Positions 1 through 46,576 of a stretch of DNA of 46,576 bases are shown one piece after another. The stretch comes from Paludibacteraceae bacterium (lineage in GTDB: Bacteria > Bacteroidota > Bacteroidia > Bacteroidales > Paludibacteraceae), in the NCBI GenBank assembly GCA_017430235.1, contig JAFRNH010000102.1:1-46576 (forward strand), read 5' to 3'. Both the position numbers and the translations under genes were made by a program. The stretch's first letter is position 1. The number at the start of each line of letters is the position of its first letter. The notes below the pieces were generated by a model. That model was not told the origin of the DNA. It saw only the letters and a program-made list of their open reading frames with translations, and made no database searches.

Positions 1-1775
1 AAGAATATATCGCTCCTTCATGGACCTTGGCTGATCTTTACGGCAGAATGGGAAATAGCGAAAAGAGAATCGCCACTCTTGTCTACATCGCCAAACCTAA
101 CATGCCTCACTATGCAGCCACACTCCTTCGTCTGGGAAAAGCTTATCATGAGACATGCGACTACGAAAAAGCACTGGAGACCTACAAAACCATCTCTCCC
201 AACGATGCCACTTTCTACAAAAGAGCTCAAATAGGTATCAAACAATGTGAAGATGCGCTCGAATTCGTTGCCAATCCTGTCCCCTTCCACTATAGAAACA
301 TGGGGGCCAACATCAATACTGAATTTGACGACTATTGGCCAAGTGTAACCGCTGACGGTTCTCTTTTCTCAACCACCGTCAAATTGAACAAACATCAAGG
401 CGAATCGGAATTTGGCAAAGGTGTTCATGAAGACATCTTTCTAAGCAAAAAAGTCAATGGGACATGGGGCAAAACACAAAACGTCGGCAGATCCATGAAC
501 ACCATAGGGAACGAAGGGGCTCAGAGTGTCTCTCTTGATGGCCGATACATGTTTTTCGTGGCTTGCGACCGAAGTTCCGGATTTGGCGGTTGCGACATCT
601 ATTATTCCATTCGTGAAGGCGACTCATGGACACCTGCCATAAACGCAGGATCGCCTGTCAATTCTCGTCATTGGGAAACTTACCCCACACTTAGTCCTAC
701 TGGCGATGAACTCTACTTCGCAAGCGACAGACCCGGAGGCGTTGGGAAATCTGACATATGGAAAGTAAAGGTTTCTATTCAAAAGGATGGTTACCTGAAA
801 TTTTCTGATCCTGTCAACCTAGGCCCTGTTGTAAATACGAAAGAGGACGATTTCTCTCCTTTCATCCATGCAGACAATCAAACACTTTACTACTCGTCTA
901 AAGGAATGAAAGGTCTTGGAGGTTATGACATATACGTCACCTACAAAGACGGGAAAGGTGGATGGACCACGCCTCAGAACATGGGATACCCAATCAACAC
1001 TTGCAGAGACGAGTTCGGTTTCGTCGTCAATGCTTTCGGCGACAAAGCTTACTATGCATCTGACGGACAAGAAAAAAACGGACGAGGAAAGGAAATTTAC
1101 GAATTAGACTTAACAGAAGGAAACCTTCTTCCTGCAAAAAAAATGAAATTTGCAACAGGAAAAATTGTGGATGCGACCACCAACCAACCCATTCAAGCAA
1201 CCATCGATGTGTTCAGCGTCGAAACCAATAAAATGGTGTTCCGTTCTGTTTCGGACAAGAAGACCGGAGACTTCATATCTTGCGTCCCAGAAAACGAGGA
1301 ATATGGTGTAAACGTCAGCAAAAAAGGATACCTTTTCTACTCCGACAACTTTGCTGCAAAGAAACCTATGAAACTAAAAAATGTCGAAGGGAAAGAAAGC
1401 TCTAGCGTTGAACTGGACAAAATAGAAGTAGGAAAGAAAATGACGCTTCGTAACATCTTCTTCGATTTCGACAAGGCAACACTAAAAAAACAATCATATA
1501 TCGAATTGAACCACGTCGTTCAATTCATGAAAGAGAATCCTACCGTCAAAATCCAATTGTCAGGCCACACAGACTACAAAGGAAGCGCGGAATACAACAT
1601 GACACTCTCAACCGAACGTGCCAAAGCCGCACTTGAATATCTTGCAAAGAAAGGTGTTCCCCGACAAAGAATGGAATACAAAGGATATGGAAAAACACAA
1701 CCTATCGCCGACAACTCTACCGAAGAAGGAAGAGCCTTGAATCGTAGAACAGAAATTATGATTATAGCAAAATAA
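1..1775 (+). CDS. porE: PorE-like T9SS envelope protein (TPR, beta-propeller, CRD, OmpA), 5' partial
   Basis: The reading frame is open to the left edge, so the N-terminus with its signal peptide lies outside the window. Visible domains in order are TPR helices (about the first 85 residues), a block of PD40/WD40-like propeller repeats with recurring DG..MFF.., GDELYFASDRPGG and GGYDIY motifs, a carboxypeptidase-regulatory-like beta domain starting near ATGKIVDATTNQPIQ, and a C-terminal OmpA peptidoglycan-binding domain (FFDFDKATL, GHTDYKGS, NRRTEI). This order is the architecture known for PorE of Porphyromonas gingivalis, thought to anchor the T9SS to peptidoglycan. A T9SS-type sorting domain on the xylanase at 40931-43021 is consistent with the organism having this system. 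An unrelated OmpA/PD40 protein of the same architecture is the main alternative. A hairpin at 1797-1826 follows the stop codon. Confidence 0.75.
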   Translation, partial: EYIAPSWTLADLYGRMGNSEKRIATLVYIAKPNMPHYAATLLRLGKAYHETCDYEKALETYKTISPNDATFYKRAQIGIKQCEDALEFVANPVPFHYRNMGANINTEFDDYWPSVTADGSLFSTTVKLNKHQGESEFGKGVHEDIFLSKKVNGTWGKTQNVGRSMNTIGNEGAQSVSLDGRYMFFVACDRSSGFGGCDIYYSIREGDSWTPAINAGSPVNSRHWETYPTLSPTGDELYFASDRPGGVGKSDIWKVKVSIQKDGYLKFSDPVNLGPVVNTKEDDFSPFIHADNQTLYYSSKGMKGLGGYDIYVTYKDGKGGWTTPQNMGYPINTCRDEFGFVVNAFGDKAYYASDGQEKNGRGKEIYELDLTEGNLLPAKKMKFATGKIVDATTNQPIQATIDVFSVETNKMVFRSVSDKKTGDFISCVPENEEYGVNVSKKGYLFYSDNFAAKKPMKLKNVEGKESSSVELDKIEVGKKMTLRNIFFDFDKATLKKQSYIELNHVVQFMKENPTVKIQLSGHTDYKGSAEYNMTLSTERAKAALEYLAKKGVPRQRMEYKGYGKTQPIADNSTEEGRALNRRTEIMIIAK

Positions 1776-1796
1776 ACAGGGAGAAAAAAGAAAATA

Positions 1797-1826
1797 AGAG
1801 ACGAGTTCTTTTAAGAATTCGTCTCT
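1797..1826 (-). terminator. Hairpin terminator at the rsh 3' end, GAGAC-family palindrome (site A)
   Basis: Arms 1797-1810 and 1813-1826 pair over 14 bp with one mismatch (a G-U wobble in the + strand RNA) around a 2-nt loop. On the minus strand the hairpin is followed by a T-rich tract (1796 down to 1783), as expected of an intrinsic terminator for rsh. One arm lies inside the last rsh codons and its stop codon (1811-1813). It can also stop transcripts of the upstream plus-strand gene. Confidence 0.75.
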
Positions 1827-4042
1827 ACTCTATTTACTGAATTAACACTCGGTATTTTCATAAGTGAGAAACAGAGGTTATTCACGTCTTCCACATCGTG
1901 AACATACAATGTAATATACCCTTCAAAAATACCGTCTTTCGTGTCGACAGACAATTTACTTATATTCATAGCATGTTCTTCGGTTATCGTACGAATAACG
2001 TCGCACAACGCGCCTAATCGATCCACACCCTTTACCTCTATCGTAGCAGGGAACGACAACATCTTATGCGTCTCCCACACAGCAGATATAATTCGTTCTC
2101 CATAATTGGATTTCAGCTTCATAGCGACAGGACACTGACGTTTATGAACGACCAACATACCGTCCTCCTCCATAAAGCCTAAGATGTCATCACCAGGAAT
2201 AGGCGAACAACAATCTGCTATACGATACGTCACACCTGAGTTATCCTCAGCCAATGTTAACGTGTTTTTCGTGTCAGGTTTCTTCGTTCCAAAGAATGGC
2301 AATGAGGTACTCTTACCATCTTTTCGGAAAGTAAGATTCCAATACTTCATCCATTTGCTTTGCGACTTAAACACCGTATTGGTCAAGTCATTTAAATTAT
2401 AAATGGACTTACCTATCTTGTAGAACAATTCTTCTCGTTTAGTCTCCTTATAATACTCCATAATCTTAGCAAGATTATCGGGAGTTTTTTTCTGGTTATT
2501 CTCATTCAGATAGACATCCAAAAGATGTTCTCCTTTGTTGATGAATGATTTATATTCCTTCTTGAAAATAGAGCGAATCTTTGATTTGGCACGCGCCGTA
2601 ACCACATAATTGATCCATTCTGGTACAGGAACTTGTTTTTTAGATGTCAACACCTCAACCTGGTCACCACTATTAAGGACATAACTAAGAGGAACGAGTT
2701 TATGATTCACCTTAGCACCAATACAATGCAATCCCACATCCGTATGAAGGGAGAAGGCAAAATCCAATGCAGTTGCACCCTGAGGGAGTGTTCGTATATC
2801 ACCCGCAGGGGTAAACACGAAGATTTCAGAGGCGAACAAATTTAGTTTAAATGTATCCAGGAAGTCGATTGCGTTCGGTTCAGGGTTTTCCAACAACTCT
2901 TTGATTGTTTGCAACCACTTCTCCAATTCGGAGTCATCCTTCTCACCTGTTTTATACTTCCAATGTGCGGCAAAGCCCTTTTCCGCGATGTCATCCATTC
3001 GACGACTACGAATTTGGACTTCAATCCACTGACCGTTTGGTCCCATAACAGTGACATGTAATGCCTCGTAACCATTCGATTTTGGAGTACTCACCCAGTC
3101 ACGAATACGTTCAGGATGCGGTTTATATATATCAGTGATGGCCGAATAGATAGCCCAACATGCGGATTTTTCGTCATCACCCTCTTTCACGTCAAAAATA
3201 ATACGCAAGGCCAAAATATCATACACTTCTTCGAAAGGAATGTTTTTAGCCTGCATTTTACGCCAGATAGAGTAAATAGATTTTACACGAGCCAATATTT
3301 CAAAATGATAACCTAATGACTCCAATTTTTTCTTTATAGGTTCAGAGAACACAGCAAATAAATTGTCACGTTCTTCTCTTGTACTTTCCAACAAACCAGA
3401 AAGTTCAGCATATTTATCTGGGTGTTCATATTTGAAACTCAGGTCTTCCAACTCAGTCTTAATAGCATACAAGCCCAATCGATTAGCCAATGGAGCGTAA
3501 ATATACTGCGTTTCACCTGCGATTTTATATTGTTTCGCAGGAGGCATGGAACCAAGAGTACGCATATTATGAAGACGATCGGCCATTTTTATCAGTACGA
3601 CGCGAATATCTTCAGACATGGTCAATAGTAGTTTTCTGAAGTTTTCAGCCTGAGCAGAAGCTCTTTCGCCAAATACACCACCAGATATTTTGGTCAAGCC
3701 ATCAACAATCTGAGCAATTTTTTTACCAAATAGATTTTCTATATCTTCAACAGAATACTCCGTATCCTCCACCACATCGTGCAACAAAGAGGAGCAGATG
3801 GAAGTTGAACCCAATCCTATCTCATGAGCCACAATGCGAGCCACAGCGATCGGGTGCATGATGTAAGGCTCTCCTGAACGTCTACGAACTCCCTGATGGG
3901 CCATAGAAGCAAATTTATAAGCCTTCTCAATAATTTCAACCTTTCTTCTGTGATTAGACGACAAATAATCGTTTAGCAACTCTTGATAAGCTGCATCTAT
4001 CATTTTTTGTTCTTCTTCTGTGTTTAGTTGCTGTTCAGCCAT
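1811..4042 (-). CDS. rsh: Bifunctional (p)ppGpp synthetase/hydrolase, RelA/SpoT family
   Basis: Makes and hydrolyses the stringent-response alarmone (p)ppGpp in the cytoplasm. The N-terminal HD hydrolase domain has intact motifs: SGEPYIMHP, LLHDVVEDT and DRLHNMRT. The synthetase domain keeps RIRDWVSTPKSNGYEALH and EVQIR. A TGS domain (FVFTPAGDIRTLPQGATALD), a helical/zinc-finger region with RIADCCSPIPGDDI, and a C-terminal ACT domain follow. Both active sites look complete, as in the single long Rsh of many Bacteroidetes. I start at ATG 4042 (MAEQQLN); a GTG four codons upstream (4054) is in frame but lies closer to the terminator hairpin. A terminator-like hairpin stands only 13 nt upstream of the ATG, so expression may need read-through. 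The last five codons (VETNS) lie within palindrome A. Confidence 0.95.
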   Translation of the reverse strand: MAEQQLNTEEEQKMIDAAYQELLNDYLSSNHRRKVEIIEKAYKFASMAHQGVRRRSGEPYIMHPIAVARIVAHEIGLGSTSICSSLLHDVVEDTEYSVEDIENLFGKKIAQIVDGLTKISGGVFGERASAQAENFRKLLLTMSEDIRVVLIKMADRLHNMRTLGSMPPAKQYKIAGETQYIYAPLANRLGLYAIKTELEDLSFKYEHPDKYAELSGLLESTREERDNLFAVFSEPIKKKLESLGYHFEILARVKSIYSIWRKMQAKNIPFEEVYDILALRIIFDVKEGDDEKSACWAIYSAITDIYKPHPERIRDWVSTPKSNGYEALHVTVMGPNGQWIEVQIRSRRMDDIAEKGFAAHWKYKTGEKDDSELEKWLQTIKELLENPEPNAIDFLDTFKLNLFASEIFVFTPAGDIRTLPQGATALDFAFSLHTDVGLHCIGAKVNHKLVPLSYVLNSGDQVEVLTSKKQVPVPEWINYVVTARAKSKIRSIFKKEYKSFINKGEHLLDVYLNENNQKKTPDNLAKIMEYYKETKREELFYKIGKSIYNLNDLTNTVFKSQSKWMKYWNLTFRKDGKSTSLPFFGTKKPDTKNTLTLAEDNSGVTYRIADCCSPIPGDDILGFMEEDGMLVVHKRQCPVAMKLKSNYGERIISAVWETHKMLSFPATIEVKGVDRLGALCDVIRTITEEHAMNISKLSVDTKDGIFEGYITLYVHDVEDVNNLCFSLMKIPSVNSVNRVETNS

Positions 4043-4054
4043 AGTTTTTCTCAC

Positions 4055-4088
4055 TAAAAAACGAGACGACCATTGAGTGTCGTCTCGT
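4055..4088 (-). terminator. Terminator between the WG-repeat gene and rsh (GAGAC-family palindrome, site B)
   Basis: Arms 4061-4070 and 4079-4088 (ACGAGACGAC and its complement) form a perfect 10-bp stem with an 8-nt loop. On the minus strand a TTTTTT run (4060-4055) follows directly. It ends the WG-repeat gene (stop at 4110) and lies 13 nt before the rsh ATG, leaving almost no room for a separate rsh promoter downstream of it. Confidence 0.75.
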
Positions 4089-4109
4089 TCTCTTTATCGT
4101 ATTAAATAA

Positions 4110-5492
4110 TTAATTCAACTTAATATATTTACCGTTTGCCTTAGCCCATTGTACACCTTCTTTGTTCAAGTATACTTCCAAACCATTTTTCTTAGCAAGT
4201 GCATAGCCATCATTATTGAATGGTGCGATATAGTCATACTCACACTCTGCAACAGGACCACCGAACTTATCAATCAAGCCATACTTGCCATTCTTCTTCA
4301 CGCTAGCAATTCCATTTTGGAAATCCTTAGCATCTTCATATTCAAATGGAGTAACAAGAGATCCGCTTTTATTAATGTAAGCGTATACGATTTTTCCGTT
4401 GTCCATTTTCTTAGAAACGACAGCTAAGCCCTCATGGAACCATGATGCTGTATTATACTCGCATGGAACAACTTCGTTACCTGTAACATCAATATAGCCA
4501 TATTTCAAAAATTCATTTTGAACAGGTGCCAATCCTTCGCTAAAAGATTTTGCATCATTATAAGTTGTTTCATTCATTCTTTCTCCCTTCTTGTTTACGA
4601 AGAATGCTTCGTTTTCAGAAGTCTTTACAACAGCCCATCCATAAGTATAACTGCTTACTGAAGAATAGATCAATGGAACCACTTCTTTACCTTGCTCATC
4701 AACAAATCCGTATTTTCCAGCTCTTGATACACGAGCCATTCCCTCAGAGAAATCTGCACCGTAATCATATTTAGCTTTGATAACCAAATCGCCTGCTTTA
4801 TTAACATATCCATATTTGTTTTTTCTTAGCACTTTTGTCAAAGAAGGCCACTTCTTGTTCATTTCAGATTTAGCCTGTGCTACGTTATATCCACATGGAT
4901 AGTCATAAATAAATTGTTGATAAGCCTCTTTTGTGTTTTTTTGTTGAACCTCTTTGAATACTTTGTCTTCTTGAAGTTTTACTGCCTTTTGTGTTTCCAA
5001 ATCTTGAGCGCGGCGAATAGCTGCTTGTTTGTATAACAACTCTCTATCCTTTGCAGCAGCTTGTGCAGCAGCCTCTTTTTCAGCAGCAGCTGTACGTTGT
5101 GCAGCTACTTCCTGAGCTCTTTCCTTATTGATAGAATCAACACGAAGGGAGATTTCATCGTTCAAAGTCATCATCAATTTATATCCATCATCCTTTACGA
5201 ATGAAGATGAGAAATAGTTTTTACAAGCTTTTTGAGCCTCAACATAATTCTCCAACGCATATTGAGCTCTTGCTCTCAAGTAACTGATACGAGGATTTGT
5301 TGCCTTTAGTTTTGCTTCCGCTACATCCAAAAACTTAAGCGTCTCTTTGTAATCACCCAAAGTGAACTTTTCTGCAGCTTTCAAGTAAGACTCTCTAGCC
5401 TCTTTGTCTGCTTGTGTTAGATTGGCAGCCGTCGCAGTTAATGACATCAACGACGCACATCCTGCCAACAAATATATTAAAGTCTTTTTCAT
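4110..5492 (-). CDS. Secreted WG-repeat protein
   Basis: A Sec signal peptide (MKKTLIYLLAGCASLMSLTATAA) is followed by a TPR-like helical region with LGDYKETLKFLD and YALENYVEAQKACKNYF. Next comes an Ala/Glu/Lys/Gln-rich segment, probably a coiled coil (about residues 120-185). From about residue 220 there are six or so WG-type beta repeats, each resembling KYGYVNKAGDLVIKAKYDY or KYGFVDEQGKEVVPLIY. WG repeats are found in many bacterial surface and periplasmic proteins, but a molecular function is not established. The gene begins 32 nt after the stop of the SUMF1-domain gene with no terminator between them, so the two are probably co-transcribed and co-exported. Function unknown. Confidence 0.8.
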   Translation of the reverse strand: MKKTLIYLLAGCASLMSLTATAANLTQADKEARESYLKAAEKFTLGDYKETLKFLDVAEAKLKATNPRISYLRARAQYALENYVEAQKACKNYFSSSFVKDDGYKLMMTLNDEISLRVDSINKERAQEVAAQRTAAAEKEAAAQAAAKDRELLYKQAAIRRAQDLETQKAVKLQEDKVFKEVQQKNTKEAYQQFIYDYPCGYNVAQAKSEMNKKWPSLTKVLRKNKYGYVNKAGDLVIKAKYDYGADFSEGMARVSRAGKYGFVDEQGKEVVPLIYSSVSSYTYGWAVVKTSENEAFFVNKKGERMNETTYNDAKSFSEGLAPVQNEFLKYGYIDVTGNEVVPCEYNTASWFHEGLAVVSKKMDNGKIVYAYINKSGSLVTPFEYEDAKDFQNGIASVKKNGKYGLIDKFGGPVAECEYDYIAPFNNDGYALAKKNGLEVYLNKEGVQWAKANGKYIKLN

Positions 5493-5524
5493 TTGTCCTT
5501 CTAAATTATTAACATTTTACACAA

Positions 5525-7105
5525 TTATTCATCTTGACATACGCGGAAACCAATACCATTGCTTTTATATTTGATTGGCATTTTTTCACCCTTCGTAATC
5601 ACACAACCAGAAGCATCATCGCTCCATGCTCCACCTTTTATGAAACGAGTTTCTTTATCATAAACGTCAACCACCCATTCTGCAACATTTCCAGTCATAT
5701 CATAAATACCCAACTCATTAGGAGTCTTGGTAGCAACCTCATGGGTTTGTTCATTAGAATTGTATGCACACCATGCAACGTCGCTCAAATTGTTTCCTCC
5801 AGAATAATCTGACTTAGTACCTTTTGCACCACCATTTGCAGCATATTCCCACTCTTCCATACGAGGCAAACGATAATTCATTCCTGTCTCACGGTTCAAC
5901 TCTTTAATGAAAGCAATAGCATCTTCCCAAGAAACATTCTCAACAGGATAATTACGTCCTTTGAATGCAGATGGAGAAGTTCTCATGATACGTCTCCATT
6001 GAGACTGTGTAATCTCAGTCTTGCTGATATAGAATGATTTCATTCCATTCTTACCCTCTACGTATACAAACTCAAGATCACCAACGTTACGATTGTTCTT
6101 GTGTTCCATATACAATTTAATCTTCTCTACACGAGCAGAAGGATATGATAAGTTAGTTGCAGATTTTGCAGCCATTTGATAGTAAGCAACAGACTCTTCA
6201 TACTTACCAGCAGCGTATAATTTCTCTCCTTCCTCAATCATGTTCATCCATGTATCGGTTGGAGGAACTGTCGTATTCCAGAACAAAACACTCTCCGTAC
6301 GAATAGCTGGAGAATATTTACGATTTGCGAAATATGAGTCAACTGCCTTTGTCTTATTACCAGCAGCATATTGTGCAGCGAAAGCCTCTCTGCAATTAAA
6401 CTCCTCTGATATATAATCATAATCTGCATTATTCCATTTCACATTTGCCGTAACATTAGTGATTTCAATTTTAGATGAAATATTAAATAATGCACGCACC
6501 TTAAATGCATAATACTTTTCTGATTTGCTTAGTTTACCAGCCTTCAATCTGTCAGCTTCAAATGCCTTGTCCAATGCGGCATCAGGAATAACCACACCTG
6601 GTTTATCTTTTGTTTGTTTTCCAATCACAACGTCTGAGAAGGAATTCAACCATGATAGTTTGTTTGGCACTACAGGAGCAGCCGAAACACCTGCCTTCTC
6701 TATGTATGGAATTGTTATTGAAGTCTTAGCAGATCCAACATAAGCGTTTTTCTGATCTGAATATAATAAAATCGTGTACGTTAAAGTCACAGAATCAGGT
6801 ACTAACATATCAAATCTTGCCTTCAAATCCTGATACTCGCTCAACTTAGCATAAGAGACGGTTTTCTTATTGACCGTGTATGTATTATTCCTTGTCCATG
6901 TTAAATTTGCAAGGCATACAGGATCACCCATCACAACCTTATAGTTATAGTCCAACTTGTACTCATCCATCAGATAAGCATTCTTTCCTGCCACATATTT
7001 TATCTTGCCAGTATAAGTGCCGGACAAATCAGCATTCTTTGATTGTCCAAACAATGTAACCACAGAGAAAAACGCAGCAAGCATTGTTAAAAAACCTTTT
7101 TTCAT
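5525..7105 (-). CDS. Secreted SUMF1 (formylglycine-generating-enzyme-like) domain protein
   Basis: A signal peptide (MKKGFLTMLAAFFSVVTLFGQ) leads an N-terminal region of about 290 residues that I do not recognise. A TPR-like stretch follows (EEGEKLYAAGKYEESVAYYQMAAKSA). The C-terminal SUMF1/FGE-sulfatase fold carries FYISKTEITQSQWRRIM, YPVENVSWEDAIAFIKELN, YRLPRMEEWEYAANGG, ELGIYDMTGNVAEWVVD, IKGGAWSDD and GIGFRVC. The paired active-site cysteines of true formylglycine-generating enzymes are not evident, so a structural or binding role is likelier, as for the T9SS protein PorK/GldK, which also uses this fold. It is not PorK itself by context, since no porLMN genes adjoin. First gene of a probable operon with the WG-repeat protein. 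Confidence 0.8.
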   Translation of the reverse strand: MKKGFLTMLAAFFSVVTLFGQSKNADLSGTYTGKIKYVAGKNAYLMDEYKLDYNYKVVMGDPVCLANLTWTRNNTYTVNKKTVSYAKLSEYQDLKARFDMLVPDSVTLTYTILLYSDQKNAYVGSAKTSITIPYIEKAGVSAAPVVPNKLSWLNSFSDVVIGKQTKDKPGVVIPDAALDKAFEADRLKAGKLSKSEKYYAFKVRALFNISSKIEITNVTANVKWNNADYDYISEEFNCREAFAAQYAAGNKTKAVDSYFANRKYSPAIRTESVLFWNTTVPPTDTWMNMIEEGEKLYAAGKYEESVAYYQMAAKSATNLSYPSARVEKIKLYMEHKNNRNVGDLEFVYVEGKNGMKSFYISKTEITQSQWRRIMRTSPSAFKGRNYPVENVSWEDAIAFIKELNRETGMNYRLPRMEEWEYAANGGAKGTKSDYSGGNNLSDVAWCAYNSNEQTHEVATKTPNELGIYDMTGNVAEWVVDVYDKETRFIKGGAWSDDASGCVITKGEKMPIKYKSNGIGFRVCQDE

Positions 7106-7149
7106 GAATATTATTTTTATGTTTTAAATTTATAATTTCCAAAATTGCA

Positions 7150-7157
7150 CAAAACTA
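7150..7157 (-). promoter_or_regulatory. -7 box (TAGTTTTG) for the SUMF1-WG operon
   Basis: Exact match to the Bacteroidetes -7 consensus TAnnTTTG on the minus strand, 44 nt upstream of the ATG at 7105. No TTTG is found at the ideal 19-bp spacing; a TTTG occurs 15 bp upstream. Confidence 0.45.
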
Positions 7158-7286
7158 CGATTTTTTTAATTACAAAAAAAGGAAAAAGAGGAAAAAGAAA
7201 ACAACATTTATCCTCAAATTTTATGCTGTCAATCACTTTGTTAATAAATTCCATACAAAAAAGAGGTTCATCTCGAAGCAATACAA

Positions 7287-7294
7287 TATTTTTG
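7287..7294 (+). promoter_or_regulatory. -7 box (TATTTTTG) for the TPR-lipoprotein-aroE operon
   Basis: Exact TAnnTTTG match 20 nt upstream of the ATG at 7315. No clear -33 TTTG at 19 bp. Its position implies a leader of only about 14 nt. Confidence 0.45.
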
Positions 7295-7314
7295 CATAAG
7301 TAAATGTTGTCTAT

Positions 7315-8712
7315 ATGATATTCGATGATTCATCCTATTCTGAAGAAGAAAAAGACCTCGTCAATCGTTTCGAGCAGAGCTTGAAAGAGGGTTCTACATG
7401 CTATTTCGATGAGGATGATTACATCACCATCTTCGACTATTACATAGACAAAGAGGACAATGAATCTTGTGAAAAAGTCCTACAATTTGCTGAATCTCAA
7501 CACGTATTCTCCGTCGACATCATGGATTGCCGAGCAAGACTACTTGCTGCGGAAGGTTTCTACGACAAAGCACTCATCATTGTTGAGAAAGCCTTGAATA
7601 TCGACAGACAAAACATCGACGTTCTACTGACAAAAGGGAAAATCCTTCTTCACACCGATAGGAAAGCGGAAGCCGCCGAAGTGTTTGAAAGAACCATCCA
7701 AATGGAAGACGATGACTTAGATGCCACCCTCATAGAGATTGGTGTGGCTTATCGCGCCGTCAACATGCTTTCTCTATCTAAAAAATATCTTTCAGAGGCA
7801 ATTCGCCTCAACAAAGAGAGCGAAGAAGCCCTCACCGAACTGGGGTATGTTTACGAGCTCTGCAACCAATTCGACCTTGCCTTGCAAACCTACGAAAAGG
7901 TGCTAGACATCAACCCTTACTCCAAACAAACATGGATCGCTCTAGGCAACATCTACTTCAACCTGGAAAATTTCGAAAAAGCAGGAGAATCGTACGACTA
8001 TGCCTATACCATCGATTCTCATCAAACCCAAGCCCTGTTTCTGAAAGGAAGCAGTCTGTTCTGTTCCAACAAATATGCCGAAGCTATAGAAGTCTTCGAA
8101 GAATACAACGACTTAATGGGCGAAAATTCCGATTGCTACGCCAACATAGGCGACTGCTACGAAAACATGGGTCGATACCAAGATGCCATCGACGCCTACT
8201 CAAGAGCGCTCAATTTAAACGCTGAAGATACAACCATCATGGCCAACCTCTGTATCGCCAACATCGACAAAGGCGACTACGAAGAGGCCCAGAAATGGAT
8301 CAACGAAGCAATCTCCCGAGATCCTGAAAAATCCGTCTTCTATGTTTACAAAGCAGAAGCTTTTGTCAACATGAATCAAAAAGACGAAGCCATCGATTGC
8401 TATAAAAAGGCTATTCTACTGGACGACAAACAAGTCATCGCTTATATTGCCTTGGGGAACATCTATTTCGACAACCAAAACTACTCCACCGCAATGATGT
8501 ATCTCGACAAAGCTTATAGTATCAATCCTAACGCAGAGGACATCAAACTATATCTTTCGCTCGTCTACTACAAATTAGGCGATTTTGAGAAATCAAAATC
8601 CCTGCTCAAACAAGCTTGCATCGAAAACGAAAACAGTATAAACGTTTTCTACGATATCTGTCCAGATGCAAAACGCAACACGTTGTTTAAATCCTTTTCC
8701 CCTTTGAAATGA
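7315..8712 (+). CDS. Tetratricopeptide-repeat protein, cytoplasmic
   Basis: The protein of 465 residues has no signal peptide and an acidic N-terminus. From about residue 60 to the end it is a run of roughly a dozen TPR units, with hallmark residues in GFYDKALIIVEKALNID, NQFDLALQTYEKVLDINPYS, GRYQDAIDAYSRALNLN and QNYSTAMMYLDKAYSINP. Such solenoids mediate protein-protein contacts; the partner cannot be told from sequence. Its stop overlaps the start of the next gene by 4 nt (ATGA), so translation is coupled to the lipoprotein gene and probably aroE. Specific function unknown. Confidence 0.85.
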   Translation: MIFDDSSYSEEEKDLVNRFEQSLKEGSTCYFDEDDYITIFDYYIDKEDNESCEKVLQFAESQHVFSVDIMDCRARLLAAEGFYDKALIIVEKALNIDRQNIDVLLTKGKILLHTDRKAEAAEVFERTIQMEDDDLDATLIEIGVAYRAVNMLSLSKKYLSEAIRLNKESEEALTELGYVYELCNQFDLALQTYEKVLDINPYSKQTWIALGNIYFNLENFEKAGESYDYAYTIDSHQTQALFLKGSSLFCSNKYAEAIEVFEEYNDLMGENSDCYANIGDCYENMGRYQDAIDAYSRALNLNAEDTTIMANLCIANIDKGDYEEAQKWINEAISRDPEKSVFYVYKAEAFVNMNQKDEAIDCYKKAILLDDKQVIAYIALGNIYFDNQNYSTAMMYLDKAYSINPNAEDIKLYLSLVYYKLGDFEKSKSLLKQACIENENSINVFYDICPDAKRNTLFKSFSPLK

Positions 8713-9434
8713 ACATGAGAAATATATTCCACATACTGATTGGTCTCTTACTACTAAATGCATGCAAATCGGAAAATCACGACTACGCATACACACTCAT
8801 CAACAAGGCCGAGACCTACTCCCCTATAACGGTAGTGTATCAAGTAACCGACGAGAAAGTAGACACCGTCATACTAACTTATGGAGACGTGCTGAAACTT
8901 GCCAACAGAATGGATGTGACAGGGGAAGATGTGTGGGACATCGAAACAAGCGTTTCTTTATACAAAATCAAAACACTACAAATCTTCTCTCGCGACTCTT
9001 CTCATATCTCAGAAGAATTGGCCTACAGAAAATCATGGGAAGGTCCGGAAGATATCAATGGCGTGGGAAACTACAAATTGGTTGTGAATGATTCTTTAAT
9101 CATGCTGTCAAAACAAGACAATTACATATACGTCATTACAAATACCTACGATGATACGCTATTCGTCATCTCAGACATCACCTCTAAAGGGAGAACACAT
9201 GACACCATCATTGGGCAAGGGAACCATATCATTGGCAGTGCCGACATCTACACATACGACGAGAGTCAAAAAGATTTACCCAAATACAAAATTCAGAAAC
9301 TCAAATGGCTGACGGCCCTAAACATTCGTCATAACGGGAAATCAAAAGCATTGAAAATGACAAAAGACACCTTCTTTTTCAGAACAGACAAAGACACGTG
9401 TTTCCTTACCGTCTCAGACTTAATCTTCAACTAA
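8709..9434 (+). CDS. Small lipoprotein of unknown function
   Basis: The N-terminus MNMRNIFHILIGLLLLNAC is a lipoprotein signal with the lipidated residue Cys19 followed by KSEN. No aspartate follows the cysteine at +2. The remaining 222 residues appear beta-rich and match no family I recognise; charged runs such as YSPITVVYQVTDEKVDTVILTYGD suggest an extracytoplasmic domain. The start overlaps the TPR gene stop (ATGA); a second ATG two codons on (8715) is an alternative. The stop is 1 nt before the aroE start. The link between an envelope lipoprotein, a TPR scaffold and a shikimate enzyme may be only operonic convenience. Confidence 0.8.
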   Translation: MNMRNIFHILIGLLLLNACKSENHDYAYTLINKAETYSPITVVYQVTDEKVDTVILTYGDVLKLANRMDVTGEDVWDIETSVSLYKIKTLQIFSRDSSHISEELAYRKSWEGPEDINGVGNYKLVVNDSLIMLSKQDNYIYVITNTYDDTLFVISDITSKGRTHDTIIGQGNHIIGSADIYTYDESQKDLPKYKIQKLKWLTALNIRHNGKSKALKMTKDTFFFRTDKDTCFLTVSDLIFN

Positions 9435-9435
9435 C

Positions 9436-10173
9436 ATGCAACAATTCGGTTTAATTGGAAAAACATTGAAACACTCTTTTTCCAAAAAATTCTTCACTGA
9501 GAAATTTCAAAACGAAAACATTGACGCTCAATATGATTTGTTTGAGCTAAGTGATATCAAAGACTTTCAAAAACTCATCAAAGAGAATGAACTTTATGGT
9601 TTGAACGTGACTATTCCATACAAAGAACAAGTCATTCCTTTTTTGGACAAGATGGACTCTACTGCAGAAGCAATTGGTGCCGTCAACACCATCAAATTCT
9701 GCAGAGAAAAAGGTTCTTTATCTCTTTGCGGCTACAATACGGACATCATTGGATTTAGAGATTCGCTGCTTTCTGGACTAAGACCTTGTCACAAGAAAGC
9801 CCTAATTCTCGGTACAGGTGGTGCATCCAAAGCCATCGTCTATGCTCTTCACCAATTGGATATCGAAACAAAAATGGTATCAAGAACAAAAAAAGAGAAT
9901 ATGCTTTGTTACGAGGAAATCGACAAAGAGATTCTTGACGAATATCTTTTAATCGTCAATTGTTCTCCTGCAGGCATGTTCCCCAACATAGACACTGCGC
10001 CAAACCTACCTTATAATCTATTGACTTCCAATCACTATCTATTTGATTTAGTGTACAATCCGACCAACACTCTATTCTGCCAATTGGGACAAAAACAAGG
10101 GGCTACCGTTAAAAACGGTTTGGATATGCTCTATGGTCAAGCCATCGCTTCTTGGAAAATCTGGAATAAATAA
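9436..10173 (+). CDS. aroE: Shikimate dehydrogenase
   Basis: Reduces 3-dehydroshikimate to shikimate with NADPH in the pathway to aromatic amino acids. The substrate-binding N-domain shows FGLIGKTLKHSFSKKFF, LNVTIPYKEQV with the catalytic Lys, GAVNTIK and GYNTDIIGF. The nucleotide-binding domain has the glycine loop ILGTGGASKAI, followed by VNCSPAGM, FDLVYNP and NGLDMLYGQA. Length (245 residues) is near the short end for AroE and typical of Bacteroidetes forms. It starts 1 nt after the lipoprotein stop and is the last gene of that cluster. Confidence 0.95.
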   Translation: MQQFGLIGKTLKHSFSKKFFTEKFQNENIDAQYDLFELSDIKDFQKLIKENELYGLNVTIPYKEQVIPFLDKMDSTAEAIGAVNTIKFCREKGSLSLCGYNTDIIGFRDSLLSGLRPCHKKALILGTGGASKAIVYALHQLDIETKMVSRTKKENMLCYEEIDKEILDEYLLIVNCSPAGMFPNIDTAPNLPYNLLTSNHYLFDLVYNPTNTLFCQLGQKQGATVKNGLDMLYGQAIASWKIWNK

Positions 10174-10231
10174 GTCAAATAAAATTTGGTTTGATTTATA
10201 AAAAACTTTTTCTTTGCATTTCGTGACGCAT

Positions 10232-10269
10232 AAAAAAAGAAGGCCTGCGGTATCACACCGGAGACCTTC
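10232..10269 (-). terminator. Intrinsic terminator of the nrdJ-like gene
   Basis: Arms 10239-10251 and 10257-10269 pair over 13 positions with two mismatches around a 5-nt loop. On the minus strand a run of seven T residues (10238-10232) follows. The hairpin lies about 100 nt past the nrdJ-like stop and may also stop aroE transcripts from the other side. Confidence 0.7.
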
Positions 10270-10369
10270 ACACTGCAAATCAAAAAAACATATTAATTAT
10301 GAAACAAAGTATTGCATAAAACTCATAATCTAAACCTTATATTTTTACTTTCTGGTATTATAATCTAAA

Positions 10370-12907
10370 TCAAAATTCATACTTGGAAAATCCGCAATTA
10401 GCACATATCAGACAACCTTCCTGACTTCGAACAGCTGTCTGTCCACATTTCTCGCAGACAACACCTTTCTGTTCTGTTCCATTCGGAATGTACTTTTTCA
10501 AAGAACGTTCAACACCGATCTTCCAATTGTTGATGGTTTCACTATTCAATTGCAATCCACCGACCAACTTCACCACCTGATCCAACGGCATTCCATAACG
10601 AAGCACGCCAGAAATCAGTTTAGCATAATTCCAATACTCTGGGTTGAACTTATAAGACAAACCTTCGATTGTGGTTTTGTAGCCCCTTCTATTAGAGTAC
10701 TGAAAATCATATCTGCTCTTTCCCGTTTTTTCATCAAAATTTCTAATGATTCTACCATTTTCAACGGTTTTAGGAATCAGCAATCCATCCTCATCATCAG
10801 CCAATCCTGTGAAAATCTCGTAGGGACGTCCATTCAGCAATCCGACAAAAGCAATCCACTTTTCCTTATTGTTTTGGAAACGAACCACATCAGCTTCCAA
10901 TTCTTTCGGACGAGGTTCTACACGAAAAGATTTTTCCGCATTTCCCTGTCGTCTCTCTATACTATCGAACGAATCGCCATCACAACAAGAGCCTTCTCTA
11001 TAAATTGACAGACCCTTGCAACCGCATCGCCATGCCTCTTCGCACAAATGGGCTATCGTCTCCTCCGTCGTACTCTCTGGAACCTGAATGGTCAAACATA
11101 TCGAATGGTCTATCCATTTTTGTATGCGACCCTGCATTCGCACCTTATCCATCCAGTCTATATCTTTTGCAGATGCCTTATAATAAGGGGATTCCATCAC
11201 AAAGTGATCTAATTCCATCTGAGAATAATGATTTTTCACATCATATCCCTTGGTTTGCATCCATGTCAGGAACTTAGGATGATACACTACGTGTTCTTCA
11301 TAAGAATCACCCATATCATCAACAAAATCCACATGAACATTCGAATCATTAGGATTCACCTTACATAGTCTCTGTTCAACCGGCATGTAAACGGGCTCCA
11401 TTCCTGAAGTAGTCCGACACATAAGGCTAGTCACACCCGTTGGCGAAACAGTCAAGCAAGCCACATTCCGACGTCCGACTTTCGTCATCTTATCATATAA
11501 CGCAGCATCAGCCACCTTTATTCTATTGATAAACGGATTTGTTGCTTCTTTTCCCGCGTCATACATAGAGAAGGAACCACGCTCTTCCGCCAAGTCAACC
11601 GACGACCGATATGCTTCCAACGCAATCGTCTGATGCACCTGTTCCGAGAAGTAGACTGCTTCTGGAGTTCCATAGGTCAGTCCCATAGCTGCCAGCATAT
11701 CACCTTCTGCTGTTGTACCTAGTCCTGTTCGGCGCCCCTTGATCAGTTTTTCCTTGATTTTATCCCACAGATGGAGCTCGGTTTGTTTTACATCCTTCGA
11801 TTCAGAATCAGCATCAACCTCCTTTAGTATTCGATCGACTGCTTCAATTTCCAAATCTACGACATCATCCATCACCCTTTGCATCTTACGCACATGCAGG
11901 CGTAGAAGATCAAAATCAAACTGAGCATCCCTTTCAAAAGGATTCTTCACGTATGAAAATAGATTAATCGACATGAGTCGGCAACTATCATACGAACTGA
12001 GAGGTATTCCACCATACGGACTCACAGAGACGGTTTTAAAACCTAAATCTGCGTAACAGTCAGAGACAGACTCTTTAATAATTGTATCCCAAAATAATAT
12101 CTTCACCCCCGACGATTTCCACACATTATGTGTTATTTTTTTCCACAAATTTGAAGCGGACACCTCCTTCTTGAGGTTTGTGTAATCCGACTCCACCGGA
12201 AAACGTTGTATATAGGGTGTGCCTCTCTCGGCACATTTCATAAACTCATCATCAATGCGGACAGTGACATCAACACTGTTCAGCTTTCTTTCTGTCATTT
12301 TTGTTTCAATGAACGTCTCCACATCTGGATGTTTAATTGAAACGCTCAATCCTAGTGATCCTTTCCGACCCTCTTGTTCCACTTCACGAGTAGAATTGGA
12401 ATATCGTTCCATAAAAGGTGTCAGTCCAACAGATGTCAATGCCGAATTCTTCACGCGCATTCCACGCGGAAACAAACCAGACATGTCATGACCTACTCCC
12501 CCGCCTCGTTTCATCAACTGTATCTGTTCTTCATCACTCTTTACAATGGCTCCAAAAGACTCAGTATCCTCATCTCTACCTACCACAAAATTATTGGACA
12601 GCGAAACGGTCTGATACTTATTCCCAATGCCCGTCATCAAACTGCCTTGTGGAACCAAATAACGAAAATTGCTAAATAAACCGAAAACTTCCGAAGAGGT
12701 CATGGGATTGGAGTACTTTCCCTCTATCCTGGCGATTTCATTCGCCATCCTCCTATGCATATCTTCTGGATCTTTCTCAAAAATGTTCCCAAGTGAATCT
12801 TTCAAAGCATACTTACTTACCCACACACGAGCAGCAAGCGAATCTCCTTTGAAATACAACAACGAAGCATTGTATGCCTCCTCGTATGTATACACTTGAC
12901 CATCCAT
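10370..12907 (-). CDS. nrdJ: Class II (B12-type) ribonucleotide reductase homologue with a lost active-site triad
   Basis: Over its whole 845 residues this matches the long Bacteroidales NrdJ type: YLVPQGSLMTGIG, MKRGGGVGHD, PFMERYSNSTREVEQEGRKGS, LGTTAEGDMLAAMGLTYGTPEA, SPTGVTSLM, KEKWIAFVGLLNGRPYEIFTGL, and a C-terminal zinc ribbon (CEKCG, CLICANCG). True enzymes reduce ribonucleotides using an Asn-x-Cys-x-Glu motif and a cysteine pair. Here that motif reads Ser296-Pro-Tyr298-Gly-Gly300, so Asn, thiyl-radical Cys and Glu are all replaced. The redox cysteine expected in SLSNCFV is Asn106 (SLSNNFV). Only the second redox cysteine (Cys309 in YDSCRL) remains. Substitutions were checked in the nucleotides (AGT CCG TAT GGT GGA). 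The frame has no stop or shift, so it is a likely pseudoenzyme rather than a decaying gene. The start ATG is at 12907. Confidence 0.85.
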   Translation of the reverse strand: MDGQVYTYEEAYNASLLYFKGDSLAARVWVSKYALKDSLGNIFEKDPEDMHRRMANEIARIEGKYSNPMTSSEVFGLFSNFRYLVPQGSLMTGIGNKYQTVSLSNNFVVGRDEDTESFGAIVKSDEEQIQLMKRGGGVGHDMSGLFPRGMRVKNSALTSVGLTPFMERYSNSTREVEQEGRKGSLGLSVSIKHPDVETFIETKMTERKLNSVDVTVRIDDEFMKCAERGTPYIQRFPVESDYTNLKKEVSASNLWKKITHNVWKSSGVKILFWDTIIKESVSDCYADLGFKTVSVSPYGGIPLSSYDSCRLMSINLFSYVKNPFERDAQFDFDLLRLHVRKMQRVMDDVVDLEIEAVDRILKEVDADSESKDVKQTELHLWDKIKEKLIKGRRTGLGTTAEGDMLAAMGLTYGTPEAVYFSEQVHQTIALEAYRSSVDLAEERGSFSMYDAGKEATNPFINRIKVADAALYDKMTKVGRRNVACLTVSPTGVTSLMCRTTSGMEPVYMPVEQRLCKVNPNDSNVHVDFVDDMGDSYEEHVVYHPKFLTWMQTKGYDVKNHYSQMELDHFVMESPYYKASAKDIDWMDKVRMQGRIQKWIDHSICLTIQVPESTTEETIAHLCEEAWRCGCKGLSIYREGSCCDGDSFDSIERRQGNAEKSFRVEPRPKELEADVVRFQNNKEKWIAFVGLLNGRPYEIFTGLADDEDGLLIPKTVENGRIIRNFDEKTGKSRYDFQYSNRRGYKTTIEGLSYKFNPEYWNYAKLISGVLRYGMPLDQVVKLVGGLQLNSETINNWKIGVERSLKKYIPNGTEQKGVVCEKCGQTAVRSQEGCLICANCGFSKYEF

Positions 12908-12938
12908 TAATGTTTTTCTGTTTTTTACTCAATTTCAT

Positions 12939-12983
12939 TAATTAATATGCGACTAATTTTCTTTCGCATTGCAATATTAATTA
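12939..12983 (-). promoter_or_regulatory. Inverted repeat in the nrdJ-like 5' leader
   Basis: TAATTAATAT (12939-12948) is perfectly repeated in inverted form at 12974-12983, with GCGA and TCGC continuing inside. It would lie in the leader of a transcript starting from the -7 box at 12990-12997 and could be an operator or an RNA stem. Confidence 0.4.
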
Positions 12984-12989
12984 GCATTT

Positions 12990-12997
12990 CAAAAATA
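12990..12997 (-). promoter_or_regulatory. -7 box (TATTTTTG) for the nrdJ-like gene
   Basis: Exact TAnnTTTG match on the minus strand. The position 19 bp upstream (13017-13020), where the -33 box should be, is the first four bases of the first 33-nt direct repeat and is not TTTG. This leaves room for activator dependence. Confidence 0.4.
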
Positions 12998-13016
12998 GCA
13001 AAAAAAACAAACAAAT

Positions 13017-13049
13017 AGTTATTAACAATTTTAAAAAGTTTCCCGTTTT
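13017..13049. repeat. 33-nt direct repeat, copy 1
   Basis: Begins AGTTATTAACAATT and ends AAAAAGTTTCCCGTTTT. It matches copy 2 at 32 of 33 positions. It contains the odd palindrome GTTA-T-TAAC at its start, a shape typical of a dimeric regulator site, and abuts the predicted -33 position of the nrdJ-like promoter. Confidence 0.85.
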
Positions 13050-13082
13050 ATTTAACTAAAACCTTATATATCAACAAAATAA

Positions 13083-13115
13083 AGTTATTAACAATTTCAA
13101 AAAGTTTCCCGTTTT
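13083..13115. repeat. 33-nt direct repeat, copy 2
   Basis: Same orientation as copy 1 with a start-to-start distance of exactly 66 bp (about six helical turns). It differs from copy 1 only by C for T in the middle. The sequence just after it adds a partly inverted GAAAACTT. Confidence 0.85.
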
Positions 13116-13399
13116 TGAAAACTTCTTATGTTTTTCACAACAAACAAATCATCTTTTTGGGATAATCTTCATCTCTATTTTACACTTCAAAGTGATTCAA
13201 AAAAATTCATTTTCCCCTATTGAATTTCAAACTTTAAATTTAGGTGAATCCTATAAAATGTAACAGAAGCATAAGCACCGTTCCTCCTTCTTTATAACAA
13301 TGTTAAAAACTCGTTTAAAACAAAGATGAATAAAAAGAGAGATGAACGATGGAAAGAATTAAATTTGCGTTCGAAAACTAATCAAGGAATAAAACAGAT

Positions 13400-14935
13400 A
13401 TGGAGAACGAGGCAACGAATAACAGCCACAGACGAATCTTTCGGAAAGAGAAAGAGACCAGCTACGCCAAACTGCCACCTCAAGCAGTCGATTTGGAAGA
13501 TGCCGTACTAGGAGCACTCATGTTGGAGAAAGACGCATATAGTTTAGTATGTGAAATTCTCAAACCGGAATGTTTCTATAAAGATGCAAACAGGACCATC
13601 TTCGAAGCCATCACCGAATTAGCCATAAAGCAAGAGCCAATCGACATGCTTACGGTCCAGAACAAACTTCAGCAACAAGGCAAACTGGATGAAGTGGGTG
13701 GTGCCTATCAAATCGTGAAACTAACAGCAGGTGTCTCATCCTCTGTTCATATTGAATATCACGCCAGAATTCTAGCACAGAAATCTTTGGCGCGTCAACT
13801 CATCAACTTCTCGACTGAAATTCAAAAACTAGCCTACGACGAGAAAACTGATGTGGATGATATCGTACAGAAAGCGGAAAGCGAGTTGTTCAAAATCTCC
13901 AACAATAGTTTGAAAAAGGATTTCATTCCTATTCCTCCCGTCATACAAGAGGCAATAGGTCGAATAGAGGAGGCTTCCAGAAGAACAGACGGATTGAGCG
14001 GTATCTCCAGCGGATTCCACAAACTAGACAAGATGACTTCTGGATGGCAACGTTCCGACCTCATCATCATTGCAGCACGTCCTGCCATGGGTAAAACGGC
14101 TTTCGTGCTCTCTATGGCTAGAAACATGGCGGAAATGAATGTCCCTATCGCATTGTTCTCCCTTGAAATGTCTAACGTACAATTGGTCAATCGTCTGTTG
14201 GTCAACGTATGTGAAATTCCTGCCGAGAAAATCAAAAACGGTAATCTAGAGCCTTACGAATGGGAACAACTCATGCAACGGTCTCGTACGTTGGAGAATC
14301 TTCCTATCTTCTTAGACGATTCTGCGGGTCTTTCCATCATGGAACTAAACACCAAAGCAAGACGTCTAGTAAAAGACCACAACGTTAAAATCATCATCAT
14401 CGACTACCTTCAATTGATGAACGCAAGCGGAATGAAATTCGGCAGCCGCGAGCAAGAGGTCAGCATGATCTCTCGTTCGCTCAAGCAATTAGCCAAGGAG
14501 TTGGATGTTCCGATCATTGCACTGTCTCAGTTGAACCGTGGTGTGGAGAAAACGGAAGACAAACGACCAGGATTGGCCGACCTCCGTGAGTCGGGAGCCA
14601 TTGAGCAGGATGCCGATATGGTATTGTTCATCCACCGTCCTGAATACTACAAAATAACAGAAGACAAGGTAACAGGTGAGAGTCTGGAGGGTATAGCCGA
14701 AATCATCATTGCTAAGCACAGAAATGGTGCTGTGGGTGACGTGAGACTACGATTCAAGAAAGAATTGGCTCGTTTCCAAAACTTAGAAGACGATGCGGAT
14801 CTTTCCCGCACACGCGTGCAAAGTTCCCGAATGAACAGTGTCTCCTCCTTCAACACCACGCAATCCAGCTACAACAGCAACTTCGACAATGATCCGCTAG
14901 CACAAGGTAACGGATCTTCCTCTCTTCCGTTCTAA
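13400..14935 (+). CDS. dnaB: Replicative DNA helicase
   Basis: Hexameric 5'-3' helicase that unwinds DNA at the replication fork. The N-terminal DnaB domain reads PPQAVDLEDAVLGALMLEKDAY, and the linker helix precedes a RecA-type core. That core has Walker A ARPAMGKT at residues 226-233, Walker B IIIIDYLQLM, ALSQLNRGVEKTEDKRPGLADLRESGAIEQDAD, and the arginine-finger region IIIAKHRNGAVGDV. At 511 residues it is full length, with a Ser/Asn-rich tail typical of Bacteroidetes. No intein is present. The start chosen is ATG 13400 (MENEATNN); the frame has no nearer alternative before the conserved domain. It is separated from the divergent nrdJ-like gene by 492 nt and followed by a strong terminator. 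Confidence 0.97.
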   Translation: MENEATNNSHRRIFRKEKETSYAKLPPQAVDLEDAVLGALMLEKDAYSLVCEILKPECFYKDANRTIFEAITELAIKQEPIDMLTVQNKLQQQGKLDEVGGAYQIVKLTAGVSSSVHIEYHARILAQKSLARQLINFSTEIQKLAYDEKTDVDDIVQKAESELFKISNNSLKKDFIPIPPVIQEAIGRIEEASRRTDGLSGISSGFHKLDKMTSGWQRSDLIIIAARPAMGKTAFVLSMARNMAEMNVPIALFSLEMSNVQLVNRLLVNVCEIPAEKIKNGNLEPYEWEQLMQRSRTLENLPIFLDDSAGLSIMELNTKARRLVKDHNVKIIIIDYLQLMNASGMKFGSREQEVSMISRSLKQLAKELDVPIIALSQLNRGVEKTEDKRPGLADLRESGAIEQDADMVLFIHRPEYYKITEDKVTGESLEGIAEIIIAKHRNGAVGDVRLRFKKELARFQNLEDDADLSRTRVQSSRMNSVSSFNTTQSSYNSNFDNDPLAQGNGSSSLPF

Positions 14936-14956
14936 ACTGAATCACACAAAAACAGC

Positions 14957-14990
14957 AAGGGGAACCAAGTACATCTTAGTTCCCCTTTTC
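14957..14990 (+). terminator. Bidirectional terminator between dnaB and nfnB
   Basis: Arms 14957-14969 (AAGGGGAACCAAG) and 14975-14987 pair with one mismatch and a 5-nt loop. TTTT-rich sequence follows on the plus strand, and an A run precedes it, giving a T run on the minus strand. Confidence 0.85.
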
Positions 14991-15007
14991 TATATTTACA
15001 AAAAAGC

Positions 15008-16456
15008 TTATTTCATCAAATACTCATCCATTGCCTTTGCAGCAGCACGTCCGTCGCCCATTGCCAAGATAACCGTAGCACCACCACGCACAATATCACC
15101 TCCTGCAAAGATGGTTGGAATGGATGATTGCATAGAGTCATTCACAACAATAGTTCCCTTAGGACTTACTTCTAGTCCCTCGACAGAGTTTGGCACCAAT
15201 GGATTAGGAGAAACGCCCACACTGACGATTACCTGATCTACTTCAATCTCCTCGATAGCGCCCTCAATAGGAACTGGAGAACGACGACCCGAAGCATCAG
15301 GTTCGCCCAATTTCATCTTCTGCACCTTCATCAAGCAAACTCGTCCTTTCTCATCACCAACATACTCGATCGGATTATGAAGTGTAAGGAATTCTACACC
15401 CTCCTCCTTTGCATGTTTCACCTCTTCCAAACGAGCAGGCATTTCATCTTCCGAACGACGGTAGATGATCATCGCACGACTAGCGCCCAAGCGCAATGCA
15501 GTACGAACAGAGTCCATCGCAGTGTTACCACCACCGATAACCGCTACATTCTTACCTTTATAGATAGGAGTATCACTCTCCTCATTAGAAGCATCCATCA
15601 AGTTCACACGCGTCAAATATTCATTAGAAGAGAGAATGCCTATGAGGTTTTCTCCCTTAATATTCATAAAGCGAGGAAGACCAGCGCCACTTGCCACGAA
15701 CACACCATTATAACCTTGCGCTTTCAAATCTTCCATTGAAAGTGTCTTGCCGATAATGCAGTCCTTCACGAACTTAACACCCATCTTAGCAAGATTGTTT
15801 ATTTCAACGTCTACGATACTATTAGGCAAACGGAACTCTGGAATACCATATTTAAGTACGCCACCTATTTCGTGCAAAGCCTCAAATACAGTTACCTCAT
15901 ATCCTTTTTTGATCATATCACCAGCGAAGGAAAGACCTGCAGGACCAGAACCCACAACAGCCACTTTCTTACCATTCTTAGATGGTATTTGAGGAATGGA
16001 AATCTGTCCGCTCTCACGCTCATAATCAGCAGCAAAACGTTCCAAGTAACCGATAGCAACCGCTTCCTTACCCAATTTTTGTTTATAGAAACATTGCGAT
16101 TCGCATTGTTTTTCCTGAGGGCAAACACGTCCGCACACAGCAGGCAACGCACTTGTTTCTTTCAACACTTTAGCAGCTTCCAAAAAGTTGCCACGTTCAA
16201 TATTTTTAATAAAACCAGGGATGTTAATCGAAACTGGGCAGCCCGTCATACAAGTTGGATTAGGGCAATCCAAGCAACGTTTTGACTCTTGCAAAGCCTG
16301 TTCTTCAGTCAGACCTTGATTCACCTCTTCACGCACACGAGCACGATAGTGTGCGTTTAACTCGTTCATACGAACTCTCTGAATCTCTGTTCTCTCTTTA
16401 TTTTTTATAGTTTTACGCAACTCGTCGCGCCAAACTGCATTTCTATCTTCAGCCAT
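15008..16456 (-). CDS. nfnB: NfnB/GltD-type FAD, iron-sulfur NADPH oxidoreductase large subunit
   Basis: The protein of 482 residues belongs to the glutamate synthase small subunit family. Its N-terminal iron-sulfur region carries CLDCPNPTCMTGCPVSINIPG and CGRVCPQEKQCESQC. The first dinucleotide fold is VVGSGPAGLSFAGDM with EIGGVLKYGIPEFRLP. The second is VIGGGNTAMDSVRTALRLGA, followed by IIYRRSEDEMPARLEE and FAGGDIVRGGATVILAMGDGR. It is paired, 9 nt downstream, with the NfnA-type small subunit and no large glutamate synthase gene is present, so the NADH-dependent ferredoxin:NADP oxidoreductase complex (NfnAB, also called SudAB) is the best reading. This complex couples NADP, NAD and ferredoxin by electron bifurcation in the families studied. 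Whether this one bifurcates is inference. Confidence 0.85.
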   Translation of the reverse strand: MAEDRNAVWRDELRKTIKNKERTEIQRVRMNELNAHYRARVREEVNQGLTEEQALQESKRCLDCPNPTCMTGCPVSINIPGFIKNIERGNFLEAAKVLKETSALPAVCGRVCPQEKQCESQCFYKQKLGKEAVAIGYLERFAADYERESGQISIPQIPSKNGKKVAVVGSGPAGLSFAGDMIKKGYEVTVFEALHEIGGVLKYGIPEFRLPNSIVDVEINNLAKMGVKFVKDCIIGKTLSMEDLKAQGYNGVFVASGAGLPRFMNIKGENLIGILSSNEYLTRVNLMDASNEESDTPIYKGKNVAVIGGGNTAMDSVRTALRLGASRAMIIYRRSEDEMPARLEEVKHAKEEGVEFLTLHNPIEYVGDEKGRVCLMKVQKMKLGEPDASGRRSPVPIEGAIEEIEVDQVIVSVGVSPNPLVPNSVEGLEVSPKGTIVVNDSMQSSIPTIFAGGDIVRGGATVILAMGDGRAAAKAMDEYLMK

Positions 16457-16465
16457 AATCTTAAT

Positions 16466-17284
16466 TTATTTACCGATCTTATATAAATCAGCCTTTTCCT
16501 CTTCTCTATAAGCACCCATACGCATCAACATCTCATCAAAATCCACCTGATGAGCATCGAATTCAGGTCCATCCACACAAACGAACTTCGTTTTACCACC
16601 TACTGTGATACGGCAAGCACCACACATACCCGTACCATCCACCATAATAGTATTCAACGAAGCGATCGTAGGCAATTCGTATTTCTTTGTTAACAGTGAG
16701 ACAAACTTCATCATGATGGCAGGACCAATTGTGACACACAAATCCACCTTTTCACGATTAATCACCTCTTCTACTCCATTTGTAACCAATCCTTTTTTAC
16801 CATAAGAGCCATCATCTGTCATGATTACAACCTCGTCAGAGAACTCACGCATCTGACTCTCCATAATAATTAAGTCTTTTGTACGCGCTGCAAGCACTGT
16901 AATCACACGATTACCTGCTTTTTTCAATGCCTCAACGATAGGCAACAAAGGCGCAACACCTACGCCACCACCTGCACATACGACAGTACCAAATTTTTCA
17001 ATGTGTGTAGCTTTCCCTAATGGTCCAACAATATCTGTTATCTCATCACCCACATTCATCTCACATAACTTAGTGGACGTCACACCCACTTTTTGTACAA
17101 CCAAAGTGATGGTTCCTGCTTTCTCATCCGCACTAGCAATGGTCAAAGGAATACGTTCACCCTTCTCCCATACACGCACGATCACGAAATGACCCGCCTT
17201 ACGTGCCTTAGCTATCAAAGGAGCCTCAACAACAAGCTTTACAACATTCTCGGAAAAATTCTCCTTACTTACGATTTTGTTCAT
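16466..17284 (-). CDS. nfnA: NfnA-type ferredoxin-NADP reductase, FAD and [2Fe-2S] small subunit
   Basis: The 272 residues fit the dihydroorotate dehydrogenase electron-transfer subunit/NfnA family. The FAD-binding barrel shows HFVIVRVWEKGERIPLTIA; the NAD-binding lobe shows GGGVGVAPLLPIVEALKKAGN and IMTDDGSYGKKGLVT. The C-terminal [2Fe-2S] site is DGTGMCGACRITVGGKTKFVCVDGPEFDAH. It starts with ATG at 17284 and is the first gene of a two-gene operon with nfnB. There is no pyrD nearby, which argues against a role with dihydroorotate dehydrogenase. Confidence 0.88.
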   Translation of the reverse strand: MNKIVSKENFSENVVKLVVEAPLIAKARKAGHFVIVRVWEKGERIPLTIASADEKAGTITLVVQKVGVTSTKLCEMNVGDEITDIVGPLGKATHIEKFGTVVCAGGGVGVAPLLPIVEALKKAGNRVITVLAARTKDLIIMESQMREFSDEVVIMTDDGSYGKKGLVTNGVEEVINREKVDLCVTIGPAIMMKFVSLLTKKYELPTIASLNTIMVDGTGMCGACRITVGGKTKFVCVDGPEFDAHQVDFDEMLMRMGAYREEEKADLYKIGK

Positions 17285-17716
17285 TTTTTCCTATTAACAA
17301 TTAAGTATACACATTCAGATATAAAATCCCGTAAATTTACAAAATAAAATATCAATTTCAGAACGTTTCTATTTTTTTATCAACTTCATTGTCAAATTAA
17401 TTGTGTAAAACACCCGTTCTTCGTGAAAAATCAAAATTATTTCAGGAATTTTTTACCCGAGTATGGAAGGAATGTATGAATAAAAAATCGATTTGTTTGT
17501 TACTTTGAATATTTTTTATATTTTTGCGTGGAACTAATAGTGGAAGAGTATAAATTATGGTGATTATGTGTGTTTTTATACTGTTAGATTCCGCAATTCA
17601 GGGAAAAAACTAAAAATATTTGACCGAGAAATATTGGGTTCATATAAGTATGGAAGACTAAATATAGGTTAATATAAAGTAGTGTTTTCTTTAGCGGACT
17701 ATAAATTTTTTAGATT
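17285..17716. other. Divergent intergenic region with a long leader upstream of a secreted-protein gene
   Basis: These 432 nt hold one well-formed plus-strand promoter (17496-17526), an 8-bp perfect inverted repeat in the predicted leader (17547-17554 with 17575-17582), and about 185 nt of leader before the ATG at 17717. On the nfnA side only a 7-of-8 match to the -7 box is visible, overlapping the AT-rich stretch at about 17335-17345. Confidence 0.7.
17496..17526 (+). promoter_or_regulatory. Bacteroidetes-type promoter for the small secreted-protein gene
   Basis: TTTG at 17496-17499, 19 bp, then TATTTTTG at 17519-17526: a full match to the sigma-ABfr consensus TTTG-N19-TAnnTTTG. Start of transcription is expected near 17533. 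Confidence 0.75.
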
Positions 17717-18187
17717 ATGAGACGTTGTTACAAAATATTGTTGTTGCTTTTAATGATAATGGGTGTGTCTGAAATTCAGGCGCAGGTAACTACATTTCGA
17801 GCGTTTAGAGAGACAAAGGGAGCCGTGACTTCCGATTCAAGAGAGATGTATGTTTGGGGACCATGGACGCAAAGTTCAACTATATTCGTTGTAAATGTAT
17901 CCAAACATGCTATTTTCGTAGAAGACCAAAGTGCTAAGAAGAAATACAAATACGAAATTTTCGACAAACCACAAAAGTGGATTGTAAAGAAAAACTACAA
18001 GTACATCAACTTCGAATGCATGGAGTCTACTTCGCTAGAAAAGTATTATGTTCGTCTATGCGAATATGATACCGGAGAATTTAAAATAACCATTATGACT
18101 CCGAAAAAGGCTGTTCGATACCAAGTGGTTCACGTCAAAGATAACGAAGAGATTAAAATCAATTTTGACGATTTAGAAGAGTCTTAA
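17717..18187 (+). CDS. Small secreted protein, function unknown
   Basis: The 156 residues begin with a clear Sec signal peptide (MRRCYKILLLLLMIMGVSEIQAQ, likely cut after the last Ala). The mature part is rich in Lys, Tyr and beta-prone stretches (STIFVVNVSKHAIFVED, KYKYEIFDKPQKWIVKKNYKY). I recognise no family. It stands alone, with its own promoter (17496-17526) and terminator (18255-18285), and an unusually long leader for its size. Use of ATG 17717 is supported by the signal peptide beginning there. Confidence 0.75.
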   Translation: MRRCYKILLLLLMIMGVSEIQAQVTTFRAFRETKGAVTSDSREMYVWGPWTQSSTIFVVNVSKHAIFVEDQSAKKKYKYEIFDKPQKWIVKKNYKYINFECMESTSLEKYYVRLCEYDTGEFKITIMTPKKAVRYQVVHVKDNEEIKINFDDLEES

Positions 18188-18254
18188 AAAAAACAGAACA
18201 TATACTAAGGTGTGTTCAGCAAAATGAATTGGCAGAACCCGCCTCAAAAAAAAG

Positions 18255-18285
18255 AAAATACCACCCTACTCGGTGGTATTTTTTG
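18255..18285 (+). terminator. Terminator of the small secreted-protein gene
   Basis: Stem AATACCACC (18257-18265) with GGTGGTATT (18272-18280), a perfect 9 bp extended by A-T pairs, with a 6-nt loop and a T run to 18284. A preceding A run makes it usable for tamL on the other strand too. Confidence 0.85.
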
Positions 18286-18396
18286 TTCGTGACACTTCCC
18301 TTTTATGCGGTGAATAACAATTACATTGTCTCATCTATTTTGGCGAAAAGGATGTTCGCAGCCACTCCATTATGACGTGAAACAATCACGATGAAT

Positions 18397-20709
18397 TTAG
18401 AATGGATAACCGATGGCGAAATGAACAGCATAGTCGTCTTTCCATCTAAATCCTTTGAATCGCCAATTATTATCGTTTCGACAAGGGTTGTAGGCTTTTA
18501 AGCCCAAATCAAATCTAATCAGGAAGTAACTAAAGTCAAGTCGCAAGCCCAATCCATAAGCAAGTGCAATTTGTTTGTAGAATTTGTCAAACAGAAATTG
18601 TCCGTGAGGTTGTGCCTCATATTCTTTGATGGTCCACACATTTCCCGCATCAACAAATGCTGCAGCCTCCAATTTCCAAAACAGTTTGGCTCTGTACTCC
18701 ATATTCATCAGCAACTTCACATCACCGGTTTGCTTCACAAAGTCGTTGTAGTTTTCAGACGTGTATTCACCAGGACCTAAGGTACGAACAGACCATCCTC
18801 TGACGCCATTTGCACCACCGCCAAAAAATCTTTTTTCATAAGGTATGACTGAGGCATTGCCATAAGGATAAGCGAGTCCGATTCCTATATGGTACACAAT
18901 CCTGTTCCTCTCATCCAGCATCTGATTATAGGCATAGTCAAACTCACCTTTGACATACTGGGAATAAGGAATGCCACCCACTTCGTATTGACCATCCTCA
19001 TTTTTCTGTCGTTTGCTCAAACTACTTATGCCATGAAGAACGTTTCCTGCCGTTTCAAAAGAGATCTTATAGTAGGTCTTGTTGGGTTTGCTTTGCATCA
19101 ATTGATTGTCGTATGTGATGGTGAACCCCGTATTCATAATGAAGTGGTCTGAATAACTCTCCCTCAACACGGAATATTTATCTGCTTTATAAATGGAATC
19201 AAAAGACTCACTGGTGGTTATGTTGATATAGTTTAAATCGATCAGATTAAGCGAATATTTATAGTACCGCCGATAATTCCACAAGTATTTCATACCCGTT
19301 GAGAGGATGGTCCTTTCGTAGGTCTGTGGACGAACCTGATAGTTGTAATTCACCTTAAACTCTGTGTTAGCATCGATTCTCCTCTTGAAATCTTTTTTCA
19401 GAAAAGGGAAGATGAAGCGAGGGAAGTTAAGCGACGCTTCACCTCCTAAATCCAAGACATACTGATGTAAAATTTTCTTCAAATCTGAATAAGCTTCTTG
19501 TGCATATTTTGCTTTAACACTTAGCACCTCAGATCCTCTGAATACATTTTTATGGGCATATCCAATATTTGCAGCAAAGCCCAGGTCTCCCTGCGAGTTT
19601 GTTCCTTCAATGTCAATAGAAAAAGACTGTGGCTTACCTGAGAAAAGTCGCACCTCACAATCTAATTCATTATTCTCGTTGTGTAAATCTGTGAAACGGA
19701 TGTTGGAGGCTCTCAAAATGCCGAGAGAATTGAAGCGTGCATAGGTTCTCTCAACAAGAAAGTCGTTGTAACTACTATTGGGAGTAATTCTCATACTCTC
19801 TTCCATAACATTTGGACGCAACAGCGGTTTCCCATTGGAATAGACAACAATATTATCATTATATCGCAGTGAATCCAAGTGTTTCACATTCGTTTCCGTT
19901 GTTGTGGAACCATTGTAAGTGGTAATATTGATGTTTCTAATTTTGTATCGTTGATGTTGAGACTCCACTTCCGTTCCATCAGGCATTGTGACAATATACG
20001 GTTTCAGTAAGATTTTCAAATCTACCTCATGATTTCCTACTGTACTATCTGCCGAAAAACTTATGTATTCTTTGTTAAAATAATAGTAGCCACGGCGACG
20101 CAGATAAGTGGTGATTCGTTCTCTCTCTCCATCCAAGACATCAATATCGAAGAGGTCTCCCTCCTTAATTTTTGTTTGTGCGTAACCACCTCTGTTTTTC
20201 AACAGAGAATCGATGACTGGGTCTACATCGAAATTATTCTCTATATGGCGAATTCGATAAGGTTGATTAGGAGTTATATAGTATGTAACCTCAAGTTTCT
20301 TCTTTCTCGTCTCAGTCATAGAAGAGACTTCAGCCTGCATATAGCCTTTGGTCTTCATATATTTCTGCAACTCCTTTTCCGACTGAAAGGTAAGGAAAGG
20401 ATCATAGATAACAGGTGGTTCCCCTGCTTCTTTCAATCGTTTGTTAATTTTCTTAGTGGTATCTCGTCCCGATAGATTGTATATTCCCAAATAGATACGA
20501 AACAAACCGAAAACTTTAAAATTGGGTCGTTGACGAAGATATTGGGAAAGATTATTGTTGGGTGTCTTGCTATCTTTCACCTCTATTTTCGTCTTGTTTA
20601 GCAAATACTCCCCATCAGGCACGTATTTCGTCGTGGAACACGAGTTCAACAGAAACATGATAATGCTTCCGACAACACCGACTATGACATACTTTCTACT
20701 CTTTTCCAC
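18397..20709 (-). CDS. tamL: TamL, Omp85-family outer-membrane lipoprotein
   Basis: TamL is the Bacteroidetes counterpart of TamA, an Omp85 protein that inserts or moves envelope proteins and is made as a lipoprotein. The N-terminus MEKSRKYVIVGVVGSIIMFLLNSC is a lipoprotein signal with Cys24 as the lipid site (numbered from GTG 20709). POTRA-like domains follow (TKGYMQAEVSS, RRRGYYYFNKEYISFS, NSLGILRASNIRFTD). A C-terminal 16-stranded barrel has the Omp85 signature FFGGGANGVRGW and ends in GYPF with a terminal aromatic. A TTG eight codons upstream (20733) also opens the frame, but it lies inside the -7 box, so GTG 20709 is preferred. The partner tamB, often adjacent, is not in this window. 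Confidence 0.88.
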   Translation of the reverse strand: MEKSRKYVIVGVVGSIIMFLLNSCSTTKYVPDGEYLLNKTKIEVKDSKTPNNNLSQYLRQRPNFKVFGLFRIYLGIYNLSGRDTTKKINKRLKEAGEPPVIYDPFLTFQSEKELQKYMKTKGYMQAEVSSMTETRKKKLEVTYYITPNQPYRIRHIENNFDVDPVIDSLLKNRGGYAQTKIKEGDLFDIDVLDGERERITTYLRRRGYYYFNKEYISFSADSTVGNHEVDLKILLKPYIVTMPDGTEVESQHQRYKIRNINITTYNGSTTTETNVKHLDSLRYNDNIVVYSNGKPLLRPNVMEESMRITPNSSYNDFLVERTYARFNSLGILRASNIRFTDLHNENNELDCEVRLFSGKPQSFSIDIEGTNSQGDLGFAANIGYAHKNVFRGSEVLSVKAKYAQEAYSDLKKILHQYVLDLGGEASLNFPRFIFPFLKKDFKRRIDANTEFKVNYNYQVRPQTYERTILSTGMKYLWNYRRYYKYSLNLIDLNYINITTSESFDSIYKADKYSVLRESYSDHFIMNTGFTITYDNQLMQSKPNKTYYKISFETAGNVLHGISSLSKRQKNEDGQYEVGGIPYSQYVKGEFDYAYNQMLDERNRIVYHIGIGLAYPYGNASVIPYEKRFFGGGANGVRGWSVRTLGPGEYTSENYNDFVKQTGDVKLLMNMEYRAKLFWKLEAAAFVDAGNVWTIKEYEAQPHGQFLFDKFYKQIALAYGLGLRLDFSYFLIRFDLGLKAYNPCRNDNNWRFKGFRWKDDYAVHFAIGYPF

Positions 20710-20730
20710 GACATCTCTCGTTATTCTATG

Positions 20731-20738
20731 CAAAGATA
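20731..20738 (-). promoter_or_regulatory. -7 box (TATCTTTG) for tamL
   Basis: Exact TAnnTTTG match on the minus strand, 21 nt upstream of GTG 20709. It overlaps the TTG codon at 20733, which therefore cannot be the start for this transcript. No good -33 box. Confidence 0.5.
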
Positions 20739-20790
20739 CGATTTGTAAGAAACATTATCTATTAAATATAGTTAAATGGAGAAGTTTTTT

Positions 20791-20798
20791 TATCTTTG
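20791..20798 (+). promoter_or_regulatory. -7 box (TATCTTTG) for glmM
   Basis: Exact TAnnTTTG match on the plus strand, 90 nt upstream of the ATG at 20889. It stands back to back with the tamL promoter. No TTTG at 19-bp spacing. Confidence 0.45.
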
Positions 20799-20888
20799 TA
20801 CATGGAATAGGGAGACATGAATCATAATTTGCTCTCCCGCATAAATTGAATATTAATTGGGAATCCAATTCCTTTCAAAACAAATGAT

Positions 20889-22274
20889 ATGTCATTAATA
20901 AAATCAATTTCTGGTATACGAGGAACAATCGGAGGCGAGGTCGGTGACAATCTCACACCTGTTGATGTAGTTAAATTTTCCGCAGCTTTCGCTTCTTGGT
21001 TATTAAAAAACAGCAAAGTTTCAAACAAAAAAATAGTTGTCGGACGTGACGCACGTCTCTCTGGTCCTATGGTAGACTCACTTGTTGTGGGCACACTGAT
21101 GGGTGTGGGAATGGACGTAGTGAATATAGGTTTAGCAACCACGCCTACAACAGAAATCGCCGTTCAGGAAGAGGGCGCTTGTGGAGGTATCATCATCACT
21201 GCAAGTCATAATCCGAAACAATGGAACGCACTAAAATTACTGAACGAGAAAGGTGAATTTTTAAGTGACAAAGATGGGAAAGAGGTGCTAAGCATGGCCG
21301 CATCCGACGAATTCTCATTTGCACAAGTGGATGAATTAGGTAAAGTTGAGAGAAAAGATTACGGACAAATTCATATCAATGATGTTCTGAACTTGGATTT
21401 GGTTCACGTGGATGCTATCAAGAAAGCCAAATTCCGCGTAGCCATCGATTGTGTTAACTCTGTGGGTGGCATTGTGTTACCATCACTACTAAAAGCACTG
21501 GGTGTGGAAGAGATTGCGGAGCTAAATTGCGAGCCAACAGGTTGTTTCGCTCATAACCCTGAACCATTGCCTGCCCACCTAACACAGATTTCAGAAAAGA
21601 TGAAAGAGGGTGGCTATGATGTAGGTTTTGTAGTTGACCCTGATGTGGATCGTTTGGCAATGATTTGTGAAGACGGTTCTATGTTTGGAGAGGAATACAC
21701 GCTGGTTTCAGTAGCTGATTATGTGCTTCGCTACACCAAAGGTAACACTGTGTCTAACTTGAGTTCCACAAGAGCACTTAGTGATGTGACTACCGCACGT
21801 GGTGGTGCTTATTCTGCCGCAGCCGTGGGCGAGGTGAACGTGGTGACAAAGATGAAAGAGACCAACGCAGTCATCGGTGGTGAAGGCAACGGAGGCGTCA
21901 TCTATCCTAAAGCACACTATGGACGCGATGCTCTTGTCGGCATTGCTTTGTTCTTATCATTAATGGCAGAAGAGAAATGCAAAGTATCCGATTTAAGGAA
22001 ACACTACCCTGAATACTTTATTTCGAAGAACAAAATACAGTTGACTCCATCCACCGACGTAGACGCTATTCTACGCACGATGAAAGACAAATACAAGAAT
22101 GAACGTGTTAATGACATCGATGGTGTAAAAATTGACTTTGCCGATTCATGGGTACACCTTCGCAAATCCAATACGGAGCCAATCATTCGTATTTATTCAG
22201 AAGCATCTACCATGGAGAAGGCAGATGCCATTGCTCATAAGATTATGAGTGAGATAGAGGAGATTTCTCGCTAA
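20889..22274 (+). CDS. glmM: Phosphoglucosamine mutase (phosphohexomutase superfamily)
   Basis: Converts glucosamine-6-phosphate to glucosamine-1-phosphate on the route to UDP-GlcNAc for peptidoglycan and lipopolysaccharide. The start SLIKSISGIRGTIGGEVGDNLTP is typical. The phosphoserine loop is TASHNPKQWNALK with Ser106, the metal site is DPDVDR at residues 250-255, the sugar-recognition loop is GGEGNGGVIYP, and the phosphate-binding loop is RKSNTEPIIRIYSEA. Length (461) fits. The substrate cannot be fixed from motifs alone, so a phosphomannomutase or phosphoglucomutase is possible; the Bacteroidetes orthologue is usually called GlmM. A palindromic hairpin follows at 22298-22324. Confidence 0.88.
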   Translation: MSLIKSISGIRGTIGGEVGDNLTPVDVVKFSAAFASWLLKNSKVSNKKIVVGRDARLSGPMVDSLVVGTLMGVGMDVVNIGLATTPTTEIAVQEEGACGGIIITASHNPKQWNALKLLNEKGEFLSDKDGKEVLSMAASDEFSFAQVDELGKVERKDYGQIHINDVLNLDLVHVDAIKKAKFRVAIDCVNSVGGIVLPSLLKALGVEEIAELNCEPTGCFAHNPEPLPAHLTQISEKMKEGGYDVGFVVDPDVDRLAMICEDGSMFGEEYTLVSVADYVLRYTKGNTVSNLSSTRALSDVTTARGGAYSAAAVGEVNVVTKMKETNAVIGGEGNGGVIYPKAHYGRDALVGIALFLSLMAEEKCKVSDLRKHYPEYFISKNKIQLTPSTDVDAILRTMKDKYKNERVNDIDGVKIDFADSWVHLRKSNTEPIIRIYSEASTMEKADAIAHKIMSEIEEISR

Positions 22275-22297
22275 TCAACGAACACATAGCATTTTTA

Positions 22298-22324
22298 TAG
22301 AGACGATGTACAGCATCGTCTCTA
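22298..22324 (+). terminator. Palindromic hairpin between glmM and the glucosaminidase gene (GAGAC-family, site C)
   Basis: Perfect 11-bp stem: TAGAGACGATG (22298-22308) with CATCGTCTCTA (22314-22324), 5-nt loop. On the plus strand it is followed by CTTGTTTCT; on the minus strand by TAAAAATGC. It lies between convergent genes and probably serves both. Confidence 0.65.
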
Positions 22325-22363
22325 CTTGTTTCTATACATACCGTTATAGCAACGAGACTACTA

Positions 22364-23161
22364 TTATCGACCAATTATGATTGTATCACCCACCTGAGGT
22401 TTCTGACCTGATCCCTTAGGTATTTTGTTGTATCTACGAATTAGCCACTGATGAACATGAAACTCTTTGGCAATCGACTCGTAAGTGTCTCCCTCTTCTG
22501 CCTTGACAGCCTTGGTCTTTCCCATTCGAATCACTTTATGACTGCGATAGGCAACAATACTACCCATAGTGTGTTCTTTTTTAGCAAGAGGGGAAATCAC
22601 CTCATTACCATTTTTGATTTTCTGTTCATCATTGCTTGTTGGCATGGTACCATTATCGTAGTTGTACAACTCATAAGTTTCAATGATGTCTATCAACTTC
22701 TTTGCGTAATCAGAGGCAGTAGCATATCCACACTCCTTTAATCCCTTTGCCCATCCTTTATAATCGGTTGGATCTAAAGAGTAGAGTTTCTTGTATCGTT
22801 CTTTTTTCAAAAACTGAGAATGATCTTCGTATGAGAGTTCTACTGATTTGTATTTTCGAAAGCACTCTTGTTTCTTATCATCGTCATGATATACCTTCTC
22901 CCCCGTCCAGTCTGAATGACATTTGATTCCGAAATGGTTGTTACTCTTCCTTGCCAATTCACTCATACCAGCACCTGATTCCAATATTCCTTGCGCCAAT
23001 GTGATACTGGCAGGTATTCCATGTTCCTGCATTTTAACCACTGCAATCGGCGCATATTTATTGATGTAGTTGATGTATGATTGTTGTTTCACCTGTTTTG
23101 CATGAATAGGTGCGGCAGCTAAGCAACCGAATAGAACCAATAGAAGTACGTGTTTTTTCAT
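22364..23161 (-). CDS. Secreted N-acetylglucosaminidase (GH73) with LysM domain
   Basis: Peptidoglycan hydrolase of the FlgJ/GH73 type. The signal peptide MKKHVLLLVLFGCLAAAPIHA starts at ATG 23161; an in-frame upstream extension to 23215 would run through the -7 box and spoil the signal peptide. The catalytic domain holds GIPASITLAQGILESGAGMSELA, where the Glu in ILESGAG is the probable acid, then NNHFGIKC, the KYKSVELSYEDHSQFL region and GYATASDYAKKLIDIIE. A C-terminal LysM-like module (EGDTYESIAKEFHVHQWLIRRYNK...VGDTIIIG) would bind glycan. The adjoining gene upstream encodes a polysaccharide-deacetylase-like protein, but the two have separate -7 boxes. Confidence 0.88.
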   Translation of the reverse strand: MKKHVLLLVLFGCLAAAPIHAKQVKQQSYINYINKYAPIAVVKMQEHGIPASITLAQGILESGAGMSELARKSNNHFGIKCHSDWTGEKVYHDDDKKQECFRKYKSVELSYEDHSQFLKKERYKKLYSLDPTDYKGWAKGLKECGYATASDYAKKLIDIIETYELYNYDNGTMPTSNDEQKIKNGNEVISPLAKKEHTMGSIVAYRSHKVIRMGKTKAVKAEEGDTYESIAKEFHVHQWLIRRYNKIPKGSGQKPQVGDTIIIGR

Positions 23162-23183
23162 CTCCTGACGATTTGATTTTCTG

Positions 23184-23191
23184 CAAATATA
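23184..23191 (-). promoter_or_regulatory. -7 box (TATATTTG) for the glucosaminidase gene
   Basis: Exact TAnnTTTG match, 22 nt upstream of ATG 23161 and inside the longer in-frame extension, which supports the shorter start. No TTTG at 19 bp. It overlaps nothing but the 38-nt gap before the upstream gene's stop. Confidence 0.5.
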
Positions 23192-23199
23192 ATGATTTT

Positions 23200-24495
23200 T
23201 TATTTGACTTTGCATTTGTCGAGCAGAACTTCATACGCGTGATGCCAACCTTTCCAGGCAAAGACATCCGTGATATGCTCGTTGTGAAACAATGTGATGA
23301 AAGTTCCATGAACAGATGCCACAGTCTCCTTTAAGTTAGAAACATAGTCTATGGCAGATTCTGGATTCAATCCCATATCAGATTTTATCGTTTTATCCAT
23401 CACAGCAGTTGGATACAGCAACAAAGAGGTCTCTCGTTCTTCCTTCAGATGGTAGAAATAAAAGGGATGAGAGGTGCTGGCACGGAATCCTGGCTGTGAT
23501 GAATAGCAGAGCGACCAATCACTTGTGAATCCCTCCTTTTCCAACAACTCGTAGCTCTCCGGTATACGGAAGCGAAGATAATGGAACCGATTAGGACGTT
23601 CAGTACTTTCCTTGTTCCATATCATAAGGAATTTCTCTATTTTCAACAAGAACGGATGTTTGCTACAATTATAGGACGGATGCAATCCAACCACCTCATC
23701 CTTTGCTATCCTCTTTCTGATTTTCCAATAAGAAAAACTTGGATATATGCTTCTCTTGTCATGTTTACCAAATGTTCCACAATGGAAAAAGAAAACTGGA
23801 TGTAGTTTTCGTTTCAAATGCAGATTGTATACCATGGAGAGATTAAAAAAAGGATCTTTTTTACCTCTGGTGACAACAGAATACCTTTGACGTACAAGGT
23901 CCCATCGATCCCTCATCATATCACGAACAGAGCAATAAACGAACTGCAGCAATCCATGGTTTCTATATGCATAGATATTATCTACATCAATTGTTGGAAT
24001 AAAACGATAGGTAGGCAGATTGAAGGACTGATGTGCATCTCTTTGTATGATAATCTCTTTGAGTTTGAGTATCCATCTATCCACCAAAGGATCTGTTAGG
24101 AATCCTTTCTGAAAAGCAATGCTCTCTTCCACAGGAAATCGTCCATGAGCATCACTTTTATCACAAACATACTCCTCGTAACGACTAAGAAGATAGAAGG
24201 ATGCAGCGAAGAGGTCAAAAGGAATATCGCCACCCTCTGTCGGGAAAAGAGTGATGAGGTCATCCCATGTTCCCGTCTGAACATTTTGAGGTTGAACGCC
24301 ATGTTCGAAAAGGAGCTGAACGGGTTTTATGTGAATACCATTTTCGTTTTTTTCATCAGAATACCAAATAGGGAAACCGACGATTTCAGCTCTGTCCGTT
24401 GTGATTTTATATTCACAACCTAACACGGATTTAAACAGTTGGTTGCAAATATAGTTCAGTCTGTTGCTAATTCTATCTGTATAAATTGTAATCAT
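23200..24495 (-). CDS. Polysaccharide-deacetylase-like protein (DUF7033 type)
   Basis: The 431 residues resemble the Bacteroidetes group of polysaccharide-deacetylase-fold proteins with an extra N-terminal domain. An N-terminal region is followed by GDIPFDLFAASFYLLSRYEEY and then the deacetylase-like fold starting RFIPTIDVDNIYAY. A histidine motif EVVGLHPSYNCSKHPF occurs in the middle, and YLRFRIPESYELLEKEGFTSDWSL near the expected barrel end. The Asp pair (DVD) and His could bind metal, but a complete set of catalytic residues cannot be confirmed by eye. There is no signal peptide, so a cytoplasmic role is suggested; the substrate is unknown. Confidence 0.7.
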   Translation of the reverse strand: MITIYTDRISNRLNYICNQLFKSVLGCEYKITTDRAEIVGFPIWYSDEKNENGIHIKPVQLLFEHGVQPQNVQTGTWDDLITLFPTEGGDIPFDLFAASFYLLSRYEEYVCDKSDAHGRFPVEESIAFQKGFLTDPLVDRWILKLKEIIIQRDAHQSFNLPTYRFIPTIDVDNIYAYRNHGLLQFVYCSVRDMMRDRWDLVRQRYSVVTRGKKDPFFNLSMVYNLHLKRKLHPVFFFHCGTFGKHDKRSIYPSFSYWKIRKRIAKDEVVGLHPSYNCSKHPFLLKIEKFLMIWNKESTERPNRFHYLRFRIPESYELLEKEGFTSDWSLCYSSQPGFRASTSHPFYFYHLKEERETSLLLYPTAVMDKTIKSDMGLNPESAIDYVSNLKETVASVHGTFITLFHNEHITDVFAWKGWHHAYEVLLDKCKVK

Positions 24496-24520
24496 CGTAT
24501 CCTTTTCAACGTTTTCTCGT

Positions 24521-24528
24521 CAAATATA
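24521..24528 (-). promoter_or_regulatory. -7 box (TATATTTG) for the deacetylase-like gene
   Basis: Exact TAnnTTTG match on the minus strand, 25 nt upstream of the ATG at 24495, in the 44-nt gap after radC. No TTTG at the ideal spacing. Confidence 0.5.
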
Positions 24529-24539
24529 CGCATAAAATT

Positions 24540-25250
24540 TCAATGCAGCAGTCCCTTTTCATAAAAACTGAAATATCCTGAGTTGCCAACAATGACATGA
24601 TCGACTAACCTGATGTCGCATATTTTACAACTTTCTGCCATCTTATGGGTAATCTCTTTGTCTTGCACACTAGGTTCCAATCGACCGGAAGGATGATTGT
24701 GCACCATAATAATGCCGCAAGCTAATTGTGCTATGGCCTCATGAATGATTAGTCTGATATCAAAGATGCAAGTATTTAATCCGCCTGTACTCATTTTCTT
24801 TTTCGTAATGACTCTATTGCCTGTATTCAAAAAAATGACCCACGCCTCTTCAGATGAGATACCTGCAAGATCAGGTCTCATAAGCTGATATATATCTTTA
24901 ACATCCTTAATGATTGTCTGGTTGGATTCTGCGCTAAAAGAGAGTCTTTTACTCAATTCTAATGCTGCCAAGATAGTGATGGCCTTTGCCTCACCAATAC
25001 CCTGAAAATGGTTGGTGAGTTGGTTGATGTGAGTTTGAGACAAAAGTTCCAGTCTATTGTCATAATGATTGAGTATGCGTTGGGATAATTCGACAGCACT
25101 TTCGTTTTTGTTGCCAGAGCCAATAAGGATAGCCAACAATTCTGCATTCGAAAGCATATTAGAGCCATGCTCTTTCATCTTTTCTCTTGGTCTGTCATCT
25201 TCTTCCCATTCTTTAATGCGCAAACGTTTGGGCGGGTCTTTTCTTTTCAT
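24540..25250 (-). CDS. radC: RadC-family JAB/MPN-domain protein
   Basis: Full-length RadC of 236 residues. The N-terminal helix-hairpin-helix region reads EKMKEHGSNMLSNAELLAILIGSGNKNESAVELSQRIL and HFQGIGEAKAITILAALEL. The C-terminal MPN domain has the conserved Glu in SSEEAWVIFLNTGNRVI and the metal motif HNHPSGRLEPSVQDKEIT (His-x-His...Asp), then LVDHVIVGNSGYFSFYEKGL. The family was named for DNA repair, but its real activity is uncertain. The start MKRKDPPKRL is 7 nt after the acyltransferase stop, so the two are co-transcribed. Confidence 0.93.
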   Translation of the reverse strand: MKRKDPPKRLRIKEWEEDDRPREKMKEHGSNMLSNAELLAILIGSGNKNESAVELSQRILNHYDNRLELLSQTHINQLTNHFQGIGEAKAITILAALELSKRLSFSAESNQTIIKDVKDIYQLMRPDLAGISSEEAWVIFLNTGNRVITKKKMSTGGLNTCIFDIRLIIHEAIAQLACGIIMVHNHPSGRLEPSVQDKEITHKMAESCKICDIRLVDHVIVGNSGYFSFYEKGLLH

Positions 25251-25257
25251 TTTAATT

Positions 25258-26421
25258 TTATTGTTTATTGGCTTCCATGTAGTTAATCAGTGGATTGGCA
25301 TACATGAGCCATATTTTTTCTTTTAGGAAAGGGATGTCTTTATTTGGCAGATCTATCTTGTCGATTTGCCGTTCGACATAATGTTCAAAATCGTTCTTCT
25401 CTTTTTCCGTATAATGGACATTCTTGTTTTCCTCCGTTTGATTGAGCAAGTCTAATGCCACATAGTTGATTGGGAAGATATGATAGTTTTTATGTATACG
25501 ATGGTCGATGATGGCTGCTATCTTATTCAGTACAGTCGGACGGTTATCCTCTTCATCAACCAACTCTTCAATCTCGTCGTTGATAGGTGGTGTTAGTTCG
25601 TAATATATTTCCCCCTTATTTCCAAAGATACCCACCTTCATGTTCAGAATATCATCACTTTGCGTTTTCTGGAAATTCTCATCATCTCTCTTTTGCTGAA
25701 ACTCTTTCGCTTTCAAATAATCGCAGGAATCATACTCATAAGAGATGCATATCGGTGAAATATTCAAATCAACAAAGCCTTGTTTCAAACTACCCACGGA
25801 ACTGACAGACAACATCTTCAGCAAACTTTCTTGTGTGCGGTCATTCGAATCTTTCGTTCTTCCCTCTCGCTGAGCAATCCATACGGAATTTCTCATTTCT
25901 GTAATGTTTCTACGTATGTATGCCGACAGTTTGATAAAGGCATCAAACAGTTCTCTTTTCGTTCCACTTCGTTTAACCAAGAAGCACTTATTCATTCTCA
26001 AACAATCTGATATCCATGTTTTCGCACAAAGATTGTCTCCAATGGCAATTTCAGAGGTATCCCATCCATTAAAATCAAGCATGGAGTTGAGTATACCCGC
26101 ATCCATAATAATATCTCTGTGATTGGAGATAAAGAGGTATTTAATCTCTTTGCTAAGAGCCTCTAATCCGTTGAAGTGAATGGGACTATTGTTTTTCTTT
26201 TGAATGGAAAGAATCAATGAAGCGATAAACTGATGTTGGAAATCTTGCACTTTCCGAATCTGTTTCAGCTTGTTTATGAGAGTGTCAGGATCTGCATCTG
26301 GGTAGGCAAATGCAAGGATTGACTTTATCTCTGGATTTTTAATGACTCTCTGTATCACGTCGTTCATCTCCTCGTCAGTGAATGAACGCATATCATCAAA
26401 ATTGAATTCTTTTTCCATCAT
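25258..26421 (-). CDS. PlsB/PlsC-like glycerolipid acyltransferase
   Basis: After an N-terminal helical region (RSFTDEEMNDVIQRVIKNPEIKS) the acyltransferase fold begins. Motif I is YLFISNHRDIIMDAGIL (His-x4-Asp), then CFLVKRSGTKRELFDAF, and the substrate motif WIAQREGRTKDSNDRTQ corresponds to EGTR. A further block FVDLNISPICISYEYDSCDYLKA matches the P-I motif. This layout is known from bacterial proteins annotated as 1-acyl-glycerol-3-phosphate acyltransferase, with extra flanking domains; the acyl acceptor is not known. I start at ATG 26421 (MMEKEFNF); an ORF extension to 26460 has a poor N-terminus (MCLCSSRK). It lies 57 nt after the WbqC-like gene and 7 nt before radC. Confidence 0.8.
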   Translation of the reverse strand: MMEKEFNFDDMRSFTDEEMNDVIQRVIKNPEIKSILAFAYPDADPDTLINKLKQIRKVQDFQHQFIASLILSIQKKNNSPIHFNGLEALSKEIKYLFISNHRDIIMDAGILNSMLDFNGWDTSEIAIGDNLCAKTWISDCLRMNKCFLVKRSGTKRELFDAFIKLSAYIRRNITEMRNSVWIAQREGRTKDSNDRTQESLLKMLSVSSVGSLKQGFVDLNISPICISYEYDSCDYLKAKEFQQKRDDENFQKTQSDDILNMKVGIFGNKGEIYYELTPPINDEIEELVDEEDNRPTVLNKIAAIIDHRIHKNYHIFPINYVALDLLNQTEENKNVHYTEKEKNDFEHYVERQIDKIDLPNKDIPFLKEKIWLMYANPLINYMEANKQ

Positions 26422-26478
26422 TACAATATTGTTTGTCTTTCTCGAGCTACAAAGACACAAAAAATGTCAATAGCCGAC

Positions 26479-27090
26479 TTATTTGAGATACAAGATTGTT
26501 TCGGGTCCCATATTAAATAGCAGGTCAATAATACTCAGATGTGGCTGAAAACCAAACTTTTGATCGAACACCTGATAGTATGGCTTGTTTGTTTTCGTAT
26601 GAATCTGTTTGGGATGGAAACTTCTTCTCATATCCGTAATTCCAACTAACTCTTCCTCCTTTTGATAAGTTTTAGAAAGCGAAAGAGGTGTATAAAGGTG
26701 AATCAATTGCATTGTTGTTTCCAACAAACCTTGATTCAAGTCGATTAGATAATCATATTTTTTTGTAAAGAAAGGCTCATAGTCCTCTTTATAGTATTCG
26801 AAGAAAGGAGATTTGTTATAAGCCGATTCAATAGCACGCCAATGAGTTTGCTGCCATTTCTCCGTGTAGGATATTTTTATCTCTTTGAACGGGCAGCGTT
26901 CTTTCGGACGAATAATGGGGACAACAAGATCCATTACCTGATTGCATGTGAGAATGCGACATCTGCTTCTATAAGTTTGTTTCTCAAAATGGTCGTATTG
27001 CTCAATGATGGTTGCATCATTTTGGGCTATTGCTTGGTAATATTCAATAGGAGCCAAATAGGCACTGGATAATAAAACTGACTGGCTCAT
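26479..27090 (-). CDS. WbqC-like family protein
   Basis: The 203 residues match the WbqC family: LLSSAYLAPIEYYQAIAQNDATIIEQYDHFEKQTYRSRC near the start, VPIIRPKERCPFKEIKISYTEKWQQTHWRAIESAYNKSPFFEYY in the middle, and YQVFDQKFGFQPHLSIIDLLFNMGPETI at the end. Family members occur in O-antigen loci and as single genes in Bacteroidetes; biochemical activity is unproven. It starts 3 nt after the stop of the Ig-like lipoprotein gene, so the two are probably translated from one message. Confidence 0.85.
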   Translation of the reverse strand: MSQSVLLSSAYLAPIEYYQAIAQNDATIIEQYDHFEKQTYRSRCRILTCNQVMDLVVPIIRPKERCPFKEIKISYTEKWQQTHWRAIESAYNKSPFFEYYKEDYEPFFTKKYDYLIDLNQGLLETTMQLIHLYTPLSLSKTYQKEEELVGITDMRRSFHPKQIHTKTNKPYYQVFDQKFGFQPHLSIIDLLFNMGPETILYLK

Positions 27091-27093
27091 CTG

Positions 27094-28944
27094 TTATTTT
27101 TTCTTTTTAGGAGCTTGCAATCCGCTTGGTCTTTGCTTATCGATTGACTCTTTTTTGACTTCCCAATCTTCTTCAACACTCCAACCTGCCCTTATTTTCA
27201 AAGGCTTTGAGAAATAGTAGACATTTTCGGGTTGCTTTTTCTCTTTGAAAACACCCGTATCCCATTTGCCATTGTTATTTTTATCTTCAATCAATTTGGC
27301 ATAGTAGGTGCCAGGAGTCACATTTTGGAACTCAACACTTCCATTATGTGCTTTCTTTTCCATTAAAACGGAACCCGATGCATTGATAATCTGAACAATG
27401 CTAGATCCATCATATTGGGAAAGTTTTAACTTGATGTTCCCATATTCATCTTCAGTTTTCCGTCTAAACAAAAGTGAATCCTTGTTATTATGATTGCCAT
27501 AATAATCGAACGCAGCAGCCGAATCAAGTGTTAATGTATAACTGACACCCGGCAAAAGTTCTGCATCAACAAAGAAAGAACGCTGATTGTCCAATCTCTT
27601 GATTTTAAAGTTCATCGGTATTTTCGTTGAATCTTTCGTATAGCTCAAATGAATATTCTCTTCCTTGATTGTAGAGAGTGGATATTTCCACCAAATAATC
27701 AACGAGTCGGTAATCTCGATAGCTCCATTCTGATTTGTCATGCGGATGACGTTGGATCGTGGTTTCACCTTCCCTCGTCTCTCGTATTTCTTGATTTGGG
27801 CACTCTCCTCTTTTGCTTTTTCTGCCTCCTCCTTTAGATATCTAGGCGTCAATTCAGCAATCAAAGTATCGGCATGAGAAACAAGATTTTCCGCAGAGTC
27901 GGTAATAAGGTAGTTTGTTGCAATGGTCAGAGAGTCTCTATTATAAACAGCAGAGTCGGTAATCCAATAAGTAATGGTATCCGTTGCTTTATTGGATTCG
28001 GCCATATACCATGTTCCCTTTGGTGTGAAATTGACGGGAGTGATTTTCGGAATGGATTTCTCCGCCTTCTTAAAGTAGAGCGTGAAACATTTTCTATCCG
28101 GTCTCTCTATCTTGTTAAACTCCTGCAGTTTAATCTCTTTATGGAACAACCGAAGGATAAAACTGTCTGGAGCATATTTCATCTCTTTTTTTGTGATTAT
28201 GGTATCTATTGTTGTTGAATCTTTATAGGTAGTGTCGTATCGATAAGTTATACTGACAGTAGGTATGGGGAGTTCCATCTCCTGAAGGGCAACGCCCTCT
28301 CCCACTTGATCGTAAAAATAGTTGCTGTTTAAATCCTCAAGAGCATAAATCTTGTATCGTTTACCTGCAACACCTTTAATGCTGAATCGTCCGCTCGCAT
28401 CTGTTTTACCGATACGTTCAAAACGAGTTGTGGTGAAAAGGGAATCCACTTCACTAGAATAGACACCCACACAAATATTTTCCAAAGGAAGAAGATCTTG
28501 TGCGTTTAAGACCGTACCCGCTATGACAAGGGTATCGAGTGTCTCTCCTGTGGAAAAGGCATGACAGAAGTCTTTGACTAGATTATTTTCCGTATAATCA
28601 CCAATACAATTTTTAAAATCTAATGTATAGGTTGTATTAGGAAGCAAGGAATCTTTCAACTGTACCACCAGTTTTTTTCCTACTGCCTTGACAATAGGAG
28701 CAGATTTTTGTGGAGGTGACACCACCAGATTTTGAGCGGGCTGGTTAACTTGAATATATTCGTTGAAATCAATTTCTATCCTTTTATCTTTAACGTTTCT
28801 TGCATTTTGGGTCGGAACGCTTTTCATAAGAACAGGCGATTGCGTATCCTTTTTTCCTCCCGTTGGACCTTGAGCCATATTGGCACAACCGCCTAAAATA
28901 ACAGCAAGAACAAAAAAATGAAGGACGTATTTTGAAAGATTCAT
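27094..28944 (-). CDS. Lipoprotein with Ig-like (Big_5) domain
   Basis: The N-terminus MNLSKYVLHFFVLAVILGGC gives a lipoprotein signal with Cys20, followed by ANMAQGPTGGKKDTQSPVLMKSVP. The next 100 residues are a Big_5-type Ig-like domain with IEIDFNEYIQVN and LLPNTTYTLDFKNCIGDYTEN. A carboxypeptidase-regulatory-like segment (GKTDASGRFSIKGVAGKRYKIYALEDLNSNYFYD) and a beta-rich C-terminal half with LIEDKNNNGKWDTG follow. It is a widespread, uncharacterised Bacteroidetes envelope protein. The start at 28944 is chosen for the signal peptide and for the -7 box 19 nt upstream; the frame extends to 29022 but that part would lie upstream of the message. First gene before wbqC-like, acyltransferase and radC. 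Confidence 0.85.
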   Translation of the reverse strand: MNLSKYVLHFFVLAVILGGCANMAQGPTGGKKDTQSPVLMKSVPTQNARNVKDKRIEIDFNEYIQVNQPAQNLVVSPPQKSAPIVKAVGKKLVVQLKDSLLPNTTYTLDFKNCIGDYTENNLVKDFCHAFSTGETLDTLVIAGTVLNAQDLLPLENICVGVYSSEVDSLFTTTRFERIGKTDASGRFSIKGVAGKRYKIYALEDLNSNYFYDQVGEGVALQEMELPIPTVSITYRYDTTYKDSTTIDTIITKKEMKYAPDSFILRLFHKEIKLQEFNKIERPDRKCFTLYFKKAEKSIPKITPVNFTPKGTWYMAESNKATDTITYWITDSAVYNRDSLTIATNYLITDSAENLVSHADTLIAELTPRYLKEEAEKAKEESAQIKKYERRGKVKPRSNVIRMTNQNGAIEITDSLIIWWKYPLSTIKEENIHLSYTKDSTKIPMNFKIKRLDNQRSFFVDAELLPGVSYTLTLDSAAAFDYYGNHNNKDSLLFRRKTEDEYGNIKLKLSQYDGSSIVQIINASGSVLMEKKAHNGSVEFQNVTPGTYYAKLIEDKNNNGKWDTGVFKEKKQPENVYYFSKPLKIRAGWSVEEDWEVKKESIDKQRPSGLQAPKKKK

Positions 28945-28963
28945 ATTATCAATGTTTATAGCG

Positions 28964-28971
28964 CAAAGATA
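28964..28971 (-). promoter_or_regulatory. -7 box (TATCTTTG) for the Ig-like lipoprotein gene
   Basis: Exact TAnnTTTG match on the minus strand, 19 nt upstream of ATG 28944. A partial -33 (TTGC, three of four bases) sits at the right distance (about 28991-28994), inside the arm of the hairpin at 28986-29039. Confidence 0.5.
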
Positions 28972-28985
28972 GTAAATAATGTGAT

Positions 28986-29042
28986 AGGGAGCAAGTGCTG
29001 AAGAAACGAAGATAAACGACACTTCAGCACTGGCTCCCTTTT
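28986..29042. terminator. Long hairpin after the serpin genes
   Basis: Arms 28986-29003 and 29022-29039 are complementary at 17 of 18 positions, with an 18-nt loop. A short TTTT follows on the plus strand. On the minus strand, where the serpins end (29086), the sequence after the stem is A/T-rich but not a T run. It may be a transcript-end stabiliser or terminator for the serpin message. Confidence 0.55.
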
Positions 29043-29085
29043 ATCTAAAGAGGGTTCTATGAATCCCCTAATAATTCACACTCTA

Positions 29086-30477
29086 CTACTCTTCAACCTC
29101 CTCGGGCACGAAATCATACTCACCCATAAAAAGAATCAATCCTGTGCTATTCTCGCGGATAACAAAAGCGAACGGACGGTCACAGAACATCTGGAAGTCT
29201 CCCATTGGAGGCATTCCCGTTTCTAAACTAATTGATGTGACTGCGGCAGCCTCCGTACCCTTCTCATCCACCTTTAAGAAATAATCCTGGTTAACCTGAG
29301 ACACATTAGCATTTTCTTTTATCGCCTTAGGATAGGAACTAAAGATGTCTTGTATATTCAATGCTTGCAAAACACCTGCCAACGAGTAGTTGTCTTTGCT
29401 TTCAAATTTAGGCATAGTAATATCGCACGGCAGATATTTTAATGGCAATGAATCCCATTTTATGGTAGGCAACACTTCATCTAGGTCATGTCCCTCAATT
29501 GGCAATACGACAATCATGCTGTAGGCACTCTTGCTTGTGGTATCTTCCCACGAAGTTTGCTCATCAGCATAATCTAGTTTAACAGCCTGATACAAGTCTG
29601 TACTTGCACACTCCATATATTGATATTCGATTTTCATTGACTCCGTCTTGCCTAATTTTCCATAAGCTCCTTTGAATGTCATTTCTCTATCAAAACGAAA
29701 TGGGTGTTTCCAATCTGCCTTAAAATAGCAAGCATTGTTGATAATAAGACGCGTTAATTCGGAAACATTCACCGAAAGTCGTTTTATCCGATCATTGGTC
29801 ATAAGTGCAGCCCAATGATTTATGGTATCTTTCGCTCCTCTAGGGTCGTTGACAAAATTGAGGTGTCGAACAGTTGCATAATACTTTTCTTGTGCTGTTT
29901 TCACAAAATCTTCATAGGCTCCTGTTCCTTCATTTATCCACAATGCGTTAGCTGTATGGATATCTACGCTGTCAACATTTGAATTGATGGAAAGATACAA
30001 TTTCTGATAGAAATCGTTCATCTCTGTCAGGGATTTGAATCCTAAAGCATCTGTTATTTCCTTCGCACCCTTGTCTGAAGCTCCATTAGCGCAGAATCCC
30101 AAGGCCATATTAAGACTTGTTGGCGAATAGAAATGAATCGCTCTCATACTATCAGGACTAATATTACTTGGCATTTTACGAATTTTCGCATAACATTTTG
30201 AGGCAAACTCATTGTTAGCACGTATAAACTCCTGTTCCTGCGCACTCACCACAAGCGGATTAGGCTGTTCGAACGTCGGAGGCAACGTATTGACCGTTAG
30301 CGGAGTGTATTCCGATGATTGTGACCCACCGAAAGTGACACTGTCCACTTGACTTATCTCAAACGACCTTTGTTCTCCATTCTTTAACCAGACTTGCATA
30401 TCATAAGGCACTCCACCTGTTGCAAAGGCACTTAACGATAACGTCAATGCACCTAAAAGTAAAATTTCCTTTTTCAT
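29086..30477 (-). CDS. Secreted serpin (serine protease inhibitor), downstream copy
   Basis: A signal peptide (MKKEILLLGALTLSLSAFA) leads a short module MQVWLKNGEQRSFEISQVDSVTF that also opens the neighbouring serpin. The serpin fold follows: NNEFASKCYAKIR, FYSPTSLNMALGFCANGASDKGAKEITDALGF, LWINEG, INHWAALMTNDRIKRL, and LIINNACYFKADWKHPF. The reactive-loop hinge KGTEAAAVTS begins at Gly407; the predicted scissile site lies among Gly421-Met-Pro-Pro424, counted from the hinge or from CDRPFAFVI. Small residues Ala410-412 in the hinge favour the inhibitory, loop-inserting type. The start ATG 30477 is supported by the signal peptide. It is the second gene of a two-gene unit, 41 nt after the other serpin. 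Its target protease is unknown; comparison with the Tannerella serpin miropin is an inference. Confidence 0.9.
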   Translation of the reverse strand: MKKEILLLGALTLSLSAFATGGVPYDMQVWLKNGEQRSFEISQVDSVTFGGSQSSEYTPLTVNTLPPTFEQPNPLVVSAQEQEFIRANNEFASKCYAKIRKMPSNISPDSMRAIHFYSPTSLNMALGFCANGASDKGAKEITDALGFKSLTEMNDFYQKLYLSINSNVDSVDIHTANALWINEGTGAYEDFVKTAQEKYYATVRHLNFVNDPRGAKDTINHWAALMTNDRIKRLSVNVSELTRLIINNACYFKADWKHPFRFDREMTFKGAYGKLGKTESMKIEYQYMECASTDLYQAVKLDYADEQTSWEDTTSKSAYSMIVVLPIEGHDLDEVLPTIKWDSLPLKYLPCDITMPKFESKDNYSLAGVLQALNIQDIFSSYPKAIKENANVSQVNQDYFLKVDEKGTEAAAVTSISLETGMPPMGDFQMFCDRPFAFVIRENSTGLILFMGEYDFVPEEVEE

Positions 30478-30518
30478 AACTTCCCTATTTATATAGTTAT
30501 AACACATAAACAAATTTA

Positions 30519-31916
30519 TTATTCCTCCATCGGAACCGAATCATACTCTCCGATGAACAAGATGAGTCCTGATTTGTTCTCGCGAATAACAAAGGCAAAA
30601 GGACTATTGCACATCATGTGAAAACTCTTCGTCGCAACTCCTCCACTAACTCCCACCACGGAAGTAACGGCTGCTGCTTCTGTACCTTCCTCATCCACAT
30701 TAATGAAGAAATCTTGCTGAACTTCTGATATGGATATAGGTCCATTCCATACAACATTAGGATATGAATCAAATATTTCTTTAATCTCAAATTTGTTTTT
30801 CAATATATCTTTCAAAGCATATCCTCCCGCAGCTTTGAATTTAGGCATAAAAAGATTTCCTTTCATCGCTTCAAAAGGAATGGAATCCCACTGAAGAGTA
30901 GGAAGAACACTATTCAAATCTGTATTTGATTTCGGCAACACAACGATCATACTATAGGAACTGTTGCTTGGAGTGTATGGTTGATTCCAACCGGTAGTAG
31001 GCTTATCTTCCGCAACGCCGTAATCTAATTTAACCGCTTGATAATCATCCGTCTCAAAATACTCAAGATATTCATCCATGATTTTCATAAATTCTGTAGA
31101 GTCTTTTTCTCCATTCATTCCATTAAACACATACTTTCCCAACGGAGTGAATTTCTTCACCCAGCTTCCCTTGAAATAACATGCATTATTGATAACGAGT
31201 CGTGTCCATTTTGTAATTTGAATATGCAATTCTTTAATACAATCATTGGTCATAAGTGCGGCCCAATTGTCAATGGTATCCTTCGAACCCGTAGGATCAT
31301 TTTCAAAATCAAGATGTCGAACTGTTGCAAAATACTTCTCCTTTGCAGTCTTCACGAAATTCATATTGACCTCACTTTTCTCATTAAGCCACAACGCATT
31401 GGTAGAGCGAAGTGTCACACTGTCAACATTGGAATAGAAGGAGAGCAAAAGTTTCTGGAAGAAATCGTTCATTTCTTCTACGTCATTATTCGATTTGAAA
31501 CCCATTGCTCTGCCAATCTCGTGTGCTCCGTTTGCATCAGCTCCGTTTGCACAAAATCCCAAAGCAATGTTAAGACTGACTGGCGAGAAGAAATTAACAC
31601 CTGTTTTGGATGTCTTTCGTAACTCCGCATAGCATTTTGTCCCAAACTCGTTGGTACTCTTCACATACGGCATTTCTTGTTCTGTCATAACAAGAGGATT
31701 GGGCTTAGCGAAAACAGGGGGCAAAGTGTTTTCTGTTAGGCGTTTGTACCCTGATTGCAGTGTCTCTGTAAAGGTGACACTATCCACCTCACTGATGTTA
31801 AACATCTGTTGACTACCATCTTTCAGCCAAACTTGCATATTGTCTGGTGTAACGGCGAAGGTTGTAGTAATAACTGAACAGCAAAATAATCCTGTGATAA
31901 AGTGTTTTTTATTCAT
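30519..31916 (-). CDS. Secreted serpin (serine protease inhibitor), upstream copy
   Basis: This is a tandem paralogue of the next gene with the same order: signal peptide MNKKHFITGLFCCSVITTTFA, module MQVWLKDGSQQMFNISEVDSVTF, and serpin fold (FFSPVSLNIALGFCANGADANGAHEIGRAMGF, LWLNEKSEV, LVINNACYFKGSWVKKF). The hinge EGTEAAAVTS with Gly411 is intact and inhibitory in type. Beyond it the loop differs wholly from its neighbour, reading VVGVSGGVATKS, with the scissile bond somewhere between Gly425 and Ala428, so the two likely inhibit different proteases. The start ATG 31916 is chosen for the signal peptide; the frame extends 22 codons further up without a plausible start. A full promoter lies at 32059-32089, giving a leader of about 135 nt. 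Confidence 0.9.
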   Translation of the reverse strand: MNKKHFITGLFCCSVITTTFAVTPDNMQVWLKDGSQQMFNISEVDSVTFTETLQSGYKRLTENTLPPVFAKPNPLVMTEQEMPYVKSTNEFGTKCYAELRKTSKTGVNFFSPVSLNIALGFCANGADANGAHEIGRAMGFKSNNDVEEMNDFFQKLLLSFYSNVDSVTLRSTNALWLNEKSEVNMNFVKTAKEKYFATVRHLDFENDPTGSKDTIDNWAALMTNDCIKELHIQITKWTRLVINNACYFKGSWVKKFTPLGKYVFNGMNGEKDSTEFMKIMDEYLEYFETDDYQAVKLDYGVAEDKPTTGWNQPYTPSNSSYSMIVVLPKSNTDLNSVLPTLQWDSIPFEAMKGNLFMPKFKAAGGYALKDILKNKFEIKEIFDSYPNVVWNGPISISEVQQDFFINVDEEGTEAAAVTSVVGVSGGVATKSFHMMCNSPFAFVIRENKSGLILFIGEYDSVPMEE

Positions 31917-32058
31917 AAGCCAAATGTTATTATTATGTAATATCACCCCTTGTTTTATGATAGTTCGGATGTTGGTTTTCATCTATCTTACCTGATCAGG
32001 CATTCATTCTTGTCTTTTTTTCGGGTCTTTTTCTCACCATAAAACGTCACTCACAATG

Positions 32059-32089
32059 CAAATATACAAATGTTTAAATTATTTCCAAA
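32059..32089 (-). promoter_or_regulatory. Bacteroidetes-type promoter for the serpin pair
   Basis: On the minus strand TTTG (32089-32086), 19 bp, then TATATTTG (32066-32059), an exact match to TTTG-N19-TAnnTTTG. Transcription should start near 32052. Confidence 0.8.
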
Positions 32090-32129
32090 GAAGTCAAGCG
32101 AATATTCTCATTTGCAAACATATAACAGT

Positions 32130-32173
32130 TTATAAAAACAAACTACCCAAGCTTCACCACGAAGCCCGGGCAG
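32130..32173 (-). terminator. Terminator of nhaD
   Basis: Arms 32161-32173 and 32143-32155 pair over 13 positions in the minus-strand RNA when three G-U pairs are allowed; the plus-strand version has mismatches at those places. A T-rich tract (TTTGTTTTTAT) follows on the minus strand, so it is directional for nhaD, which stops at 32225. Confidence 0.75.
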
Positions 32174-32224
32174 TCCAACAACTTAAAAATTACAATTATG
32201 GAAAATTTAGATACCAATTAATGG

Positions 32225-33610
32225 TCACAACAACGGACGGATCACCTCTTCCTGTAAAACGAAGAAGAGTGCTCCCGCCAAATATCCTATTAGTGCCAAC
32301 AAACTGATGTTTTTCAAATACCATCCGAATGGAACCTTTTCCAGTCCCATCACCACAACACCTGCTGCAGAACCAATGATTAACATGGAACCTCCAACAC
32401 CAGCACAATAGGCCAAGAATAACCAGAACACACCGTCTGTTGCATAGACAGCTAAATCTGGATTTGCTGCAATATTCGCAGCTGAAGCAACATCGTACAT
32501 TCCCATAGAACCAGCCACCAACGGAACATTATCCACAATGGATGACAAAGCACCTATGATCACGTCAATAACATATACATTGCCGACATGTTGATCCAAG
32601 AACATTGACAACTCTTTCAAAATACCTGCACACTGTAATGCAGAGACTGCCATCAAAATACCAAGGAAGAACAATATGGTCGTGAAATCAACTCGTGAAA
32701 GCACTACCGAGATACGTGCTTTTGATGATTCTGGAATATGTTTTTTACGATGATATAAAATTTCCGTATAAATCCATAAAACACCAAGTCCTAACAAAAC
32801 GCCAATGAATGGAGGCAAATGGGTAATAGACTTAAATATAGGAACAAAAATCAAAGCACCCACGCCCATTAAGAAGATAAGTTTTTGTTCTTTATGCGTA
32901 ATAATATCAGCAGCACACACATGGTCGAAACCGCTTGTGCTTACCACCTCTGTTCTTTCTGGCAATTCACCTTTCAAGAATCGTCCTGCGATAAACACAG
33001 GCAAAACCATTGAAATAATGGATGGAAGTATCAAGTTTGGTAACAAACCTTCTGTTGTCACATTACCCTTCACCCACAACATAATCGTGGTAACATCTCC
33101 AATTGGAGAGAAGGCACCTCCCGAATTGGCTGCAATGACAATCACGCAGGCGAACAACCAACGCTCCTTGTAATTGCTGATTAGCTTTCTCAACAACATC
33201 ACCATCACAATGGTTGTTGTCAGATTATCCAATATGGCAGACATAAAGAATGTAATAACTGCTAACATCCATAGCAGTTTCTTCTTCTTTCTCGTTGTAA
33301 TTTTATTTGTGATAATGGAGAATCCTCCGTGGGCGTCAATCAACTCCACAATGGTCATCGCTCCCATCAAGAAAAACAGAGTCGATGCGACATCTCCTAA
33401 GTGTTCGATAATTTGTGTTCCCGTAACAAAAGAGACCACCTCTTCATGACTCGAGAACTGCGTTAACACAGAATCGGCTTTTAGGATATATACCGTCCAC
33501 AGTAATGCACATAACAACAAAGCGGTTGCAGCTTTGTTTACCTTTAACGTGTGTTCCATCGCAATACTTGCGTATCCTACGAGGAACAATAAAATCATTA
33601 ATACTTCCAT
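32225..33610 (-). CDS. nhaD: NhaD-type sodium:proton antiporter
   Basis: Inner-membrane antiporter of 461 residues with about a dozen hydrophobic segments, beginning MEVLMILLFLVGYASIAMEHTLKVNKAATALLL. Conserved NhaD blocks are SAILDNLTTTIVMVMLLRKLI, ANSGGAFSPIGDVTTIMLW, VLLGLGVLWIYTEILYH, FFLGILMAVSALQ, GALSSIVDNVPLVAGSMGMY and GVGGSMLIIGSAAGVVVMG. It exports Na+ (or Li+) in exchange for protons at neutral to alkaline pH. It is monocistronic, with a clean promoter at 33663-33693 and a terminator at 32130-32173. Confidence 0.95.
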   Translation of the reverse strand: MEVLMILLFLVGYASIAMEHTLKVNKAATALLLCALLWTVYILKADSVLTQFSSHEEVVSFVTGTQIIEHLGDVASTLFFLMGAMTIVELIDAHGGFSIITNKITTRKKKKLLWMLAVITFFMSAILDNLTTTIVMVMLLRKLISNYKERWLFACVIVIAANSGGAFSPIGDVTTIMLWVKGNVTTEGLLPNLILPSIISMVLPVFIAGRFLKGELPERTEVVSTSGFDHVCAADIITHKEQKLIFLMGVGALIFVPIFKSITHLPPFIGVLLGLGVLWIYTEILYHRKKHIPESSKARISVVLSRVDFTTILFFLGILMAVSALQCAGILKELSMFLDQHVGNVYVIDVIIGALSSIVDNVPLVAGSMGMYDVASAANIAANPDLAVYATDGVFWLFLAYCAGVGGSMLIIGSAAGVVVMGLEKVPFGWYLKNISLLALIGYLAGALFFVLQEEVIRPLL

Positions 33611-33662
33611 TAAATTACCAAAAATTCGATTCTAAATATCGTTTCTTCAACGAAAAACGACG

Positions 33663-33693
33663 CAAATATAATCTTTTTTCGAACAAAAGCAAA
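33663..33693 (-). promoter_or_regulatory. Bacteroidetes-type promoter for nhaD
   Basis: On the minus strand TTTG (33693-33690), 19 bp, then TATATTTG (33670-33663). Exact consensus match; leader of about 45 nt to the ATG at 33610. Confidence 0.8.
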
Positions 33694-33752
33694 ATGAATA
33701 ACAGTATATTTATACATTTTTTCACATTTAAACTATGGCATGTAATAAAAGC

Positions 33753-33792
33753 AAATGGGCGAAGAAGGAATCGCCCTCTTCGCCCATTTTTC
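33753..33792 (-). terminator. Bidirectional terminator after clpB
   Basis: Perfect 13-bp stem, AAATGGGCGAAGA (33753-33765) with its complement at 33777-33789, and an 11-nt loop. T-rich sequence flanks it on both strands. clpB ends at 33849. Confidence 0.85.
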
Positions 33793-33848
33793 TATCTGAT
33801 TTTTAAATATTTACAGATTTCTGCACTAATGCTTCATGTCATTGATCA

Positions 33849-36440
33849 TCAGTTTTGAAATGTCAATCCATCACCCTTCTTTTCCACCACAATCGGCTTA
33901 CTACGATCAACCGTCTGTGCCAACAATGCTTTCGAGAGATCATTCAACAAGCGTTTCTGAATAACTCGTTTCACTGGTCTTGCACCAAACTGAGGATCGT
34001 AACCCTCGGTAGCAATGAAATCACGTGCATCATCTGTTACACGCAACTCCACTCCATTCTCTTTCAACATCTTATAGACTGAGTTGATTTGTAAATCAAC
34101 AATCTTTCTCGTCTCACTCTTCGTCAATGGAGCGAACATGATAATCTCATCAATTCGGTTCAGGAACTCTGGACGGATTGTTTGCTTCAACATGTCAAGA
34201 ACCGTCTTCTTCGACTCTTCTATGATCTCGTCTCTGTTATTAGCCGTCAGCTTTTCAAATTTCTCACGTATCAAGTCTGAGCCCAAGTTGGAAGTCATGA
34301 TGATGATTGTGTTTTTGAAATTAACCACCCGACCTTTATTATCGGTCAATCGTCCATCATCCAACACTTGCAACAAGGTGTTGAAGTCATCTGGATGTGC
34401 TTTTTCAATCTCATCATACAACACAACGGAATAAGGTTTCCTACGAATAGCCTCCGTCAATTGTCCTCCTTCGTCGTATCCAACGTATCCTGGAGGTGAT
34501 CCAATCAATCGGGTCACAGAGAATTTCTCTTGATACTCCGACATATCTATACGAGTGATCATATTCTCATCATCAAACAAGAACTCGGCCAAAGCCTTAG
34601 CCAACTCGGTCTTACCAACACCCGTGGTTCCTAAGAAGATGAACGAACCGATAGGTCGTTTTGGATCTTGCAGTCCGGCACGACTACGACGCACGGCATC
34701 TGAAACAGCTGCTATGGCATCTTCTTGTCCGATAACACGCTTATGTAACTCATCTTCCAAATGGAGCAGTTTCTCTTTTTCACTCTGCAACATCTTTGAG
34801 ACTGGTATACCTGTCCATTTAGAGACTACCTCTGCAATATCATCCGCATCAACCTCCTCCTTTACCAACGGACTATTCGTCTGGATTTCAGAAAGTTTCT
34901 TCTTTATCTCCTCTATTTTATCTTCTGCCTCTTTGATACGTCCGTATCGAATTTCAGCCACCTTCTCATAGTCGCCTTCTCGTTCGGCACGTTCAGCTTG
35001 GAAGCGCAGATCCTCGATCTTGATTTTCAACTGTTGTTGTTCATCAATCAACGATTTCTCTGCCGTCCATTTAGCTCGTATCCTTTGGGTCTCCTCCTTC
35101 AAGTTGGCTATCTCTTTACTCAACTTTTCCATCTTCTCCGTATCGTTCTCTCGCTTGATGGCCTCTCGTTCAATCTCCAACTGCATGATCTCACGCTCCT
35201 TTGAATCCAACTCCTCTGGAACAGAATTAATCTCCAAACGCAACTTAGAGGCTGCCTCATCAATAAGGTCAATTGCCTTATCTGGCAAGAATCGATCGGT
35301 GATATAACGAGTTGACAATTGCACTGCTGCTATAATCGCCTCATCCTTGATACGAACCTGATGATGGTTCTCATATTTCTCCTTCACACCACGTAGGATA
35401 GAGATGGAATCCGACTCGTTCGGTTCATCTACCATCACCACTTGGAACCTACGCTCCAATGCTTTATCTTTCTCGAAATATTTCTGATACTCATCCAGTG
35501 TTGTGGCACCAATGGAACGAAGTTCACCTCTTGCCAAGGCTGGTTTCAGAATATTAGCCGCATCCATGGCTCCATCACTCTTTCCAGCACCCACCAACGT
35601 GTGAATCTCATCAATGAACAAGATAATTTCACCATCGGCTTTAATCACCTCATTCACCACTGATTTCAATCGTTCCTCAAATTCTCCTTTATATTTGGCT
35701 CCTGCAATGATTGCACCCATATCCAACGAGTAAATCTGTTTACTCTTCAGATTCTCAGGCACATCACCTCTAACAATACGTTGTGCCAAACCCTCCGCAA
35801 TAGCCGTCTTACCTGTTCCCGGTTCTCCAATCAGTATCGGGTTGTTCTTCGTACGTCTACTTAAGATTTGAAGCACTCTTCGTATCTCCTCATCCCTGCC
35901 TATCACAGGATCCAACTTACCTGAACGTGCTCGCTCATTCAAATTAATCGCAAACCTGTTCAGTGAATCATAACTCTCTTCCGCAGAAGAGTCCGTCACC
36001 TTACTGCCCTTTCGCATCTCTTGAATAGACTGACGAAGGGCTTCTTCCGTCATCCCCGCATCTTTTAATAGCGTAGACACCTTACTCGACGTCAACAACA
36101 GCGACAACAGAATGTACTCCATAGAGACAAACTGATCACCATCGGCTTGAGATAGGCTTAATGCTTGATCCAACACCTCTTTTGTTGTGTTAGACATGTA
36201 ATGGTCTACTTTTCCCCGAACCTTCGGAAAACTATCAATCGTTTTGTCCAACGCAGCATCAACCATTCTCACGTTCACACCCATCTTGTTCATCAGGAAT
36301 TGTGTGACGTTCTCACCAACCTTCAAGACGCCTTTGAGCAAGTGTTCTGGCTCGACTATCTGCTGATTCTTGCTATCTGCAATCTTCACAGCCTCGTCGA
36401 TGACCTCTTGACTTTTAATTGTAAAATTCTCAAAATTCAT
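33849..36440 (-). CDS. clpB: ATP-dependent disaggregase ClpB
   Basis: Hexameric AAA+ chaperone that dissolves protein aggregates with DnaK. The 863 residues show the N-domain ([31 protein letters not shown]), nucleotide-binding domain 1 with Walker A GEPGTGKT at 205-212 and [12 protein letters not shown], the long coiled-coil M-domain (about 400-520), domain 2 with Walker A GTTGVGKT at 604-611, the pore loop [18 protein letters not shown], and the D2-small domain ending [13 protein letters not shown]. There is no ClpP-binding IGF loop, as expected for ClpB. The start ATG 36440 (MNFENFTIK) is preferred to an upstream in-frame start (36491), which would add a poor 17-residue extension. A palindrome TGACAAAATGTCA (36513-36525) lies upstream. 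Confidence 0.97.
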
Positions 36441-36512
36441 AATTGTATTTTTTAGCGTTTGACATTTAGCATAGTTCAAATTAAATGCCATTCTTATTTT
36501 TTAATACAAAAC

Positions 36513-36525
36513 TGACAAAATGTCA
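36513..36525. promoter_or_regulatory. 13-bp palindrome upstream of clpB
   Basis: TGACA-AAA-TGTCA is a perfect inverted repeat 72 nt before the clpB ATG. A further TGACA occurs at about 36455 within the leader. This is not the CIRCE element bound by HrcA. Role as an operator is a guess based on its position. Confidence 0.4.
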
Positions 36526-36634
36526 TATTTCTTATCCAGAAAGATGCCAATCAGTCCTCTCGAAGAGACATATTCTCCATATTAGATCTTTAAATTCTAC
36601 GCCGCACGGTTCTTCTTTGTGTCGATTAATTATG

Positions 36635-36642
36635 TAATTTTG
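36635..36642 (+). promoter_or_regulatory. -7 box (TAATTTTG) for thiD
   Basis: Exact TAnnTTTG match on the plus strand, 44 nt upstream of the thiD ATG at 36687. A TTTG lies 15 bp before it instead of 19. No TPP riboswitch is recognisable in the short leader. Confidence 0.45.
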
Positions 36643-36686
36643 CAATATAGATCTGCAATGTGCGGGTCAAACTTAATTGAAAAAAA

Positions 36687-37499
36687 ATGGCAAAAAAATA
36701 TCATCGTGTACTTACGATCGCCGGCAGCGACTCTGGTGGAGGCGCAGGAATACAAGCCGACATCAAAACCATCTCAGCTTGCGGCTGCTATGCAATGACC
36801 GCCATCACTGCGATAACGGTTCAGAATACAGTTGGTGTCATCGACGTGGCTGGCGTTGAACCTTCCATAATCGAGGGACAGATCGATGCCGTACTAAGCG
36901 ACATTGGTGCAGATAGTGTGAAGATAGGCATGTTACACTCATCCGACGTTGTCCGCAGCGTGGCAAAAATGCTTCAAAAGCATAACGTGAAGAACATCGT
37001 ACTCGACCCTGTCATGGTCTCCACATCAGGACATCGTCTCATCGAAGAAGAGGCCATCAATACTCTATGCGAGACGCTCATTCCCATGGCTACTATCATT
37101 ACACCTAACATACCCGAAGCCGAAATATTATTCGGAGAAAGAATACCCTCCCAAGAGAATCTCCCTTTTGTAGCACAAAAACTATCGGAACGATTCAACG
37201 TATCTGTATACCTAAAAGCAGGACACCTGACAGATGACAAACTGATCGACATCTTCTACGACAACTCACAACATCGCTATTTTGAACTGAAAACAAAACG
37301 GGTATACACACAAAACACACATGGCACAGGCTGTACCCTATCTTCCGCACTTGCCTCCATGCTAGCCAAGGGATATGATCTCAAAGAATCAGCAGAGAAA
37401 GCGCAAGCCTACATTGAAGGTGCTATTATCGAAGGGGCTGACTACGAAATCGGTCATGGTCATGGACCTGTTGCTCACTTCTATAAATTATGGAAATAA
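36687..37499 (+). CDS. thiD: Hydroxymethylpyrimidine/phosphomethylpyrimidine kinase
   Basis: Phosphorylates HMP and HMP-phosphate in thiamine synthesis or salvage. The 270-residue protein opens with VLTIAGSDSGGGAGIQADIKTISACGCYAMTAITAITVQNTVGV, the signature of the family. VKIGMLHSSDVV, IVLDPVMVSTSGHRLIEEEA, TPNIPEAEIL, and the anion-hole/catalytic loop NTHGTGCTLSSALAS, where Asp is expected and found as Gly-Thr-Gly-Cys, complete the ribokinase-type fold. It stands alone with no other thiamine genes beside it, which fits salvage or a dispersed pathway. Confidence 0.95.
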   Translation: MAKKYHRVLTIAGSDSGGGAGIQADIKTISACGCYAMTAITAITVQNTVGVIDVAGVEPSIIEGQIDAVLSDIGADSVKIGMLHSSDVVRSVAKMLQKHNVKNIVLDPVMVSTSGHRLIEEEAINTLCETLIPMATIITPNIPEAEILFGERIPSQENLPFVAQKLSERFNVSVYLKAGHLTDDKLIDIFYDNSQHRYFELKTKRVYTQNTHGTGCTLSSALASMLAKGYDLKESAEKAQAYIEGAIIEGADYEIGHGHGPVAHFYKLWK

Positions 37500-37510
37500 A
37501 AAAGAGACAA

Positions 37511-37564
37511 AAAATCTTGTAGAGATACAAAATCTTGTAGAGACACAAAGCATTGTGTCTCTAC
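37511..37564. repeat. Tandem-plus-inverted repeat between thiD and uvrA (GAGAC-family, site D)
   Basis: Two 18-nt units (37511-37528 and 37529-37546) agree at 17 of 18 positions; each reads AAAATCTTGTAGAGA followed by YAC. The second unit opens a perfect 12-bp stem, GTAGAGACACAA (37537-37548) with TTGTGTCTCTAC (37553-37564), loop AGCA. No T run follows, so termination is possible but not shown. It lies between convergent genes. Confidence 0.85.
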
Positions 37565-37585
37565 GGTAACCTGCTGATATTCACC

Positions 37586-40471
37586 TTATTTTCTTTCCAA
37601 CTCCATTTTCAAATATTTGCCCGTATAGCTGTTCGGATTCTCAGCCACCTCCTCGGGAGTTCCCGTTGCAATGACTTGTCCGCCACCTCTACCGCCTTCC
37701 GGACCTATGTCAATCAAATAGTCCGCCGTCTTGATCACATCCATGTTATGTTCGATAACAATAACGGTATTACCTCTATTCACCAATTTATTCAACACAT
37801 CCAACAGGATACGAATGTCCTCGAAATGAAGTCCCGTCGTGGGTTCATCTAAGACATATAATGTGTTTCCAGTCTCCTTTTTCATCAATTCAGTAGCCAG
37901 TTTGATACGCTGACTTTCACCACCTGACAAGGTTGTTGAAGGTTGTCCCAACTTAATGTAACCCAACCCTATCTCTTGTAAGGTTTTCACTTTATGATAG
38001 ATGGTCGGAATATTTTCAAAGAAATCAACCGCCATATTGATAGTCATATCCAACACATCCGCGATTGATTTTCCCTTGAAGCGAACCTCCAAGGTCTCCC
38101 GATTATATCGTTTCCCCTGGCACTCCTCACATGGGACCAATACGTCTGGCAGAAAATTCATTTCAATCGTTTTGTATCCATTTCCGCAACAGGTCTCGCA
38201 ACGACCGCCTTTCACATTAAAGGAGAAACGACCTGCCTTATATCCACGCATTTTCGACTCTGGCAGAGTGACAAACAACTCTCGAATGTCTCCAAACAAA
38301 CCTGTATATGTAGAAGGATTGGAACGCGGAGTTCGTCCTATAGGCGACTGATCCACATTGATGACCTTATCAATATATTCAATACCACTTACCGAGTCAA
38401 AAGGTAACGGATCTTGCAGAGAATGATAGAAATGCTGACTCAATATCGGTTGCAATGTTTCATTAATCAGGGTCGATTTACCGCTACCCGATACACCAGT
38501 CACACAAATAAATTTATTCAAAGGGAATTCAACATCCACATTTTTCAGATTGTTTCCCTTGGCACCCTTTATGATGATGGATTTTCCGTTTCCTTCTCTC
38601 TTCTTTGCTGGCACCTCTATGGTGCGACGCCCGTTCAGATAATCAGCCGTCATTGTTTGTGTTTTCAACATCTCCTGTGGAGTACCTGCGAACACCACCT
38701 CTCCACCTTTCCTTCCCGCAAATGGACCCATATCAACGATATAATCCGATTCCAGCATCATATCACGATCATGCTCCACCACAATCACAGAATTACCGAT
38801 GTCTCGCAACTGTTTCAACGACTGTATCAGTCGCACATTGTCTCGCTGATGCAATCCAATGCTTGGTTCATCCAAAATATACAAGACATTCACCAGTTGA
38901 GAACCAATCTGCGTTGCCAAACGAATACGTTGATTTTCTCCTCCCGACAGTGAAACTGAAGAGCGATGAAGAGATAGATAATCCAATCCCACATCCAGCA
39001 TAAACTGCAGACGCGTCTTTATCTCTTTTAATATCAACTCCGCAATAGAAAATTGTTTTTCCGACATCTGTGCCGGCACCTTACAGACCCAATCATACAG
39101 ATCAGCGATATCCATGCGTGAAAGGTCTGCAATATTCTTTCCTGCAATACGATAATGCAAAGCCTCCTCGTTCAGGCGATCACCATGACATACAGGACAC
39201 ACGACCTGCTTACTGAACTGTCCAGCCCACTTACGAGCCGTTGCCGATGCATCCATCTCTTGTTGCACCTCAATATAATGGATAACGCCCTCAAACAGAC
39301 ATGCCATATTAGAAGAACCGAGAGACTCATTTCGTACGCACACACGTTCTTCCGTACCATTTAGCACAACATCTAGCCCTTCTGGTGGGACCTTTGAAAT
39401 AGGATCTTTCAACGAAAAGCCATATCGATCCGCCACTGCTTCTAATTGCCAGAAGAAGAGAGACTTCTTATATTTGCCAAGCGGAACGATACCTCCATTG
39501 TAGATACTAACCGACTTGTCTGGAATTATCTTATCAATATCAATTTCATTAATGACACCCAATCCTTTACATTTAGGGCAACTACCATGAGGGGAGTTAA
39601 AGGAAAAATTATGCGGAGCAGGCTCTGCATACGAGATGCCACTTGTCGGACACATCAGATGGCGACTGAAATGACGAATCTCACCATCCTTCTTACGCAG
39701 CACGACGATTGTTCCATTCCCCTGTTTCATAGCCGTACGCACAGAGGCTTGCACACGTTGCATGTTTCCGTCGGACACCACCAATTTATCAATCACCACC
39801 TCAATCGTATGGTTTTTATAGCGGTCCAACTTCATGCCATGAACAATCTCTTTTATTTCCCCATCCACACGGACATTCAAATATCCTTTTCGACGAACCT
39901 GTTCAAACAGCTCTTTATAATGTCCTTTCCTTGCATTAACCAAAGGAGCTAATAAGAAGATAGCTTCTCCCTTGTAATCATGTTCTATCAAATCAAGTAT
40001 CTGTTCCTCCGTATACTTCACCATCTTCTCACCTGTCACGTATGAATAGGCCTCTCCTGCACGAGCGAAAAGCAGACGAAGGAAATCGTACACCTCCGTT
40101 GTCGTTCCCACTGTTGAACGAGGATTCTTGTTAGTGGTCTTTTGTTCTATGGAGATAACAGGACTCAGACCCGTGATCTTATCGACATCAGGTCGCTCCA
40201 TGTTGCCAAGGAAATTACGAGCATAAGCAGAGAATGTCTCTATATACCTGCGTTGTCCTTCCGCATAGATGGTATCAAACGCCAACGACGACTTGCCACT
40301 GCCACTCAAACCTGTGATGACAGACAACTTATATCTTGGCAAAGAGACATCCACATTTTTTAAATTATGGACTCTTGCTCCATACACATCAATCCACGCT
40401 GTTTCAGCACTCGATTCTTCCTTATGTTTTTCTTCTTTATACACAGAAAACAAATCTTTTATAAAACACAC
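37586..40471 (-). CDS. uvrA: Excinuclease ABC subunit A
   Basis: DNA-damage sensor of nucleotide excision repair, working with UvrB. Two ABC ATPase halves are complete: Walker A GLSGSGKSS at about 54-62, signatures VSLSGGENQRIRLA and TTLSGGESQRIKLATELMKK, Walker B ILDEPSIGLH and VLDEPTTGLH, and second Walker A GVSGSGKSTL. The C-terminal zinc module is intact (CETCCGNG...CEECQGKRYN). The first zinc module reads CPTSG at 274-278 and CPKC at 298-301, so one of four cysteines is Ser277, probably a lineage trait. The GTG start (40471) gives an N-terminal extension of about 20 residues before IDVYGARVHNL; GTG 40444 is an alternative. The -7 box is at 40539-40546. Confidence 0.95.
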   Translation of the reverse strand: MCFIKDLFSVYKEEKHKEESSAETAWIDVYGARVHNLKNVDVSLPRYKLSVITGLSGSGKSSLAFDTIYAEGQRRYIETFSAYARNFLGNMERPDVDKITGLSPVISIEQKTTNKNPRSTVGTTTEVYDFLRLLFARAGEAYSYVTGEKMVKYTEEQILDLIEHDYKGEAIFLLAPLVNARKGHYKELFEQVRRKGYLNVRVDGEIKEIVHGMKLDRYKNHTIEVVIDKLVVSDGNMQRVQASVRTAMKQGNGTIVVLRKKDGEIRHFSRHLMCPTSGISYAEPAPHNFSFNSPHGSCPKCKGLGVINEIDIDKIIPDKSVSIYNGGIVPLGKYKKSLFFWQLEAVADRYGFSLKDPISKVPPEGLDVVLNGTEERVCVRNESLGSSNMACLFEGVIHYIEVQQEMDASATARKWAGQFSKQVVCPVCHGDRLNEEALHYRIAGKNIADLSRMDIADLYDWVCKVPAQMSEKQFSIAELILKEIKTRLQFMLDVGLDYLSLHRSSVSLSGGENQRIRLATQIGSQLVNVLYILDEPSIGLHQRDNVRLIQSLKQLRDIGNSVIVVEHDRDMMLESDYIVDMGPFAGRKGGEVVFAGTPQEMLKTQTMTADYLNGRRTIEVPAKKREGNGKSIIIKGAKGNNLKNVDVEFPLNKFICVTGVSGSGKSTLINETLQPILSQHFYHSLQDPLPFDSVSGIEYIDKVINVDQSPIGRTPRSNPSTYTGLFGDIRELFVTLPESKMRGYKAGRFSFNVKGGRCETCCGNGYKTIEMNFLPDVLVPCEECQGKRYNRETLEVRFKGKSIADVLDMTINMAVDFFENIPTIYHKVKTLQEIGLGYIKLGQPSTTLSGGESQRIKLATELMKKETGNTLYVLDEPTTGLHFEDIRILLDVLNKLVNRGNTVIVIEHNMDVIKTADYLIDIGPEGGRGGGQVIATGTPEEVAENPNSYTGKYLKMELERK

Positions 40472-40930
40472 CTATAGGATTTATTCTTCCTCCCTCGTAA
40501 GGAATTTTTCAAGACATCTCCCATAATAATTTAAGGTGCAAAATTACGAAAGAAAGAAGATAATAGAGAATTTTTTAGTATCAAATGCCGTAAAAACTTT
40601 AATTTACAAATGCCACTATCCCAACATCTGGAATGTCGATGGAAACATTTAAAACGCCATTCTAAACCCTTTATTTAGGGAGACAGAGCGAAAGCGCACA
40701 CTACGAAAAACGAAAAATTTCTCTCAAAAAAGTATTTATATCAGTTTTAATTCGTATCTTAGCATCGTCTATTATGACCTTTTCTGTAGTATATTTACAC
40801 AAACTCCAAACGCAAGAAAATCATTCATAATACACAGACACACGCAAATATTTACAAATAATATCATAAAAAACAAATTACATGTTTCCTAAACAGGGAT
40901 AAACATTCACTTTACAAAAACACAAAAATC
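40472..40930. other. Divergent intergenic region between uvrA and the xylanase gene
   Basis: About 459 AT-rich nt. On the minus strand an exact -7 box (40539-40546) serves uvrA. On the plus strand only 7-of-8 matches to the -7 box appear (40755-40762 and 40800-40807), so the xylanase promoter is not settled and could need a regulator. No gene and no ribosome-binding sequence before the xylanase ATG are seen. Confidence 0.7.
40539..40546 (-). promoter_or_regulatory. -7 box (TAATTTTG) for uvrA
   Basis: Exact TAnnTTTG match on the minus strand, 67 nt upstream of the GTG at 40471. No TTTG at 19-bp spacing. Confidence 0.45.
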
Positions 40931-43021
40931 ATGAACAAGAAATTTATTACACTTTTCACGGTTGCGCTTATGGGCATAGGCATAGCAAACGCGCAATTAA
41001 ACAAAAGCTCTTGTAAGTTTTTGGGTAACATCACAACAAGAGGTCAAATTCAGCCAAATGTTGGAGGCTTAAAGTATGAGGCAATGTGGGATCAGCTTAC
41101 TTGTGAGAATGAAACCAAGTGGGGTTCGATTGTCAATTGCAAGGTAAACAGTGCGCAAGAGGGGATACAAAAATGGAACTGGAGATCAGCAGACTCTCAT
41201 TACAACTGGTGTAAACAAAATGGTGTGTTGTTTAAATTCCATGCTCTTCTTTGGACAAGCCAGTGGCCAGTAGAATTGGCAGATTGTTCTCCTGAAGAAT
41301 TAAGAAAGCAAGTCGAATATTGGTTTGACGCTGTTGCAATCAAGTATCCTGACTTGGCAGTAATCGACGTTGTGAATGAGGCTATACAAGGACATGCTGA
41401 AGGATCAGAAAACAAGAATGGAAAATCTTACTCATCTAAAGATTTCAAGAATCTTTTGAGTAAGGCTCTGGGTAACAGCGGTGATCCATACGACTACAAA
41501 TGGATTGCTGAAGCCTTCCGAATGGCTCGTGAAAGATTTCCAAATGCTGTATTGATTTATAATGACTATAACTCTCTTACTCACCAGAAGAGTGAGTTTA
41601 TTGGACTAGTTTCATCTTTGGTAAAACAAGGTGCACCTATTGATGCTTATGGACACCAAACGCACGATTTGGATGACTATTACAGTGGACACAATAGTAG
41701 TATGAATGGATTCGCAGACAATTTGAAAGATATTCACGACCAAATCACGAGAAAAGGTGGTAGGGAGTTGCAGTGTTATATCACTGAGTATGATATCAAC
41801 CAGGCTAATGACAACACTCAATTAACCATCATGCAGGGTTCCTTCCCTGCCATGTGGGAGGCTGAATACGTTTCCGGTATTACAATCTGGGGATTTGTGA
41901 GTGGCGCTACTTGGAGATCCAACACTGGATTGGTGAATAGTCAGGGGCAAGACCGTGCCAGCATGAAATGGTTGCGCGAATACATTGCATCGGATAAAGC
42001 TAAAAGCGTAACAGCAAAATTCTGCGGTAAAGACGCTGGTGGTCCTGCAGGTCCATCTGCAAGTATCGAGGTGAGCAAATCTACGATTGCACTTGGCAAA
42101 AGTGTCGATTTGACAGTTAAAGTAAATAATGTTGAAGACGGGATTAAAAGCATAACCTACTACGATGGAGAAACAAAAATCGGTGAAGGCGAAAGCTTCA
42201 CTTGGACTCCAGAAACTACAGGTAGTCATAAGATTAACGTAGAGGTAGTCACAAATGGTAATGAGACAGTGAAAGGTAGTACGACTGTAACAGTGGTTGA
42301 GCCAAACCATCCTTATGGAGGTACAGCGGCAGTTATTCCAGGAAAGATTGAAGCAGAGAATTATGATGAAGGTGCTTCTGGCATGGCTTACTACGATAAG
42401 TCTGAAGGTAACAAATGCGATAGTTACTCGGACTATTATCGTAAAGGGGATGTTGACCTTAAGGAAATCTCAGACGGTGTGGCAGTTGGTTCATTCGAAG
42501 GTGATGAGTGGTTGTCTTATACCGTTGATGTGCAAGCAGATGGTGAATACGATGTGACATTGCGCTTGGGTGAAGGTAATAATTCTGGCTCATTGTCAGT
42601 AGAGTTTGATGAATCAAATGTGTCATTCGATGTTAATGTTAATAAAATAGGTGATTGGGGTGAATTTGACGAGGTGAAGTTGTCTAAGAAGGTCACTCTT
42701 AAGAAGGGTGTGCAGAACATGGTCATCAAAAATACAGGAAGCTATATTGATATAGACTGGATTAAGTTTGATGGCGACTTTGTCGGTCTTAATGAAGCTG
42801 CTGTCACTCCTGTCACAATTGCGCCTAACCCTGCATCATCTGTGGTTGTGATCTATGGTGTTACACCAATCAGTGTCGAAATCATCTCTACGACGGGTGC
42901 TGTGGTGAAGAAAGACACAGGAAACACTATCTCCGTTGCTGATTTACAAGATGGTAATTATATCATTCGCATCGTCACAGAAAATGGTGTAACAATAAAG
43001 AAACTTGTCGTAGCAAAATAA
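40931..43021 (+). CDS. Modular GH10 endo-1,4-beta-xylanase with CBM6 and T9SS sorting domain
   Basis: Secreted xylan-degrading enzyme of 696 residues. A signal peptide (MNKKFITLFTVALMGIGIANA) is followed by a GH10 barrel to about residue 360: CENETKWGSI, FHALLWTSQWP, acid/base Glu150 in VIDVVNEAI, DAYGHQTHD, and nucleophile Glu286 in YITEYDIN. An Ig-like linker domain (about 375-455) comes next. Then a CBM6-type xylan-binding module (about 465-615) has GKIEAENYDEG, SYTVDVQADGEYDVTLRL and YIDIDWIKFDG. The last 75 residues (APNPASS...DLQDGNYIIRIVTENGVTIKKLVVAK) are a type A T9SS sorting domain, so the enzyme should reach the cell surface or medium by that system. It has no susCD pair or other glycosidase beside it. 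Confidence 0.95.
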   Translation: MNKKFITLFTVALMGIGIANAQLNKSSCKFLGNITTRGQIQPNVGGLKYEAMWDQLTCENETKWGSIVNCKVNSAQEGIQKWNWRSADSHYNWCKQNGVLFKFHALLWTSQWPVELADCSPEELRKQVEYWFDAVAIKYPDLAVIDVVNEAIQGHAEGSENKNGKSYSSKDFKNLLSKALGNSGDPYDYKWIAEAFRMARERFPNAVLIYNDYNSLTHQKSEFIGLVSSLVKQGAPIDAYGHQTHDLDDYYSGHNSSMNGFADNLKDIHDQITRKGGRELQCYITEYDINQANDNTQLTIMQGSFPAMWEAEYVSGITIWGFVSGATWRSNTGLVNSQGQDRASMKWLREYIASDKAKSVTAKFCGKDAGGPAGPSASIEVSKSTIALGKSVDLTVKVNNVEDGIKSITYYDGETKIGEGESFTWTPETTGSHKINVEVVTNGNETVKGSTTVTVVEPNHPYGGTAAVIPGKIEAENYDEGASGMAYYDKSEGNKCDSYSDYYRKGDVDLKEISDGVAVGSFEGDEWLSYTVDVQADGEYDVTLRLGEGNNSGSLSVEFDESNVSFDVNVNKIGDWGEFDEVKLSKKVTLKKGVQNMVIKNTGSYIDIDWIKFDGDFVGLNEAAVTPVTIAPNPASSVVVIYGVTPISVEIISTTGAVVKKDTGNTISVADLQDGNYIIRIVTENGVTIKKLVVAK

Positions 43022-43061
43022 AAGGTGATTCTGTCTTAAACAGAAAAACACTTACAAAACA

Positions 43062-43094
43062 AAAGCGGCTGCAGGAAGATCCTACAGCCGCTTT
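43062..43094 (+). terminator. Terminator of the xylanase gene
   Basis: Arms 43062-43076 (AAAGCGGCTGCAGGA) and 43080-43094 pair with a single mismatch and a 3-nt loop, and TATTTTAT follows. It lies between convergent genes (next stop at 43127 on the minus strand). Confidence 0.85.
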
Positions 43095-43126
43095 ATTTTA
43101 TCTATTAATCAACCTAATATGTTTCC

Positions 43127-44029
43127 TCATTTAGTCATCGTACGCATCAGTCGCCATCTAGACCATGTCTGCATAGACTCTCCTGCATGCAATGTCCGAT
43201 ACGGTGCATGGTATTCCAATTCCAACAATGATTTCTCTTTTTCCGCATGAACAAAGTTATACAACTCAATCTCCGTCTGTTCTGGATGCAGCAAAGAAAA
43301 GTCGTGATGTTCAAACTCCAATTTCAACCATTCATCCCCGCAATGAGCATAAATCACAGGTTCCGACGCCTTGATATAGGCTTTCCCTGTACACTCTTCA
43401 CACTGATGATCATTATCCAACGGTGTAAATGAGAAATAGCCATTCTCTACTTTATAGGTCGGACGCCCCTGCCATGGATGAGAAGGTTCTCCCAAAACAA
43501 CATCCTCTGCCGAACGAACTGGCACATAGTTTTCATTGTGTCCATTCACACGAGTGATCAACCAAAGATCCCATGAGACATCATTCTTCCGCACATTAGT
43601 AGCCTCCACTTGAAAAAACAAAGAGCCATCCTCCTCTATTCGCATACTTTTCTTCATACGCAAACCACTAATCGGAGAATCCTCCCCTTCAATCACAAGC
43701 GAACTGCTGGTCTGTTCTATAATATGATATGCTCCAAAACTGATATATGGATCTGGTGGCCAAAAGAGATCTGAGTCTATCTTTTCCGCATTCAATGTCT
43801 GTTGTTTCCACCACTGACTCTGCGGACCCACCCATACTTCATGACCATTATACGGACGAAAATCTAACATGTTCGGAGAAGGTTGCAACCGTTGCTCTTT
43901 GGTTTCATTCCATAATGACGGATCACTCTCCAACACATTCGGTTTCCCTACTCTGTTGTAAGAGACAATTCGTCCTCCCACCTCCAACAATATTTGTGCC
44001 TCTACTCCGGCATTCTCAATACGTATCAT
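43127..44029 (-). CDS. DUF4380 protein, mutarotase-like beta fold
   Basis: The 300 residues have no signal peptide. The start MIRIENAGVEAQILLEVGGRIVSYNRVGKPNVLE resembles galactose-mutarotase-like folds and the DUF4380 family. EVWVGPQSQWW, FWPPDPYISFGAYHI and the beta-sandwich pattern (KKSMRIEEDGSLFFQVEATNVRKNDVSWDLWLITRVNG) are consistent. Function is unknown; a carbohydrate-binding or epimerase-like role is only inferred from the fold. The start is one nucleotide beyond the ABC-F stop, so translation is coupled. The same message carries both genes. Confidence 0.75.
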   Translation of the reverse strand: MIRIENAGVEAQILLEVGGRIVSYNRVGKPNVLESDPSLWNETKEQRLQPSPNMLDFRPYNGHEVWVGPQSQWWKQQTLNAEKIDSDLFWPPDPYISFGAYHIIEQTSSSLVIEGEDSPISGLRMKKSMRIEEDGSLFFQVEATNVRKNDVSWDLWLITRVNGHNENYVPVRSAEDVVLGEPSHPWQGRPTYKVENGYFSFTPLDNDHQCEECTGKAYIKASEPVIYAHCGDEWLKLEFEHHDFSLLHPEQTEIELYNFVHAEKEKSLLELEYHAPYRTLHAGESMQTWSRWRLMRTMTK

Positions 44030-44030
44030 A

Positions 44031-45974
44031 TTATGACATTTGACTCTTTATCGATTCCAACTCCTCCGAAAGAATCTCCCACTCATACATCTTCTGTTCC
44101 AACTCATGTTTCTTCTTGCCATACTCGTCAAACAAAGCTGTGTTAGATGCATTCTCCGGATTTCCCAAGGCCTCTTCAATCTCTGCTATTCGAGTTTCTA
44201 TCTGATTGACAACTTTTTCCGCATCTTCCACTGCACGTTCTGCCTTCCTTAATTTGCGGTCAAACTCTTTTTTAGCTTCGTATGATAATTTATTATCGGA
44301 TGAAGGTTTCTGTGGATTCTCCGTTTTCGAAACAACAGGAGCCTTCCTTTCCAACTCTTGTAACGAAGACAACTTCTTGGATTGTAAGAAATCGTAGATG
44401 CCTCCAAGATGTTCCTTTACCTTATGATTACCAAACTCATACACCTTGTCAACCAAGCCATCCAAGAACTCACGGTCGTGTGATACCACCACAACCGTTC
44501 CGTTAAAGGCTTTTATAGCTTCTTTCAACACATCTTTCGAGCGCATATCCAAGTGGTTGGTTGGCTCATCCAATACTAGAAAATTGACAGGTTCCAACAA
44601 CAATCGAATCATCGCCAAACGAGTACGTTCACCACCCGACAGCACCTTCACCTTCTTGTCGGAAGCTTCACCTCCAAACATGAACGCACCTAAGATGTCA
44701 CGAATCTTCGTACGAATATCACCTACCGCCACCGAATCGATCGTATCAAACACCGTCTTCTCCTCATCCAACAAAGAAGCTTGATTCTGCGCGAAATAGC
44801 CAATCTTCACAAGATGTCCCAATTTCAACATACCCTCATATTCCACCTGATCCATAATACACTTCACCAAAGTGGTTTTTCCTTCACCATTCTTACCAAC
44901 GAAGGCAACCTTCTCTCCTCTTTTAATTGTAAGATCAATAGAGTCCAACACCACATGGTCGCCATACCGTTTAGTCAGATTTTGAGCCTCAACCGTAATA
45001 CTACCAGAATGAGGCGCTGGAGGGAATTTCAAATGAAGTGCAGAATTGTCTTCCTCATCCACCTCGATGATATTCATCTTCTCCAATTGTTTGATACGAG
45101 ATTGAACTTGGTTGGACTTAGTAGCTTTATAGCGGAATCTTTCGATGAAATCCTCTGTATCTTGAATCTGTTTCTGTTGATTTTCGTAGGCACGCAGTTG
45201 TTGTTCTCTTCGTTCTTTCCTCAATTCCACATATTTGGAATAGGAGACTTTATAATCATAAATTTTGCCAAGTGAGATCTCGATGGTACGAGTCGTCACA
45301 TTATCAATGAAGGCTCTATCGTGGGAAACTAGGATTACTGCGCTACCACAGTTTTTCAAGAACTCCTCCAACCATTGAATGGATTCAATATCCAAATGGT
45401 TGGTTGGCTCATCCAATAGCAGTACATCAGGTCGTTTCAGCAAGATTTTCGCCAATTCGATACGCATACGCCATCCACCGCTGAACTCACTGGTCTGTCG
45501 GTCGAAATCAGAGCGAAGGAAACCCAATCCCAACAAGGTCTTCTCCACCTCACCCTGAAAATCATTAGCACCCATCATATCCAATCGCTCATTGGCATGA
45601 GTCAGTTGTTCGATGAGACGTGCATATTCAGGAGAGTCATAATCCTCACGAGTAGCCAATTGCGATGACAGATTCTCTATCTCATTCTGCAACTCAAAAA
45701 TATGAGAAAAGGCTTTTTCCGCTTCTTCTCTAACGGTTACTCCATCATTATGAATCATGTGCTGAGGCAGATATCCTATGGTAATATCCTTAGGTATGGA
45801 AACACTACCCGTTGTTGGTGGCTGGATACCCGCGAACACCTTCAACATCGTACTTTTACCCGCACCATTCTTTCCTACAAGGGCAATTCTATCCCGTGGG
45901 TTCACCACAAATGAGATATCACTGAACAGCGTGACACTACCGAAACGGATAGTAAGTTTATCAACAGAAACCAT
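44031..45974 (-). CDS. ABC-F family ATPase (Uup/YheS type)
   Basis: Soluble protein with two ABC domains and no membrane segment, typical of ABC-F factors that act on ribosomes. Domain 1 has Walker A GKNGAGKST, signature FSGGWRMRIELA, and LLLDEPTNHLD. A linker of charged helices (RERREQQLRAYENQQKQIQDTEDFIERFRYKATKSNQVQSRIKQLEKM style, about 240-300) joins it to domain 2. Domain 2 has GKNGEGKTT, LSGGERTRLAMIRLL and LVLDEPTNHLDMRSKD. A C-terminal coiled coil (about 575-647) follows, as in Uup. The exact subfamily is uncertain; both a housekeeping translation factor and an antibiotic-protection role exist in this group. Full promoter at 46001-46031. Confidence 0.92.
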   Translation of the reverse strand: MVSVDKLTIRFGSVTLFSDISFVVNPRDRIALVGKNGAGKSTMLKVFAGIQPPTTGSVSIPKDITIGYLPQHMIHNDGVTVREEAEKAFSHIFELQNEIENLSSQLATREDYDSPEYARLIEQLTHANERLDMMGANDFQGEVEKTLLGLGFLRSDFDRQTSEFSGGWRMRIELAKILLKRPDVLLLDEPTNHLDIESIQWLEEFLKNCGSAVILVSHDRAFIDNVTTRTIEISLGKIYDYKVSYSKYVELRKERREQQLRAYENQQKQIQDTEDFIERFRYKATKSNQVQSRIKQLEKMNIIEVDEEDNSALHLKFPPAPHSGSITVEAQNLTKRYGDHVVLDSIDLTIKRGEKVAFVGKNGEGKTTLVKCIMDQVEYEGMLKLGHLVKIGYFAQNQASLLDEEKTVFDTIDSVAVGDIRTKIRDILGAFMFGGEASDKKVKVLSGGERTRLAMIRLLLEPVNFLVLDEPTNHLDMRSKDVLKEAIKAFNGTVVVVSHDREFLDGLVDKVYEFGNHKVKEHLGGIYDFLQSKKLSSLQELERKAPVVSKTENPQKPSSDNKLSYEAKKEFDRKLRKAERAVEDAEKVVNQIETRIAEIEEALGNPENASNTALFDEYGKKKHELEQKMYEWEILSEELESIKSQMS

Positions 45975-46000
45975 CTTATTTTACACTTTTTTTCGAGGAG

Positions 46001-46031
46001 CAAAGATAGCGGTTTTTTCCCCAGCATCAAA
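46001..46031 (-). promoter_or_regulatory. Bacteroidetes-type promoter for the ABC-F/DUF4380 operon
   Basis: On the minus strand TTTG (46031-46028), 19 bp, then TATCTTTG (46008-46001). Exact consensus match; leader of about 20 nt to the ATG at 45974. Confidence 0.8.
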
Positions 46032-46080
46032 ATTTATTAGCAAAGCAATCAAAAGCTTATCAAGCAAGGAAATACCACAA

Positions 46081-46113
46081 AAAAAACGGAAGATGATTGT
46101 CTTCCGTTTTTTT
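46081..46113 (-). terminator. Bidirectional terminator after the fumarase gene
   Basis: Perfect 13-bp stem, AAAAAACGGAAGA (46081-46093) with TCTTCCGTTTTTT (46100-46112), loop TGATTG. The A and T runs make it work on both strands. The fumarase gene ends at 46140. Confidence 0.85.
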
Positions 46114-46139
46114 ATCTATCAATCAAATCTGTTTCATAT

Positions 46140-46576
46140 TCATGAAAGAGCTTGTTTGCATGAAGGGCACCATGGCTTCAACTGTTTGAAGAAATCGTTA
46201 CCCTTATCATCCACCAAGATAAATGCAGGGAAGTCTTCCACTGTAATTTTCCAAACTGCTTCCATACCCAACTCTGGATACTCAACACACTCAATGCTCT
46301 TAATAGAGCTTTGAGAAAGAACTGCAGCCACACCTCCGATTGTCCCCAAATAGAAACCTTTGTGTTTCTGACAAGCATTCGTCACCACATCCGAGCGGTT
46401 ACCCTTTGCAATCATCACCAAAGAAGCGCCATGATCTTGGAACTCATCCACATACGGATCCATACGATTCGCAGTAGTTGGACCCATAGAACCACATGGA
46501 TATCCTTCTGGTGTTTTAGCAGGACCTGCATACAACACTGGATAATCTTTGAAGTAGCTTGGCAAATCTTCTCCCG
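46140..46576 (-). CDS. Class I (iron-sulfur) fumarate hydratase, C-terminal part
   Basis: Only the C-terminal 144 or so residues are in the window; the frame is open to the right edge (reading [17 protein letters not shown]). The catalytic C-domain motifs are [57 protein letters not shown] and [33 protein letters not shown], which belong to class I fumarases (FumA/FumB type). Typical members carry a Pro where this has Val in GTIGGVAAV. It hydrates fumarate to malate in the TCA or reductive branch. Tartrate dehydratase, a relative, is less likely from these motifs. Confidence 0.93.

Follow-up and report, generated by a model that had tools for sequence, protein, structure and literature searches.

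The window analysed here, a stretch of 46,576 nucleotides from a Paludibacteraceae bacterium, carries a pseudo-NrdJ gene on the minus strand, which runs from 12907 down to 10370 as an unbroken frame of 845 codons and a stop. A divergent dnaB gene for the replicative helicase (13400..14935, plus strand; PF03796, 357.5 bits) lies upstream, as do two copies of a repeat. The pseudo-NrdJ protein is 75% identical to the intact NrdJ of genome G013, matches PF02867 (223.5 bits) and scores 429.7 bits with TIGR02504 (NrdJ_Z), over the cut-off of 399.95. It is therefore an NrdJ by descent, and the intact NrdJ-homologous frame described in an earlier, sequence-only reading is confirmed. Its length and domain order (N-terminal part, barrel, IscU-like/TSCPD domain, and zinc ribbon) are those of the dimeric class II NrdJ of TIGR02504, the zinc-finger type in the excerpted text of PMC5704485.

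The dead reductase barrel occupies residues 115-640 (10988..12565; PF02867 match 115-636), the core of the C-terminal TSCPD/IscU-like domain (CTD) residues 666-810 (10478..10912), and the zinc ribbon residues 818-838 (10394..10456), all on the minus strand, as are the codons below. Alignment with relatives shows that the redox cysteine C106 is replaced by Asn (12590..12592) and that the N-P-C-G-E of codons 296-300 (12008..12022) has become S-P-Y-G-G through N296 to Ser, C298 to Tyr, and E300 to Gly. These changes had been named from the letters alone; the alignment adds the loss of the last C-terminal redox cysteine, now Tyr, at codon 843 (10379..10381). The cysteine of N-x-C-x-E, the thiyl-radical cysteine of NrdJ, is lost at position 298. 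Both redox pairs are broken: the active-site pair 106/309 retains only Cys309 (Y-D-S-C-R; 11981..11983), the C-terminal pair 832/843 only Cys832. All four zinc ligands, C818, C821, C835, and C838, are present (ligand and redox roles of the six C-terminal cysteines as given in the excerpted text of PMC5704485). The earlier statement that the family's motifs are kept thus holds for the zinc ribbon and is only partly right for the loops, as the barrel retains 170 of 208 invariant columns (at least 98.5% identical state among 71 intact relatives). The N-terminal part retains 36/38 and the CTD 41/42. Unlike dimeric class II NrdJ, the window protein has other residues in place of the radical cysteine, of the Asn and Glu next to it, and of one redox cysteine each in the active site and at the C-terminus; it is presumably catalytically inactive, and the dead barrel probably still folds.

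The same loss occurs in two further, separate assemblies, as S-Y-G with Asn106 in G003 (95% identical to the window protein) and as S-C-G with Asn106 in G014 (87%), so sequence error is excluded for the window gene. Since G014 has Cys298 yet lacks the Asn, the Glu, C106, and C843, no common substitute for the lost residues is visible. In the tree of barrel-bearing proteins (fragments below 600 aa and G044a left out), the pseudo-NrdJ form is a clade of its own on a long stem branch (0.36 vs 0.037 for the sister G013). The members compared contain no stop or frameshift, and 160 of the 208 family-invariant barrel columns are common to all three. A changed active site has three separate origins and is seen in 12 of the 84 genomes read (position 106 unread in G071), all 12 with NrdD. 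In genus g16, the barrel retains 112-115 of 208 invariants and the CTD 39-40 of 42; G386 has the same pattern of decayed barrel and conserved CTD.

Codon maximum-likelihood estimates of omega within the clade are 0.077 for the barrel and 0.031 for the CTD, against 0.024 and 0.031 in intact relatives (fits of at most 60 iterations from a single starting point, the CTD fit ending after 15). Within the clade, omega = 1 is rejected for both parts (2dL 472 for the barrel, 203 for the CTD). The barrel value is about three times that of the intact relatives (2dL 37), so constraint on the barrel has weakened, and the most constrained part of the protein is the CTD, not the barrel. The NG86 comparison of G000, the window genome, with G003 gives 0.056 overall, 0.060 for the barrel, and 0.022 for the CTD; here and in the standalone-CTD omegas below, pairs with saturated dS were excluded or unusable. 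The sequence-only reading had proposed a selected pseudoenzyme, and had asked whether the SPYGG form makes its own clade with dN/dS below 1. Both were found, and they support the view that the window gene is a pseudoenzyme under selection.

No second PF02867 gene and no NrdB (PF00268) were detected in the window genome (88% complete), in G003 (100%), or in G014 (95%); G003 has one PF02867 gene and one NrdD. The earlier suggestion that the protein regulates an active RNR is not supported if NrdJ or NrdAB is meant, since neither enzyme was detected as a target in these three genomes. The protein may regulate NrdD or, as also proposed from the letters, be a nucleotide or cobalamin sensor. The recommended search for other reductases yielded a single one in the window genome, a class III NrdD. 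It exceeds the TIGR02827 cut-off, has a glycyl-type R-V-I-G-Y motif, and is adjoined by an NrdG-like frame of 154 aa (C-x3-C-x2-C; Fer4_12 21.7 bits, cut-off 22). Among barrel-bearing genomes, the active site is changed in 12 of the 44 that have NrdD and in 0 of the 40 that lack it. Fisher tests, which ignore kinship, give p values of 2e-16 over the 358 family genomes and 2e-4 over the 84 barrel genomes. The independent-pairs test of the NrdD link comprises four to five pairs and cannot reach 0.05 (G041, with a short CTD, was left out of the tree and G559s out of the NrdD count). The NrdD association of loss rests on few independent events, too few for phylogenetic proof.

In relatives, the CTD remains alone. 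Of 358 family genomes, 100 have it with no detectable barrel, and 36 of these were read; put otherwise, 100 of the 279 CTD-bearing genomes, many of them incomplete, have no PF02867 match. NrdD is found in 90 of these 100, and the other ten, 60-90% complete, show none. The 30 g22 genomes chosen at a completeness of at least 90% all have NrdD (G217, at 90% and with no NrdD, stands outside the selection). The barrel has been lost in g22, g9, g10, and g29, and the reduced genes occupy the former nrdJ place in g22, g10, and g29. Of seven intact g22 loci, four have the order S9 peptidase-thioesterase-nrdJ, and reduced g22 has S9 peptidase-thioesterase-CTD. Locus L195 joins NrdJ residues 1-89 to the CTD. 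Among 35 standalone CTDs (L157 left out), 73 of 158 core columns are invariant, and median omega is 0.065 over 101 of 595 pairs. The zinc ribbon is absent from 34/36, and the two g29 CTDs that have it lack both redox cysteines. A class-wide scan matched 146 of 395 genomes; among the matches listed, nearly all frames exceed 800 aa and a few are shorter. These few include G420 (L264, near a contig end) and the distant genome G559, where a standalone CTD lies directly before NrdB (PF00268, 207.5 bits), followed by NrdE-prime (TIGR02510, 716 bits, cut-off 602.25), an arrangement seen in this one genome.

Upstream of the window gene, repeat copy 1 (GTTATTAACAATTTYAAAAAGTTTCCCGTTTT, 13018..13049), in which the 10-mer TGTTAATAAC reads towards the gene, is followed 66 bp on by copy 2 (13084..13115; neither assigned a strand). 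The 32-mer, at up to three mismatches, has 0 chance matches in 100 shuffles, and all nine copies of TGTTAATAAC in 203,975 bases stand upstream of nrdJ. The 10-mer precedes nrdJ, whether dead or intact, and also nrdD, upstream of which it occurs in 12 of 14 genomes vs 0.0027 expected per region; the exact form is absent there in G012 and G020. Nor does it precede nrdJ in any of the five clade Y loci looked at, which have variants instead. Only the 10-mer is common to the nrdJ repeat and the nrdD upstream region, as longer repeat parts, at up to three mismatches, are not enriched at the window-genome nrdD locus (3 vs 1.57 and 1 vs 1.48 expected). The shared element is inherited from the intact enzyme, and its retention may simply mean that its loss is still to come. 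In sequence, TGTTAATAAC resembles a DnaA box: TTATTAACA differs at two of nine bases from TTATCCACA, the consensus in the excerpted text of PMC8203912, and TGTGGATAAC itself is absent from the 11 loci examined. The attention drawn earlier to dnaB and to the repeats concerned real features. However, dnaB also adjoins intact nrdJ in L166, L170, and L171 (not in L169). Because both features flank the intact nrdJ of the genus, they are inherited, and neither dnaB nor the repeats are a special mark of the pseudoenzyme. No riboswitch or other known RNA reaches the gathering threshold in the window.

We favour, with moderate confidence, a selected pseudoenzyme derived from a class II reductase and retained for a second function of its CTD, a module linked to DNA-precursor supply. 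In these bacteria NrdD can supply the deoxynucleotides, which would make the chemistry of NrdJ expendable. What keeps the gene would then be a second function of the IscU-like/TSCPD module of about 145 residues, one for which the radical site and the electron-shuttling cysteines would not be required. The dead barrel, still under selection in the window clade, would probably act there as a scaffold and either carry or control the module. Elsewhere it would have decayed further or been deleted, and in several genera the module that is left occupies the same chromosomal position. The most likely target of the module would be the remaining reductase, on which it would act in trans as a partner or as a regulator. 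An action on DNA-precursor supply is suggested by the promoter element shared with nrdD and by the G559 CTD in front of class I genes. The gene is probably still under reductase-type control; the biochemical role given here to the module, and what it would bind, are inferred. A bolder version, which we hold only tentatively, makes the CTD a stand-alone accessory factor of ribonucleotide reduction, independent of reductase class, that would act in trans on class III enzymes and, in G559, on class I enzymes as well. Pseudo-NrdJ would be its barrel-bearing form, with a replication-linked promoter retained for the CTD factor.

The CTD might instead have a task unconnected with deoxynucleotides, perhaps in iron-sulphur or envelope metabolism, its placement in NrdJ being historical only. 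We regard this as possible though doubtful. The neighbours of standalone CTDs examined in the family mostly have no known reductase tie (thioesterase, malQ, surE), and L157 is a fusion of the CTD with an acyl-ACP thioesterase; against this, the thioesterase as a neighbour goes back to the full-length gene. Of the 358 family genomes, 57 have NrdD but lack both barrel and CTD; the module is thus not generally required, which also suits an outside job. The 10-mer common to nrdJ and nrdD and the arrangement in G559 speak for a tie to reductases. On the side of an outside job, PMC9669993 describes such domains as having an IscU-like fold; its excerpted text reports no role for the domain.

Somewhat less probable is a pseudoenzyme with a retained CTD whose barrel is passive ballast, constrained only against misfolding and being lost. 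The raised omega of the barrel beside the unchanged one of the CTD, the barrel decay in g16, and the losses in g22, g9, g10, and g29 would all fit. However, we judge an omega of 0.06-0.08 to be rather low if the fold were passive, and the invariant columns common to all three clade members also argue for more than ballast.

That the protein still works as a reductase, through an unusual active site, is very improbable. The barrel is strongly constrained and much of it is retained, with C309 and C832, but all three residues of N-x-C-x-E have gone together with a cysteine from each of the two redox pairs, and NrdD is present. Least credible of all is that the sequence is in error or that a redundant gene is decaying neutrally: NrdD could render the gene redundant and the stem branch is long, but three assemblies agree, the frames are free of stops and frameshifts, and the rejection of omega = 1 bears out the earlier judgement that random decay is unlikely.

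Ribonucleotide reductases are usually regarded as essential and strictly conserved. The genome series from active enzyme through selected dead enzyme to bare CTD separates catalysis from an apparent second role, and species with the CTD alone would make that role testable free of catalysis. As the window protein exceeds the TIGR02504 cut-off, automatic annotation by that model would take it for a functional B12-dependent reductase and predict, wrongly, that DNA precursors can be made by a route that uses B12. Betaherpesvirus R1 homologues have lost reductase activity and likewise retain a reductase large-subunit fold for another role; they are viral and of class I descent, whereas the window case is bacterial and class II, with relatives that end in the CTD alone. 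Searches of the open-licence literature turned up neither an inactive bacterial NrdJ kept by selection nor its C-terminal domain standing alone. A parallel to the CTD-only relatives is the split NrdJa + NrdJb, in which the C-terminal domain has a gene of its own (excerpted text of PMC5704485 and PMC9669993). Unlike that system, CTD-only genomes, many of them incomplete, show no catalytic NrdJa partner, and 34 of the 36 separate domains read have no zinc ribbon.

Among phage, plasmid, and viral records, no standalone CTD on a mobile element was established. Nine phage records match the domain, four annotated as reductase and two full-length (H1, H2), as do two plasmid records, one annotated NrdJ and the other without annotation; the best 80 of 85 viral loci include seven frames below 600 aa, five of them cut by a contig end, and also L280 and L281. 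No solved structure is related in sequence to the CTD (best E 0.27). Similarity of the CTDs to the TSCPD domain PF12637 is weak but repeated: 33 of 35 match at E up to 1, and the window CTD, at 15.3 bits, is under the cut-off of 22.8, which P0005 exceeds with 27.9 bits.

The window's pseudo-nrdJ gene (positions 12907 to 10370, minus strand) translates as an uninterrupted frame of 845 aa. Its product exceeds the curated NrdJ_Z cut-off (429.7 vs. 399.95 bits) and also matches PF00317, the N-terminal domain, and, at 223.5 bits, PF02867, the reductase barrel; the closest solved structure by sequence is a B12-dependent reductase (1xjk, 1xje). Aligned with its relatives, the protein has Ser296, Tyr298, and Gly300 at the N-x-C-x-E positions of the radical site, Asn106 in place of the first active-site redox cysteine, and Tyr843 in place of the last cysteine. 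Cys309, the partner of position 106 in the active-site redox pair, is retained, as are the C-terminal cysteines 818, 821, 832, 835, and 838. Loderer et al. (2017; PMC5704485) assign zinc binding to positions 818, 821, 835, and 838, and electron shuttling to the pair 832 and 843. The changes at 106, 296, 298, 300, and 843 thus break the radical site and both the active-site and C-terminal redox pairs and leave the zinc ligands in place. The alignment confirms and extends the sequence-only reading of a lost active site in an intact frame.

Sequence error is ruled out, as the altered site also occurs in G003 and G014, two other genomes. The G003 protein (95% identical to the window's) has the identical altered-site state, and that of G014 (87% identical) has Ser-Cys-Gly plus Asn106 and Tyr843. 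In an NrdJ tree of 83 rows with six trait columns blanked, these two and the window's genome (G000) form a monophyletic group, clade X, beside the intact G013. Neutral decay is ruled out by omega well under 1 in clade X. Between G000 and G003, omega is 0.056 (NG86; 40 nonsynonymous and 158 synonymous differences), the barrel by itself giving 0.060 and the C-terminal domain 0.022. For the barrel, a branch codon model (14 taxa; limited iterations, one start) put omega at 0.024 for intact branches, compared with 0.089 along the stem and 0.077 inside clade X, where omega = 1 (2dL 472) and equality with intact branches (2dL 37) were both rejected. The C-terminal domain shows no difference under this model (clade X 0.031 vs. 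background 0.031). The earlier proposal of a selected pseudoenzyme, for which alignment and dN/dS had been named as the check, is thus well supported: the altered form makes its own clade, with omega below 1 in the barrel. The sensor and regulator roles suggested with it stay hypothetical.

G000 (2.71 Mb) contains a single PF02867 gene, the window gene, and a profile search of this 88% complete genome found no PF00268. It has a single NrdD, the class III reductase that would make deoxynucleotides instead (TIGR02827, 972.6 bits; cut-off 568.3), with an R-V-I-G-Y motif close to its end. An adjoining 154-aa frame with C-x3-C-x2-C, which scores 21.7 bits for Fer4_12, just below the cut-off of 22, appears NrdG-like by place and motif. 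Of the reductases that the sequence-only reading named for a search, NrdD is therefore present, and neither a second PF02867 gene nor PF00268 was found. G003 (100% complete) and G014 (95% complete) have one PF02867 gene and one NrdD each, and no NrdB (class I beta) was detected in either.

Among 101 related genomes, the barrel is present in 84, NrdD in 59, and NrdB in none. A catalytic position is changed in 12 of the 84 barrel-bearing genomes, comprising 12/44 with NrdD vs. 0/40 without (Fisher p 2e-4, ignoring kinship). In the tree, these form three groups of separate origin: clade X (3 genomes), clade Y (7), and genus g16 (2). Clade Y changes are milder, with Asp for Glu300 in 6/7, Ser106 in two, and Thr296, Ser296, and Val298 in one each, and some of these enzymes may still be active. 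Clade Y (G001, G004, G006, G009, G010, G011, and G015) presents a graded active-site loss, a natural series of intermediates in the window's genus. In the two g16 genomes, the active site is unrecognisable, and 112-115 of 208 invariant barrel columns and 39-40 of 42 invariant C-terminal domain columns are kept. G386, also of g16, has a like pattern in a shorter frame of 758 aa.

The C-terminal domain also occurs alone. In a scan of 358 family genomes (domain query P0007), the domain is found in 279, the barrel in 186, and NrdD in 222. One hundred genomes have the domain with no barrel match, which is no proof of absence case by case as many family genomes are incomplete; they belong to g22 (94), g9 (2), g29 (2), g10 (1), and g16 (1, a weak match). 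NrdD is present in 90 of these; completeness is 60-90% for the ten without it. The 36 domain-only genes read are open frames of 157-433 aa (that of L226 is open at its 5' end at a contig edge, and L232 as cut has no ATG). The standalone domain is nearly uniform: 35 proteins share 73 invariant columns out of 158 in the core, with a median omega of 0.065 (101/595 pairs with usable dS). The zinc ribbon is present in 2 of 36, both g29, and both electron-shuttling cysteines are missing in these two. The domain outlives the radical site, the redox cysteines, the zinc ribbon, and the barrel, and is therefore not kept for electron transfer to the barrel.

In the domain tree, NrdD occurs in 49/49 altered vs. 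35/78 intact genomes; the 30 g22 genomes there were chosen for completeness, and 90/100 is the fair figure for standalone domains, not 49/49. NrdD presence in standalone-domain vs. full-length genomes gives Fisher p 2e-16, ignoring kinship, and an independent-pairs test has 4-5 pairs and cannot reach 0.05. The direction of this link is expected because a cell requires one working reductase. The converse fails, as barrel and domain are both missing from 57 family genomes that have NrdD.

Standalone-domain genes in g22, g10, and g29 occupy the place of the full-length nrdJ of relatives. The order S9 peptidase, thioesterase, nrdJ is found at 4/7 intact g22 loci (L266, L267, L268, and L272), with thioesterase only at L269 and L271 and L270 elsewhere. 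Seven reduced g22 loci (L255-L258, L260, L261, and L158) have the domain in the same position, and two (L259 and L265) have the thioesterase only. A thioesterase matches in 29/30 g22 loci, the remaining locus being cut. The g10 gene, L157:4435-5736 (G024), is a 433-aa in-frame fusion of the acyl-ACP thioesterase and the standalone domain, which are adjacent separate genes in g22. The g29 domain lies at malQ, where L161, L162, and L174 have full-length genes; the g9 domain neighbours surE and lpxB, which allowed no comparison of this kind. In L195, residues 1-88 match NrdJ 1-89 (34%, E 4e-13) and run directly into the domain; an N-terminal remnant of 32 residues survives in L252 and L253. A Pfam scan of L195 and L253 recognised no reductase domain. 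These three genes are fossils of barrel deletion. Six changes are needed on a tree of 128 domains: the gene degenerates three times and the barrel is lost another three, one of these losses being that of the distant G559 copy. The starred branches of this tree alone force fewer than six.

The region upstream of the window gene has two 40-nt repeats at a spacing of 66 bp, and their 32-nt core had no match in 100 shuffles. The repeats are common to G003, G014, and intact G013, with variants in clade Y, and a divergent dnaB (PF03796) adjoins the window gene and also intact nrdJ genes. The dnaB neighbour and repeats remarked on earlier are thus real and not peculiar to the pseudoenzyme, which therefore retains an ancestral control region. 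The 203,975 bases of 11 loci in the genus contain nine exact copies of TGTTAATAAC, all upstream of nrdJ, and seven of TGTTGATAAC, six of them in that position. TGTTAATAAC also lies upstream of nrdD in 12/14 genomes examined (the 14 being 13 of the genus's 16 plus G020; 0.0027 expected per region), and its flanks vary between subclades. Sharing stops at this 10-mer: in the window's genome, longer nrdJ-repeat patterns show no enrichment at the nrdD locus. This 10-mer has two differences from the DnaA box TTATCCACA, and its being a DnaA box is a guess; nrdAB of E. coli is under DnaA control (PMC8203912).

We propose that the barrel has lost nucleotide reduction and is kept as a scaffold, possibly still nucleotide-binding, and that the selected output would be the C-terminal domain, whose IscU-like/TSCPD fold is drawn from literature on such C-termini (PMC9669993). 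No earlier report of a selected inactive bacterial NrdJ or a standalone C-terminal domain was found in the open-licence literature. In G559, from another order, the gene for a 198-aa standalone domain directly precedes those for the class I beta subunit NrdB (PF00268, 207.5 bits; 317 aa) and a TIGR02510 alpha subunit, NrdE-prime (562 aa), all at L254:7313-10602. This genome additionally has an 859-aa frame containing the domain (G559:C33). This gene order and the 10-mer shared with nrdD are pointers linking the domain to DNA-precursor supply. Because of them, the favoured reading is that the domain acts in trans on the remaining reductase, as its partner or regulator; the main rival is a role outside the DNA-precursor pathway.

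Other reductase genes were also observed. At G012:C113:124554-127860, the NrdD match is split into several pieces; two in-frame TAG codons interrupt one of them, and the locus may belong to a phage that has recoded this stop or be a gene carrying insertions. Two NrdD pieces at G013:C13:34122-36779 lie within a single 1022-aa open frame, which could contain an intein or other in-frame insertion. Different, higher-scoring PF02867 genes occur at G330:C70:827-2347 (414 bits, 770-aa frame), besides the usual nrdJ, and at G134:C75:8912-10372 (368 bits, 755-aa frame). MT835965.1 (L153; 25 kb), labelled 'Bacteriophage sp.', encodes an NrdJ that retains the motifs and shares 61% identity with the window protein; the record could be a bacterial fragment. 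The viral contigs L280:4041-5522 and L281:4518-5540 also carry the domain, the frames being 494 and 341 aa long and uncut by a contig end.
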